From NCBI RefSeq assembly GCF_910592395.1, contig NC_088324.1, positions 3,536,001-3,600,000 on the forward strand: 64,000 bases of DNA, read 5' to 3'. The notes beneath the pieces are model-generated. The model was given only the letters and a program-made list of their open reading frames with translations, was not told where the DNA came from and made no database searches. Shown one piece after another: positions 1 through 64,000 of the stretch (the stretch's first letter is position 1; each line of letters opens with the position of its first letter). A program made the position numbers and the translations under genes. Origin of the DNA: Lineus longissimus (Eukaryota > Nemertea > Pilidiophora > Heteronemertea > Lineidae).

Positions 1-919
1 CTAGTTTAAAGTGGAATTTCTGATGGTGGTGGCATTACTTTTGCACAGTACTGTAGTAGTACCTCTTCTTGGTGCCTATGGAAACTGGACACCCTGTGGC
101 TCCAGGCCAAATGTGCTGGGATCTTGGAGGAGTTTGGGTCCACATAGGTGCTGTTACAGTGTTGGTGGTTCCTCAGGTTCATCATCTGAAATACAATGAT
201 CAATTATAATGGGTTGTACCTTTTCGACACAAGGAACCATGATACGTTTATATATTTATATGTTAGGCAATTCTCATGCCAGTTTGTGTACTTAAAAAGT
301 GTAAGACGATAACAAACCTGAACTTATGTCCACGGCGTTTGGTATTATATATGTGTGGAAGGCCTGCATTTTGTGTGTTTCTCTGAGACGATAGGTTGAC
401 AGCTTTCCAAACTAACCGCAAACTTTATATATCCATCGCAAATAACGGGAATACGGCATAGGACATTATATGATTGACCTTACCTTTTCCGCGTTGGCAT
501 TTATTACCGGACTCGGCCATTATCCTGATTGCGATAACCTGTTTTGCAAAGTTGCCAGGATCAGAGGGGCTTGGTAACGGCCATCTTTGAAGACGAAATC
601 AATTACCACCAATCTTACACCAATAATTGTTTTTGCACTAATATCTTTAATTATCTTTTAATGCGGAATTTAGGATAACCAATTGCGAAACTATAATATT
701 ATTGTATCCTGTTACTAGTGATAGGACTGATGACTTCTTTCATGTATTTCTCGTGTATCTTGTTGTTAGTCATAGTTCTGATTCGGTCCTTGCTCCACTG
801 TGATCTCGTTCCTCCAATTTTTAATTAGTTTTACCTGAGGTAGATTTCCTTTTAATGGGACTACGTTAACCCTACTCATCCATTTTTCGGGTGAAAAATA
901 TTTCCAAAAGGGGGGATGA
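1..919. other. No recognisable gene; possible 3' internal part of an LTR element
   Basis: No open frame here looks like a protein. The last bases before 920 form a purine run (AAAAGGGGGGATGA) of the kind that precedes the 3' LTR of a retroelement, so at least the right end may be the tail of an LTR retrotransposon whose coding part has decayed. The rest is unassigned. Confidence 0.3.
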
Positions 920-1438
920 TGTTACAGTGGAGTACAGACAAAATAATCTTTATAATTATAGATTGGAACTAAGGCATGATCATCTTTAAACAGAGTCTTA
1001 TATCTAATTCGGTATTTCAATTATAGAAACCAAAGGCATAATCAATTTCAATTTGCTGATTAACGCAAGAGTATATCTATGTTATTTGGAATGTTAATAA
1101 AACTTATCGAGATTGAGATTGTGAATGCGTCAGCACCTCGGAAGGCAGTTCCTCCAAAGATCAGAACCTTATTTGGTGCCCAAGGCATTCCGAGCTGCTG
1201 ACGGATATATAAACCCAGGGCAAGCCTGGGTAGATCATTCAATTCAAGTCATTCATTCATTTATTGTCTCCAGTAAAGACACATCGACACTTCAACTTCG
1301 AGTTGTTATAATTATTTTGAAGGAGCAGCTGTACTGGAACAGTGCAGTGTGCAGGCCCACTGGTATAGTGGACATGCTATGGCTCTCGCCAATCCAATCC
1401 CCAGCTATGGGTCAAATAGCAGGTTGAAGACAGAACCA
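920..1438 (+). mobile_element. Candidate LTR with flanking PPT and PBS
   Basis: The segment starts TGTTACAG and ends GAACCA. A polypurine tract lies immediately left of it. A tRNA-type primer binding site, TGGTGCCCGACC, lies at 1442-1453 just right of it. A TATA-like ATATATAAA occurs near 1205. Having both a PPT and a PBS around one LTR is the arrangement left when an LTR is shared by two internal regions. The class (BEL/Pao or gypsy) cannot be told because no coding part is linked to it. Confidence 0.4.
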
Positions 1439-1654
1439 TCCTGGTGCCCGACCTTGGTTGGTACACAAAAAAATCAATTAAAAAAATGACGACAGTTCTT
1501 AAACTTTCAATTAGCACCATTCTACGATATCCACATTAGTTTGATATGAATATTGTTTCCCCGTGTGGACTAATTCATAACACATGCCCATTTGCTTTGA
1601 TTTGACCTCACCCTCTCTTGGGACTGATCAGTGCTGGGAGCCTTAGTGTGCATC
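1439..1654. other. Non-coding stretch after the PBS
   Basis: This would be the retroelement leader if the LTR call is right. No ORF or repeat is seen before the kinase pseudogene begins on the opposite strand. Confidence 0.3.
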
Positions 1655-2900
1655 TTACAACAATTGCTGTATTTGATTCGCCACAAATTGTGCACTTGGT
1701 CTTCTCCCTACATTGTGATCCCTGCAAGCTTTAGAGATAGCTACAAGTTTCCTCACACCACACTGGACAACAGCCTTTAAAAGGCGACCATGAGAATACA
1801 CATCACTGACTTCACTCTGAGCTTGCCCATTCAATTCTCATAATTCCCTGAGAATGATGATGGTACTCTTGGTAGACCATCTTCTGAGAAGGAGGCAGGT
1901 GGTATGTTCTGGGGTGCGATTTTAGTGTTGCATTCCCAAAGTCGATGATCTTTGGTACAAGGTTTTCTTTGGAAAACAGGACATTGTTTCCATGGAGATC
2001 ATTATGAAGAATGCCTCGGCTGTGGATAAAAGCCAGTCCATCTGCTACTCCCCTACACAGTGACATCCACTGCATTTCACTGAATGACGAATTCTTCATG
2101 TGGTGGGCTAAGCTGCAGTTTTGTGTACACACAAGTTCTAACACTACCGCTTTTTTTGTGCTCATAATTCCATAAAGGAAAGGGATGGCACTGTGTCCTC
2201 CCTGGAGATGTTGAAGAACCTTTGCTTCCCGTAACAAATTACCAGTAATTGCCTCTTTCACAGCCACACTGGTACCATTAGCTATGAAGGATGCTTGTTG
2301 TATTGAAACCTTTCCATAAGCCCCAGACCACTTAGGTTCTTCATCATCACCGGTAGGTTTAACCAATGTTGCACTGATTGACACCGGCATACACTTCAAA
2401 TTACAGTCAATTGCCTTAAGAGCAGATTTTCTGCTGAACTCATGGTCATTCACAGGATTATTGCAAACATACGAGCGGACACTAATCAACCTCTGACCTT
2501 TGAAACTAGAGGAAATTTCTACTGAATCTTTATGTGTGGAGCATTTTGTCAGTTTGCTTTCAAAAGACTGCAACTGTAAGTCCTTGGTAGACACTAATTC
2601 TTTTAACATCTTGTTTTCTTCTTCTACCACATTCAATGACCTCTCTTTTCGTATATTTGAATTTTTCCTGTAACGTTTGTTTGCGGCTTGTTTTTTTAAC
2701 CGCTTGATTCCTTCCGCTCTGACCTTATCGCTATCTCCAATACCTGGTCCATCTACAAAAAAGTTGGGAAATATGGGGATGGGGTATACTCGTCCTCTTT
2801 TGTCGTTACAATGGCACTCATTGTACGATTTGAAAACCAACGGCTCTTTTAAACAGGCCATGTCCCATGAATTCCCCATTTCCTCATTTATTTCAAGCAT
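1655..2900 (-). pseudogene. Protein-kinase-like gene with bZIP-like N-terminus, frameshifted
   Basis: A 362-codon frame (1812-2900) starts at a Met. Residues about 60-120 are a basic stretch with the QAANKRYRKN core followed by a leucine-containing coiled coil, resembling a bZIP. Residues about 190-330 are a kinase N-lobe and catalytic loop: SGAYGKV, VAVKEA (Lys215), HNDLHGNN (Asp301) and DFG (Asp320). The frame then breaks near 1830-1850. The next frame carries the rest of the C-lobe, with SDVYSHGRLLK and the late Arg of RRPSAQ, and stops at 1655-1657. One stop codon also lies at the junction. All catalytic residues are kept although the gene is split. No introns are visible, which fits a retrocopy or an element-carried gene. 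The kinase group and substrate are unknown. Confidence 0.65.
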
Positions 2901-3092
2901 AACTAGAACTGAGAAATTTGCTTGGCAGCAAATTTGATGGTCCCAAAAAGAATAATGGGGTGATTTTTAAAAGAATCTGGGTGTAGAAAGAGCTGAGTAG
3001 CGAGTAGGCTGGGTAGTTTTATTTGAATTAAGAAATGAGATCTGCAGTAACAGTGCAGTGTATAAGTGTTGGCAAATAGTATTAGAAATGAG

Positions 3093-3197
3093 GGGTTTGG
3101 TGGGGATTCGAACTCACGCATTCTACAGCACCTGATCGCCTAGCATAGAAATCGTACCAGCAGTCCTGACCTATTAACCATTCGGCTAAATCCTCAG
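3093..3197 (-). repeat. tRNA-derived SINE head (Ser/Leu-like)
   Basis: On the minus strand this reads as a tRNA-like module with an A box (TAGCCGAATGG) and a B box (GAGTTCGAATCCC). The long interval between them suggests a class II tRNA (Ser or Leu) ancestry. The acceptor stem does not pair cleanly and there is no good anticodon arm, so it is a SINE or tRNA pseudogene, not a working tRNA gene. The word TTCTAC-A/G-GCACCTGA occurs inside it and again just beyond its end. Confidence 0.6.
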
Positions 3198-3213
3198 ACT
3201 TTCTACGGCACCT

Positions 3214-3307
3214 GAATATTTATATGTATACAGAGAGGACTGGGCATTGTCAGACTTTCGCCTCAAGTCTGACAGTGCCCAGGCCTCTATGTATACATAT
3301 AATATTT
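3214..3307. repeat. 94-bp near-perfect hairpin
   Basis: An inverted repeat with arms of about 43 bases and a loop of about 7 (TCGCCTC). The outer part is AT-rich (TATGTATAC) and the inner part includes GGGCA..GTCAGACTT. It sits between the SINE head and the 148-bp tandem array and may be a small fold-back element. Confidence 0.7.
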
Positions 3308-3331
3308 ATACATATAATATTTATATGTATA

Positions 3332-3800
3332 CAGCGAGGCATTCACATGGTATGTAGGAAGCAAACAGAATGGAATGATAACCCTACAACAGACTAGGTT
3401 AGACACCAGACAAGGAAAGCCAGGATGTTTGCCTTCTATCATACCAAACATAGAACACCTTCAGGAAGTCTCAAGACCTCAGCGAGGCATTTACATGGTA
3501 TGTAAGAAGCAAACAGAATGGAATGATAACCCTACAACAGACTTGATGAGACACCAGACAAGGAAAGCCAGGATGTTTGCCTTCTATCATACCAAACATG
3601 GAACACCTTCAGGAAGTCTCAAGACCTCAGCGAGGCATTCACATGGTATGTAGGAAGCAAACAGAATGGAATGATAACCCTACAACAGACTTGATGAGAC
3701 ACCAGACAAGGAAAGCCAGGATGTTTGCCTTCTATCATACCAAACATGGAACACCTTCAGGAAGTCGCAAGACCTCAGCGAGGCATCCACATGGTATGTA
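3332..3800 (+). repeat. 148-bp tandem repeat, about 3.2 copies
   Basis: The phrase CAGCGAGGCATTCACATGG recurs with small changes at 3332, 3480, 3628 and 3776, exactly 148 bp apart. Copies differ by only a few substitutions. 148 is not a multiple of three, so the short open frames over the array shift between copies and are not evidence of a protein. Confidence 0.9.
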
Positions 3801-4544
3801 GGAAAGCCAGGACCAAACAGAGAACACCTTGTCTCGAAATTTCCCAATTTACAACTCACTCCAAAGCTGTATTGTGCTTTTTCTAGACACTATAAGGGTT
3901 TAAAGTTGTATATTTCAGGGTCAGATTTAAGCTAAGTCCATCGACTGAAATCAGCCCATGTGGGGAACTAAAGAAAGTTAATAAGAATGACTGACGTAGT
4001 ATGCTTGGAGGGGGGAGTGGAGCAGTCATGTTTGTGGTTTTGTTTTTTACGATCAGATGTTGCAGAGGTGAGATAATGGGGGAAAAATGTACTCGGACTT
4101 CGCCCATTTCTGACACTATTAAATTGTCCACTTTGGACTTAGCCTTACTCTAACTCTAACATGTCTAAAGTATAGGAAATCATGGGGCCGAGTCCATTTC
4201 TGACACTATCAAATTTTCTAAAGTTAGTTTTTTCCCTCTACTAGGCAGAAAAGTGTAGTATTTTTAACATAGCTTTCCTAGATTAAAAGAAAAATACTTC
4301 TGGTGAGGAAAACACAAAAGAAAACAAAATCATTTCACGTCTACATCATGAAGATGTTAGCAACTTTCATTACGTATATATGGTTGTATCGCTATCTGGA
4401 CTCCCTCCCCAAGTTATACACAATCTAGTCTTCACTAGTCCAAAATGATAGGTCACAGTCTTTGTAGTAGAAGTAAAACTGGATACCGTCACTGTAGTTC
4501 ACAACAATGTCCATCGGTCCCTATTGTTGGGCTGTTGTGTTGCT
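3801..4544. other. No gene seen
   Basis: AT-rich sequence without convincing coding potential. A phrase close to TTTCTGACACTAT is repeated near 4108 and 4198. Nothing else is assignable. Confidence 0.4.
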
Positions 4545-4587
4545 CCACCGACGCGCGTTTCTGCCCCTCTAGGCTTCATCAGGGTGG
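4545..4587 (-). ncRNA. Type I hammerhead ribozyme motif (43 nt)
   Basis: On the minus strand the order is CCACC, CTGATGA, a stem-loop with GCC/GGC pairing, GAAA, CGCGCGTC, GGTGG. CCACC and GGTGG form a perfect 5-bp stem I, CUGAUGA and GAAA are the invariant core boxes, and the strand ends stem III with GUC, the usual cleavage triplet. Short-stem-III hammerheads like this are known from Penelope-like elements and other non-autonomous retroelements. No protein of such an element is recognisable nearby, so this would be a remnant. Confidence 0.7.
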
Positions 4588-4614
4588 CTGGGGTTGACTT
4601 GCACTGTCTTGTTC

Positions 4615-4740
4615 AGTCTTTGACCATTAGTCAAATCAAAGCATTTATTTAATCAATGAAAGCCAGTCACACAATCTAGTCACAATCATTGGCCATTAGT
4701 CAAATCCAAGCATTTATTTCATTAATCGAGAGAAAAAAAA
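4615..4740. repeat. Imperfect direct duplication of about 70 bp
   Basis: Two adjacent stretches share CCATTAGTCAAATC, then AAGCATTTATTT. They lie next to the hammerhead motif and may belong to the same decayed retroelement. Confidence 0.5.
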
Positions 4741-4871
4741 TCATATTTATATCATGAACTATGTTTATTTGACAATAAATTCAAAGAAATATTCAAAGTA
4801 GAATTATAATTCTGTGGTGCAAGTTTTAAAGAAAAAACACCCTGTATAACGCAGGCCAGTCTATTTCATTC

Positions 4872-5836
4872 TCAGAAATAGTTCTTCAATGCGTCACTAA
4901 TAGCATTTGGATTGTTATTCCTCGTAACAAACTCAGTAGTCACAGCCCTCATTGGCACTTCAATGTCAACTAATCGATCCTGAATCTTATCCAGCCATTT
5001 GTCATCAAATGCGTCGCCTTCCAATTCGCACGAATTATGAAGTGTACAGCAGGCTATGAAAAGATCTGGGACATCTTCGTTGTTAAAATCAATGCTTTTA
5101 AGTAGACGCCTCCAACGGCCTTTCAAGCGCCCAAAACTGTTTTCCACTACCATTCTGTTTTTGCTCAGTTGGTAGTTAAAGTTCTTTTGCTTCTCTGTAG
5201 TTCCTGTGGTTTCTGGGTATGGCTTCATAATCCAGTGTAGAAGAGGATAAGCGGGATCTCCCAGTATTACAGGAGGTAATGTAGCACCGTTGACATTTAC
5301 AGAGACATCATTCAAGTATCCATGCACCTCAAACTCTTTGAATAGATCAGAATATGCCAAAACACACGCATCATGAACACTCCCTGGCATTCCAACGCAC
5401 AGATCTCGAAAACAATACCGATCATCAACAAATGCTTGGCAACTGTAGCTGTAATAACATTTTCTATTGTAGAAATCTGTGTGCCATGATTGGAATGTGG
5501 GTGCCATCTATAGCCCCAATACTGTTGGGAAAACCCCACTTTTCTTTGAACCTGTTCATGATGTCATAAGCCTCCTCTGATGATGGCAACTGGATCAGTT
5601 GAGGTGTTAGTAAAGATACAATGGCTTGAACAACATCCTTTACAAATATTGAAAGACTAACACGAGATATACCAAATAGGTCCGCCACAATTTCCAATTC
5701 ACCGGTTCCAGCAAGAGTCCTCAATACAGCAGCCACCTTTTGATCAACCGGTATGCAGTTACGCATAACAGTATCCTGCTTCTCTAGTTGAGGTCTCAGC
5801 AGTTCACAGAGCTTGTCAAACGTTGCCCGGGACATC
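4872..5836 (-). pseudogene. PIF/Harbinger nuclease (HARBI1-like), exon 2, frameshifted
   Basis: The exon begins after an acceptor (TTAATTGCAG) and reads MSRATFDKLCELLRP, the typical HARBI1 N-terminal block. AIDGTHIP holds the first catalytic Asp, GDPAYPLL the second and VENSFGRLKGRWRRL the Glu, so the DDE_Tnp_4 triad is complete. Between the first and second Asp (about 5464-5507) the frame shifts once. After the shift, DFYNRKCYYSYSCQ and GSVHDA match the family. The C-terminus is at 4872. Apart from the shift it looks recent. Confidence 0.85.
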
Positions 5837-6652
5837 CTGCAATTAAAAGTAGATCTTGTTTTAGTGAGGGATGACCGGTAAATGAAGAATGCAATGACAC
5901 ATCGAATAAATTGCTGATTACTAACAGAATATATTCAGCGTTCAACCTAAAAATAGCATCAAAGCATTTGTCCATGTATAGAAAATAGATTATTTTTGTA
6001 AACCTTCTACATGTACTTTCTATTTTTGTAAAACTTAATATAACACCAGCCTAGTTGTTACTTTTTTTCTAATTTGATTGCTCTCCTGAATTTTCTACGC
6101 CACTGTTTATCATTATATCTCGCTTTTGCAATCAGCGTCCACCACACAGATGTCCGTGGTTCAGTCCATAAAGACCTGAAATGTATTGATAAAAATCAGC
6201 GAGGTCGGACGTAAACACTGGTGATGTGGGCCTCCTGGCCAAAAGTTGTTTAAACGCATAAGGTCCATAAGAAGCTGATAACATGTATAAGTATAAATGA
6301 AGCACTATGACATGACAGACTTCGGTAACCTCCTTGATAAGCAAGGACTCATGTGCATGTAAAGGCAAGTTAAGACCTGTGTTTACAAACAAGCACCTGT
6401 CCCATGGTAGGGCTTCTCACTTCCTGCCTAGACTAGACACCGTCCAGACCTGTTTGAAGTGGACCTACAATATAGTAGGCTCATGTGGGACCTAGTGTTG
6501 GGTGTACATAAATGTACATATAACATAAATATAGGACTTCTTTGAATGGTTCCCTGGCCTGGGTCTCGATAGGATATCAAAATACGGCAACTCTGGATCT
6601 AAAATGATGCCAGGTCATGAGGTGCTGAACTGAATACCAGGAATGGAACGAG

Positions 6653-6771
6653 TTTAGAATCCCCGATCACACCCCAAAAAAGGTCATCGGTTGACTAACG
6701 AAGCACCACTGTTCAATGGATTTATAGTTGAATGCGATCAAACTACGTCATTTCCGATCGGGGATTCTAAA
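6653..6771. repeat. 119-bp fold-back MITE
   Basis: The 16-base ends TTTAGAATCCCCGATC and GATCGGGGATTCTAAA are perfect reverse complements. The interior shows nothing coding. It lies in the intron of the Harbinger gene. Confidence 0.6.
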
Positions 6772-6822
6772 TTTTAGCCCCAGGAATCACAAAATTTACG
6801 AATCTCTGTCTATCGTACACAC

Positions 6823-7034
6823 CTTTCAACAGTAGCGTCAGAAATGCAAAGCTGCATGTTAAGCATGCCAAGAAATGCATTCGCCAAAAGTTCCATTTCT
6901 AGAGCACGAATCTTCAGCCCATCTTCTTGCCTAACCCGAGCAGACTGCAGGGCATATCTCCTTCTCCTTCTTCTCGAATGTTTCTTCATATCCATCAGGA
7001 ACTTGAAAAGCAAACACATATTGAACGACGGCAT
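6823..7034 (-). CDS. Harbinger nuclease, exon 1
   Basis: The frame starts with Met at 7034, carries an Arg-rich run (SRRRRRRY) typical of Harbinger nuclease N-termini, and ends at a donor (GAAAG/GTGTGT). Splicing to the acceptor at 5836 gives ATVERMSRATFDKLC in frame, which fits the family. The intron (5837-6822) contains a small fold-back element at 6653-6771. Confidence 0.65.
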
Positions 7035-7388
7035 GACTTTTTGCTCCTAAAGATCGTAAAGTTTGAAGAGCAAATAAATGTTATTGTGCATGAACAGATT
7101 TCCTGCCGGGAAAAACAGCCAAAGTACCAATAGCGATAATCTTTACCTCCGCGTACCGAAACTCTTAGAGAGCTTGCCTGGTATCATTATAACCCGCATT
7201 GTGGCGCTAAATCGGTGACACCACCGCGACATCCTGCGGATTATTGGTGGAACCAAAAGAAATTAGTCCACATCAGTCCTCATTGCTGATGAGCGTCTAA
7301 AATGAGACCACATCCGGTTTTGAATGGGGTTCGATCGGATCGGATCGGAATGCGGTCTTATGCGGTCTTTTTGGAAAGCGTCTAAACG

Positions 7389-7521
7389 GAGACGGAGGTC
7401 CGCGCACTTCTGATCGCTTGACCCAGTTTATACCTGGAGATCAGCCTCCTTCCACGTGGTCACGTGACTGAGGGTCCTAACGCTGAGGCTCCTCATGGAA
7501 GGGTCTAAACTATATATAACA
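7389..7521 (-). repeat. Truncated 3' LTR of the gypsy element, with PPT
   Basis: 133 bp match 15906-16038 almost base for base, ending TATATAACA. On the minus strand it is preceded by the purine tract AAGGGGGA, the expected primer for plus-strand synthesis. The outer half of this LTR is gone, replaced by unrelated GATCGG-repeat-containing sequence to the left. Confidence 0.85.
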
Positions 7522-8224
7522 TCCCCCTTGTTCAAATTACGAACTTGATGAAGATAATAATAGTTTAGACTTAAAGCAAGAACAAGTTGTTTTAAAATCT
7601 TTGGAAGTGTTTATACATTCTGACCACTGGGGCATTTAAACTTCCAAAGCGTTGATACAGACAATCGGAAACAGGGATACCTTGCTTGTAGGTTACGTAA
7701 TAAAATTGAAGAGGCTGAACTAATCTCAGCTAAGTTTAACAAAGTCAGAGAGTGCAGTTCCACAGTGGAACATAATTAGACTGGTCATCCGAATACATGA
7801 AGATAGTAGACATAAAAGCACAAGAAAGTGAGCACAGCTAGCCTGAAATGAAATGGTTAGTTATGCAGGGCTTAATATCACTACTATAATCCTAAAAGGA
7901 TTGGCCTTGTTCCAAAAAAAAATTTGACAACAGTCATTGCCAAAAGATGAGAAATATCTACTAAAAACTTCTAAAAAGTTTGTACAAATTTACCAATAAT
8001 TGCACAAAGTTAAATTTTAAACATAGTTCTGCATGAGAACAACAACAATAATAATCAAAGAATGCACTATCATATTGTAATGTTTATGCATCAGCGTAGC
8101 CATAGTGACTGTACACATATATGGTGGCTATGGCTAAGGTACACAATGTACTTTAAGGAATGTCAATATTGACATCACATGACTTTCCTGGAACTGAATC
8201 CTGTACACAGCATTGAGTGCATTT

Positions 8225-8470
8225 TTAGACAGAATATTTGGCACGTAGCCCAAATGATGCAATGAAAAAATTACCAAAACACTTTAATCCAAAAATACAG
8301 CCTTTCTTCAAGATACCAAGATTTACCAGCTTATTGAACTCTTTGTCAATTTGCTTGCGATTTTCCTCTGGGATAGGATATGGGCGGACGAAAAATGGAC
8401 TGTCATCCTTCAATTGGATGTCCACTTCAAAATTGGGGCACGTGCCAATTTCGCCGTAGAGGCTGAATGC
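8225..8470 (-). pseudogene. Gypsy pol fragment: start of reverse transcriptase
   Basis: Reads EAFSLYGEIGTCPNFEVDIQ, then VRPYPIPEENRKQIDKE and LVNLGILKKG, the first conserved block of gypsy-type RT. It stops before the catalytic motifs. Joining it across the inserted transposon to the frame at about 12825 restores a continuous pol reading frame. Confidence 0.75.
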
Positions 8471-9065
8471 CTCTTTGTAGGTATGTGGCAAAAAAAAATA
8501 AAAATAAGATCCCAACATGATGCATATCACTGGAAAGGTCTTTAAAAGACCTTTCCAATGATACTTGAACCAGCTTCCTATGACAATTATTAAGCAAGTT
8601 ATGACATTTTATGATTTGCTTTTTATGCTCGTTTTGGCCGATTGTTTTAACTGGAAAAACAATGCGACCAATTTTGAGACTTGTGACCCGTTTCATGGAT
8701 TTTCATGGATTTCATGCCATAACTTTCTCAATTCTTGTCCGATTTTTAAAAACTTAACCTCATTGGAAAGCCCAGTAAAAGAACAAGAAGAATAAGCTAT
8801 TTCCAGCCTTATGACATGTATGATTTTTAATATTAGTACATTATGGACTTACCAAAAATCCTTTTCCTATGACTAGTATGAGAACAGAGAAGTCAACAAC
8901 GACATGGCCGGGCTCCAAACACTGACGAGTTTTAGAAAAGTATCCATTAGTTCCTGAGTTTGAATCCTAAGTCTCTTGAGCTGTGCATTCAGGGTCTCAG
9001 TCTCAGTGTCCCACAGTCTTAAATAACATGAGCCCCCCCCCCCCCCCAACACACTGTTATACAGT

Positions 9066-11912
9066 CTAGGATAATGTGAGGTCCCCACACACGAAATCAG
9101 CTGCCAAAGCAGATTTCTTGATATCATAGTCCACAGCATCGTCCTCGTAGGTTTCACCCTCACTCCAGTATCCAACCACATACACCCCCCCCCCACCTCT
9201 CTTCAATGACTTCTCTATCTTCCCATGGTACACTGTTTTGTCTTGAGAGTCTTCATCGTACCACACATGGCAAATTCGTTGACCAACTATCTTCCCACCG
9301 ATGATGTCCTGAACACCTTCCCTGATATCAACTTCCATGTCAGGAAATTCCGATGCAAGATCTACAAGAGGCTTTTTTAACTTGGCTTCAAGCTTGTTCC
9401 TTTGAAAGGTGACTTTCTTTTGCTTCTTAGCCGCCAGCCTCCTTGAAATTTCTTCCCGTATTTCATTGCATTTTTTTCGTTTCTTCTGGCGCACTTCCCC
9501 TCCCAAGGTAATTGCGAGGTTAATCAGTTTCTGTCTTTTTTCAGGCTCAAGACTGTCCAAGTAATCCACAACATTGTTCTTTTGAGCACGGATGCGAGAA
9601 GAAATGTAGCACAGTGTAGCATTCGGGGCATTGTCTTTGACTGCACTAAACATTCCCATAACCTGCTCTGCATCAATGTTGTGACACCTGGCCGATTCTG
9701 TCTCCTTTCGCAACTCTGCTGTTATGTCCAAATCAAAGTATCGACTATACTGTTTCTCCAGAACAGTAACCACAGCAGTGAGGCAGGCTTTCATCATTGC
9801 TTTGAACAGATCATCATCAACTGGACCAGACTGAAGTTTCAGCAGCCCATCGTCTTGCTTCAGTTCTCCTCCAAAGAAATCATCAGTCATTGTGAGAGTT
9901 TCCTCTGGATTTGCGAGACAGGTTCGAACTTTAGCCAAGACATCTTTTACAGTACCAATCCCATCAACATGACTGATCTGTGTCGTTGCCGCCGTGTAAA
10001 ACTTCCTCATCCATGGACCGGAAAGAAGCTTGCCTATGAGGCCAAGTATCTGAATCTCCACTTTGGCTTCCGGAGATGCAAAATCATGCGCTATGCCAGA
10101 CTGGAGGCCACCACAGGAAACAGTTCCTTCTTGAAAGAATTTCGAGAAAAATGTTTCATGCTCATTCAGCTGTCCGCAAATATGAAACATAATGTGAAGC
10201 CGGTTGCCCCTATAGCGTGGTATTAATCCTTTTGGCAAACCAGCATCTAGAAGAGCAGTAGTGAAACCCTTGGGGTCACCCCGCCCATCCTTGAACCGAA
10301 ACTTGTTGATTGCCAATACCAGCTGACTAGCCATGCACTCTGTTCCAAACAGTTTCTTAGTAAGATCCTTTGGCTCCGCTACCTTGAGGGCAGACCTAGT
10401 CGAACTAGCTATGGTATCCAATGGATGAAGGTGGCAGTTGAGTTCATTTAGTTTGGTACCCCATGAATCCTCCAGCCGAACTATAGTAGCATGGTTCACC
10501 GCTGCCCGGTCAGTCATGGTGTTACGTACATGAGAAATAATATTTGATCGGCAAGAGTCAAAGTCAATGTCATCATGAAAGGCACAATAGATCTAGGCGA
10601 CACGATCAACGGATTCTACAATGTGGAGTTCGTAGTCCTCCGCAGTTCCGCCTGGTAACTGATCCAGGTCGATCACCTGACATTTCTCTTGGTTGGTGGC
10701 ATGTATCGAATTCACATGAACTCCCTCCTGGGTGGTTGCGTCGAATCCAAGAGTTAGGTTTTCCTCAAGCACCAACATTTCTGCCGCCTGGAAGTCTGAT
10801 ACAATGCCAAGTTCGCGTACCATTTGCTCAACTGTAGTCCTATGTGGTACTTTGTTTACAGTTACCCCAAACCTTTTTGCAAACTTCTGAATTAGGATCG
10901 GAATGTTTTTTGTTGGAACGTGGTTCACAATGGCATCATACACAATCAACCTCATGTCCATTGAGAATGTTTTGTTGCCCTCCTTTTCCAAACTTGGTTG
11001 TTCTAAGGTCTGAACAGTTTCTTCTAAAGTCATCACTCGTTCTTCTAACCCGCCAATTGTATCATCCTTTTCCTGAATTTTTTCCTTAAGTTCCACGAAT
11101 TCCGATAAGGGAACATAATCCATGTAATCGCAAGCAAGTAAATCTTTCTCCTTCTTTAAACGTTTGTATTTTCTCTGCTTTTCTTTTAGCTTCTTTTGTG
11201 TGACGGCAAGTTCTCGGGCAGTAACATCCTTTGACAGTTTGATTTTAAGGGCACTAATCAGGGCATCTTTCTTTGCCAAAGCCAACTTTTTCCGATTCAT
11301 ATCCTGATTTAAGTATTTCACTTTAATCCTCTTCTGAGTATCTATTCTAGATCTTAAATCTTTCACAGATGTGAGGTACCTCTCCTTCATTGCAGACTTT
11401 GTGTGCGCAACAAAGTCCAAGCGTCTCTTCAGCTTCAACTTTCTTGGCGTCATGGCTTGGCTGGATCTAGATGATAAGGACCTAATTGGAATATTTAAAT
11501 CCTACGGAGTGACTGCCTCAGGTACAGACGTCGGTTCATCACGTTCAGCAGATGGGTTGACACGGACAGTAGATTGAGATGAATCTGTTGTCTGTTCACA
11601 CAATGTGTAAGGCGTGTTACAGACTGCCGAAAACTTGTCCATATCCGATTCCTTCGAAACATTCTTGTATTTGTTCACTGATATCCTTAGAAGTGACTTC
11701 AATTGGCTTCGAGTAATCCTGCAGTGCGTTCTTTCTTCTATCGCCCGAACGGTTTTTACATCCGACTGATTACTGGCGAAAAACAGGAACAGCAAATGTC
11801 CATTTTGAAGACGTTGACGGTCATCAGGGCCAGGAACAGAGGTGAAGTTGTCTTCCAGGAACTGGCGGACCTTGCCAAACCCTCCTCCCTTCTTCCTCCC
11901 TATTCCGGGCAT
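9066..11912 (-). pseudogene. Putative transposase of the unnamed transposon, two in-frame TAG codons
   Basis: One frame of about 949 codons runs from an ATG at 11912, just after a splice acceptor (TTATTTTCAG), to 9066. It is broken only by TAG at 11502-11504 and 10593-10595. The order is a Lys/Gly-rich N-terminus with a globular region, a long coiled coil (about 11100-11450), and a core with GFDATT, then CHLHPLD, YRGNRLHIMFH and LGLIGKLLSGPWMR. At the C-terminus is a small barrel-like segment (HVWYDE.. YHGKIEK.. VVGYWSEGE) resembling chromo/Tudor folds. The Asp of FDAT followed by C-x2-H recalls the RNase H-fold core of hAT transposases, but similarity is too weak to assign. The same protein family is coded at 36463-45035. 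Confidence 0.6.
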
Positions 11913-12049
11913 ATTGAACCTGAAAATAATAAAACAGGATAAGTAAAATGTTAAAAGTGTCACAGACATGACAGAGTACCCCACTTATACATGTTATATT
12001 AGCAGAACAATATTCTAAAAACAGTTAAAAAAAGCACATGGTGATTTGT

Positions 12050-12250
12050 TATTGTTTATAATGATGTTAGCCAATAAGATTGCAGAAATAAAGCCACATG
12101 ACCTACACACAGGAACACACGTGGTAGTTTGTTATTGTTTATAACGATGTTGGCCAATGAGATTGCAAACATCGTGTCACGTGACCGGGATTGGCTAAAA
12201 ATAGCTACCATCGAGCCGTGGCATATCGTTCCAAAATCTCTAATCATCGG
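12050..12250 (-). promoter_or_regulatory. Promoter-like region of the unnamed transposon
   Basis: Contains an imperfect 85-bp direct duplication (GTTTGTTATTGTTTATAA blocks), two CCAAT boxes and a TCACGTGACC E-box palindrome, upstream of the gene. The same CCAAT plus CACGTGACC pairing occurs upstream of the second family member (45289-45320). Confidence 0.5.
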
Positions 12251-13001
12251 CGTTACAAATACAAATTATAAATAAATTCTCATATAAATTACTATAAAAC
12301 AAGTTATTACACCAATATGTCGTAATTTAAGTTGGAAACAACTATTTGTATGCTGGTAAACAAGGATGATTTGGAGAGCAAAATCTTACCGCAAAATGGC
12401 GGATTCATAAATTTTCAGCGTGGACAAAACTTTTTCCTGAAAAGATTTAGATGTGTTCTAATTGTTCTACTGGCTTCAAATTTGGACCAGACTTGGATTA
12501 TATAATGTAGATAAAGACTAAATAGCTTTGAAAGCGAACATCACTTGCCTTCGGGTAAATCGTCGATGGTCAAAATCACCAAAATGTTCGACGAAGATTT
12601 TTTTCAACTTTTCCTTGTTGCATTGAAAAATTTCGAAATCGATGGGGACGAGGATGATGTGAACCACGTCATCAAATAGTGCGTTTTCTGGTAGCTCCTA
12701 AGAGAAGCAAACACAGGGCAACGAAAGAGGACCAACCTCGGGCCAACGATCGAGCAGTGGATCACACCTGTAGCGCAGCGGATTAGGCAGCCTTTGTGCT
12801 GTCTGCCACATACCTACTCTTTGTTCCGTAGAAGTAGCTCATACAAGTGCTGCTTCTCATCCGCACTAAGAGTGCTACCTTGCGTTGCAGCGATATTTGC
12901 TGCTCAATTATATCCTGGGGTGACAACTTGAAGATAGGATCATCGATATCCAGGTGAGGGTACCTGAGCAGATTTTTATAATGAAGGTCAGATACGCACT
13001 G

Positions 13002-13781
13002 TTAGTGTGTGACCCTATTATTCAAGGAGCCACTAGGGACTAAGTGGGTAGCATGAATATGATCTGACAAATCAGTGAACGCAACAGGACGATTATCACG
13101 GAAAGTGACATTTTTCTTTGAATTGTTCGTAACCCAGAGAATGGCTGCACTTTTCCTGAGCTTTACCAACATGTATGATGGACAATATTTACTGAATTGC
13201 TCAGTAGGCTGCAGCAAAACCTCAGTATGCTTGAGCAACTTAGGAACTTTGCCTTTGACTACAATACTCCTAGTCTGACCTGGTCTCAAAGTCACTGTCT
13301 GTACAGGGGTGAACTGGATACGCCTGGGTCTGACAGTTAAGGTACTGGTTGAAAAGTCAAGTGTACCATTCAATTCCGACAGGGTCCGAGCACCCAAAAG
13401 CAAATATGGTCCGGTAAGGTTGTCTGCAACAACAGCATGAATGCGGAGCTTATGACCTTGGATAAGAAGCTCAATATTTATAGCTTTTGTGACATGCAAG
13501 AATTCACCGTTTCCTATGCGAAAATGTATTGGATCAATGTCCATCTTGGGCAATTTTGAAAGATAAGGAGACTTGTTGACAGATGAACCAGAAACTAAAG
13601 TGCGTGTTGCACCTGAGTCAACAGCAATTACTAATCCCTGCTTATCTGGGAGGTAGCCTTTTACATAATTTTGTGTAGTGAGTTTTAGATCAATTGGCTC
13701 TGGGCCCAAGTATTCAGATTCATGGGATGAAGAATGTACAGGATTATTATTTAAAACATTGTTACAACTAGGGGGCGACAC
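13002..13781 (-). CDS. Gypsy aspartic protease region
   Basis: The retropepsin active-site block VIAVDSGATRTLVSG is followed by a family-like LLLGARTLSELNGTLD near the usual flap/second motif distance. This would mature Gag-Pol. The frame ends at 13002. The continuing pol linker (12825-13000) has frame changes, so the element is defective. Confidence 0.75.
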   Translation of the reverse strand: MSPPSCNNVLNNNPVHSSSHESEYLGPEPIDLKLTTQNYVKGYLPDKQGLVIAVDSGATRTLVSGSSVNKSPYLSKLPKMDIDPIHFRIGNGEFLHVTKAINIELLIQGHKLRIHAVVADNLTGPYLLLGARTLSELNGTLDFSTSTLTVRPRRIQFTPVQTVTLRPGQTRSIVVKGKVPKLLKHTEVLLQPTEQFSKYCPSYMLVKLRKSAAILWVTNNSKKNVTFRDNRPVAFTDLSDHIHATHLVPSGSLNNRVTH

Positions 13782-13789
13782 AATATGGC

Positions 13790-14254
13790 CTGTTGACCGT
13801 CCCCTATCTAAAAATGTGGCTGATAACTAGTATAGTTGGTCGTCTGTTGTTGTCCTTGATTGTTGTTAGCAGAAGGGTCCCAGTAGTTTTGCTGTTGATA
13901 TGGCTGCTGCTCAGACGGGCTATATGTAGGCTGGTGCTGATAATTGTAGCTTGGTGGACGTGGTCGTTGAAACCTGGTATTTGCTGCTCGGGCTGCTGGT
14001 GGGACGAAGTCAGAGGGGAGCTCTCCTCGGGCGACTTGAACCTGGAAGCGGTGGCAATAACGCCAGAAATGACCAGTGCGGCCGCAAAAATGGCAGGGGT
14101 GGCTTTCACGGGTTCGTGGACGGCTTGGGGATTGCGACCGTTTTCGCTGCTTGTGGGCGTAGTCGTCGCTTCGAGACGGGCGGCTGGATCGCGGGTATGG
14201 CGATGTGGGTCTTGGACTGCGTGGTGCGTCTATGTCCTGGCTTTGGAAAGCTGC
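13790..14254 (-). pseudogene. Gypsy gag C-terminus with CCHC zinc knuckle
   Basis: In the frame covering about 14060-14110 the sequence reads CHFCGRTGHFWRYCHR, a CCHC knuckle, followed by a Gln/Tyr-rich linker. It is out of frame with the gag ORF upstream, so at least one indel separates them. Confidence 0.6.
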
Positions 14255-14899
14255 CTAGGCCTGCGGTGGCGAGGCTTTGTCCATCTTCAGGTCGCCCAAC
14301 TTGGCTAGGATGGCATGGAGGACGTGGTCTGTGGCATTGGTGGCGTGAACTTGGTCCGCTGCTGTTGAGAAATGTACGTGCTGTGGCGTGATATCAAGGA
14401 ACCGCTGCGCACATTCGGCGATGGCGTTTGAATCGTAGTCAGCGTCCATTGCCATTATAACGGCTTTCTGACAATAAGGAGGCAAGGTTTGTAGCAGTTT
14501 GTTTTTGATCTGGTTATCATCATACCCAATGCGGAGTGAAGCCAGCCTAATTTTACTTAGGTGCTGTTGTGCAGTCTGGTTTGCGGTGTAAGTAATCGAC
14601 TCAAACTGCTGTACATTGGCAAAGTGGGAGTGGGTAGGGGAAAACCTACTAAGAAATTGTGCCTTGAGGTCAGGCAAGTCCTCAAATTCTTGGTCCTCGG
14701 CCCAAAGGCGAGCATGTTTAGACAGGCGACACTCGAGAAGGCGCACAACATTGTTCATAGCATCGTCATCACCTGGTTCATGCAGGTTATGTGCCTGAAG
14801 ATAGTCATGGAATGACAGCCACCAAGATGTGGAGAGTTCATGACTTAATACTTCACCATCGAAGTATGGAGGCAATAAATCAGTGGGGCTCAACGCCAT
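14255..14899 (-). CDS. Gypsy gag
   Basis: A 214-residue helical protein beginning MALSPTDLLPPYFDG, with the retrotransposon gag region around LWAEDQEFEDLPDLKAQFLS and HLSKIRLASLRIGY. It forms the capsid of the retroelement particle. It lies at the normal place downstream of the 5' LTR, with a leader of about 850 bp. Confidence 0.75.
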   Translation of the reverse strand: MALSPTDLLPPYFDGEVLSHELSTSWWLSFHDYLQAHNLHEPGDDDAMNNVVRLLECRLSKHARLWAEDQEFEDLPDLKAQFLSRFSPTHSHFANVQQFESITYTANQTAQQHLSKIRLASLRIGYDDNQIKNKLLQTLPPYCQKAVIMAMDADYDSNAIAECAQRFLDITPQHVHFSTAADQVHATNATDHVLHAILAKLGDLKMDKASPPQA

Positions 14900-14929
14900 T
14901 TTGGTTTATGTTGTCAATCTATTATATTA

Positions 14930-15752
14930 TGGGAAAAAGATAATTCTCTATTGGAGGATGGGGGTGGTGATACTGTTCAGTTGGCTGGAAGAAAATGCTG
15001 AAATGGCGGTGAAAAGTTAGTTACATCAGGATGTTGCATGCACTGGAATGGGCGGAAAAGTTAGTTACAATACATTTCAATGGCGAGGGGCGAAGGGGCT
15101 GTCTTAGTGAACTGAAACAGGGCAAGAAATTGTATCACAGCATGGTAATCATAAGGCAAATCAACAATCACATGTAAGTCTATTAAGGAACAGTTGATCC
15201 ATAGTCTCTGCTGGAATGTCACTTGGTGATGTCACAATCACTAACAGTCGGCAAAGTCTTGAATGAAGATTATGATGAAACACACAGTCTTGACTAACGG
15301 AGGAGACACAGTCTTAGAATCTGGATGAAGATTACGAGGAAACACAGTCTTGGATGATGATCATGAGGAAACAGACGAAGTCTTGGAGAATACTTGGTAC
15401 TGGCATATCATGGTACGTGTAGACATCAGGGTCAGCTGATAAGACAGATAGTGACGGCTGTCAAAACAATTTTTACAGTGTCTCGGAAACGGGGATCACA
15501 GAGTTGAATCCTTGAGTTCGGGACGGAATTGGTGATATACAACCTGGCGGCCTGTTGAAGTTGAAAATCGGTCCTACAGTAGAGAGTAGTCCGTTATAAG
15601 ATGTTCCGCTTGAATATATTTGCCATTAGAGGGCATTTTGAAGGATGATGGAATATCCTAAAGTCGGAAGATAGCACATGAGCACGTGTGAGAGGATTCA
15701 CGAAGTCCCGATCAGAGAAAATTTACGATAAAGCCGGTTCTCCACCATGTCA
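14930..15752 (-). other. Gypsy 5' leader; PBS at 15734-15747
   Basis: No ORF. The primer site TGGTGGAGAACC lies 5 nt from the LTR edge on the minus strand. The leader contains several near-repeats of a phrase like CACAGTCTTG (about 15280-15390). Confidence 0.55.
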
Positions 15753-16038
15753 TGTTGGGATCGTCAACATAATTCGAATGGACTAAGAATATCCTCTTAT
15801 CATGTTATAAGTTTATTCACTATAATGTCCTAGACAAGAAGCCACATCAGGGCAAGAGTCGGATGACCAGCAATAGACAATAGATAGGGCAACGCATGAC
15901 CTATAGAGACGGAGGTCCGCGCACTTCTGATTGCTTGACCCAGTTTATACCTGGAGATCAGCCTCCTTCCACGTGGTCACGTGACGGAGGGTCCTAACGC
16001 TGAGGCTCCTCATGGAAGGGTCTAAACTATATATAACA
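15753..16038 (-). repeat. 5' LTR of the gypsy element (286 bp)
   Basis: On the plus strand it runs from TGTTGGGATC to TATATAACA, so it has the TG..CA ends. The last 133 bp match the truncated copy at 7389-7521. It contains CACGTGGTCACGTGAC and a TATATATA near its start, which may be the promoter. Confidence 0.85.
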
Positions 16039-16041
16039 GTA

Positions 16042-18154
16042 GTCATCCTTTTGTAGAAAGCTTCCTTTGCCACCAGACAAACTGAGACACATCCACTCTT
16101 GGTGGCGTTGCGCTATCGTCTTTGGGACATTTTTGAAATTCTTTCCTCTAACAACATGTCCCTTCTCCAAACAATTCAAACCTTCGAATCTCATGCAATA
16201 GTGTTGTCTACAAGGACCGAATCTTCGTATCTGACGAGGCAAATGTATCATATAATGATGTTTTGGTACAAAATCAGTTGGGAATATTTCAGCAAAGCTA
16301 TGAAGGTATTGTCCAATGAGATATCTAAGGAAGGATACATCTTGCTCTGTTATCTTGTAAGCAAAGCACAGAGATACTATTTTCAGCAGATTCAGAAAAC
16401 AGGACAGGTGATCATCACATTCAGCTATGTTCAGTTTGTCAACAAGCAAAAACGGAAGGCAGAACGCCAGATGAATTATCTGGGAGGAATACTGAGAAAG
16501 TGTTCACCCTTTGACAGATGATTCTTCAATATCGTAAGTATCACAAGGAAAATTGAAGTTTTCTATAATCTATAAATGCATTCACAGTAGACAAAAGTAG
16601 AATCTTTCTTTCACAAACGAAGTAGGAGAGAATAAGCCTAACCTCCTTATTCAAGACACCTTCTAAAATCACATGCATTACATCTTGTGGAAAGCACACT
16701 GTTGCATCAAAAAATGGGGCAGGGTTCATGACACTCAGTCCACAGACTCCATAAACCTTGGAAAAATGTTATCTTGCCTTTCTTTTCATAGAACTGTCTT
16801 CAACAAGAGAACATTGTTGCTTAAGCTCAGTCAGTGTGCGATCACTGCACTGCTCTACAAAGTGTTTTTTATTCATTTCTTCGTTCAGAACCATACAATT
16901 GCGACACAGTCTCATAGCTGAGCCTACTGATTCTTTGAATCCAGCCATCAGGTTGCTTGCAGGAGTGTCACCACTAAACAATAATAATGCTCCTTTGAAC
17001 ACTCTTTGTTCTCCTTTCACAGTGAATTCATATCCTTGCTCAAGCTGGCTAAGGCCCTGCAGGAAGTTACTGAATATTGCTGTTCTTGCTGACACACCAT
17101 ATTACTTTAGGTGACTTGTTTTTGCAACACCTAGCAACTGAATTGCTTTTAGGGATAATATAAGGTGTGGTCTAATATTCAACAATATCCAGTAAAACAC
17201 ACCAACTTTGTGCTTCTTTGATTTAGCTCCTAGTGCATTCGCTACTTCCAAATCATCATAGTAGGCACATATCTGCAGTGCTTTTTGATCCTGTGAAAAA
17301 ATTGGATGTTGCTTATAAAAGGACCCATCCATGACATCACCAAAAACATTCTCTTTATCACTGAAATGAGGATGGTCAACTTCATACAAAATGTCTTCAT
17401 TATTCAAAAGAACATTTAGCTGTGTCAGGAAATCAACATAGTATCCTTCACATGCAACCTTTTTAATTTTGCCTTTCATCAATTTCCATCTGTGACCGAA
17501 CACCACAGCAGATGGCTCAATCAAATTCAATTCCTCACAAGCAAATTTGTTCAACAAATATGGAGTTTGTACATTTTTAAATGCTTCAGAAGGGTCAGGG
17601 ATTCTACTATTTTCAATGGGCTCAAAAATATCATCCGCGTTATCAATACCTCTTTCTGCAAGTGCCTTCAGAACATGTAAGCGAATACAGTGATACTGCT
17701 CACTAAGCAGAAATCGAGTTTCCTCCATCAATCCAGAAAGTGCTCCCTGGGTCAAATGATGCCTATGGCGCAGGCTAAAGATGAATTTCCCTTGGTTAAG
17801 ACAAATGTGTTCACTACATGTAGCTCCAACTGTATGGTGATTGGTTTCACTAGCAGGCTGAGCAAAGTCATCAACTGACATTTCCTCTTCCTCGAGCACA
17901 TTTTCTACAATGCTCGGATTTTCAAAGACAGCAGATAATTCACCATGTTTCCTTGAAATATGCTTTCGCATTGAATTTACCTTACTGTATACATCTGCAC
18001 AGGCTGGGTATGGACAATTGAGTGATAAATTTGGTGAATGCCTGTGTAGTTTTTGAACATGAGCAAGAAATGTACCAAAATCGTAACACGAAAAATTGCA
18101 CAATGAACATGAATGACACAAACTGGAAGTAGAATGCTCCATGGTCAATGGCAA
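16042..18154 (-). pseudogene. EnSpm/CACTA-type transposase, interrupted
   Basis: The N-terminal part (17102-18154) has two C2H2-type fingers (about residues 12-70), then a tnp2-like region with DGSFYKQHPIF and YYDDLEVANALGAKSKKHK. In-frame TAA codons break it near 17100 and 16767. The conserved block PFFDATVCFPQDVMHVILEG follows. After another frame break the 16042-16449 part has PTDFVPKHHYMIHLP, CMRFE and KNVPKTIAQRHQEW, matching the DUF4218-like end of animal EnSpm transposases. The 3' end is cut off by the gypsy LTR at 16038. It lies just downstream of the last exon of the SAM-domain gene. Confidence 0.75.
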
Positions 18155-18167
18155 CTACACACACATT

Positions 18168-18494
18168 TTACAGAGATTTAACAAATCGGTTGTATTTGGT
18201 GGACCTGTTATTTGCTTGTCCTTTTTTGTCTGCTATTTCATAGCAGCGATCCTGGACGAAATGCAAGAATCCTCGGTGACGTCGTGGAAAACAGATGTCG
18301 AAAACGTAGTAGCAGGCGAAGAGAAGGTTCAAAGCGGAAACTAGCGATATGCAGTCATACGAGAACAGCAGGTCGTTCTCCACGTAAACTAGAGCCTGCT
18401 GAATTTCATGGTCGTCCCCCTTCGGGACAACTACGAGCACGAAACAGGGCTGTGGGACTTTGCCATTACCCAGGGATGTCATATCGACTCCTTG
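18168..18494 (-). CDS. SAM-domain gene, last exon
   Basis: After the acceptor TATTTTTTGCAG it encodes QPCFVLVVVPKGDDHEI, then LLFACYYVFDICFPRRH and GFLHFVQDRCYEI, the C-terminal domain seen in SAMD3-like proteins. A stop lies at 18168. It could also be read as a separate transposon ORF, but strand, phase and family order support the last exon. Confidence 0.65.
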   Translation of the reverse strand, partial: QGVDMTSLGNGKVPQPCFVLVVVPKGDDHEIQQALVYVENDLLFSYDCISLVSALNLLFACYYVFDICFPRRHRGFLHFVQDRCYEIADKKGQANNRSTKYNRFVKSL

Positions 18495-18666
18495 CTGCAA
18501 AAAATAATGACCTATTGTTACTATATGTGCAATGTATCAACCAAACTCAAATCCATTACATGTATGAAGTCATATTTCACAACTTTACACAGCAGATATT
18601 TTTTAAATGAAAAAAAATGTCCTTTTTTTAGTTTATTTCTGATATTTTCAGCTGAACCAGGCAAAC

Positions 18667-18738
18667 CTGCAAAAACCTTTTCCATTTCACCATGAAATAC
18701 TCCGAGGTAGTGGTTCTTAAAACTTGCACTCTTTTATT
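18667..18738 (-). CDS. SAM-domain gene, exon 7 (tentative)
   Basis: 72 nt between an acceptor-like TTTCCTGAG and the donor TTGCAG/GTTTGC. Phase 0 fits both neighbours and it reads SEYFMVKWKRFLQ into exon 8 (QGVDMTSLG). No conserved motif proves it. Confidence 0.4.
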
Positions 18739-18804
18739 CTCAGGAAATCATGGCATACCTATCATAATAATCCTTGATTTAAAGGGCATGTTCACTTTCG
18801 TTTT

Positions 18805-20599
18805 GTGACCAAGTTTTGTGATCCTTGGGAAAACGGAAAAAGCGAGGAATTTGAAAATTGCAGGGATGATACAATGATTAAAATGATTAATATTGGGTGA
18901 AATGACAATTCGTTTACTTGTCATTAACTAAGACAAAAGAACAATTGAACTGATTAGGCCTTGTGAAAATGCCATGATTTTCTAAATATTACTTCAGAAA
19001 TGGGTTGTGCCGGTCATGAGAGCTCCAAATAATCCAATAATTTGATTCATAATTATCAGAAACACCCCAAAAAATGACTTTGAAATTCATCGTTTAAGGG
19101 AGAGTTGACCTCAGATGAACTATTAATTCCTCAAGCCATTTTAAAAATAGCCATTCATTACTTCGAGTTGGGTATTACATGAATCTGTTTGTAACACAGC
19201 AGATTGAACCATTCAACTGTGGGGGTGTGCACTGCGTGCTGGACAACAATGGCCACAGTGAACAATGAAGGCCTAGGGTTCATAGGCCTATAGAATGGCA
19301 GATGTGCTGAGCTGCCATCATTTTCCTATTGAAGGACACAAAAAGCCAATTGTTTGAGTTACCTGGGCCTACTGCTGATGAACTTTCTAATAGTTTTCTT
19401 TACTTTTAGCTCCTAAAAATGTCGTAATAAATGTATTGAATCTCAATATGGCCCTACTCTTTCATAAAAATGACTTGTTCTTCATCAAGAGGGCATAATG
19501 AGAATGAATGATGTCTATAAAAGTGATCAAATCCAAATGGACATCAGAAAGAAAAGAAATGATAATAAAATGAACCATTTCATCGCATTTGCTACAGATA
19601 AGAGTTGGGTTTTCCCCTGGATATCACCAGTCTTCCTGTTGCCTTTTTTTTCTTCAGGGTGTTTCTAACAAATGAAACCAATGGCAAATATGAAAGCGGA
19701 TACCAGTACCATTTCATTTGTGAGAAAAGTATAGTTTGGTGTTCATAAGCCTACTGTCAACACATCTATACTAGGCATGCTTGAAATCCCTCAATTGTGA
19801 AGCACCCACCACAATGAACTGCATGCAGTGAAAACTACCCAGTGGACTTAGGGGACAGACACACCAATAAGAGGACTTTGTATGGCAATGAATGCTTTAG
19901 ATGATAAGGGAAAGAGCAAGCATTTGGCCTTCTGGTTTGATGTTCCCCCCCCCCCCCCCCCGATCAGTGTGATATAGCTTATTATTGTAGTTTGTTTTTT
20001 CTTCTATGAACAGAACTTGTGTTGAACCGTGCAAGGCATACATTTTTAGTTCAACAACAAATGGATTTGATTACATGAGGTTGCCAAAATCATCATCAGC
20101 GCCACCATAGGAGTAAAGAGAAACAATCGGACAGAATTTGCAAACCAGGAAAACATCCCAAGTGCGCATGTGCGATCAATCATTTTTGCCTGGGGCGAGG
20201 TGGCAGATTATGACCAGTTGTTTATCTTTTCTCCAATGGTGGCACTGATGTCAAGTGTGGCAAATGAAATGATGATTACCTCTGAGACATACACTGGAAG
20301 TGTTATTTGTGACAAATAACCCCATATCTAATTTAACACATTATTCTTTCAAAATTAAACCCAAACTATTTTAGCAATTGTCATCTGAACATTGTTATTC
20401 TTCTAATTGCCCGAGGAATTTATTGTCTGGCCATGCTATTGATATACTACTGTGAAGCCTGCAACGCATCTGAAATTGAAAAACGACACTGGTTATTAGA
20501 GAATAAAACTTATGGTATAGGTTGTCCTACCTATCTGCAATCAACTGCCCATAAATGGAATCATCAGTCACATCCCCATCAGTTTATCCACAGTCAGAA
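18805..20599. other. Non-coding 3' region of the transposase-USP transposon
   Basis: No convincing ORF on either strand. It contains a run of about 17 C at 19945-19961. Otherwise AT-rich and unassigned. Confidence 0.4.
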
Positions 20600-20830
20600 T
20601 CACCAGTAATCCAAAGGAACAAAAGATAATCCAGGACTTGAATCCAGCAAAGTACGTTATGAACACAGTCTAGGCCAAACGTCAAATCACCTCAGTATCC
20701 AATGGAACAACAAATAATCCAGGACTTGAATCCAGCTAAAGTATGCTATGAACACAGTCTAGGCCAAAAATTGAACGTCAGAATCATATGAATCATATGA
20801 ATCTAGTCAAACTGCTTTTATGAACATAGT
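20600..20830. repeat. Tandem repeat of about 87 bp downstream of the transposase-USP stop
   Basis: CCAGGACTTGAATCCAG recurs at about 20631 and 20718, and ACAGTCTAGGCCAAA at about 20666, 20754 and 20828. It lies in the 3' non-coding part of the transposon and may hold transposase binding sites or a terminator. Confidence 0.65.
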
Positions 20831-23800
20831 CTAGGCCAAAAAGAAAACATTCAGGGTAAAGTTGTTCCCTTGTTGGTCCCAAGGTGATGCAGCCACTGGT
20901 TGCCTATCATCATCCATCCTCCACCAGATGTTGTTGGGGTCTCTTAGATAGGCGAACCAGTGGCCCACATTGCACTGGTCCCCAGAATGGCACATGATGC
21001 CTTGAATTATCTTGCCATCTAGGGTACCTCCCTCTGGAGGTCTAATCTTGGTCATGCACTTTTGATTGCCTGATCGTCTGTTGACCTCGATTATAGTTAT
21101 AGGTCCATCTACAGTGATCTGAAACCCCTGCGAGTGGCGTTCACAGACTCTCCCATTTCGTCCTTGGAATTGACAGTGACCCTGGAGAATACCTGAATTT
21201 GCAAAGTGATCATGGTAAAGATCGATAAGTGACACTGCTTGGGGGCCACGTGGAACGTTAATCCTTAACACGGTGCCATCCCTCACCAACTGTAAGTCAA
21301 TGTGCCCCAGGGGGCAGTGGAATTGCCCTGGCCACGAAGTGAGAACTCCTTCAGGTATACTGAGTTTTTCCAACAAGCTCATTAGAAATTCTCCTGCATC
21401 CTGGTATACTCCTAGCACATACCCTCTCCCATCAATTGTGGTATTCAGAGTGGTAATGAGTTCCTGGACAGAGAAAGGTGCACCCTGTCCAGCCATCCTG
21501 GCACAAATATCAAGAAAGGTGTTGTCCACAAGATTTGGTTGATCACCTTGTATGTGCTGGCCAAGATTCACATGATTTAAACACTGGAGCACAGCATTGC
21601 TGTAGCAAATGTTTGCGTCATTGATCAGTCGTGATCCTGGATATTGGGGCGGCATGGGCTCATCATTCCTGTCCACATCAGCAATGTTGGTCACTTCAGA
21701 GTCATGGGTGTCAGGGATCTCAGATTGTTGGGGACTTGTGCTCTGTTGTGGTGGGCGTTGTCTTTGTGTCCTACGGAAAACTGGTGTGCGACCCCTTGGC
21801 GCAGTGTAGCGAGGCTGAAGGGGTTCTGGCAGCTTTGGGTCGGCTAGATGACATTTTCTTACTACAGGATCCCGAAACCTCTCCTCAGCACACAGTATCA
21901 TCAGAAGTGCGGCTACATGGGCATCTGACGTGAGCATACGGGAGCCAAGGTCCCTCTTGGCAGCTGTCCCACAAGTCCAACCACAAAGTCTCTGTAGCGG
22001 CCCAGTAAATCCTAGATAGTTCTCCAACTCGCTGTTCCTCGGTGAACCACTCTGTGTGAACACTACTAGAGGCCGTTTCATGTTCCCCGGGTTTCTGTTC
22101 GTCCTGTTTGCCGATGGCATTTTCATCGTTATGATGGTCACTCCTGTCTCGGGCCACTGGAAGTAAGTTTCATTGTTCCAGCCATCCGGAATCTCATCGA
22201 CATTTGTGAAGTAAACACGGGTGGTAACTGGAAGTTCACGTGCCATGTCCCAGTATTCAGCAATACTTTCGAATTGGCCCATTTGAGCACCGATTTCGAG
22301 TTGCTTACAATGGGTAATGTAAGAACAACCCCTACGAACCAAGTACGGTCCAAGAGTGAATTCGTATATCTGCTGTGCACTAAGAGCCGGCAAGTCAAGG
22401 CGGTCTCTGAGTTGACCAATGTCTCCGACTTCAACACTGTTCCACTGAATACTCCTGGCAGAAGGGAACTGCAGCACATGAGGAGGAAGAGTGACTGAGG
22501 GGTCATGCAGGAAGTTACTGATGTTGAGTCGGTGCTTAATCAGCTTCGCCAGGCGAACCTGCTCCTGATCATCCACGAACTTTATGTTGAATTTTGCATG
22601 GAACTGATTGAAATGTGACACTGCAGCTAGCCATATAAGGTAGATACGAGGACAATTCACATAATCATTAGGTATACCATATTTGTTGCAAAATTGTTCT
22701 CCAAGTGGTTGGAGGAACTGATAAGGTATTATGTCCAGGATTTTTTCATCAGCAATAGCTCCATGAAATTGTTCTACTCCGAATCTGAGCTTTCCAACTA
22801 TGATTTTGCTGTTTTTTGTGAGAACAGGGTCGCTGGGAGATGCCGTCATCTCAATTTTACCACTTGTTGGATCAACTTGGAGAATATCCTCATCCCCCTC
22901 ACTAGGCCATATTAGCCTGCAACCATTCTCAGAACACCACTGCTTCAGATTTGTCACATTTTGTTGGCTTACATTATGTGGCACATAGATGTACCCCTTG
23001 TCCACAGCGAGTATCACGAAGTAGTCCGAGGTTCCTTGAAGGAGAGACAGAAGTCCCTGAGGTGCGACCTCACTGTCAGCCTGACTTTCGCATAATTGCA
23101 ACTCAACACCACACAGATTGCTATCACCACACCTTGGGGTGGCTGCTGCAGCCACAGGAAGTGTCAAAACCACATGTCCTGTAGTATCCACCAAAGTAGA
23201 AAAGGTTATGAAATGCCCTCCCTTTTTGGAATAATAACAATCCTTCTGTTGCTCATAATCCATTGAGTTCTGCACCTTCACTTTTTTAGAATCCATGCTT
23301 GCAGCAACAGGCATCCTTGAAGAACCATCTTTTGGATCAGAAAAGTAGGACAGCAACTCACTATGGATGGGGGATTCTCGACCTTTCATATTGGAGTAAA
23401 CATCATTTTTCTCAGAGTCACTTAGGTTACCAAACCACTGCAATGGAAGGCTTGAGCTATTGAGAATGTCAGCACACAACTCAGTCCAGAAAATGTCATT
23501 GGCAGTTGGCAGACCTATATCAAAGTACGCAGCCAAATCACGAAACTCTACGTTACTCCGCATTTTGTGCCGATACAACAATACTCTAGCAGAAGGATCC
23601 AAACTACGGCAGGTTGACTTCTGGGTCCTCCCCTGCTGATGCTCCCACACAAGCAGCCAGAACTGTTCCTTTTTCATGCCTGTGAGATTCTCTAGCTTCC
23701 AATCTGGCATCATCCATGGCTTTCGCATGTGATTCCAGTCCCGTCGTCGGTTCTCAGGCCATTCATGTCTTGGAAACTCAGCATCATAGCAACTGTCTGA

Positions 23801-24091
23801 TACCCCATAAACATATGTTCCATCAGTGTTGTTTTCACTGCGGCTGGAGGTTTGGCCAGGCCTATCGTTGGGACTGGCAGTTTCAGAGTCTACGTCGTTG
23901 TTAGCAGCAGTCTCCGGTTCATCATCAGAAGAGGCGGTGTCCATTGGTTCATCATGGCTGGCGGTGTCCATTGGTTCATCATGGCTGGCGGTGCCGATTG
24001 GTTCATCATGGGTGGCAGTATCAGCGTCATCATGTTGACCATCAATTGTCCCATTGCCTTGGACGTCTGGATTACCTTGGTGATATTGAGC
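20831..24091 (-). CDS. Transposase-USP fusion protein, exon 2
   Basis: An open exon of about 1086 codons after the acceptor CTATTACAG, with no stop. Residues here are numbered from the internal Met at 23971. An acidic linker contains repeats of ASHDEPMDT. A DDE nuclease of the IS4/5-like DDE_Tnp_4 type follows: SMDSKKV (Asp227), AVDKGY (Asp324) and GVEQFHGA (Glu400). A segment at about 662-700 (CGWTCG.. HVAALL) resembles a degenerate SWIM zinc finger. Residues 780-1046 are a ubiquitin-specific protease: Cys box NICYSNAVLQCL (Cys789), QDAGEF at 857, His box GHWFAYLR (His1004) and MDDD (1019-1022). All predicted catalytic residues of both enzymes are present. It would cut DNA at the element ends and could remove ubiquitin from host or transposase proteins. 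The second role is inference. Confidence 0.8.
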   Translation of the reverse strand, partial: AQYHQGNPDVQGNGTIDGQHDDADTATHDEPIGTASHDEPMDTASHDEPMDTASSDDEPETAANNDVDSETASPNDRPGQTSSRSENNTDGTYVYGVSDSCYDAEFPRHEWPENRRRDWNHMRKPWMMPDWKLENLTGMKKEQFWLLVWEHQQGRTQKSTCRSLDPSARVLLYRHKMRSNVEFRDLAAYFDIGLPTANDIFWTELCADILNSSSLPLQWFGNLSDSEKNDVYSNMKGRESPIHSELLSYFSDPKDGSSRMPVAASMDSKKVKVQNSMDYEQQKDCYYSKKGGHFITFSTLVDTTGHVVLTLPVAAAATPRCGDSNLCGVELQLCESQADSEVAPQGLLSLLQGTSDYFVILAVDKGYIYVPHNVSQQNVTNLKQWCSENGCRLIWPSEGDEDILQVDPTSGKIEMTASPSDPVLTKNSKIIVGKLRFGVEQFHGAIADEKILDIIPYQFLQPLGEQFCNKYGIPNDYVNCPRIYLIWLAAVSHFNQFHAKFNIKFVDDQEQVRLAKLIKHRLNISNFLHDPSVTLPPHVLQFPSARSIQWNSVEVGDIGQLRDRLDLPALSAQQIYEFTLGPYLVRRGCSYITHCKQLEIGAQMGQFESIAEYWDMARELPVTTRVYFTNVDEIPDGWNNETYFQWPETGVTIITMKMPSANRTNRNPGNMKRPLVVFTQSGSPRNSELENYLGFTGPLQRLCGWTCGTAAKRDLGSRMLTSDAHVAALLMILCAEERFRDPVVRKCHLADPKLPEPLQPRYTAPRGRTPVFRRTQRQRPPQQSTSPQQSEIPDTHDSEVTNIADVDRNDEPMPPQYPGSRLINDANICYSNAVLQCLNHVNLGQHIQGDQPNLVDNTFLDICARMAGQGAPFSVQELITTLNTTIDGRGYVLGVYQDAGEFLMSLLEKLSIPEGVLTSWPGQFHCPLGHIDLQLVRDGTVLRINVPRGPQAVSLIDLYHDHFANSGILQGHCQFQGRNGRVCERHSQGFQITVDGPITIIEVNRRSGNQKCMTKIRPPEGGTLDGKIIQGIMCHSGDQCNVGHWFAYLRDPNNIWWRMDDDRQPVAASPWDQQGNNFTLNVFFLA

Positions 24092-24550
24092 CTGTAATAG
24101 AACAAGGAATTGTTGCAGTTACTAGTGAGTTATACATGACACTTTGCACTTTGCAGGTGGGCTGCTGTAGGCACATGCCTTCCCTATTTAATACCTTTTT
24201 TCTCCAGAATCAAATGATTTTAGTTTTAATCAGCTGAAGGCTTTGACAAAGTAGTGGTTCATGAACTTACAGCAGTCATCCAATGCATGGCAGTACCAGT
24301 CCCAAGTGTGCAATTTCAGAAACTAGTGGACCAATTCAGAAAGTGCTGATACTTGGTATCAAATGAAAATGTACCATGAATACATTTTAGTTGAAATGTT
24401 ACAATTGCTAGGTAAAATCATTTTATATCTTTAAAACACTGAAACCTGGCAGAGAAAGAACTGACCACCGGTGTAAACCTTGAGGGTAAAATGATGTTTA
24501 CATCGTATTTCTAATCTTTTGCTCTAAAAATCAGGAATCTTCGTTTTAGA

Positions 24551-24822
24551 TACCGTATACGCAAATATTTTTGTGAGGAAAGATTTCGCGATTTGGCCCT
24601 GCACTGACTATTTCGCGAGGAATAATGTTCGCGATGGGATCCCAAAAATCTTTGTAGAAAATTCCGATATTCTCCTGATCGATGGAATTGGTGCTAATCA
24701 CTCTGAAAAAATCACAGAAATTCGTCACTGTGTGGTTGTTTTCCTAGAATTTTCCTTGTTTTGATTTATGTTCGCGGGGAATAATCTTCGCAATACCGAA
24801 TTAAATTATTGTGTATACAGTA
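24551..24822. mobile_element. TA-flanked MITE
   Basis: Ends TACCGTATACGCAA and, reversed, TACTGTATACACAA form imperfect TIRs with TA at both edges. TTCGCG words recur inside. Looks like a Tc1/mariner-type MITE. Confidence 0.65.
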
Positions 24823-25241
24823 AGTAGGCATTTCGTGTGTTACTCAATTTCAAGAGTGCAATAAATCATTGCAATCGACTGATATTTTCTGAAATCGCCC
24901 TTGGGACATGGACTGACCTTACCCCTGCAGCCCCTTATGGAATCTTTGATCTTAAAAAAAGTAAAAACTACCAACCTACGCTATATTTTTTAGTTTTGTT
25001 ATCAGAAACACAACCTAACAAAAAAGCAGTACACCCGGTAATGGTATTTCTAAGAATCTATGAACGTTTTTGGTAGTTTTCACTTTTTATAAACAATCAC
25101 TATTCCAAGTTGTAAAGCCCATTTACAATGTACACAGCATCCTCATCAGAGGAAGCCCTATGCACATTTCATGTACATTTTTTTTGGTTTTCACCCTGGC
25201 CCATATTGCTGGATTGGCAGCCCTTTCTAAACTAGTGGAGA

Positions 25242-25408
25242 TACTGTAAACCCCCTTATTTTCGCTAGTGACTTGATGACCGTATTTCACCCTTTAATCA
25301 AATGTCTCCTATGGCAATCTAAAAATGCATGATAAGAGTAATACAATTTCGTGCCTTTTACTTGTATTTTTGCGTTTAACGAGAAAAACATTTAAGAGGT
25401 TTACAGTA
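25242..25408. mobile_element. Short MITE
   Basis: The left end TACTGTAAACC is matched by its reverse complement at the right end (GGTTTACAGTA). About 167 bp, no ORF, TA at the edges. Confidence 0.6.
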
Positions 25409-25499
25409 CTCCAGAGGATTTTCAAACATGGTGGCTTTCCCGAATTTGACAATGGCCACCTGTTGGCCTGGGTCGTATGTACACACCCTCTTCAATGAA

Positions 25500-25816
25500 T
25501 AGACCTCTTGCCTTAGTCTGACTCAGGGGCCGATTGGCCGGGGGTAAATTCTAATGGCTTCATGAATTGTGAATCCCTGTATCTCAAAATCAACTTGGCC
25601 GATTTTCGCCAAACATTTTACTGAAAGTCTAGATCAGCAACATACCATTTTTTTACAAATCTCTGTAGAATGTTTATCATGTCTACAAGCAGAAAAAGTT
25701 TGGTGAAAATCGGTCCAGTAGATTTTAAGATATAGGGATTCACAATGTATAAACGACATTAGAATTAGCCCCCCCCCCTCCATCAGCCCCTTTATCGGAC
25801 AAAGGCAAGAGGTCTA
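25500..25816. mobile_element. MITE of about 317 bp
   Basis: TAGACCTCTTGCCTT at the left and its near reverse complement AAGGCAAGAGGTCTA at the right. The interior is partly self-complementary, with a poly-C run at about 25770. Confidence 0.7.
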
Positions 25817-25915
25817 TACAAAACCCTCACCAACAGGATGGCAAAGCTGCTCAAATCGGGAAATCGACGATGTTCGAAATGCATTGGTTCACATAGTTCG
25901 GAGGATAATACTTAC

Positions 25916-26026
25916 AAACAAATCTCTATTTATGCAGTAATGCCGAAGATGTCTTTGTAGATTTGAAATTCGCTGTCCACTCTCATGTATCAATGCCCCA
26001 CAACCTTCACATACATGGAGCACCAT
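25916..26026 (-). CDS. Transposase-USP gene, exon 1 (zinc finger)
   Basis: ATG at 26026 opens 37 codons containing VCEGCGALI and LQRHLRHYC, a C2HC finger of BED/C2H2 type, ending at a consensus donor GTAAGT in phase 0. It joins in phase 0 to the acceptor at 24091. A DNA-binding finger at the transposase N-terminus is expected, which supports the exon. Confidence 0.7.
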
Positions 26027-26615
26027 GTCTAAAGCTGGCAGTCTTCATTCAATGCACAAACGTCTAATGTGTTCTGATGGTAGAAAGCATGCTGGAATCT
26101 TGACAAAAGGAACTATTAGGAATGATGATGTAACATCTTATGGTTTCCTTGACCCTATTCAAACACTAGACATTAGACAATATTTTCATGGACAGGGTCC
26201 CTGCAGAAACTCATCTGTTGAATAGATTGTTCTCATTCATGCACAGCTCTATTGTCTGAATGACAGAATACAAAGCAGGTGCTGTCTTTGAATAGCTCAG
26301 CACCTATTATTGATAAAATCCTCCCTTCCAAAAGACCCTATGATCCGGAAAAGTGTTACATTCTCCAGAGAGTAGGCCTAAAGGCACATTACGCAACCAC
26401 AAGTAATCTCAATCAACAATGCATAACCAATTTATAAAGGGTAACAACACCTTTCACCCCCAGAGAGGAAATGGGGCAGTCTGACTCGAACTTCACTAAG
26501 ATGGTCATGTAATCACCTTATAGGCCTAGTAATGACATAACATTCAGGGTGATCATAACGACCCTATTTCTTAACGTCTTAAAACGAAAGTGAACAGGCC
26601 CTTTAGCTAACCTAC

Positions 26616-26805
26616 CTGAACTGTAGTTATCAGGGCGTCTTTTTTATCCTCATCCTTCCTTGGCTTTTGTTTTGTTTCGGTTTCAATGTAAGCACAAACG
26701 TCTAGTTGCCTCTTTACACCTGGAACATCCGTACATTGCTTCCCGATCTTCTTTTCGACCAGTTGAATATGATTTGCCCAATTAACCAAGAAGGTGTTGA
26801 TTTTG
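26616..26805 (-). CDS. SAM-domain gene, exon 6, 3' part (after Penelope-like insertion)
   Basis: Continues the exon begun at 27712 across the insert, with INTFLVNWANHIQLVEKKIG and a Lys-rich tail. The donor is TTCAG/GTAGGT. The intron that follows contains the 7.8-kb transposase-USP transposon, starting only about 10 bases after the donor. Confidence 0.7.
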
Positions 26806-26853
26806 AGATAACAAAGTTTATCTTATCACAAACAGGTTTGAAACGGATAAATT

Positions 26854-26895
26854 ACCTTAACGTTTCATGACTAGTCAAGTCATTTCATCAGAAGT
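26854..26895 (-). ncRNA. Hammerhead-like motif in left PLE arm
   Basis: The minus strand has CTGATGA, a 6-bp stem II (ATGACT/AGTCAT), then GAAA and CGTT. Stem I is weak (about 3 bp) and stem III minimal, as in PLE hammerheads thought to act as dimers. Confidence 0.6.
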
Positions 26896-26898
26896 GTC

Positions 26899-27510
26899 TT
26901 AGTTCTTCTGTTGACCACTAGAGGTAGTGGCCAACAAAACCTGGTCCCATACGTGAGGTAGTTTGAAGCCCCCTTCATCTCTATTCATGTTGGGTGTTTT
27001 TCTGATCCATATCGACTCCTTTATCCAGCGAAGGTATCGATTGGGTTCCCGGTCTATAACCTTGCTGTCCCGCCAACTGATGGAATGATTGTCCTGGGCA
27101 ACATGGTCCGTTATTGCCGATTTATGAAATTCCCCGAGGGATGTTTTCCTCTGGCTGCGAGTGAACTGTCTCTTATCCGTGTTTTGGGACACATCCGTTT
27201 GATGTTCCTTTATCAGAGTTCCAAATTTTCTCCCTGTCTCCCCGATGTACGATTTGGGACAGTTTCCGCATGGAATCTGATACACGCAATCAGTAATGTT
27301 CGACATGTCTGGTTTGTCTTTGGGATGGACGAGGAGTTGCTTCACGGTCGTGTGGGGTCTACTCGCCATTGAGATACCCGCCTGCTTCATGAACCGCGAG
27401 ATTGGCTCTGTGATCCCTTGGATGTAGGGCAGTACGATGGGGGGTGTCTTCTTGGTTGGGGCTTGCTGCTTGGCTTTAGCATTAGTATGGGACCAGGTTT
27501 TGTTGGCCAC
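26899..27510 (-). CDS. Penelope-like GIY-YIG endonuclease domain (C-terminal fragment)
   Basis: 203 residues with VYQIPCGNCPKSYIGETGR (the Y..C..C..YIG-TGR block of PLE GIY-YIG) followed by LIKEH, SAITDHVAQDNHSISW and RWIKESIWIRK. The CCHH-like spacing is typical of PLE endonucleases. The reverse transcriptase that should precede it is missing. Confidence 0.85.
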   Translation of the reverse strand: MANKTWSHTNAKAKQQAPTKKTPPIVLPYIQGITEPISRFMKQAGISMASRPHTTVKQLLVHPKDKPDMSNITDCVYQIPCGNCPKSYIGETGRKFGTLIKEHQTDVSQNTDKRQFTRSQRKTSLGEFHKSAITDHVAQDNHSISWRDSKVIDREPNRYLRWIKESIWIRKTPNMNRDEGGFKLPHVWDQVLLATTSSGQQKN

Positions 27511-27540
27511 TACCTCTAGTGGTCAACAGAAGAACTAAGA

Positions 27541-27582
27541 CACTTCTGATGAAATGACTTGACTAGTCATGAAACGTCAAGG
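27541..27582 (+). ncRNA. Hammerhead-like motif in right PLE arm
   Basis: The same motif in the opposite arm, with CGTC instead of CGTT after GAAA, giving the preferred GUC cleavage triplet. Confidence 0.6.
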
Positions 27583-27664
27583 TAATTTATCCGTTTCAAA
27601 CCTGTTTGTGATAAGATAAACTTTGTTATCTCAATATACAACTGAACAGATGAACCTCATTAAG

Positions 27665-27712
27665 GGTGTTGATTTTGTCTCTGGAAACAATCAACTGAAA
27701 TTCTTCCAGGAC
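27665..27712 (-). CDS. SAM-domain gene, exon 6, 5' part
   Basis: The acceptor TTTTGCAG is followed by VLEEFQLIVSRDKINT, then the 13-bp target duplication of the Penelope-like insert. Confidence 0.7.
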
Positions 27713-28136
27713 CTGCAAAAGAAAGGCATAAATCTATTTAAATGGCAGCCATCTCGTAATGTAAACAGTCCTGTTGCATTACACACGTAACATGTTGTCC
27801 AAACAGGTACGCCTACTTATGTTCAGAGATTACATTCTTGATTCTTTGCAGCCCCACTCCATCACCGATGTGTCAGAGTGCAGCAAATGCATGCTTTGGT
27901 AAAAATACACCTGAACAATTCTCCCCATGACTGCTTCTATGCCGCCAACCATCTTGACCATTCCCATCACACAATCAATCACAACTCAGTGATATGCCCT
28001 TAGCTGAGCCCACGGCAGGCCGCATTGGGCAGAGCAACCAGGCATGCCAAATCAAATGGAAATAGGGGTAACCTTAGCAAATGTATTCTCTTTCTCTTGG
28101 ACTTTTGCTCTTATTGGTAATTGACCATTCACTTAC
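27713..28136. other. Intron 5 of the SAM-domain gene
   Basis: No ORF or repeat recognised. Flanked by the donor at 28136 and the acceptor at 27713. Confidence 0.5.
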
Positions 28137-28303
28137 CCATTCTCCTTTTCATAGAACTGGGAATGTTTCAAGGATACGGGTAAATGACGAAGACTTCTCA
28201 ATTATTTCCCTCCTCTTTTCAAACATAAGTTCGAGCAGCCGCTTCACTGCCGCCTTATCTGGCTTCTCCTTGATGCCTTCTACTTTCAGGAATTTCACAT
28301 TTT
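28137..28303 (-). CDS. SAM-domain gene, exon 5 (apparent frameshift)
   Basis: The acceptor AATTTTCAG gives ENVKFLKVEGIKEKPDKAAV, then RLLELMFEKRREIIEKS and ILETFP. Near 28155 the frame meets TGA. An indel there would restore YEKENG into exon 6 (VLEEFQLIV), matching the family's spacing. The donor is TGG/GTAAGT. Confidence 0.65.
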
Positions 28304-28704
28304 CTGAAAATTAATCAAAAACATGATCTAAGAATAGACTTTATGTTAAATTTCATTTTAGCACACACTCAATCACAGCACACAAAATTTGATTTTCAAT
28401 ATGAACTGACAAGCCCTTAGCCACGGACTACCAAGCAACATGAACCTCTCTGATGTCATCAATCTGACAAATCTCTCTTTAGTTATTCAGGCATGGGAGT
28501 GAGAGTGTTTCTCCAACAGAAAACCTTAAAATCACTCCCTTCAATTTTGAAAGGACTGGGTCAACTCCTGCAACTCAATGGTTCTCAAATTTTTCATTAG
28601 AAAACCTGATTTCAGATAATTGCCTGAAAACTCAGTCTCATGCTTGGTTATTCCTGGAAAACACTTGAATCATGAAACTGGTCAGATTTATTTTTGATGC
28701 ATAC

Positions 28705-28849
28705 CTTCGTATTCATAAGTGTTGTCTGGATTGACTCCTCCCTCCATCTGCAGAGCGACAGGAAGTTTTGACTTTGCTTGTTCGATGTCCCTTTTTGCTT
28801 TCTTACGAGCATAATGTACGTGGTTCCCAAACTTTGTCTTCAGGGTCGC
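28705..28849 (-). CDS. SAM-domain gene, exon 4
   Basis: The acceptor CATTTCAG joins phase 0 to TLKTKFGNHVHYARKKAKR, the basic block expected after FGDCAW. The donor is GAAG/GTATGC, leaving one base of the next codon. Confidence 0.75.
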
Positions 28850-28929
28850 CTGAAATGAAATAACAAGAATGTAGAATTTTTAACAATCTTCTGAAACTCG
28901 TAGGTCATGCGACTCTGAAGAAGTACTAA

Positions 28930-29450
28930 CTAGAATTCGCTGATATCTGCGTTTTTGAGAACTGCCGTTGCAGTCCTGAATTCCGTGTCGAAGGTTCGGA
29001 GCCGGACATCCCTTTTTTGTTGTAAGGCGAGAACGCCTTTTTTCAAGTCCTTAGCTTGCTTTTTGGACATCGTGGTTACTCGTTGCGTTGTGTTGTACTA
29101 GTTGCATTGTGTTGTAGTCGTTGCGTTGTGTTGTTGAGTGTAATCCTGGTCACGGCACCATGTCGAAACTCTGGGGGTTTCTACTTCGGGAAAAGAGGAG
29201 CGGCAAAAATCATCAAGTGACTCGGTTGGTTTCTATTATAACACTGAACTTTATTTGATCTCTCACTACCGTCATCTCATCGTACACAGAATATAATTTA
29301 CAGCCCCTTATGGTGGACACATGTTTTGGAGTCTTTCTCAGCTCGGAGAGGTCATCGTGTCGAGCGAAAGAATAATAAAACTTGATACTACTCCAAGTGT
29401 TTCTGTGCCTTTGAAGTCTGTAGAATTACCGACACACGTCAAGCCAAATT
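28930..29450 (-). mobile_element. LTR retroelement 5' fragment (LTR, PBS, start of gag)
   Basis: In intron 3. On the minus strand an LTR ending GAGTTTCGACA (edge at 29161) is followed directly by the primer site TGGTGCCGTGACC (29148-29160). Then comes a leader with repeated CAACACAACGCAACGA-like words and an ATG at about 29071 opening a 47-codon Lys-rich frame (MSKKQAKDLKKGVL) that stops after SEF. AATAAA at about 29252 on the minus strand fits an R region. The outer LTR edge is unclear. Probably BEL/Pao-like. Confidence 0.5.
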
Positions 29451-29731
29451 CTATTCATGCAATGCCACACTTTTAAAGAAAACACCACATTGGTTCACTG
29501 GACGTTGATAAATTGGACGACAAGGCTAGCAGTAGCACAAGTCATGACAAGATGTCTGGTGCTCATACCGCATGTACATTACATACATTGCACCCATATA
29601 GCTTTTAATGATCTTATGAGCTCAGTCATCTTACTAGCTCTCTGTCCCTGTTAGCCGTTGAGCCGACCTATCGTTTTCAACCCTGGATATTTCCGAATCA
29701 GAAGTAAGCGTTATCACTGTGAATTACTCAC

Positions 29732-30076
29732 CCATGCACAGTCTCCAAAAGGATCCTTCCACTGGGGGTAATGATGCACAAGTGTGCGGCATATGGCGTC
29801 ATAGTCTTTCGAAAGGTCACCTTTTATCCCTGTGTAAAAGTTAACAGCCTCTTCGACAAAAAGATTGTCTGCTTGATTGGAGTTACCCAGAAGGTTGTTA
29901 TTTATCATCTCTTTCATTCGGGAACTGAATGGCGGCGGATTCACCACTTGGAATAATAGTCGGTGCTCAGTCTTCGGATGAACAGTGGTGTAATCGACGG
30001 TTGATTTTGAAGTGATGCTGTGCGTGTCACTGTCAGACATTGAATCCGTGAATTCCATTGATGTTGTGGTTGTCTC
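29732..30076 (-). CDS. SAM-domain gene, exon 3, 3' part (after hAT insertion)
   Basis: Ser/Thr-rich linker, then VNPPPFSSRMKEMI and FVEEAVNFYTG, then DYDAICRTLVHHYPQWKD and FGDCAW, ending at the donor TGG/GTGAGT. The HYPxxxD block is characteristic of SAMD3-like proteins, where it is followed by a basic K..F.N..R block (exon 4). Confidence 0.75.
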
Positions 30077-30379
30077 AGACCTGCCTACCCTACCTTGGCT
30101 CAATGTGTAATCATGACCAAAAAAATGTGTAAAATCAAGGAACTATGTGTAATGTTGAAATAGTAAGCATAAACAATTTTTAAAAAAGAGTAAAATTCGA
30201 ACCTAAATGTGTAATTTTATTTTATGTCAATTACCGTGAATGATACACCATACATGTACACAAGTTACTGAATGGAGCCTTATTGCTGACCCTTTTGTAA
30301 GCAAAATCGATGGGGTGAGAAATCCCCTTCATCATTATTGTCTCTGAACAATGTCTATTGTCGAGAGACAATAATAATA

Positions 30380-30965
30380 ATAATGTATAACTTGTTTTAA
30401 CATAAACATGACTGAACAGTTACTAGCAGTCTTGAACAATGTCTATAACTTGTTTTAACATAAACATGACTGAACAGTTACTAGCAGTCTTGAACAATGT
30501 CTATTGTCTCTGAACAATGTCTATAACTTGTTTTAACATAAACATGACTGAACAGTTACTAGCAGTCTTGAACAATGTCTATTGTCTCTGAACAATGTCT
30601 ATAACTTGTTTTAACATAAACATGACTGAACAGTTACTAGCAGTCTTGAACAATGTCTATTGTCTCTGAACAATGTCTATAACTTGTTTTAACATAAACA
30701 TGACTGAACAGTTACTAGCAGTCTTGAACAATGTCTATTGTCTCTGAACAATGTCTATAACTTGTTTTAACATAAACATGACTGAACAGTTACTAGCAGT
30801 CTTGAACAATGTCTATTGTCTCTGAACAATGTCTATAACTTGTTTTAACATAAACATGACTGAACAGTTACTAGCAGTCTTGAACAATGTCTATTGTCTC
30901 TGAACAATGTCTATAACTTGTTTTAACATAAACATGACTGAACAGTTACTAGCAGTCTTGAACAC
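30380..30965. repeat. 78-bp tandem array in the hAT 3' region
   Basis: ATAACTTGTTTTAACATAAA recurs at 30444, 30523, 30601, 30679, 30757, 30835 and 30913. The step is 78 bp after the first shorter one and the copies are nearly identical. It lies between the transposase stop and the left TIR. Confidence 0.95.
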
Positions 30966-30982
30966 ATTTTCCTAATGGTAGG

Positions 30983-31356
30983 CTACTTCAGGCTTTTATA
31001 ATAAGCAGACTTGATCTTCTTCAATCTATCACTCGAGTAGTCACTCCTACCACCATTGAGCAATCTCCCCTTTACCACCATCAATGCATCAAGGGTATTT
31101 GACCCCATTGATGCTCTCTGGTCCGTTTTGTTCTTACGGACGCAACTGAAGATCCGTTCACAGCTTGCATTGGCATGTGGGATGGTACATATACCAAGCA
31201 TGACTTGTGCGAGGTTCTTGTAAGTGAAATGCCCAGTAGAATCCTTCACTTGGCCAATGGCGGACCAGGTTGCATCAATCCTGTCTTTCTTATGGGGTTG
31301 CACATCTAAGCTCTGGTAATCTGCAAATTCCAACTCCAATGTTTCTCTTGAAACAC
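30983..31356 (-). CDS. hAT transposase, exon 3 (dimerisation domain)
   Basis: Acceptor TATTTCAG. It reads VSRETLELEFADYQ and later AQVMLGICTIPHANASCERI, the hATC dimerisation block with its A-x-x-E-R Glu. Normal stop at 30983. Confidence 0.85.
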
Positions 31357-31619
31357 CTGAAATAATAAGAATTGCACAAACAATGAAGTTATTTAACTAT
31401 TAAAGGAACAATTAAAGTTCAGGGATGCCTGTAAAAGAATTGTCTGAAAGGAAACACCAGCACTGAAATTGCAAGACAAAGTCAATTACATTATACCAAA
31501 CATAAGATCAATCAGTGATCAAAGTAGATTAATTTTATCGGCATGTAGGTATATATAAAAAAAATAGCTCGGCCCCTCAGGTTGCCTTGATCATTTGTTG
31601 AAACATGATGATGACCTAC

Positions 31620-32621
31620 CTTCAGGGAGAAGACAAGGGAATCTTTTGATGAAGTACAGGAGGTCAGTAGATGTGGCACCATTGAGACGTAAATCAACAT
31701 CAACTACTTCAGCATGCCTTAAGAGTTCTTCGTCAAGGTGAAGCTTCTCCTTTATATAGCGACAACCTTCCAGAAAGCATTGTCTGGCGGTGGCGTAAAA
31801 TTCCTTGATGCGGGAATCCCTCAGACGGTTTTCAGCTTTCCTGGCAATGGCTTCCCTGGCATTATCACCAATGATCAGATCGTTATCCAGCTTTTGCCCA
31901 ACTCCATTTGCAAGTGACACCCCAGTAGCTGTTCTCCCATTCAATGCTCCTGGCAACTTAAACCTGATCAGAAGGTCCCGGAGCAGTTTATGGAGAGTTC
32001 TCCGTAGGACATGGATAAGAGGAGCCTCGGACTGAAGTGTCTCATTTGTCTTATTGAAAACCGCAAGCACATTCTCCAGGTACATACAATATAGTTTATT
32101 GGTAGGCGAGCGATAGAACCTGTACATACGCCCAACCCTTGTCTCAGGCTGCTCTTTGCCAGCAGCCTTGGTCTCAGCATCAGCAGCATCTTTGAACAAG
32201 CTATATAGTGCTTCCCAATTTTCTAGGATGCGATCAACACACCGGCTTACACTAAGCCATCTAGTAGAGACATGCTTGAGAATCTTAGTATGTCGTCCAA
32301 CATCATAGAGTTTCTGGTAAGTGTCCAATGCAATGAGTCTGTTGCTTGATTTATCCAAATAGAAAAACGTGTCTGTAAGCACTTCATCAACCTTGAACGG
32401 CAGGGCAGCGGCGAATTTTTCTGCTGCGTGATGTATTAAATGACAGGGACATCCAGAAAGAAATATGTCACTGTTCTTCTCTACCATAAAGGCAAATACG
32501 CCCTTTCGGTTACCAACCATTACATTGGCATTATCTGTGCCAAATGCCAAGCAATTTGACCAAGGGATAGGCTCATCCTCATCTTTCATTTCAGCATCCA
32601 ACAGGTTGAAGATGTTTTTGC
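31620..32621 (-). CDS. hAT transposase, exon 2
   Basis: Acceptor AATTTCAG. It continues in frame as GKNIFNLLDAEM, then LAFGTDNANVMVGNRKGV (second Asp), SGCPCHLIHHAAEKF (the C..H motif) and HVSTRWLSVSRCVDRIL (the RW motif). Donor GAAG/GTAGGTC. Confidence 0.85.
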
Positions 32622-32711
32622 CTGAAATTACAAAATATATAATAACTCCTTTTTATGTATGAAAGGATTCCTGCAACTTGGCCAATTAGAATCTGCTGTG
32701 ATACAAAATGG

Positions 32712-33010
32712 CAGGGTCTCCGCCAGAGGGTAAACAGGGTAAACAACCCGTACCCTCAAAAAAGTTTAGGGTAGGCCTACACATAGAATTGAACAAAATA
32801 TAATTATTTCGCATTATAGACCTAGAAATGTGTTGACCAGATATTTAATAGCTAGAAATATCAGTTCTAGTTGATATTTGTGATGAAAATCACCTGGAAA
32901 ACACATAAAAGGTCTAAAATGAAAAATAAAAAATGTTGAGAAAAAAAAATTTGAAATTTTTTTTTTGGGGGGGAGGCGTACCCTCAAAAAAAATCCTGGC
33001 GGAAACCCTG
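32712..33010. mobile_element. hAT-type MITE in the hAT intron
   Basis: Ends CAGGGTCTCCGCCAG and CTGGCGGAAACCCTG are near reverse complements. GTACCCTCAAAAAA recurs near both ends. About 299 bp, non-coding. Confidence 0.7.
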
Positions 33011-33069
33011 AATGGGAGGTAGCCTAGACCGTCACGTATTATAGGTATCATACTGTATATCAGGTAACA

Positions 33070-33170
33070 GTTATCAATTACAATTACAATTATTTTATTG
33101 CACTAAAGTGTACAGAGACAGTATGGCATTTAAAAAGAAAACATACAAAAATATAAGATTACAATACAAT
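33070..33170 (-). repeat. 3' tail of a non-LTR retroelement or SINE
   Basis: On the minus strand GCAATAAAATAATTG is followed by ATTGTA-type short repeats, the usual end of CR1/L2/RTE-like elements and the SINEs they mobilise. Confidence 0.5.
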
Positions 33171-33310
33171 GAAAGTTAGTAGAAACATACAAATGAAGTG
33201 AGTAAGCAGAGTCAATACTACTACTATATCAATCATTAACCTCAAATGAGATATAGGCCTATATGTGAAGGCTACACCAATACAAGACTGATAAGGAAGG
33301 ATAGAGCTTA

Positions 33311-34059
33311 CCTGTAGCTGGCACCCCTTCTAGAACAGGTACTGACAGTAGTTGAACCGTCACACCATCCTCAATCGAAGAGCTGCTGACCACCACTGGA
33401 AACTGTTTTTCCTTTTGGTCATTGGACCCATCTGTGGCTATCGAGAACGCCCCAGTCTTCATCTTCTCCTTCATCTCGTCTTTAATCTCTGCAGCCATGT
33501 GTTTTACAATAGCAGTTGTCTTCGACCGGCCACAACCATACAATTTAGCAATTTTGGAGTCCGGAAACGCTTCCTTAACCACCTTGGTAAACTCATCGGC
33601 CGCCGTCAGCGGCAGATTCATCTTGACGATGAATTCAGTCATTATTGTCTCTGCTTTGACAACTTGAAGGTCAAGTGCTTCGTTGCGTTGGTGGAAGAAA
33701 TCCCCCACATTGTGGGTATTCTTTGCAGCCTTCATCATATCAGTGTGCTTTTTACCTTTTTGGTGACGCTCAATATCATATGAACCCGAATGGGCAATCG
33801 AAAAATCAGATTTGCAGTACGAGCATCGTGCATACTTCTTCCCCCTGTCACTTGCAGAGATGCCCGGAAAATCGCAGTATTTGTTGTTGAACCGCTGACC
33901 TGTGGGTTTCTTCTTTGCAGCACGTTGAGGCCCAGCATCATCATCATCAATCATAACACTGTCATCATCCGACATGTCGCTCCTGTCATCGTCGACATCG
34001 AAGCTAGAAACCGCAGCTGGCGCCTTCCTCTTCTTGGCAGACGACATGTTTCCATTCAC
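33311..34059 (-). CDS. hAT transposase, exon 1
   Basis: Basic start (MNGNMSSAKKRKAP), acidic linker, then a BED finger: RCSYCKSDFSIAHSG and IERHQKGKKH. SIATDGSND holds the first catalytic Asp of the hAT RNase H fold. Ends at the donor CTACAG/GTAAGC. Confidence 0.85.
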
Positions 34060-34546
34060 TGTCTACCCGTCTGCTGACCTCGTTCCACGCGCCATCTGTT
34101 ATGCATTACGGGACGTGTGATATTTAGGACGTCAGCAGATCTTCCAGCCGCTAAGGTTGATATTAGTTTACTTTTTTAACACAGCGCGGCGCTCGAGTGC
34201 TTCTAAAATGTTGCATAAATTACTGAGTGACATGTGCGGCCGGCCGGCGTTGCGTTTGGTACGGGGCCTTACTTTGATTCCAAGGGCCGAACTCATTTTT
34301 GAAATAATATTTCAAAACGGGCAGAAACATAACATTATCTTATTAGGATTATATAAATAAATGAACAAAGACAGCAACAATAGATCTTTATTTACAAGGC
34401 TACAATGTGTAATGGTTTTTTTTAAAAGTCGTATTTTGGAAATGCTTAGGGGCGTAAAATCAGAGTGCTATGCGTAATGTGTAAAATCGGCACTCAAATC
34501 GTATTTATTACGCCAAAAACGTAAGGGTAGGCAGCCCTGTTGTCTG

Positions 34547-34642
34547 CATCGAATCGACGGAACTAGATGAAGTAGACATCGGACTTGGAGTATTACTTGC
34601 GCCAGGAAGCAAAAAGCTGAGATTGGGGGTTGATTGGCAGAC
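34547..34642 (-). CDS. SAM-domain gene, exon 3, 5' part (before hAT insertion)
   Basis: Begins at the acceptor TTTTTTTTCAG in phase 0 with VCQSTPNLSFLLPG and a Ser/Thr-rich run. It ends at the hAT element. The frame continues across the insert into the part at 29732-30076 (SMQTT then TTSMEFTDS). Confidence 0.75.
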
Positions 34643-34659
34643 CTGAAAAAAAACAAAAT

Positions 34660-35240
34660 GCTTAAAACCAGCCAACACTCACACTAACTCTATTAGCGAT
34701 TGGGCAATACTAGATTACTGCATGGGCTACTCAATCGAGTTGGGGTCAGGGTAAAAACATCCCTCCCTCTTGGAGTAAAAATCATGGTTTTTGAAGTGAA
34801 ATACCAGGGGTACAAAAATCTTTCACCTTAATCATGAGAAGTACCATGATTTTTGTCAAAGTGATCCTTTCTCGCCCACGTTAGAAATCCTGGGGCTGCC
34901 CGTGCTGCCATCTTCTGTTATTGACCCATGCAAAATCATAGGCATTTCCACTCAAGGGGAAAGTCTAGGATGCATTGTCAATCTCCACATGCTTTGGGAA
35001 TATGCACCAAGCCTTGGGCAGTCCTGAGGTCATTGAAGTGACAAGCACGAGGTGTTCCCAGTTTCCTCCTACACTTCTCCTGAGCCCTACACTTACAGGG
35101 CACATCTTAAATATTGTCATTGTTTTACTTCTTAATTCCTACTGCTGCGGCACCAGGAACCATTAAAAACTACAGTACCAGCTACCGGTAGGTAGACCAG
35201 CTACCGGTAGGTAGACCAAGTGGCACCGTACTTATCCTAG
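34660..35240. other. Intron 2 of the SAM-domain gene
   Basis: No ORF recognised. A 20-bp unit (AGCTACCGGTAGGTAGACC) is duplicated in tandem at about 35178-35218. Confidence 0.5.
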
Positions 35241-35244
35241 TAAC

Positions 35245-35366
35245 CTGTCTTCCAAATGTTGCACTGTAGATCTGTGTGAACTTTTTGCATAGTCCAATTG
35301 GCTTTATCAGTTGATCTATTACATCGGCCGACAAGGCAAGCAATGAATCTCCATCAATGTTATTGT
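35245..35366 (-). CDS. SAM-domain gene, exon 2
   Basis: After the acceptor TTTGTGTTTTCAG it reads DNNIDGDSLLALSADVID, then KPIGLCKKFTQIY, which completes the SAM fold. The donor is CAG/GTTACT, in phase 0. The intron before it is about 13.5 kb and is full of transposons. Confidence 0.8.
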
Positions 35367-36410
35367 CTGAAAACACAAAAAATTACTACATGTAGTATAA
35401 AATACACAAATACAGGATGGGTCATACATGCCAAAATCCAAAATCCGCCTCACCAGACAAAGGCCTATTAACTTAAGACTGCCTCTATATAGGCACTTAA
35501 GACAATTTTGCAAAATTACTCAGACTGTCTCAATCTTGGGCTCTAATTAAAGAGCAAGGAAAAAGAAAAATATTGATACCTAGATTGTCCAGATCGGTTG
35601 AGGGAGAGCTGAGCTATAGCCGTGGAAAGGTCCCTATTTACGCGCCCCTTCCTCTATTGTTTTATCATTACAATTAAGGCAAGAACTGTGATGTAAAAAT
35701 AGGTTATTCCACAAGAAACAAGGGTACAAATGACCCTTTAAAAGAATGACTTAACATCAACCCACTGCAATGAAATGCTGACATGTTAGATGCAGGAGGT
35801 TAAAGTATCCATTGTCATGTCATTGACGTGACCTTGACCTTCCTTAACCTCAAGGTCAAGGTCAAGGTCACGGCCAATGCTAAGTTCAAATTGTCATGCT
35901 GTTTGGCCTCCCTAGCACAAAACTATGGGCAACTATGCAAGAACTAGGATGGAAATACCTACAGAAGAGGATAACTGCAGCATAGGGCCTACACCACTTT
36001 AAGTAAACAATCAGAAACTGTCTGCTGGCGGCCATATTGAAATCCAAGATGGCCGACACACGACAACGCTGAAGAAGACACGCAGACATGAAATCAAACA
36101 CACCCTATCATGTGATATATCAAAATGGTAGAGGAGGTCATAAGGAACGCATCTGTTCACCTAAAAAGGCAATTAAAACATTTTTTTGCAAGGTTTTTCC
36201 TGAAAACAGTAGAACCTCATTAGGCCTCTTAAGTTAGGATACGGAAAGGAGATTAAAAAAAACTTGTAATACTACAGGGGCAAGTCTGTCTGACTGAAAC
36301 CAATGAGAATGAGTGCAGTCTCTGTAGACAACAGAAAATTAACACAGCTGGGTAAACATTGCATCAAGACTTGGTAGGCATAATGAAGTTCCATTGCAGC
36401 AGGTGTCTGT
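35367..36410. other. Left part of intron 1, mostly unassigned
   Basis: Contains the TCAAGGTCA cluster (35828-35872) and a GCGGCCATATTG / AAGATGGCCG inverted pair near 36028-36055. No coding sequence. Confidence 0.4.
35828..35872. promoter_or_regulatory. Cluster of nuclear-receptor half-sites
   Basis: TGACCTTGACCTT followed by three overlapping TCAAGGTCA monomers, the extended half-site bound by ERR/FTZ-F1/SF-1-type receptors. The two halves are inverted, so it may equally be a fold-back repeat. Binding is inference. Confidence 0.4.
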
Positions 36411-37737
36411 TTACTCACCATCCCCCCCCTTCCCCCATGTTCTAGAATTGGGGAAGAAAATGTCAGTCTCGATGTAACTGAAGACCACCAAGAAGGTAAT
36501 CAGTGAAGGCTTGTGAGACCGCGATCTTTGTGTCTTCACCATCATCTTCAGCCTCGCCCTCATTCCAGTAAGTGACAGTGTACTTTTTGGGTTTGTTTTT
36601 GTACGTTTTGAGCTCCAGGACATGTCCATGGTACAACACATCTTCGCCACCTTCAAACCAGAAATGTTCAATAAACTGGTTCTCCAGCAAAGAATTGTCT
36701 TGCATCAGTTTGTTGAGGTACTCCAACTTTGGTGCACAGTGACAAATGCTTTTCTCCTCTAAAAACTTGGCATCGAGGGGGTACCACTCTTTATTATCTT
36801 CTCAATCGAGTTCCTGAAGGTCTGCTCCCTCTGCTGGACTTTCTCTTTTTGTCTCTGCTGGTATATCCTCTCAACTTCTTCCTCCCTAGCTTTCCTAATT
36901 TTGCGCACTTCACGGGCTCTGGAAACGGCAAATGAGACAAGCTTGTCTTGTTCCACTGCATCTTTTGAGTCGAGCCATTCGATGGTCTTGTTCTTTGACG
37001 CCTTTACCTTGCTGTCGAGAAACCTGACTGATGCATTGGCACCTCTGTGTATTTGATGGTCTGTCATTCCCAGGATCCTTTCACTACAGATGTTGTGAAT
37101 GGGTGCAGATTTGGCCTGGTTGATCATCTCAGGAGTTGGAGAGGACAACTCTCCTGATAGGTATGGTTTCATCTGTCTCTCCATCACAGCGATGACTCCA
37201 AAGATTAGCCGAAGCAGGACATCCTTCAGTTCAGGTTCTGCATCAAGTATTGTGGTCCTTAGGGTAGTCAAAATGATATCATCCTTGTTGAGGGCATCCC
37301 CGAAAACGTCGTTCTCCCGGTGAAGTGCAGTCAGCGGGTCGTCAGACAGCAACTTCAGCTCACTGAACACGCTCTGGAACTGTTACACAACTTCAAGGTT
37401 GGACTTCTTTGCTGCATTGCCATACATGATTCGCATCCATGGTCCAGTGACCAATTTTCCAATCAGGCCAAGAACTTGGAGATGGATTTGGATCGAACGA
37501 ACCCCAAGATCAGCAATAAGTGAAGTTCGCAGACCAGTCCTTTGGTTGCAGTACTTTTTTAAATAATCAAGAAGTTCAATTCTGTACTTGAAAACAATAC
37601 CAGCAAGATGGAACAGCACGTGCAGCCGGTTGCCCACATATCTGACAAATAATTTGGGTGATATATTGTTCCTGATCAAGAATGATTTTAGTCCTTAGGG
37701 ATCCCCTTTCCCCTGCCTGTACCTCATCTTTGATATG

Positions 37738-40700
37738 TTATAGACAACTCTGGCAGCCCCACACTCCTTCCCAAAGAGGGAGGTGTGTGAAAAGTTCCAA
37801 TTTTCCGCTTTCTAATACTTTCAGTAACCGGTTTGCTGATGCTCCTTTCTTTGTTAATACATCAGCCAGTTGTTCTTTTCCATTGATCCATTTGAATTTC
37901 TCTATATCCTTTCTTTCAATGGCTTCTCTGATACCACTTATTTCTATTCTCAACCTCTTTTCTGAGACTCCTTTGTTGGATCTGACAGCCTCATGGAGTG
38001 ATTTGCAGTCTGTCACACAAGTTATTCTAGGGCTTTCTTTTATGATTTCCGAAATCAGAGAATTGATAAAGAAAGCATTATCCATTGCATCTGCCATTGC
38101 CAGGGTTTCTCCAGCCAGTGTGCTTCTCACCACTCGTCTTATTTTCTTAGAACTCCAGCATAATGGTGAAATTTTCTGTTCTTCTCCTTCTAGACATATG
38201 AAGTGTCCTCCTTGAGTAGCTCCATTTTCCAAATTTCCAAATGATGCATCACTAAATACAGTCAACTTGGGGTTCTTCAGTTTACAAAACTTAAGTGTCA
38301 CCTTCTCACTTTTGGCTTTTCGGATTACTTTGTTTGTCTCAAACAGATCTCTCACTTTGGCTTCCTTGACTCTTGAGGCTATATTACAAGTATCAAAGAT
38401 GATGTCTGGCCTGCTCTGTCTCCCCAACCATAGAAGTTGGCCAACCTTTTCTCTCATGATCTTTCTTTCCGATTCTGTTACTTCAGCATCCTTTTGGTCC
38501 CATCTTTCTCTTCTCAACTCTATGTATTCTAAATTGTCCTTGTAAAAATTCTGATCCAATCTGATTTGTCCCATGTCACACTGTACCTTTAAGCCAACAT
38601 ACTTGAAGCTTTCTTTGTCCTCTCTCCCAACAACTAGTTCTTTTCTCACGTTCTCTATCACTAGTTTCTCAAACTCAGGTGTCCCAGCCCATAGGAAGTC
38701 ATCTACATGACATGCAAGAATTCCTCTCAGTTGTTCCTTCTCATCATGCCATATGAACACAGCTGGTTCAAGTTTGGACACCACTCCTTCGTATTTGTTC
38801 ATGCATGATTTCACCTTTTTGTACCATTGAAGGGAAGCATCTCCAAGTCCATAGTCACATTTTTCTAACTTCCACAGTTTTCCTTCCTTTTCTTCAGCTT
38901 CTTTTGGAGGTTTTATGTATATCTCTCTTTCTAATCTCTCACCTTGGAGAAAGGCAGATTTTATATCCATTGATTTTGGGGTCCATTCCTTCTGTGCCAT
39001 TATGGCAAGAATTATCTTCAAAGCCTCTGTTGAGCAAGTGGGAGAATCTCTCTCCATTTCAAGATCACTTTCTTCATAGCCTCTCGCTACAAGTCTTGCT
39101 TTTGGCACCAATTTTCCATTCTTTTCTTTCATACAGCATACCCATCTGGTTGAAACAGTTCTTTGTCCTTCATCATTTACAGTTGAGTATACCCTGTGAT
39201 CTTTCCAACTAGTGAGTTCTCTTTCTTTAGCTTCTTCAAAGACACTCTGTTCTGTTATATAAACTTCATTTTCTTGCTCCCCATTCTGTTCATCAGTTGT
39301 CATTATTGTGACTTTCCAATTATCTAGTTCTTCAAGATTCACTGACATGGTCTCAACTTCTCCATTTTCACTAGTAACGCCCATGTTGTACCAGTTCTTA
39401 TACTGTCCCGTCTTTTTTCCAGCTCTGTTGATGACTGTAGCTTTCCTTGTTTCTTCTTCATCTTTGAACTTAATCATTACATGCTGTCCTGGTTTGAGAG
39501 ATGTTGTTTTCAATGTCAATGTTGGAAGTTCTGTGCTGGCATCATCTTCTCTCATTCTTTCTGCATTCTGGTCATCTACCCTTTTTCCTACTATCTCTTC
39601 ATCTTCGTTGTTCACATCAAGATCACTATCTCTCTCTTCTGTTGTCTGGTCTCTTCTCTCATCTTCACTGTCTATCTCTTCTTCATTTGCTGCCTCTTCT
39701 AGTTCACTATTCTTGCCTTCTACTGATTTCATTTCCTTCTCTTCTTCATCAATTTCTATTTTCTTCTCCACTTTCTTCAGTCTGCATACATGTACTCTCA
39801 CTAGCTGGCTTCCATGTCTGACAAAGACTACTACTCCATCTTGTCCTATCACACGACCTGGTCCCCTCCATTCAGTTTCATTGGGTCTTTTGTAGAACAC
39901 TTTATCATTGTTCAAGTACACTACATCTCGGCTGGTCCGAGTTTGTTTCCGCAGAGCTCTTCTGATTCTTTCTGAGCATTCAGCTTCTGTGTATGCACTT
40001 CTAGCTGCATGCATTGCTGTCAGATGTTCTCCAACTTTCTGGCTTGTTGTTACCCCTTCAAGTGCTGGTAGGCTTTCTTCAAGAACAGAGGGTAAGTTGG
40101 GATTAACACCGAACACAAGTTGGTAGGCACTGAATCCATGTATATTGCTCATAGTGTTTTTAGCAATCAGAGCCCAACTCAATGCAGTCTCCCAGCTACA
40201 TTGTTTGTCTGCTTTAACTTTGGACAATGTTTCTGTCAGTGTCATGTTGTGCCTTTCACATATTCCATTGGACCACGGACTGTAAGCTGCAGTCGTGAGA
40301 ATTTCTATACCAAACAAGTGACCCATCTGCACAACTTCTTCATTAGCGAATTCCCCTCCGTTATCTGAAAATATTTTCTTTGGAGCACCAAACCTACTTA
40401 TCCATTGACTGATGAATTTCTCAACAATTTCTGTTCCTGCTTTTGTTTTGACAATTGCTCCTGCACTGTATCTTGTGTAAATGTCTATGTGTAAGAACCA
40501 AAGTGAAGGTTCAAGCTGATGTAGATCCATAGCTACCATTTCATTCCAATTTGTTGCAAGTGGCAAAGAAACTACAGGTCTGCTCGGTGTCTTTTGAAAT
40601 CGTTGACATATCTCACATTCCCTCGAAACCTTCTCAAGCGTCTTCATCATACTTTGGTGCTTGATGCCCGCTTTCACCAGCAGCATTCTCAGTTTCTCTT

Positions 40701-41562
40701 CTGAAGGATGTCCAAATTGACGATGAAGTTTCACTATTACTTTCTCTTTTTCTTTGGTGCTGTTAATCATCAGTACTTGTTGTGAATTCAGTTCTTCTTT
40801 TATGGTTCTTCTCTCAAGCAGATTCAGACAGTAGTGTCCACTCGAGGTTTGTTCTAAATGTACAGTCCTACCAAACAGTTTTGCTTCATCTTTGTTTAGG
40901 TCTAAGATGGCTCCAGCCTTTTTCAACGACTCCTTGCTTAACAATAGAGGCAAGTCTAATTCCACAACGTCAGTTGTAATGTTGCATTTTGTATCACCTA
41001 TGTAAGCTGGGATAGTAATCGTCTTGGAGGCTGTCACCTTGACCCCATCACCGAATCTGTATACGCTGCTGCTGCTTTTTGTTTGTTTAACTGTTGATGA
41101 TCGTTCTCTGTCATTCAACGTTTCAATGTACTCATCAAGCCATTTATTTCCACAGACAGTCTTAGTGCATGCTGTATCTAATATGGCTGTGCCAAATGTT
41201 TCAGTCATGAATATGAGGTTGTGGTTGTCTATTTCACTGGTAAACAATGTTACATTGCACGACTCTTCTTCTGTTACCAATCTTACTACTTCCTTTGAGT
41301 CCTTATGCTCACAATCCCGAGCCCAGTGATATGTACTTCCACAAACAGCACATCTGGATCTCATGCCTTTCTTATCCATTGGATTTGTTCCACGCTGTAA
41401 ATAAGGCTGTCTCTCTGTTGCCTTATTCTTGAAGTAGTGGCTCCTGCTATTTCTGGTTTGGTTGTTTTTGAACATCGCTTCCTGTTTTATTGTCACACCA
41501 TAGTCATTTAAACATTTCGATGCATCGTTTTCTCCAAAGATCCGTTTCAAAGCTGATTTCAT
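37738..41562 (-). CDS. Copia Gag-Pol polyprotein (main frame)
   Basis: 1274 codons without a stop. Domains in order: gag end; CCHC knuckle CAVCGSTYHWARDC; protease ILDTACTKTVCG; pre-integrase HRQFGHPSEEKL; integrase with MDLHQLEP, FSDNGGEF and later ERHNMTLTE; an acidic linker; RT with MDIKSAFLQG and the HVDD catalytic site (normally YVDD); RNase H with FSDASFGNLENGATQGG. The last 18 or so residues are read from flanking DNA, because the element ends at 37797. No start codon of its own: translation would come from the rearranged gag. Confidence 0.85.
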   Translation of the reverse strand: MKSALKRIFGENDASKCLNDYGVTIKQEAMFKNNQTRNSRSHYFKNKATERQPYLQRGTNPMDKKGMRSRCAVCGSTYHWARDCEHKDSKEVVRLVTEEESCNVTLFTSEIDNHNLIFMTETFGTAILDTACTKTVCGNKWLDEYIETLNDRERSSTVKQTKSSSSVYRFGDGVKVTASKTITIPAYIGDTKCNITTDVVELDLPLLLSKESLKKAGAILDLNKDEAKLFGRTVHLEQTSSGHYCLNLLERRTIKEELNSQQVLMINSTKEKEKVIVKLHRQFGHPSEEKLRMLLVKAGIKHQSMMKTLEKVSRECEICQRFQKTPSRPVVSLPLATNWNEMVAMDLHQLEPSLWFLHIDIYTRYSAGAIVKTKAGTEIVEKFISQWISRFGAPKKIFSDNGGEFANEEVVQMGHLFGIEILTTAAYSPWSNGICERHNMTLTETLSKVKADKQCSWETALSWALIAKNTMSNIHGFSAYQLVFGVNPNLPSVLEESLPALEGVTTSQKVGEHLTAMHAARSAYTEAECSERIRRALRKQTRTSRDVVYLNNDKVFYKRPNETEWRGPGRVIGQDGVVVFVRHGSQLVRVHVCRLKKVEKKIEIDEEEKEMKSVEGKNSELEEAANEEEIDSEDERRDQTTEERDSDLDVNNEDEEIVGKRVDDQNAERMREDDASTELPTLTLKTTSLKPGQHVMIKFKDEEETRKATVINRAGKKTGQYKNWYNMGVTSENGEVETMSVNLEELDNWKVTIMTTDEQNGEQENEVYITEQSVFEEAKERELTSWKDHRVYSTVNDEGQRTVSTRWVCCMKEKNGKLVPKARLVARGYEESDLEMERDSPTCSTEALKIILAIMAQKEWTPKSMDIKSAFLQGERLEREIYIKPPKEAEEKEGKLWKLEKCDYGLGDASLQWYKKVKSCMNKYEGVVSKLEPAVFIWHDEKEQLRGILACHVDDFLWAGTPEFEKLVIENVRKELVVGREDKESFKYVGLKVQCDMGQIRLDQNFYKDNLEYIELRRERWDQKDAEVTESERKIMREKVGQLLWLGRQSRPDIIFDTCNIASRVKEAKVRDLFETNKVIRKAKSEKVTLKFCKLKNPKLTVFSDASFGNLENGATQGGHFICLEGEEQKISPLCWSSKKIRRVVRSTLAGETLAMADAMDNAFFINSLISEIIKESPRITCVTDCKSLHEAVRSNKGVSEKRLRIEISGIREAIERKDIEKFKWINGKEQLADVLTKKGASANRLLKVLESGKLELFTHLPLWEGVWGCQSCL

Positions 41563-41781
41563 ACTTTGGAAGTTCAGTTCCTTCGCCGCTGTTAGTGCAA
41601 GTTATCTCATTTTGGCCTAGACCTGCTTTATCTAGAATTTTGAAGGCTAGAACAGCTTCTGGTAATTCTATTTTATGTTTCTTACTAAGATAGTACAGTC
41701 TTTCAAACTCAATGATATACTCCCCAATTGACTGTCCTTCAACTCTTTGGAAATTTTCAAATTTGGTGTAAATGCTGTAGG

Positions 41782-42060
41782 CTATATCGATTTCACCTTT
41801 TTGTACCATTGAAGGGAAGCATCTCCAAGTCCATAGACACATTTTTCTAACTTCCACAGTTTTCCTTCCTTTTCTTTAGCTTCTTTTGGAGGTTTTATGT
41901 ATATCTCTCTTTCTAATCTCTCACCTTGGAGAAAGGCAGATTTTATATCCATTGATTTTGGGGTCCATTCCTTCTGTGCCATTATGGCAAGAATTATCTT
42001 CAAAGCCTCTGTTGAGCAAGTGGGAGAATCTCTCTCCATTTCAAGATCACTTTCTCTTAT
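41782..42060 (-). pseudogene. Duplicated copia RT fragment
   Basis: Nearly identical to 38800-39070 (SMDIKSAFLQGERLE). It then switches at a shared TTTCACCTTTTTGTA-like word into a second gag segment (41504-41790), which leads into the main pol frame. Confidence 0.75.
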
Positions 42061-42084
42061 TCACATCTTTCTCTTATTTGCTTT

Positions 42085-42816
42085 TCAAATGTCCAATTTT
42101 CCGCTTTCTAATACTTTCAGTAACCGATTCTTGAAGTAGTGGCTCCTGCTATTTCTGGTTTGGTTGTTTGTGAACATCGCTTCCTGTTTTATTGTCACAC
42201 CATAGTCATTTAAACATTTCGATGCATCGTTTTCTCCAAAGATCCGTTTCAAAGCTGATTTCATACTTTGGAAGTTCAGTTCCTTCGCCGCCGTTAGTGC
42301 AAGTTGTTTCTCATTTTGGCCTAGACCTGCTTTATCTAGAATTTTGAAGGCTAGAACAGCTTCTGGTAATTCCATTTTATGTTTCTTACTAAGATAGTAC
42401 AGTCTTTCAAACTCAATGATATACTCCCCAATTGACTGTTCTTCAACTCTTTGGAAATTTTCAAATTTGGTGTAAATGCTGTAGGCTATATCAATTTCAT
42501 CCTTTTTGTAAACCTTGTCAAGGGCTGCTAGAAGTACTTTCATTCCATCATCAGTATTGAGTTCACTTGTTTCAAGTTCTTATGCAATGGCTCTCGCCTG
42601 ACCTTTTAGTGATAATGTGACTGCAAGAGCTTGTTTCTTTATATCAAGTTCTGTCACAAGTTGCCACATAGAAATTTCATTTTTCCATGTCTCATAATCG
42701 GAATGAGATTCACTTCCAAAGGTTGGGGGGTTTTTATATCCGGCGGCCATCTTTTTCTTTTGTTTGCTATTAAGTACAGGCACTGATGTACAGGGAATGT
42801 AAATGTATATGCACAC
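42085..42816 (-). pseudogene. Copia gag, broken, with pol end fused on
   Basis: The frame 42580-42816 opens gag (KMAAGYKNPPTFGSES, then WKNEISMWQL). After a stop, 42085-42543 continues with QSIGEYIIEFERLYYLSKKH (UBN2-type gag) to HYFKN. It then jumps directly to RLLKVLESGKL, which is the extreme end of pol. Everything between is deleted in this copy. Confidence 0.7.
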
Positions 42817-42879
42817 AAGTATCCAGCTAACACTACACAGAGGTCCTCCTTGTAGATTGTTACACAGCCTCTGCTACCA

Positions 42880-43160
42880 TGAAAAGTTTGTCATTACTTA
42901 CTGACATTGGTTGTATTCCACTCACACAGTCACTCCATATGATGGGCCGGCCCAGGTCTCTTGCTTGTGATTATTCTTTGTCATGTACTGGTATAGTTTA
43001 TCCTCTAGATAATATGTCCTCCTGACTCAATCTGTTCTCCATGAACAACTCTCCTCAACTACCTTAAAAAGTCCCTCCACCCAAAAGTACACACAGATCT
43101 GTGATGTCATCACTACATCAGCACAATGTCATTATTTGTGTGTAAGTGGTCTGCTAGTCA
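42880..43160 (-). repeat. 5' LTR of copia element
   Basis: On the minus strand it starts TGACTAGCAG and ends AACTTTTCA, immediately followed by TGGTAGCAGAGG (42868-42879). That is complementary to the 3' end of animal initiator tRNA-Met, a common copia primer. Confidence 0.7.
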
Positions 43161-45288
43161 AAGTTAACAGTGTGTACATTATAGTCCTTCTCAATCTCTT
43201 TTAATATTGATTTTGCTTTACCAGCAATGCCATCTAGAGGATGAATATTGCACTTTAATTCAAGCAGCTGGGTTTCGAATTCCTCCCCAAGCCTGACCAC
43301 AACACAATGATTTACAGACACTCTGTCACTTATTGTATTTTTGATACGCCCAAACACATCTTTTTCAAATTGTTTCACATCGATCTCCTTGTACATCGAG
43401 TAAGTTGTAACAATATCTCTAACTGTTGTAACAATGTGGTCAACATAATCCCCGGTTTTCCCTCCTGCAAGAACTGAAATTTGTAACGCCAATCCTCGGG
43501 GTGGGTCTCCTTTAAACATCATGTGAACCTCGTTGATATGATCGTCCCGAGCACTGGTAGCATCAAATGCGATTGTCATGTCAGTCTCAACTGCCAAAGA
43601 CTCACCAACCTGGATGTCACTAAGTACGCCAAGTTCCAACGCCATTTGGCTGACAGTAACGCCTGAGGGGGTTGAATTAAGTTCAGATCCTGTTAACTCC
43701 TTGACAATGGAGTTGATAACATTACCAGTATTGTCCACAGGGACCTGATTCAGCAAACAATGGTAGACAGCTTTGCGGTAAGGAGTAGAGAATTTTCGTC
43801 TCTTTTCCAAAACATCAACATCCAAAACTTCATTGTCCTTGTCCACAATGAGCCGTAGGCCTTCATTCTCAAGCTCAAGTTTCTTGTTTTCTTTCCTGAG
43901 TCTTCTCAGCTCCTGCTGTTTTACTGCAAGTAGCTTTGAAAATTTGCAGGTGTGTATCCTAGTCCTCTTTTTCTTTTGAACAGGTGTTGGGGTACCTTGC
44001 TTGTTCAATGTTCTTACAACAGACTCGGAGCGTTTCAAGTTCAACTTGAGTGTAGCCTTGTCAGTCCTTAGTCTTCCTTCGATAGCATCTTTCCTTTTGC
44101 ATGTCTGTCTACGACCCTCATCGGAAGAAACATATATCTTATCAATTTCCCGCCTTCTTTTTTCGCATAACTTGCTTAATTTCAACACAGTTTTTTGCCG
44201 TTTGGAACATTTAAGACAATCAGTTTTCAATTTCTCTGGTAAATTTTCAAATGATGTCTTTGATGCACCAGGAACAGTCTTTTTCGACGTGGACACACTT
44301 GCCTCATCTCTTGCATCAGCAGAGGGGATGCGACTAACATGCTGAATTATCATCACAAATTCCTCTTGCAGTTTATCAATAAGTCTATGACCCTGTTTAG
44401 AAAGATTGAGTTTAAAGTTTGCAAAATTCACAACTCGGATTACCGCTCTTTTGGTTGCATCAAAGTTTACTGTACCCTGAACTAAGTTATTCGCACTGGC
44501 TATCTGAATCAATCTTTTTGTAGTCGTCACATAGTCCTTCTTATCATGTTTGGAGTGCAGCCATGCAACGAACCCCTTGCGTATCATTGGAGTTTGGAGA
44601 CGGTCACCGTCGTTACCAACATCGTCAGCGAAGGACTTTATGAAGCGGTCTTTGTCAGCTGCTGTTCTCATCAGTGGACCTTCAGATGGTACAGACGGCA
44701 CTGAAAAGTTTTTAAAAAATTATTAGTTACTACAAAGCTTCTTTATCAAAGAGTATATAATAATCATCACTTCCATTTTTAATTACATGTAGGCCTAGAA
44801 GTTTTTCATCTAAATAAATCAATGTTGTTATGATTATCATTGTTGTTAATTGTAACCTTTCACATTGACCGGCAATCATTCTCTCATTGAACTCCAGCAA
44901 GATCTTTTTGTATGTAGAATCACTCTCAGACTCAGATAGATGTTAGGGAAAAACATTCACCTTCACAATCACCAGAATACTCTTCTGTAGTACTGGGTGG
45001 TGTTGCAGGTGCCCCTGAAGAAGCAGGGACAACCATCCTGAATTTTGCTGCGCCTGGAAAAGCAAGAAACTTTAATCATGCAATAAAATCCCCCTTTACA
45101 AGAAGATATTTTCATGGTTTTATAGGTGAATTATCAGGGCAGGCCTTGACCATCACCTCAAAAGTAAACAATAACTTGATCATTGAAAAAAACCCAGCCC
45201 AAGGCCTTTTTCAAAAATTCCAATTCCTGTCATCTGTTTTGCCATGTGCTCTTGTTTACAAAACATAGTGACGTATCAAGTGGCTCAA

Positions 45289-45320
45289 CCAATCAGGAGG
45301 CAGTATCAGGTCACGTGACC
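45289..45320 (-). promoter_or_regulatory. CCAAT plus E-box module upstream of the second family member
   Basis: CCAATCAGGAGG followed by GGTCACGTGACC, about 250 bp upstream of the exon 1 ATG. Closely similar to 60372-60404 and related to 12152-12197. Confidence 0.45.
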
Positions 45321-45329
45321 GACATTGCC

Positions 45330-45930
45330 CCATAATGAGCAGAAATTAAGCCATCGATGGGGTTTCAATATCCGACCCATCCTTGCATATCAAAAGCAGA
45401 TTTATCCAGATGATACGCTAAACATCTTCCTGATATATCATTCTTTCATTGTAAGTTTGTATTTTATCGTAGTTTGCATTTGGAGGACAACTATGGTGAT
45501 GATGATCTGGTGAAATTCCGATCGTCCGTTAGCTCATTATGTATTGGCATGTACATGACCCGAAGAAAACTTTCAAGTTCCCGTTCGAATTTTGGCCTGA
45601 AACTTCGCAAGAGGGAAGTTTGATAAACATAGAAGGCGCCTAACATACAATCTTTGATGCCTGGGGGGTTTGGGTAACATTTTTGAGGGGTCAAACCTTA
45701 CCTTTGGATTGAAATTGGCAGAACTTCGTCCAAACTTTGTCAATTTTGATCGGGTAAAAAATCGAAACGGAAGCGAGGTTCTGGTCTTGACCAATGGCCA
45801 TGCCTCATTGTGATTTGAGCAAAGCTAGACGTTTACAGCGAAATTTTCGAACCCTGCCAATTTGCACTTTTGAAAAATGATGACGTCATCGGCTTTTGCG
45901 ATGAGAGACGTCGGCGATTGCGGATCTTCT
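45330..45930. other. Intron 1 segment without recognisable genes
   Basis: Only short frames. Nothing supported. Confidence 0.4.
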
Positions 45931-45940
45931 AAGTGCCTAC

Positions 45941-46145
45941 TCTATAGATCATGTACACCAGTGCTACGCAGCGCCCGTTGCTACGCATTTCGCCCAGAAA
46001 TCAGATGTGCACGCACCTTGCTGAGTGGCAAAATGGACGTGACGCATTTTGTGTACCGGTTCATTCGACAAACATTATGCCACTCAGCAATTAAACTGTG
46101 CGGCCATTTCCTAGTTCTACCTGTCTGGTGTACACGATCTAGAGG
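45941..46145. repeat. Fold-back element candidate
   Basis: TCTATAGATCATGTACACCAG on the left and an almost exact reverse complement near 46123-46145. An inner pair TTGCTGAGTGGCA / TGCCACTCAGCAA is also inverted. Probably a decayed MITE. Confidence 0.5.
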
Positions 46146-46391
46146 TCTACATTGTATAGCATGAATGTAGCTTACGTACCGGGCGGGTCTAGGAATTAGG
46201 GCTAAATAGTGGGGATGGATGTACCAGCTGTGTACATTTGCCTGTACATCAACAAAGCTGGGGGGTCCAAATTTCCACTTTTAGAGGGACTACTATCATT
46301 AACAAGCCAAAGCCAAAGCCAGCGATGGCAGGCAGGCAGACGTTCAACAGCATTTCGTGATTAAGGGCAAGGCAAACAGCATGCTTTTACG

Positions 46392-47297
46392 ATACATAGA
46401 TAGGCAGCTGATACTAGTGATAGGGCCTACCGTGAATACCTCCATGGCAGAACTGGGAAGAGCAGTGTATGGCGGCCACGCCAAATCGTATCGTAGATCG
46501 TAAGAATTCAATTAACTGTTTTGTTTGGCGCCACCTCAAATCCTTTATTCATTATTGTCCACAGAGCTTGTAAAGACTGTAAAAAGAATACAGTGTCCTA
46601 AGTAAACCATCAAAATATCCATATTGGCTATTACAATTATCATATACCTCATTCTACAGTTACAGCAGATCAGGGCGCAGTGAAACTTTAGGGTAAATCG
46701 GTATAATACACAATGTTCCCGAATGTTAAGTTCAAAGGTTGTCCAAGTCAAGCCAGTTTACGGAAATCAGCAATAAAGATCATCTCAATTCGCGGTCTTA
46801 CAGAGTTGTTCATTACAGTTAGTTTCTAGTCACGAAACTCATCTATTTAGACGTAAACATCATTCTAAAACAGCGCTGCATTATCATTTCCTGGTTACAT
46901 CCGGGCAGCATGGACAGTGGCGCCGTCATGGCGGGACCGGCCATTTACAAACTAGCTGCAGAGTCCTGACTGCGTGTTGAATCACTTCACTTTGAAACTC
47001 AATAAGGCAATATTCAGGCCTGTTATTTATCAAATAAGCATTCTGCACGATCTATACATATTCTATCATAATTACCTCTGTTGCCACAGACCACTGCCTG
47101 TTAGACAGCCCGAAACAGACGAAAAACAAAGAGAAGACGAACCTCACGAAGTTCTCTCACAACTTAGAAAATGGCAAAAGCATGGACCAGCCTCGTTTTG
47201 AACCCACGCCAACAAATTCGGACGGGAAAAACACAAGATTTGGCGGCAAATTTAAACACCACTAAAAATGAAATTTTAATTACTTACGGCTTTCACA
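46392..47297. repeat. 906-bp direct repeat, copy 1
   Basis: Nearly identical to 47886-48791 at a constant offset of 1494 bp. Shared start ATACATAGATAGG and end GGCTTTCACA. Differences are a few substitutions and single-base indels, so the duplication is recent. Ends do not look like LTR ends. Confidence 0.9.
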
Positions 47298-47885
47298 TGC
47301 CTCCCCTAAATTTGCCTACAATTTACAACAAGATGTAAGGGAATGCCTCCCCATGACATCCATATTCCAAATCAGTTCAACTTTAAACGTTTGTCCACTT
47401 TAAATACTACAGGTCAGCTTTAAATCACTTAGATAAAGTGAGTTGCCAACATATCCTCTTACTTGATGCAGTCTTACCTCACTGCAACTATTAGTGACAC
47501 ATAAGCATTAATTCAAATGTTCTCCTAATATGATAACACCAAAAAATTTTAATTAACAAAATAAACAATACCGGTAACCTGAAACGATTAAGTTGTTGTA
47601 ACCACAACTATGTAAAAATATCAACAATGTTCCGCTATTATGCGTGAAAACGACGCCGCAGCCTGCGTTGTTCCGACCACATAGATTGTCACATTTTGCA
47701 TATAGTAATCAGCAGCAAATATTTATGAACAAAACACAACTGACTAGAACAGTACAAAACCACATGATCATAGAGCAACATAAATAATCATCAGGTTTTG
47801 CATGCTCAAAAGGCAAGACACTGTGCTATGGTACCCCACTTATTGATCATCGTCTTCACTCTCTATTAACAACACTAACTTGTGA
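47298..47885. other. Spacer between the direct repeats
   Basis: No ORF and no repeat. With copy 1 it forms the 1494-bp unit of a partial tandem duplication. Confidence 0.5.
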
Positions 47886-48791
47886 ATACATAGATAGGCA
47901 GCTGATACTAGTGATAGGGCCTACCGTGAATACCTCCATGGCAGAACTGGGAAGAGCAGTGTATGGCGCCACGCCAAATCGTATCGTAGATCGTAAGAAT
48001 TCAATTAACTGCTTTGTTTGGCGTCACCTCAAATCCTTTATTCATAATTGTCCACAGAGCTTGTAAAGACTGTAAAAAGAATACAGTGTCCTAAGTAAAC
48101 CATCAAAATATCCATATTGGCTATTACAATTATCATATACCTCATTCTACAGTTACAGCAGATCAGGGCGCAGTGAAACTTTAGGGTAAATCGGTATAAT
48201 ACACAATGTTCCCGAATGTTAAGTTCAAAGGTTGTCCAAGTCAAGCCAGTTTACGGAAATCAGCAATAAAGATCATCTCAATTCGCGGTCTTACAGAGTT
48301 GTTCATTACAGTTAGTTTCTAGTCACGAAACTCATCTATTTAGACGTAAACATCATTCTAAAACAGCGCTGCATTATCATTTCCTGGTTACATCCGGGCA
48401 GCATGGACAGTGGCGCCGTCATGGCGGGACCGGCCATTTACAAACTAGCTGCAGAGTCCTGACTGCGTGTTGAATCACTTCACTTTGAAACTAAATAAGG
48501 CAATATTCAGGCCTCGTTATTTATCAAATAAGCATTCTGCACGATCTATACATATTCTATCATAATTACCTCTGTTGCCACAGACCACTGCCTGTTAGAC
48601 AGCCCGAAACAGACGAAAAACAAAGAGGAGGCGAACCTCATGAAGTTCTCTCACAACTTAGAAAATGGCAAAAGCATGGACCAGCCTCGTTTTGAACCCA
48701 CGCCAACAAATTCGGACGGGAAAAACACAAGATTTGGCGGCAAATTTAAACACCACTAAAAATGAGATTTTAATTACTTACGGCTTTCACA
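47886..48791. repeat. 906-bp direct repeat, copy 2
   Basis: See copy 1. It ends about 120 bp before the exon 1 donor of the SAM-domain gene, within intron 1. Confidence 0.9.
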
Positions 48792-48911
48792 CAGTGTGAC
48801 TCACTTTCAGTACATGCTATAAGACCTAAATGCACTACGTAATGCACATGACACGCCGGCACTGTACTGGGTGATAAGTGTGGAGCGCAGAAAAAAAGCG
48901 AACATGCAAAC

Positions 48912-49086
48912 CTTTGAAAATATTCACTACGAGGAGAGGAAATTTTTCCATCTGTAGCCATTCTCCGACCTCTTCTACAGTTGATCTTTTGTGAATAAAA
49001 TTTGGGAGGTCTAACGAGTCCATGTTAGGCGTAAATTCGAAAGACAATTCGGTGGTCTTGTCAAAGTCCTCTCCTCCCGTGGCCAT
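48912..49086 (-). CDS. SAM-domain gene, exon 1
   Basis: Starts at ATG 49086 (MATGGEDFDKT), chosen because the longer upstream frame is poly-C derived. It holds the first half of a SAM domain, TVEEVGEWLQMEKFP then VVNIFK, and ends at a donor CAAAG/GTTTGC. Spliced to exon 2 it continues in frame as IFKDNNIDGDSLLAL, the hallmark centre of a SAM domain. Confidence 0.8.
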
Positions 49087-49494
49087 GTTGAAGAAGTGAG
49101 AAACATGTGTTGAATGGCCAATTATACACGCTGTTATGAGTGGGGAATACCCACATTTGTGTAGACGTAAAACAAATAATTTGTCAAATTCCCGATGGCC
49201 CGCGGATTGCCCCAATTGTGGAAACCGTAGTCGGTACAGCTCCCCACCCCCCCCCCCCGGACAATTCTCGGACATCTCCCCCTGGACATTTGCCCCCCGA
49301 GATTTGACACCCCTCCCCCCAAATCAGATAAACTGCCCATATTAGTACCACCCCAGTGAACTCTTTTGGGTGTCCACAGGCGGGGGGGGGGGGGGGGAGT
49401 TCGAAACATGTAGAGGGGGCAAATTGGCCGGGGGCCGGCAAAGGTCTAAGGTCAGATATCGGGGGGGGGTGCGTCCTAGAAACCCTTAGATCAC
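49087..49494. other. Upstream region of the SAM-domain gene with C/G homopolymers
   Basis: Contains poly-C at about 49248-49258 and poly-G at about 49382-49398 and 49459-49467. The open frames across it are low-complexity artefacts. No clear promoter motif. Confidence 0.4.
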
Positions 49495-50130
49495 AATAGT
49501 GTTGGCCCACCATCAATGGGTGGCGCTCAGCCAGCATGAGTGGGTAATACTTACCCAGTGCGTTACCCATCATGCATGCTGCCCTACTGCCCATTGCCAC
49601 AACTATAGCCTATGTTACCCACTATAGTTGGCGCTTCCAGCACTAGTGGGTACTGCTTACCCAGTACCACAAACATATGCTACCCACCAATGACTGGGTG
49701 CCCCTACCAGCATGAATGGGTAGTACTTACCATGTGCCGCAAACATATTACCCATTATGATGGAACGATGCTGCAGGCTTGTGGGTAATGCTTACCCACT
49801 GCCACAAATATACATGTTACCCACCATAGTTGGTGGCGCTGCCAGTATGAGTGGGTAACGCTTACCCATTGCCACAACTATACATGTCACCCACCATCAT
49901 GTTTGGCGCTGCCAGCATTAGTGGGTACTGCTTACCCAGTACCACAAGTATATGCTACCCACCATCAATGGGTAGTACTAATCCAGTGCCACAAACCCAC
50001 ATTACCCACCATGATGAGTACGGTGCTTCCGGCATGTGGGTAATGCTTACCCAGTACCACGAACAGATGTTACCCGCCCGGATGGGTTAAAACGCTGCCA
50101 ATTTGAATGGGTATTGCTTACCCAGTGCCA
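49495..50130. repeat. Degenerate minisatellite, unit about 70 bp
   Basis: GTGGGTAATGCTTACCCA-like cores recur roughly every 65-72 bp, with TTACCCACCAT and GGCGCTGCCAG between them. About 8-9 copies. Each core is a small palindrome (GGGTA..TACCC). The array ends where the gypsy LTR begins. Confidence 0.85.
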
Positions 50131-50476
50131 TGTTTCGTCAAGTAAGATGATCGATGAGAAGACACAGTGAGGAGATAATTATGCTGGCTAAAATCTAACA
50201 ACTTTATTCAAGACATGTGGAAAGTAAAACTACATCGACGACTTCCCAGTGGGCCGTGGCCCAACCGAAGACACCACGCAACATCCTTCCTCTTTTGAGG
50301 AAAGGAAACGCAGAAAGTTTGTAGTAACTATCAAATGAAACTAGTCAGCTATTAAGCGCAGAATGTTTGTACTAACTAATGAAACTGATAATCCACTACA
50401 TAGCGCGGAAAGTCTTAAGTGTACCCTACTATTGGTGAACACAGATCACAATTCTAAACGGTCCACAGGTTTAATA

Positions 50477-50594
50477 GTGAGGTTTCGCAACCACCCATTT
50501 AGGCCCTACGACGACGTTTATCTATTGTGTGAATTTACCTGAACAATATATAAACGTCGTCGAAGGGCCTAACCGGGCGGTTGCGAAACCTCAC
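50477..50594. mobile_element. 118-bp TA-flanked MITE near the LTR edge
   Basis: GTGAGGTTTCGCAACC and its reverse complement at the ends, with TA on each side. Inner arms CCCTACGACGACGTTTA / TAAACGTCGTCGAAGGG also pair, so it folds into a long hairpin. Confidence 0.75.
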
Positions 50595-50822
50595 TATTGA
50601 CTCTACCAGAACGCGTAGTACGGATAGCCGGAGTTTGGGTTAACATGGTCACCAGGCTTAAGCGGCTTAAGGTCATGGCGACCACCATTACGCATCTGAG
50701 CCATGTTGAGTTTACGATTTTCCATACGTTCCTTTTCTCCTGATGGCAGGCGAGGGAGGAGCCTGTCTTGGGTAGAAGGTATGAGTGTTTTTGTGCGGCG
50801 CCCGAGGAGTCGCTGAGAAGGG

Positions 50823-51461
50823 CTAGACTGTAGGCCTTCCGTTGGGGTGTTCCTGATGTTGAGTAGCCTCCTTGGCTGCTTTGGATTTTGTCAACAGTTT
50901 CTGAGCCACCTTCACGGCGGCCTCTACAGCACCATTAGCCTTTGAGTTACCCGGGCTAATGAACTCGTGTGTGAACGACCAGTTGGTGCTGAATCGCCTG
51001 AACTGATCAGACGTGAACTGGGTTCCGCGGTCCGAGACTAGAATGTCTGGAATGCCATGCCTAGCAAAATGCATTTTCATCTTCGCAATGACGGTGTCTG
51101 CCGTGATATCATGGAGGTAATCCAGTTCGAAGAATGAACTAAAGTAATCAACCGTAACGAGATAGTTTTTCCCTTTGAAGGAAAACAGGTCACTTGCGAC
51201 CTTGGACCACGGACGGTCCGGCACATCATGCAAGTTCAGAGTCTCTGGGGGCTGCTTGTCAGCGAAGGTGGCACAGGTATCACAGGTTTCGACAAACGAC
51301 CGGATCTCCGCTGACATGCCTGGCCAGAAAATGAGTTCCCTGGCTCTACGTAAGCAGGAGTTTATGCCTAAGTGGCCGGCGTGCAACTTAGCCTTTAGTT
51401 CCTTCCGCAGTTCCAAGGGGATAACGATACGTTCTCCACGCAACACAATGCCATCCTGCAC
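50823..51461 (-). pseudogene. Gypsy integrase
   Basis: HHCC finger (HAGHLGINSC, then CDTCATF), core with SDLFSFKGKNYLV (Asp), VSDRGTQFTS (Asp) and NGAVEAAVK (Glu), so the triad is complete. It inserts retroelement cDNA. The C-terminal continuation with QRLLGRRT and LKPLKPGDHV at about 50620-50810 is in another frame. Confidence 0.8.
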
Positions 51462-51519
51462 AGTTAGTTCATCGCGGTGATGGAAGTAGGGGGTCAGGGT
51501 GACAGACAGATTATGCTTA

Positions 51520-51692
51520 GGCTGACGTTACATAGGCCTCATTCGTTCACTTCCCACATGTCACGTTCCCCTTAATGCGTTCGTTCCTCACTGAATGCAT
51601 GCCACAAGGCCGTGCATTCACCGAGGAACGTTAAGTAAAGCTGGAACGTGACATGTGGGAAGTGAACGAATGAGGCCTATGTAACGTCAGCC
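51520..51692. mobile_element. 173-bp MITE with TTA target duplication
   Basis: Long TIRs starting GGCTGACGTTACATAGGCCT at each end and TTA on both sides (51517-51519, 51693-51695), as in PIF/Harbinger-type MITEs. It splits the gypsy pol frame between RNase H and integrase. Confidence 0.85.
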
Positions 51693-52024
51693 TTAGAGTC
51701 CGGCCAGCCTTTCAAGATGGTGTCTTTGAGAGACATCAACGTTGCGTCCCTTTCAGTTGCACGTCGGATTTCATCAAGTCTCCGTGGCTTGATGGACAAG
51801 AAAGACACATTGCTCATGTTAACCGAGTCCATCGAGTCAGTTTCGGGAAGTGGCGCGCGAGACAGGGTGTCTGCAATAGGGATGGAGGTTCCAGGCTTGT
51901 AGGCTAGATTGATCTGATACTTCTGAGTCCTTAGAAGGAGCGAGTGTAGCCGCCTGGGCGCTTTACAGAGCGGTTTCGTGATTATTGACACTAGCGGCTT
52001 ATGGTCAGTTACCACATCTACCAT
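51677..52024 (-). pseudogene. Gypsy RNase H region
   Basis: VVTDHKPLVSIITKP, LLLRTQKYQINLAYKPG and ADTLSRAP are the classical gypsy RNase H end motifs. Separated from RT by stops and a small deletion near 52030-52170. Confidence 0.75.
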
Positions 52025-52036
52025 GCGGCCATAGGT

Positions 52037-52423
52037 TTAATGGTGGAACTTTTCCAAGCCAAAGACCACAGCCAGCATCTCCGGTATTGTGAAATTTCCT
52101 TGTTCGATTTCAGGTACCGGTGTGCCCTGGCAAAACGTGCACCGAATACCCGAATAGTATAGTTCTATGTGAACCCAGCAAAAACCACGTTCAGTAACCA
52201 TGTGTCCCATGAAAGTTATCTCAGATAATCGCAGTTCAAGCTTTGCGATGTTTAATTTGATCCCTTTCTCTCGACAGCGTTGTAGGAAAGCTTCCAGGTT
52301 GCGATCATGTTCCTCAGTGTTCCTTCCATGAATGACGACGTCATCGGCGATGCATTCGACTCCAGTGAGTCCGTCGATGGCTTCGAGCAATTTCCTTTGG
52401 AAAATCTCAGACGCGACATTCAA
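52037..52423 (-). pseudogene. Gypsy RT, C-terminal half
   Basis: NVASEIFQRKLLEAIDGL, then CIADDVVIHG (the catalytic DD), and KLELRLSEITFMGHMVT. Frame differs from the N-terminal half. Confidence 0.8.
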
Positions 52424-52513
52424 GCCAAATGGCAGACGCTTCCACCGGTAACGACCAAAAGGAGTCTGAAAGGTGATGAGGAGGCTCGATTCCTCATCTA
52501 GTTCGACGTGCCA

Positions 52514-53704
52514 CTATCCTGACGATAAATCAAGCTTGGAGAAGACTCGCGACTTCGCCAAGGTGTGGAGTTTGTCTTCCAGTATAGGTAGCTGGAAGTG
52601 TTCACGTTTCAGTGCACGGTTGAGTGGCCTCGGATCGAGGCAGATGCGGAGTTCTCCAGATTTCTTTTCAGCTAGGACAAGTTGGCTGACCCAGGGAGTT
52701 GGTTGCTCAACTCTGGCAAGCACATCAATGTCAGATAAACGCTCTAGCTCTGGCCTAAGCTTAGCAAGAGGTGCCACTGGTATGCGGCGCGATGGTGTTA
52801 CAACAGGCATAACACCTTCATCAACTTCCAGGTGCACGGTGCCTGGGAGTTTCCCAAGCTTGCCGTCAAACACATCAGCAAACTTGTCTAAAACGCTCAC
52901 AGCTGCGATGCGTTCCATAATGGAGTCGTTGATCGTGACGAGTTTCATCCCTTGAGCAGCCTTGAGGCCAAGAAGAGGCATCAGGTTCTCCTTTACAACA
53001 ACAAACTCAACTGAGTAGCGCTTACAGTTTTTTGGATTACCAATCACAAGCCTACACGATCCTACCGGGTGAATTTCACTGCCGTTCCACATTTTTAGGC
53101 GTTTCGTTGTGGGAGAAAGCTCAGTGTGAACAGCCAATCGTAGAGGAATCAAGTTGACGGACGCTCCAGTGTCCACCTGGAATGTGACTTCCTGTCGGGA
53201 ATCGGTCAACATCATCCGGCATCGTACATCTTTCGGTGAGTGACCATTACCAGGTCGAATAGAATCAATCCACTCACAGTCATCATCATCTAGTTCAGAG
53301 TCCTCATCTAGGAGTTGGTTTACTTTCTTGGTTTTGCCCTGCTTTGTACACTTTGCGGCGAAATGGTTCAGACCTTGGGAATTTTGACACGATTTGCCCC
53401 ACGCAGGACATTCGGATTTCCGCACAATGTGAGTACGACCACAAAACTTGCAATCTCTAGCAGTTTGAGATGGTGTAGCACCAGTTTTCTGAGTTGGTGG
53501 CGCCATCTTAGACTTATTGCGGTTTTTGCTAGAGCGCTTCACAAAGTTTACCGATGAGTCAGCATTCATGGCCTTTTCGTGGGCCTCCGCATTCTCTGAC
53601 GTTTTGCATATTGCGATGCAGCCATCCAGGGTCAGGCCACGCTCCCGCAGCAGTCGCTTCTGAGTTTCACGATCACTTATGCCAAGGACTATTCGATCCC
53701 TCAA
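52514..53704 (-). pseudogene. Gypsy gag end, protease and RT start
   Basis: CKFCGRTH and CQNSQGLNHFAAKC zinc-knuckle region, protease VDTGASVNLIPL, and RT beginning with ARVEQPTPWVSQLV and RVFSKLDLSSG, where the frame breaks before the middle RT motifs. Confidence 0.8.
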
Positions 53705-54107
53705 GATAAGAGTTCACAGTCTCCTTGTGATAATTGCAAGTCTTCACTAGCAACCGAATAGCAGCAAGAAAAGTCTCGAAAGTTTCATCAGTCTTTTGAT
53801 TCCGCTGATTGAAGACAAATCGTTCAAACGTTTCGTTAATTTCTCCAATGGCGAAGTTATCAAACTTAGCCAAAACTTCGTCAACAGTGCGCTCGTTTTC
53901 CTCAGTTTCAAACTTGAAACCATTGTAGATCCTCAGACCGTCGTCCCCAAGCGTATGTAGTAGTAAGGCAACTTGATATGCTCGGGTCTGCTTGTCAAGG
54001 TTCGTAATGATCGTGTAATTCGTCCACTTTTGCTTGAAAATTTTCCAATTTTCAGCAGAGTGCCCCCCATCCAGATTTGGAGGTTGAGGGGGACGGATTC
54101 CATGCAC
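53673..54107 (-). pseudogene. Gypsy gag
   Basis: Starts MHGIRPPQPPNLDGGHSAEN and continues with WKIFKQKWTNY and NQRNQKTDETFETFLAAIR, the gag type common in animal gypsy elements. Overlaps the next frame by 32 bases, an apparent frameshift. Confidence 0.75.
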
Positions 54108-54524
54108 AGGGGCAGGATCACGGGGGGCAGCTGCAGCAGCAGCAACAGGAGGCTTTCGCCTCAGGTTTTGGACTGCATTTTCGGTCTACCCGAGCGGTCT
54201 TAATTATACAACCAATGACCGCCAGCTCGGTATTAATTCCTTAACCCAAAGCCATCGGTAACGATTACCCATGGGACAACTTTGACTTTTTACAGTGTAT
54301 TGGCTTGACCCACACTAGCAACTATTGGTGTCTCGCCTTCTTTGCAAGCTATGTTGAGTAGAAATATAGAATCAAATGAGTTATAAAACACGCTGGTCAT
54401 ACATGTAACTATATTCAACGACATATTTTCTTTGTTCAAAACTACTTCAATTGTAGTATATATTTTGAGTGATCAATGGATACAGTTGACTTAGATGTGA
54501 AATTATTTATTATGTTGTACCTAC

Positions 54525-55911
54525 CTCAACAAGGGCTGTGCCTATCTTTTTCGACCGGTGCCAAACATCGATGTAATGCGTCACTTTCAGGATATTTTGG
54601 ACATCAGTATCTTCCAGTTGTGGGAAAAGTGCCTTCAGTTTAGTCTCGGAGCGCTGACTACCTTCTGAAATGGGGAAATGCACAAATATATACATGTATT
54701 TTTACAGTAACAGAAGAAAAAGGGATACGAGACATGAAGAATTTTCATACTGACTCCTTGAAAAATTTATAAAAAGAACCTACAGGTATGATTGCTGAAT
54801 GCTGTGAATGAATAAAACAGATGCAGAACGTAATCAATAGAGTGGTCTTGCCTCTGGTTGGAAACCAATGAGTAGGTGGTCTTGTAGACACACAGACTAC
54901 AAGGTTTTTCAAAGATATCAACTTATCGTTTTAATATGTCAAGACAAGTATCAAATGTGTCTTTATAATCACTTGTAAGGCTTTACCTAAGAGTACTCTT
55001 GTGGGTCTGTGATCATCTGTCGTGAAGGAGTTTATGCCGACTTTTCCACTGAGATAGGCTAGCCCCAATATCGCAGCGTGCCGTTCCATATTAGGACTTT
55101 TCAACCCGACCTCCCTCTTATCGGTCGTGGTCAGCTGAAAACAATGTAACTACTGGTCGCATCAATAAACGAGTACTGCAGGTACTTGGCCGAAAAACCT
55201 GAAAGAGACAAAGTGTAATGTACAATCACACAACTTCTACATGTGCAATCTAGGGAGCAGTGTCCAACTCCCAAAACTTCCCCCGTACAGCAACCTAAAC
55301 ATTTTATCTAAAATAATCTCCATAACCATTTCAATCACAACCATATAGTCATACTCCTGTAATAAAGACAGAAATAACACAGTGACAACTTACCAGGACT
55401 GTCACACCTTCCATCACCACACAGATCAAGGGGCTGTCCCTGCTTCGCTAAGCTTTCTATAATTAGACCATGAGCAAAATCATAGTACCTGTTGACAGCA
55501 GGCATCACATCTTGTACCCGGTGGAATGTCGAGGCAGAAGGAATGACAAGATTCATGAATTTGGCTAAATGAGCCACTTTGGCGTAACTGTTCCCTGTCA
55601 TAGTAATTAAAGCCATGAGTAATAAATTTGTGGTATAAATACCAGTGTCCTTGTGGCTGGACTGCCAAGAATTATGTACATGACGGGGCTTAATGCAGCA
55701 CTTCTGTTGAATGACAAGTGCACCCCCCACAAAGAAATTATCCGTTATAACATCAGCCCCACAGATCTGACACAACTGTCCTCTGTATTTGCCATTGAAA
55801 AGTTCCTTGCACTTGGACAAAGAGCAAACGAACAGCTGATCGGCAAGGAGGTCTTCGTCAGCAGCAGACATTCCACTCTCCAACTGGCGCTTATATCCAT
55901 CGGCAAGCAAC
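54525..55911 (-). pseudogene. Kolobok-like transposase, three 5' exons
   Basis: Exon A (55394-55911) has cysteine pairs (CQICGADV) and WQSSHKDTGIYTTN, ending GDGRCDSPG at donor GTAAGT. Exon B (54988-55198) continues FSAKYLQYSFIDAT and, after a 1-base frameshift near 55137, TTDKREVGLKSPNMERHA. Exon C (54525-54664) holds VTHYIDVWHRSKKIG and ends at donor GTAGGT. The DGR-DSPG and DVWH motifs are those of Kolobok-type DDE transposases. Earlier and later exons are missing; the degraded gypsy element lies where the next exon should be. Confidence 0.6.
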
Positions 55912-56408
55912 CTGGAAATGCAATAAAGCAATATTGTAATTCATGTTCTGCAGTTTAGTAATTGGATGATGTACAGTAAGTAACTTTGGTTACTTGGTTG
56001 GTTATTGTTAAAATAAACTTCTGATATTAAAATAATATTCTTGGAAATTACTGTATAGTTGGGCAAGATGTGATGGCCATCAAAAGGCTCTCGGCAAGTA
56101 CAAAAGGCTCTCGGCAGGCGGGAGGGCAAAATGATCGGGGCACCTCCTGGAAATTCTTTAGCCAAAATCACGGTCAAAAAGTAACACATCTCTTTCAATG
56201 GAAATGAAGTACATAGACACGAAAGTACGAACAAGGCGTTTAATAAACACTAAAACCAAACTGATTAAAACTTGAAATAAATTATTATGATCACTGGGTA
56301 TGCATTAATTTTGCATGATCAAGTCTATTCCCAAACCGGTACATGTAATGTTTTATCATGTTGTCCCCAGTTGCACTATGGCGAGGGGATTCAAAATCTA
56401 GAAGACCC
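55912..56408. other. No gene seen
   Basis: Upstream of Kolobok-like exon A. AAAGGCTCTCGGCA is duplicated at about 56082 and 56102. Nothing else supported. Confidence 0.4.
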
Positions 56409-58837
56409 CTAAGCACAGAAATCGCAAGTAAAGTCGTCCTCATCCTCCCCATCCCCCGCACATCTGTTATGTGCCCATTCTTGGCATGCTGTGCCCTGTA
56501 TCATGCTATCTTGCTTTGTTGTGCTCCACATTTCGCCACAGAAGACACATTGAGCATCCTCTTCATCAGGTGGATTGTCCTTTTGGATGTCAGTTGATTT
56601 CTTCGGACGCTTGGGCAGTGGTTCATCTCGAGCTGACTTCGTCGGTTTACGTTTTTTCTTCTTTTTCTCATTCTCTTGTGTTTCCTTTGCCTGCTTGGAT
56701 GCTTTCCGTTTGGCCTTCCTTTCCTCAACTGCCTTCTGCTTCTCAGCTTTGGCCCTTTTGTTTTCTTCAAGACTCGACTTGTAGGGGCTGCTGGTCAACA
56801 CTGCGGTGAAACCACGACGTGAGTTTGCTCGTTTATTGGATCTAACAGTAGATGTTACCTTTGGTGGGGGTGAAATCACAAATAGAGAAATAAAAGGGGT
56901 GGCGGATGTTTGAGGTTCTGACGAAGGAGCAGATGTGTTTAGGACTGCTCGCGGAGTACCAGGCATATCTGTGACATCTTGTTGAGTGGCAGGGGCCTCT
57001 CGGACTACTGGCTGACTGGCAGGCGCATCTGGGACTGTTGGCTGAGTGGCAGGGGCCTCTTGGACTACTGGCTGACTGTCAGGCGCATCTGGGTCGACTG
57101 GCTGAGTGGCAGGGGCCTCTTGGACTACTGGCTGACTGGCAGGCGCATCTGGGTCGACTGGCTGAGTGGCAGGGGCCTCTTGGACTACTGGCTGACTGGC
57201 AGGCGCATCTGGGTCGACTGGCTGAGTGGCAGGGGCCTCTTGGACTACTGGCTGACTGTCAGGCGCATCTGGGTCGAATGGCTGAGTGGCAGGGGCCTCT
57301 TGGACTACTGGCTGACTGGCAGGCGCATCTGGGTCGACTGGCCGAGTGGCAGGGGCCTCTTGGACTACTGGCTGACTTGCAGGCGCATCTGGGTCGACTG
57401 GCTGAGTGGCAGGGGCCTCTTGGACTACTGGCTGACTGTCAGGCGCATCTGGGTCGAATGGCTGAGTGGCAGGGGCCTCTTGGACTACTGGCTGACTGGC
57501 AGGCGCATCTGGGTCGACTGGCTGAGTGGCAGGGGCCTCTTGGACTACTGGCTGACTGTCAGGCGCATCTGGATCGAATGGCTGAGTGGCAGGGGCCTCT
57601 TGGACTACTGGCTGACTGGCAGGCGCATCTGGGACTGTTGGCTGAGTGACAGGTTGTTCCACGTCAGTTGGCTGACAAGCAGCAAACTCATGTGGTTCAA
57701 ATGTATCCCTGTTGACCGGATATATCCCTGTCTTTCGGAACCCATTCATCGCTGTTTTGGTAGTTGATGCTCTTGTGTAGGCATTTCCGAACAGTTCGGC
57801 GGTCTGGAATGTTGTCACAACTCTCCCTGGGTGATTGCGTAGCCATTTCTCCAGTTCTTGATCGTAATAGGTCATCAAGGGTTTCATGAAGCTTACGTCA
57901 AGTGGCTGCATCTTATGGGAGCAATGGGGTGGCAGACAGAGGAGCACGACACTGTTATCCCTAGCAAGATCAATGACCTCCAGATTTTTTGTATGAGTGG
58001 CATGTCCATCCAAAATGAGCAATACCGGATTGTCCTTGGTGGCACCAGTAACTTGCAAGAAATGCTTAAACCATTGAACAAAGATGTCGAGCTGCATCCA
58101 ACCACTCTTATGGCATGCATAAATATGGAACCTGGCGGGGCACCATTCATAAGCTCAATTTTCATCCTGACCCGGGGAAATATAAACAGTGGAGGAATGA
58201 ATATTCCTGTGACATTCATACATATCTCTGTTGTAACAAGTTGCTCACGTTCAGCTGACACAATACCTCCAACTTGTTGCCTCCCTGTCTTTGCCAGGAC
58301 TTTTGATGGTCGTAGTAATTCCAGTTTCGTCACAGTGGTGGAAATTGATGCTTGTCGATTGCTGCCTCATAGAGTTCGAAAAATTTCTTCACATTAGCAG
58401 GGTTGAACGACTGAGCCCTTACTGCAGATGTTGCCTCAGGTTGTCTCAATGGAATGTAGTCTGGAATGGGAAAATGGAGAAAACTGATAGAGCTGAGAAG
58501 AAAAGAAATCCATGGCTTGAACATTTACCAAGTTCACTCAACCCTTGCCGAATTTCCTTACACTACAGTAAATTTATAGTAGGCCTAGTTTTCACTTTCA
58601 TGATAATTTGGGGCAAATCATGCGATAGCATACCTTGTAATGGTCCATAACCTTGGCATGACATTTGGCAAATTTGTTCTTGTCGTTACACCTTCGTCGG
58701 AGAGTTGTTTTTGGCACATCGAAGTCGGAACATGCTGTCCTCAGTGAACTGCCATTGTTCACTGCGGCTATAGCTTTTTTCATTGAATCCTCGCTCCATG
58801 ACTGTCTATTGGTCTTTATTTTATAAGTACGGACCAT
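56409..58837 (-). pseudogene. Pogo/Tigger-like DDE_1 transposase gene with repeat and PHD-like end
   Basis: Exon 1 (58634-58837) is a psq-type HTH: SWSEDSMKKAIAAVNNG and FDVPKTTLRRR, donor GTATGC. Downstream parts 58330-58460 and 57893-58333 carry CDETG and SKVLAKTGRQQVGG, then after another shift 56409-58097 has LILDGHATHTKN and PPHCSHKMQPLDVSFMKP. These are the three Asp-bearing blocks of DDE_1. A 20-residue repeat is present about 11 times (56986-57650). A basic region and a C-terminal PHD-like finger CVFCGEMW.. CQEWAHNRC.. CDFC follow. At least two indels break the frame, so it is probably dead as it stands, though the 562-codon 3' part is intact. Confidence 0.75.
56986..57650 (-). repeat. 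60-bp coding minisatellite, about 11 copies
   Basis: Units of exactly 60 bp encode QPVVQEAPATQPVDPDAPAS with small changes (VDPD/FDPD, PAS/PDS). Because 60 is a multiple of three, several frames on both strands stay open across the array. Confidence 0.95.
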
Positions 58838-58839
58838 GG

Positions 58840-60371
58840 TGGTTGCTGAAAGAAAGAGAATATCAAGATTGAGTCAAAATCTTTCTTACCAAACATATAT
58901 ATACGGCAAGAAATGTACGGGGGCAAAGTTCAATACTAGTATGTTTCACTTTCAAAAGAACTATCATTTATGTATACCAAAAGTAGGCTTTAGTAATTTA
59001 CGTGGGGGCAAAAGGCTAGTCAATCACGTGTGGGGCAAAACGGAACGGGCCAGGGGGCAAAATGGAACACGGATCCATTTTGCCCCACATCCAGGTGGAC
59101 CATTTTGGCCCATGATCATTTCCATTTTGCCCTCGTGTACACAAAAAATGGCTGGGCCCAGCAGGTCAAAAGTCACTCATTTAGCAGTGCAAAGTTATCA
59201 TCTTCAAAAGCAAGGAATAGATGTGAGTAATCTATTGAACTATGTGAACTACCTCGAGTAGAAAGACAGGCTTACCTTAGATCAGGGGGTCAAAAAACTT
59301 TGAACGGTTGTCAGCGCACGTGTGCTGACCTAGCAGTTGCGTAATTTCACATGGTGTACATGGTCACTGAGTACTCGAAGTAGGCAAAAGCCTGGCAGAT
59401 GGCAGCACCTCCTTGATTGATTTTTTTCAGCTGTTCCGTTTTGCCTCGTGGTGCCGTTTTGCCCCTACTTCCCCTACGATGAATTTTCAGAAAGTAGTGA
59501 TGAGAAATTCCACATTGTTGTTTTCAAGAATACCTTATGATTCAATATTCCAATGAATTAATTGTGTTAGATGATTGTTAATGAAAATACTGCACATGCG
59601 CGCTAAAGACAGCCATGGCCTACAGAATGTTGATTTCCTAAATTGTATTGATTTTCACTGTATACCCATGGCTTGGAACGGTATAAGAGTTTGTGATGTC
59701 GATGCCCGCACTCACTTGAATAAGGACGAGTTACGATACAGAATCTGCATCGATTGATAAATGGCAACTGTAGCGATTTTCCTCCTGGTTGACTCGGTGT
59801 CGTGCCGGATGCTTCTAAGATATAGCACCATCCATAGAGTGTCACACTTGATCATTGTCACAACCATTACTGTGGTTTATCACAACCTGGTTAAAGACTT
59901 GTCTTGACAAGTCTAATATATGAATAGGATAACCCAAGTACTCTATAGATGATCCCAACGTACGTTATCCGAAGGGCGCCGCTACAAAGTCTGTGGGTAG
60001 GTATAAATGGCCAACAAAGTCATCAATTTAACGAAAACGTAGATTTCTTTTCATCTTTCTGTCTCATAAGGTATTTTACATCGATCATGCTCATAACCTT
60101 GCTCAGCAATAAATTCCTGTAACATAACCTAACTGTCGTTTCATATATTTGCTTTCATATTTAGGATAAGCCATGGGTGGCCCGATGCCATTTAAAGTAG
60201 AACTCTATATTATTAGTATATTCACGACCTTTGTCAACTACACCAGCGGCGTCCCGACGGGGCGGAGCCCGCCGGGAGCCTGAGTACCAACCTTTCGGCT
60301 TGAGACACAAGTCAAGAGTGATTACATAACAAATTTTTACGTCATTTATAGCTTCACGACGTCACGCCACA
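58840..60371. other. No gene seen; GGGGCAAAA-rich inverted segments
   Basis: GGGGCAAAACGGAAC-like words at 59030-59060 recur reversed at about 59105-59135 and 59440-59465, suggesting a decayed fold-back element. The rest is unassigned. Confidence 0.4.
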
Positions 60372-60404
60372 TCCAATCAAGAGGCTAGAATCACGTCACG
60401 TGAC
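60372..60404. promoter_or_regulatory. CCAAT plus E-box module
   Basis: CCAATCAAGAGG followed by GTCACGTGACCC, in the same orientation and spacing as 45289-45320. The gene it would serve is not identified; the pogo-like gene starts about 1.5 kb to the left on the minus strand. Confidence 0.35.
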
Positions 60405-60686
60405 CCGAAATTTAGTCAATTTTTGAGAGGGAATGCCGAATATAATTCGAAACGGCAAGCATGCGGTTCTAATAACCAGAAAACTGAAACATGGAATTGA
60501 TCCCATATTGTTAGAAGAAAAGATAGGAAAAACTTCCATGGCTTTTTAATGGAAGAGTTTTGAGCACTTTTGAACTAAACACAGGGCATCTAGGAAATGA
60601 CGCCGCCGTGCGTAATGGTTAAGCCTTTAACGTAAATGGATGTGACGCCGCATTCTCAATTTATACCGATACGATCACCTCGATAA

Positions 60687-61565
60687 AGCCCGCACCACAC
60701 GGTGAAATTTGCGTGATGCAAGTGACACGCGTGCACGTTGCGACAGGCAAATTCTCACTGTGTTGGGTCGTTTTTTGCTGCGTATCTTCCTCGCGTGTCG
60801 AGACGCAGCCGATCTAGCATGTTTGATATTTTCTCGACACGCGAGGAAGTTAATCACCGTGTGGGGGCTACCTGCAGCAATGTTGCGCGAGTTCGACGAA
60901 TCACAACAAGCAGATCGGTCACATGATTTATAGGTCAGTCACATGATACCAAAATGGCAGCGCCCGGGAACTGTCAAATCCTATGAGCTAGGAATTGGAG
61001 CTTCTCCATCAGCCACGCTGTCCTCTTTGTAAGACTTTTCCGAGCACTTCCACTGGTCGCTGGTTTGTTGTTTCTTGTGAAAGTATTACGCAGCTGTCTC
61101 AGCCGGGTTTTCACCCAATCGCCTGTATAAAAGTTGCAAAAAAATTCCAGTGAACTAAATGCTGTGGTTGAAATGATCTCTGGTCCCTGTCTCTAAAGTC
61201 AGGCGAACGTACATCGTACAGGGACGGGTATTCTGGCCACAAAACAACTAATTTGTCTTCGGCCAAAACATCTGTCGACTCAATGGGAGCTGCCATTTTG
61301 GTATCATGTGACTGACCTATAAATCATGTGACCGATCTGCTTGTTGTGATTCGTCGAACTCGCGCAACATTGCTGCAGGTAGCCCCCACACGGTGATTAA
61401 CTTCCTCGCGTGTCGAGAAAATATCAAACATGCTAGATCGGCTGCGTCTCGACTCGCGAGGGAAGATACGCAGCAAAAAGCGACCCCACACAGTGAGAAT
61501 TTGCCTGTCGCAAGATGCACGCGTGTCACTTGCATCACGCAAATTTTCACCGTGTGGTGCGGGCT
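60687..61565 (-). mobile_element. 879-bp fold-back element (Harbinger-like) carrying a MADF start exon
   Basis: Inverted arms of about 280 bp begin AGCCCGCACCACACGG and TAA flanks both ends (60684-60686, 61566-61568), the PIF/Harbinger target duplication. The unpaired centre (about 61000-61275) lies between arms that both contain an ATGGCAGC start context. Confidence 0.8.
61111..61296 (-). pseudogene. MADF-domain start exon inside the fold-back
   Basis: 61 codons, MAAPIESTDVLAEDKLVV, then WPEYPSLYDVRSPDFRDRDQ, the first half of a MADF (Myb/SANT-like) domain. Harbinger elements normally carry such a DNA-binding partner beside the nuclease. Here only its 5' end is kept. TTTATACAGGCGATTG follows, where the frame ends. 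Confidence 0.6.
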
Positions 61566-61568
61566 TAA

Positions 61569-62960
61569 CTCTATAACGAAACATATAACCTTCAATCGAA
61601 CCCATCCAAATCTTTCTAATGATTCTCAAGATCATATATACAAAATTTGATAATGGTTATATGTCTAAATCTTACATATTTTAACTTCTAAAACAGGTGT
61701 CGGACACTGGAAGCTCGAGCGTCTAAGGTATTACGTCAGTAGAATAAGACGGCGGAATCGCACTTCATCTAGCTTTGTCATTAAATGTCTTAAACTTAAA
61801 GCACATAACCCTAAAATGGTTACATACTGCTGGTAGTTGACATAAATAAGAATTCGTATTCAGGATATAGTGAGATTTTGATGTACGGTTTAGGAAATAT
61901 TAAAGAATGACTGAGGGACGTGTGTCCAGACCGAAAGTGTACGTCGTTGTCAACGTAAAGTGATTTGACGCGGATCACAGGCCGTAGAAGGCGTGACCCG
62001 TAAAACTTGATAAAAATAGTATCATAGATGAGTCATATCCCGAAAAAGACGTACACCATTGTCTCAACAATATCTCTGACTACAAAGTCGTAAAACATGA
62101 AAGAGTTCGTATGCGTAGGCCTGACGTTATTTCAATCGATATACGGTGGATTGTCCGAAAGAACTGTCATCCAGGCGCGCGGAGAAGAGTCCGACGGCGC
62201 GTCAAAAGTGTCCTATCAAATCTCTGATTTCTTCATCAAACTTTCGATCATATCATGATTTGCATAGCAAGAATATGAGGTGAGTGACCGCAAGTACATC
62301 ATCTGGGCGTAATAAAGGATTTGGTGAGGAAGAAAATATGTTTTAGATGGAGTTTTGAAACGTAAACAAGTATAAAACTGTAGCGGTGTAATGAACACGA
62401 AATGTACACAGAGCATAACAATGGACCACACAATGTGATACACACAGAGACAAATACTGTTACGTTATGTAAAGAAACGACCAGTTTGATGATTTATGGC
62501 ACTCAACTCGGATTCAAAAGCTTATTTCTTATCTCAAACTAGAGTATCTGTATTTTCACATACAACAAACCCAAACTAAGGCTCGAGTGATGGAGGTAGT
62601 AATCAAGGAGCAAAATTTAAAGGGGGAAAAGGGAATGACAGTCTTACTTGCTGTACTGGACAAACAAAGGGGTGTTTCAGTGGCAGATGGAGACTATGGA
62701 AAGGAGGGTGGGAATAATTTTGAATTACACGTAAGAATTTACCAAGAATTCTACACAACAATAGGGTGTAATTGAGACCACAGGATACCATTGCAAAAAC
62801 TATTGTTTTTATTTAGGAAGTCAGCATGATATGAGCCCTGGCTGTCTGAGGCTGGTGTTCGCAGTATATACAAACAGTTACAATATGTATTGTTTGTTCA
62901 TTAGAGGTAAGACAGGGTTTCCGATGATTCAGTAAAACCTCATTTTTCAACTAATTTTTC
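61569..62960. other. No gene seen
   Basis: Only short frames without family motifs on either strand. Confidence 0.4.
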
Positions 62961-62989
62961 TCTGTGCTACATTGGGTGAGGTCAAATCT

Positions 62990-63240
62990 CAGAGTTTACT
63001 AAGTGTTAACACCAGGTGTTAAGAAAGTGTTCCAAAACCCCGAGATTTGACCTCCTCACTTGACTTCTAGTTAACACTTTCTTAACACCGAGTTGACACT
63101 AAGTTAACACTTGGTAGACACCTAGGGAACACTTTGATCGCTCAGGTGTTCCCTTAATCTGAGGAAGTGGCCAAGTGTTAAGAAAATGCATTACAGATCG
63201 TGTACATCAGGTGTTAACCTCCTGGAGGTTAACACCTGTG
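62990..63240. repeat. Cluster of GTGTTAAC-type words upstream of the nuclease
   Basis: The word AGTGTTAA or its reverse complement TTAACACT/TTAACACC occurs about ten times in 250 bp, often as palindromes (GTTAACACCAGGTGTTAA; GGTTAACCTCC/GGAGGTTAACACC). GAGATTTGACCTC is the inverse of GAGGTCAAATCTC at 62980. Such arrays can be subterminal transposase-binding sites. Confidence 0.6.
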
Positions 63241-63272
63241 AGAGGTCAATTCTTAGAGTTACAAAGGCAGCC

Positions 63273-64000
63273 ATGTTTGCGATTCCTATGTTTCAAGTTG
63301 TTGCCCTAAGACATAATAGAAGAGCAGAGAACTTTATTCGAACGCCTGCCCACAGTGGAGAACCGATTGAGCGGCATATGAGGCTCAACCAAGAACAATT
63401 TGATCACCTTGTTGATTATTTTCATGGATGGAGGCAGGCTAATCACCAGGGGAATGGCCAAGTCAACGCAAGTACATCTTCAAGAAGAATGAAAACTTTT
63501 TTGCACTACCTCGCTTCAGGAGGCTTTCACAGACAGGTCGGTTATGCTGTTGGTTATGCTAAGCCAACTGCAATATTACATGTGACTGAGGTTTCTGACT
63601 TTTTCTTTGACATAGCTGCGCGTCATATTTCATTCCCTGAGCAGGATGAGTTTGATCAACTGGCCCAGCCTCTGGTTGATATCGACGGAGTTGAGCGGCA
63701 AGTGATTCTTTTCATAGACGGCGTTATTGTGAAAATCCAAAAGCCTGATAGGGCTGGTGATGCGTATTACTGTGGGAGGCCGGGGAAATGTTGCGACTCC
63801 ATCAACGTGCAGTACGTTGTAGATCGATTTGGCAGGGTAAGACACGTTATAAGCGGAGTACCTGGATCGACGCACGACAAAACAGCGGCCGAGTGGTCTC
63901 GAGAATTGTTCGACTTCCTTGATCAACTTCCAGAGGAGTATGTTATGCTTGGTGATCCTGCCTACAGGAACCTGCACCGATCTGTGCTGATTACTTTTAC
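63273..64000 (+). CDS. PIF/Harbinger nuclease (HARBI1-like), 5' part, runs off the window
   Basis: An open frame starts at ATG 63273 (MFAIPMFQVVALRHNRR) and has no stop to the end of the window, 242 codons. It shows the Harbinger order: LNQEQFDHLVDYF near the N-terminus, FIDGVIVKI with the first Asp, then CDSINVQYVVDRFGRVRHV and GVPGSTHDKTAAEWS, and MLGDPAYRN with the second Asp. The Glu should lie beyond the window. It appears intact. Confidence 0.85.
   Translation, partial: MFAIPMFQVVALRHNRRAENFIRTPAHSGEPIERHMRLNQEQFDHLVDYFHGWRQANHQGNGQVNASTSSRRMKTFLHYLASGGFHRQVGYAVGYAKPTAILHVTEVSDFFFDIAARHISFPEQDEFDQLAQPLVDIDGVERQVILFIDGVIVKIQKPDRAGDAYYCGRPGKCCDSINVQYVVDRFGRVRHVISGVPGSTHDKTAAEWSRELFDFLDQLPEEYVMLGDPAYRNLHRSVLITF

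What the first reader, a model, noticed from the sequence alone, without database searches (positions are those of the whole stretch)
18780..26604. DNA transposon whose transposase is fused to a ubiquitin-specific protease
A single exon encodes an IS4/5-like DDE core (Asp227, Asp324, Glu400), a SWIM-like segment and a complete USP domain (Cys789, QDAGEF, His1004, MDDD), preceded by a zinc-finger exon, all within matching 20+-bp inverted ends. Eukaryotic transposons with SUMO/Ulp-type proteases are known (Zisupton, some Mutator). A USP fused to this transposase type is new to me. It may protect the transposase from degradation or act on ubiquitinated chromatin.
Basis: partly seen in the sequence, partly recalled or inferred. 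Interest (0 to 1): 0.88.

Follow-up and report, generated by a model that had tools for sequence, protein, structure and literature searches.

The report
Jumping gene with built-in deubiquitinase
A cut-and-paste jumping gene, present in many nearly identical copies in an unnamed 391-million-base genome, carries as part of its own transposase an apparently intact enzyme domain of the kind that removes ubiquitin tags, suggesting that the element tampers with its host's protein-marking system when it moves.

Summary
The finding holds and is stronger than claimed. The window carries a 7,818-bp DNA transposon (18784-26601, minus strand) whose main exon encodes a DDE transposase followed by a USP-type deubiquitinase (Pfam UCH 3.5e-10). 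It is no assembly join: the same genome has 38 loci (my grouping), and 16 of the 29 whose frames I examined are open across both domains. Eight copies differ by 1-8 nt over about 6.28 kb. USP sequence, at two loci only a short remnant, follows the transposase at all 38, and both halves occur in two other database contigs. Catalytic boxes persist across diverged lineages; both domains change less than the linker.

Insertions lie between AAA (9 of 9) and TTT (9 of 10); two paralogous empty sites read AAATTT without duplication. That is the published Spy signature (PHIS superfamily). Sequence support for PHIS is weak. The SWIM segment is not supported.

Precedents exist: OTU/Ulp1 in Ginger1, OTU/VTD in Helitrons, one Trichomonas Transposase_11 + Peptidase C19 protein. 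What appears new is a multicopy family with a fixed USP and Spy-like insertion. Deubiquitination is inferred, not shown.

The parts
18784..26601 (-). whole element, 7,818 bp, coding strand minus
   Evidence: ends set by comparing copies and by paralogous empty sites of two other copies; length
18781..18783 (.). AAA, outer flank (half of target AAATTT)
   Evidence: target inferred
26602..26604 (.). TTT, outer flank (other half of target)
   Evidence: target inferred
18784..18809 (+). terminal inverted repeat at the 3' end of the gene
   Evidence: (arm 18780-18809)
26576..26601 (-). terminal inverted repeat at the 5' end of the gene
   Evidence: (arm 26576-26605)
25916..26026 (-). exon 1, 37 codons, Cys/His zinc finger, BED-like (Pfam zf-BED 0.028, below cut-off)
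   Evidence: also in L011 and P0002, not found in seven other stretches
24092..25915 (-). predicted intron, GT..AG, phase 0; holds nested inverted repeats at 25496-25820
   Evidence: no RNA data
20831..24091 (-). exon 2: acidic repeats, HTH, DDE domain, conserved C-terminal block, linker, USP domain, stop
23489..23605 (-). helix-turn-helix of DDE endonuclease type (HTH_Tnp_4, E 0.01 here; best 5.9e-4 in the family; below cut-off)
22772..23293 (-). DDE core from D276 to E449 (D276, D373, E449)
   Evidence: triad lines up with an ISL2EU-type transposase
20834..21643 (-). USP (peptidase C19) domain: C838 box, DAGEFL, CPLGH (C935/H939), C982, C992, GHW (H1053), MDDD

Best explanation
It is an autonomous, recently active cut-and-paste DNA transposon, most likely of the PHIS (PIF/Harbinger-ISL2EU-Spy) side of the IS5-like transposons, with Spy-like insertion into AAATTT without target site duplication (shown for two copies by empty sites). 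Its transposase carries a USP-type deubiquitinase as a fixed C-terminal domain (shown: same frame, conserved catalytic boxes, purifying selection). Inferred mechanism: the zinc finger and HTH bind the ends, the DDE domain cuts and joins, and the tethered USP removes ubiquitin close by. The most likely substrate is the transposase itself (or its partners in the complex), so that it escapes ubiquitin-directed destruction; removal of ubiquitin from chromatin or repair factors at the target is the next most likely use.
For: Fusion: USP sequence lies after the DDE part at 38 of 38 loci that I group by hand (two by short remnants only); P0003 has both domains in one protein; P0002 and P0004 are the two halves, both listed with a longest contig of 5,278 bp. 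Mobility: eight copies on eight contigs, 1-8 differences over 6,269-6,285 aligned nt. Insertion: AAA at 9 of 9 5' ends, TTT at 9 of 10 3' ends; empty sites for C6b (100%, gapless, two paralogs read) and C10 (97-98%, gapless, two paralogs read, one with AGA) join at AAA|TTT. Selection: in ten pairs of five lineages synonymous sites are saturated while pN is 0.23-0.37 (DDE), 0.29-0.44 (USP), 0.58-0.72 (linker). USP identity: profile matches 68 PDB sequences at 1e-3, the 60 listed all USPs. DDE: HTH_Tnp_4 and DDE_Tnp_4 each in 6 of 9 members, best 5.9e-4 and 0.01, below cut-off; hhalign to ISL2EU-type proteins lines up the three acidic residues, score 39.0 against 12.1-21.9 for the family's controls.
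Against: No enzyme activity, ubiquitin binding or expression is shown. The hhalign probability is only 35%, and the match to ordinary Harbinger proteins (21.2) is at control level, whereas ISL2EU against Harbinger scores 93.6. No published Spy sequence was available, so Spy membership by tree is untested. Copy C6a has AAG, not TTT, and copy C2 lacks 3 nt beside the junction. Six of nine joined sites gave no match in the list (40 of 899 candidates scored). The zinc finger was found in only one of eight other stretches. Some copies have damaged USPs (L013, L028; one of the eight near-identical copies has W1066S). Both structure models were poor.
Confidence: 0.5

Rival explanations
1. The USP acts on the target rather than on the transposase: it strips ubiquitin from histones or repair factors at the cut or insertion site, opening chromatin or steering repair of the gap.
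For: Same anatomy; PMC2836005 (passage) proposes that OTU and Ulp1 domains of transposases may activate repair factors. A fused rather than separate enzyme would act locally.
Against: The Pfam scans named no histone- or ubiquitin-binding domain besides the USP. Nothing in the sequence separates this rival from self-protection. The Helitron paper suggests prevention of degradation (PMC9741609, passage).
Confidence: 0.25
2. The domain hydrolyses another modifier (SUMO, NEDD8, FUBI, ISG15-like) or works as a plain protease.
For: The usual paired CxxC zinc ribbon of USPs (recalled) is replaced by C935/H939/C982/C992. The best PDB match, USP36, has been solved with a Fubi probe (title), and USPL1-SUMO entries appear low, on a low-confidence model.
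Against: The 60 listed profile matches are all ubiquitin carboxyl-terminal hydrolases, with those numbered 36, 14, 12 and 6 near the top; Cys, DAGEFL, His and D/N boxes are canonical.
Confidence: 0.15
3. The USP is a passenger caught once from a host gene and tolerated.
For: Transposons do capture gene pieces (recalled).
Against: Present at all 38 loci counted and in other database records, in lineages 36-54% identical in this domain, with catalytic residues mostly kept and pN well below the linker's. No cellular relative scored at E<=1e-3 in the profile search (2,037 candidates of similar length).
Confidence: 0.05
4. Chance juxtaposition or assembly join of a transposase and a host USP gene.
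For: None found.
Against: 38 loci in one genome, P0003 in another record, frame open across both domains at 16 of 29 loci examined.
Confidence: 0.01

Closest known systems
Spy transposons (PHIS superfamily; PMC11304231 and PMC4482050, passages read)
   Same: No target site duplication, AAA/TTT flanks around the insertion, DNA-binding plus DDE domain in one protein
   Different: Intact Spy elements are given as 1,165-5,910 bp with a transposase of about 700 aa; this one is 7,818 bp with a 1,123-aa protein and a USP domain. Spy is reported from arthropods, cnidarians and molluscs; the host here is unnamed
ISL2EU transposons (PHIS; PMC4482050, passages read)
   Same: HTH plus DDE core in the same order; triad lines up with THAP-HTH_Tnp_4-DDE_Tnp_4 proteins of the same genome; TIR starts with GG
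   Different: ISL2EU makes AT duplications and most have a second ORF with YqaJ; here no duplication, and no second long ORF
Trichomonas vaginalis XP_001314237.1 (one sentence in PMC2836005, citing Gladyshev and Arkhipova 2009, which is not held)
   Same: DDE transposase plus Peptidase C19 in one protein
   Different: Transposase_11 by that paper's annotation; no element, ends, copies or selection given in the passage; sequence not compared here
Ginger1 transposons (PMC2836005, passages read)
   Same: C-terminal ubiquitin/SUMO-type cysteine protease on a DDE transposase
   Different: Gypsy-type integrase core, OTU or Ulp1 protease, CCGG/CCGT duplications
Helitrons with OTU or VTD domains (PMC9741609, passages read)
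   Same: Mobile element carrying a deubiquitinase; VTD activity measured in that paper
   Different: Rolling-circle Rep-helicase elements; other deubiquitinase classes
Mutator-like elements and Zisupton with Ulp1 domains
   Same: Transposon-borne modifier protease
   Different: Ulp1/SUMO type, different transposases (Mutator from the passage; Zisupton recalled)

Membership tests
Spy group (PHIS) | insertion into AAATTT, AAA|element|TTT | tested here: met
   AAA 9 of 9, TTT 9 of 10; empty sites AAA|TTT for two of the three sites that had paralogs
Spy group (PHIS) | no target site duplication | tested here: met
   gapless empty sites for C6b and C10; C2 differs by 3 nt
Spy group (PHIS) | DDE domain falls in the Spy clade | not tested
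   no Spy sequence could be obtained with these tools
Spy group (PHIS) | transposase of about 700 aa, as described (size is a description, not stated as a definition) | tested here: not met
   1,123 aa; so called Spy-like, not filed as Spy
PHIS superfamily | catalytic regions align over their whole length with E below 'e-4' (criterion quoted in PMC4482050) | tested here: inconclusive
   hhalign E 4e-4, probability 35%, score 39.0 to ISL2EU-type proteins; E 0.085 to Harbinger; a different program from the paper's
PHIS superfamily | Pfam DDE_Tnp_4 above gathering score | tested here: not met
   6 of 9 members match, best E 0.01; P0001 12.1 bits against 24.8
ISL2EU | AT target duplication | tested here: not met
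   no duplication
ISL2EU | second ORF with YqaJ | tested here: inconclusive
   no second long ORF inside the element, only two of 133 and 142 aa overlapping the main one; not scanned for YqaJ exons
USP / peptidase C19 | Pfam UCH above gathering score | tested here: met
   40.4 bits against 23.9; P0004 51.3
USP / peptidase C19 | Cys, His and Asp/Asn catalytic boxes | tested here: met
   kept in L001, L011, L015, L017, L018 and P0003; L028 has lost the Cys box and L013 the His box
USP / peptidase C19 | deubiquitinase activity | not testable with these tools
   needs a biochemical assay
Ginger1 | Gypsy-type integrase core, CCGG/CCGT duplication | tested here: not met
   no rve match in the ORF; no duplication
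   no match in P0001 for n 5-60

The most novel reading that the evidence does not exclude
A separate group of duplication-free, AAATTT-inserting transposons in which deubiquitination has become an obligatory part of the transposition machine: the USP works in cis within the transposase complex, and without it the element cannot move or its protein is destroyed.
Probability: 0.3. Interest if true: 0.8.

Novelty: new variant of a known kind. Interest (0 to 1): 0.62.

Why it matters
Ubiquitin- and SUMO-type proteases have now been joined to at least four unrelated mobile-element machineries (Ginger1, Mutator, Helitron and this one). A USP kept across deeply diverged lineages of one transposon family, some with copies nearly identical to each other, gives a natural system in which the open question of why transposons carry such proteases could be tested with a single cysteine mutant. 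The AAATTT insertion without duplication also places the element mechanistically close to Spy, which has been put forward as a gene transfer tool (PMC11304231, passages).

Tried and rejected
Structure prediction of the DDE part (pLDDT 33) and of the USP part (pLDDT 50) gave models too poor to use. The Foldseek list for the USP model is topped by USPs but has no E at or below 0.001, so it is not used as evidence for the fold.

Viral contigs: no match. DDE-only homologue search: only P0002 and P0003 again (8,000 candidates scored). DDE profile against PDB: one chance match at E 1.1.

TA, TTA, TTTA and TTTCA duplications were considered from single copies and dropped when the ends of ten copies and the empty sites were compared. 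The joined flank of copy C19 is open across the junction but has no significant Pfam match. USP-less relatives were looked for: L027, L029 and the five further loci with no USP row all proved to carry USP sequence, two of them only short pieces (L064 about 20 residues, E 4.6e-5 in a search of five small stretches; L066 about 65 residues).

dN/dS ratios are not given because synonymous sites are saturated; pN by domain was used instead. L015 turned out to be the same lineage as L018, so its pairs are not counted. The ends of subfamily L018 were not settled, because the 3' side differs between copies. Short non-autonomous relatives and the host's own USP genes were not searched: the requests did not complete. 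Species identity was not determined; the genome size and contig pattern remind me of a lancelet, which is a guess.
Full report
What is in the window. The minus strand of 18784-26601 is one DNA transposon. Exon 1 (26026-25916) gives a 37-residue zinc finger, a predicted phase-0 intron follows, and exon 2 (24091-20831) gives the remaining 1,086 residues; the joined protein has 1,123 residues. Exon 2 holds acidic repeats, a helix-turn-helix, a DDE core (D276, D373, E449 in P0001 numbering), a conserved block, a variable linker and a USP domain with C838, DAGEFL, GHW (H1053) and MDDD. Pfam finds UCH at 3.5e-10, and below their cut-offs DUF2719 at 0.0045, HTH_Tnp_4 at 0.01 and DDE_Tnp_4 at 0.15; I disregard DUF2719. 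The ends form an inverted repeat with 23 of 27 matching, and the window holds no other match to the end sequence within three mismatches. The zinc finger was found again in L011 (E 1.6e-9) and P0002, but in none of seven other stretches searched, five of which reach only about 1.5 kb upstream of the match.

It is a family, not a join. The own genome G000 (391,118,348 bases, 30 contigs) gave 59 matching rows, which I group by hand into 38 loci; 42 of 84 candidates were scored, so this is a lower bound. Eight copies with the whole ORF lie on eight contigs and differ pairwise by 1-8 substitutions over 6,269-6,285 aligned bases (this span does not include the outermost ends); one of the eight has W1066S in the USP. 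Other lineages are about 43-63% identical over their main matches to the transposase part. One of them has at least eleven copies (L015, L018-L026, L030), whose long pieces align with L018 at 99.2-99.98%. Loci L001-L030 stand for 29 of the 38; in 16 of these 29 the frame is open through both domains (L001-L008, L011, L012, L018-L023). The frames of the other nine were not examined as a whole. Among searched proteins, P0003 (955 aa) has both domains in one chain, and P0002 and P0004 are the transposase and USP halves, both listed with a longest contig of 5,278 bases; that these are one contig is inferred from that number. The organisms behind them are not known to me.

The USP is fixed. Where one search did not list a USP match after the transposase, I looked further: L027 and L029 carry it in broken frames, and all five other loci checked (L064-L068) carry USP sequence, two only in short pieces. 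So 38 of 38 loci have USP sequence, one of them (L064) by a remnant of about 20 residues. Copy L013 lacks the His box and copy L028 the Cys box. Five lineages were compared (L001, L011, L017, L018, L028; L017 and L028 are broken copies), ten pairs: synonymous sites are saturated (pS 0.75-0.90 in the DDE domain, 0.79-0.87 in the USP), while pN is 0.23-0.37 in the DDE domain, 0.29-0.44 in the USP and 0.58-0.72 in the linker. The linker, 33-80 codons that align less surely, serves as an internal control: both enzymes are under purifying selection. The usual zinc ribbon of USPs (recalled) is altered: C935, H939, C982 and C992 are invariant in the six aligned USP sequences and may bind zinc, which is an inference.

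How it inserts. The ends of ten copies were looked at. The 5' end was found in nine, all preceded by AAA; the 3' end in ten, nine followed by TTT and one (C6a) by AAG. AAA and TTT each occur at about 3% of window positions. A query of nine joined flanks found paralogous sites without the element for three of them (40 of 899 candidates scored). Site C6b is 100% identical and gapless across the junction in the two paralogs read; site C10 is 97-98% and gapless in the two read, one of which has AGA instead of AAA; both sites hold AAA|TTT once only. Site C2 lacks 3 nt beside the junction compared with the three paralogs read. Hence no duplication and, in two cases, no loss. In subfamily L011/L012 the ends read AAA|GGGGCTGTTCA...TGAACAGCCCC|TTT for L011 and TAT|...|TTT for L012. 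This is the signature reported for Spy: no duplication, AAATTT target, AAA and TTT flanks (PMC11304231 and PMC4482050, passages read).

What the transposase is. In nine family members HTH_Tnp_4 and DDE_Tnp_4 each appear in six, at best 5.9e-4 and 0.01. A search for DDE_Tnp_4 in G000 listed 150 matches (150 of 1,317 candidates scored); two, L069 and L070, are THAP + HTH_Tnp_4 + DDE_Tnp_4 proteins, the ISL2EU layout. Profile-profile alignment of the family with L069, L070 and L073 scores 39.0 (E 4e-4, probability 35%), and as I read it D276, D373 and E449 line up with the IIDCSE, ADRGF and VEQ motifs of L069. Against Harbinger-type proteins it scores 21.2. Controls (window DDE_1 protein, copia protein, USP domain, reversed family against both sets) score 12.1-21.9; ISL2EU against the DDE_1 protein scores 24.0, and the positive control, ISL2EU against Harbinger, 93.6. 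So the assignment to the PHIS side rests on a weak but colinear sequence match plus a strong match in insertion behaviour. I call it Spy-like and do not file it as Spy, because no Spy sequence was compared and the protein is far longer.

What the USP does. Shown: a complete, selected, catalytically plausible USP fused to the transposase. The USP profile matches 68 PDB sequences at E 1e-3 or better; the 60 listed are all USPs, best USP36 and USP14 at about 3e-9. The broad protein search with the USP profile found only P0004, so no near cellular relative was seen, within the limits of that search. Inferred: it removes ubiquitin near the transposase. Protection of the transposase complex from degradation is my first choice (about one half), action on chromatin or repair proteins the second (about a quarter). 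For Helitron-borne VTD deubiquitinases, activity on K48 and other chains is reported and the authors suggest that they may prevent degradation of transposition proteins (PMC9741609, passages); the Ginger authors suggest action on repair (PMC2836005, passages).

Novelty. Seven literature searches over the held open-access library, seen as capped listings with passages read from four papers (PMC9741609, PMC4482050, PMC11304231, PMC2836005), showed me no description of a USP in a PHIS or Spy-type element; that library lacks most subscription papers and Repbase. The general idea is not new: PMC2836005 mentions a Trichomonas protein with Transposase_11 and Peptidase C19, and Ginger1, Mutator and Helitron elements carry related proteases. 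This is therefore a new variant of a known kind: a multicopy, probably recently active, duplication-free family in which USP sequence was missing from none of the 38 loci counted.

Noticed in passing
window 37738-41601 (-): 1,287-aa open frame with integrase (rve) and RVT_2 domains: a Copia-type retrotransposon. Used as a control.
   Followed up: partly
window 56409-58154 (-): 581-aa open frame with DDE_1 (3.1e-17), a pogo/Tigger-type transposase by that domain; used as a control.
   Followed up: partly
window 25496-25820: Nested inverted repeats (61 nt at 84% and 49 nt at 78%) inside the predicted intron of the element: perhaps a small palindromic element carried along; not checked in full in the other copies.
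   Followed up: no
G000:C6, about 6145471-6153295 (L010, L016, L047, L048): A copy of the element lies inside what looks like the RNase H part of a Gypsy-type retrotransposon, at AAA|TTT; uninterrupted relatives of that site exist elsewhere in the genome.
   Followed up: yes
G000, L069-L088: At least 150 DDE_Tnp_4 matches in this genome, among them open THAP-HTH-DDE (ISL2EU-type) and Harbinger-type frames.
   Followed up: partly
L015, L018, L023: linker between DDE and USP: An 81-bp in-frame tandem repeat in the linker varies in number between otherwise near-identical copies (ORF 1,102 aa in L018, 1,129 in L023; one unit fewer in L015).
   Followed up: no
L018 against L020, 5' side (L049, L051): L018 carries about 1.17 kb more than L020 upstream of the ORF, the extra piece starting with AGCTCACCTC...GAGGTGAGCT.
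   Followed up: no
L018-L022, L024, L025, 3' of the ORF: Repeats about 111 bp apart downstream of the ORF; L018 departs from the other copies there.
   Followed up: no
window 13002-13826 (-): 274-aa open frame with a weak gag-type aspartyl protease match (0.0035, below cut-off).
   Followed up: no
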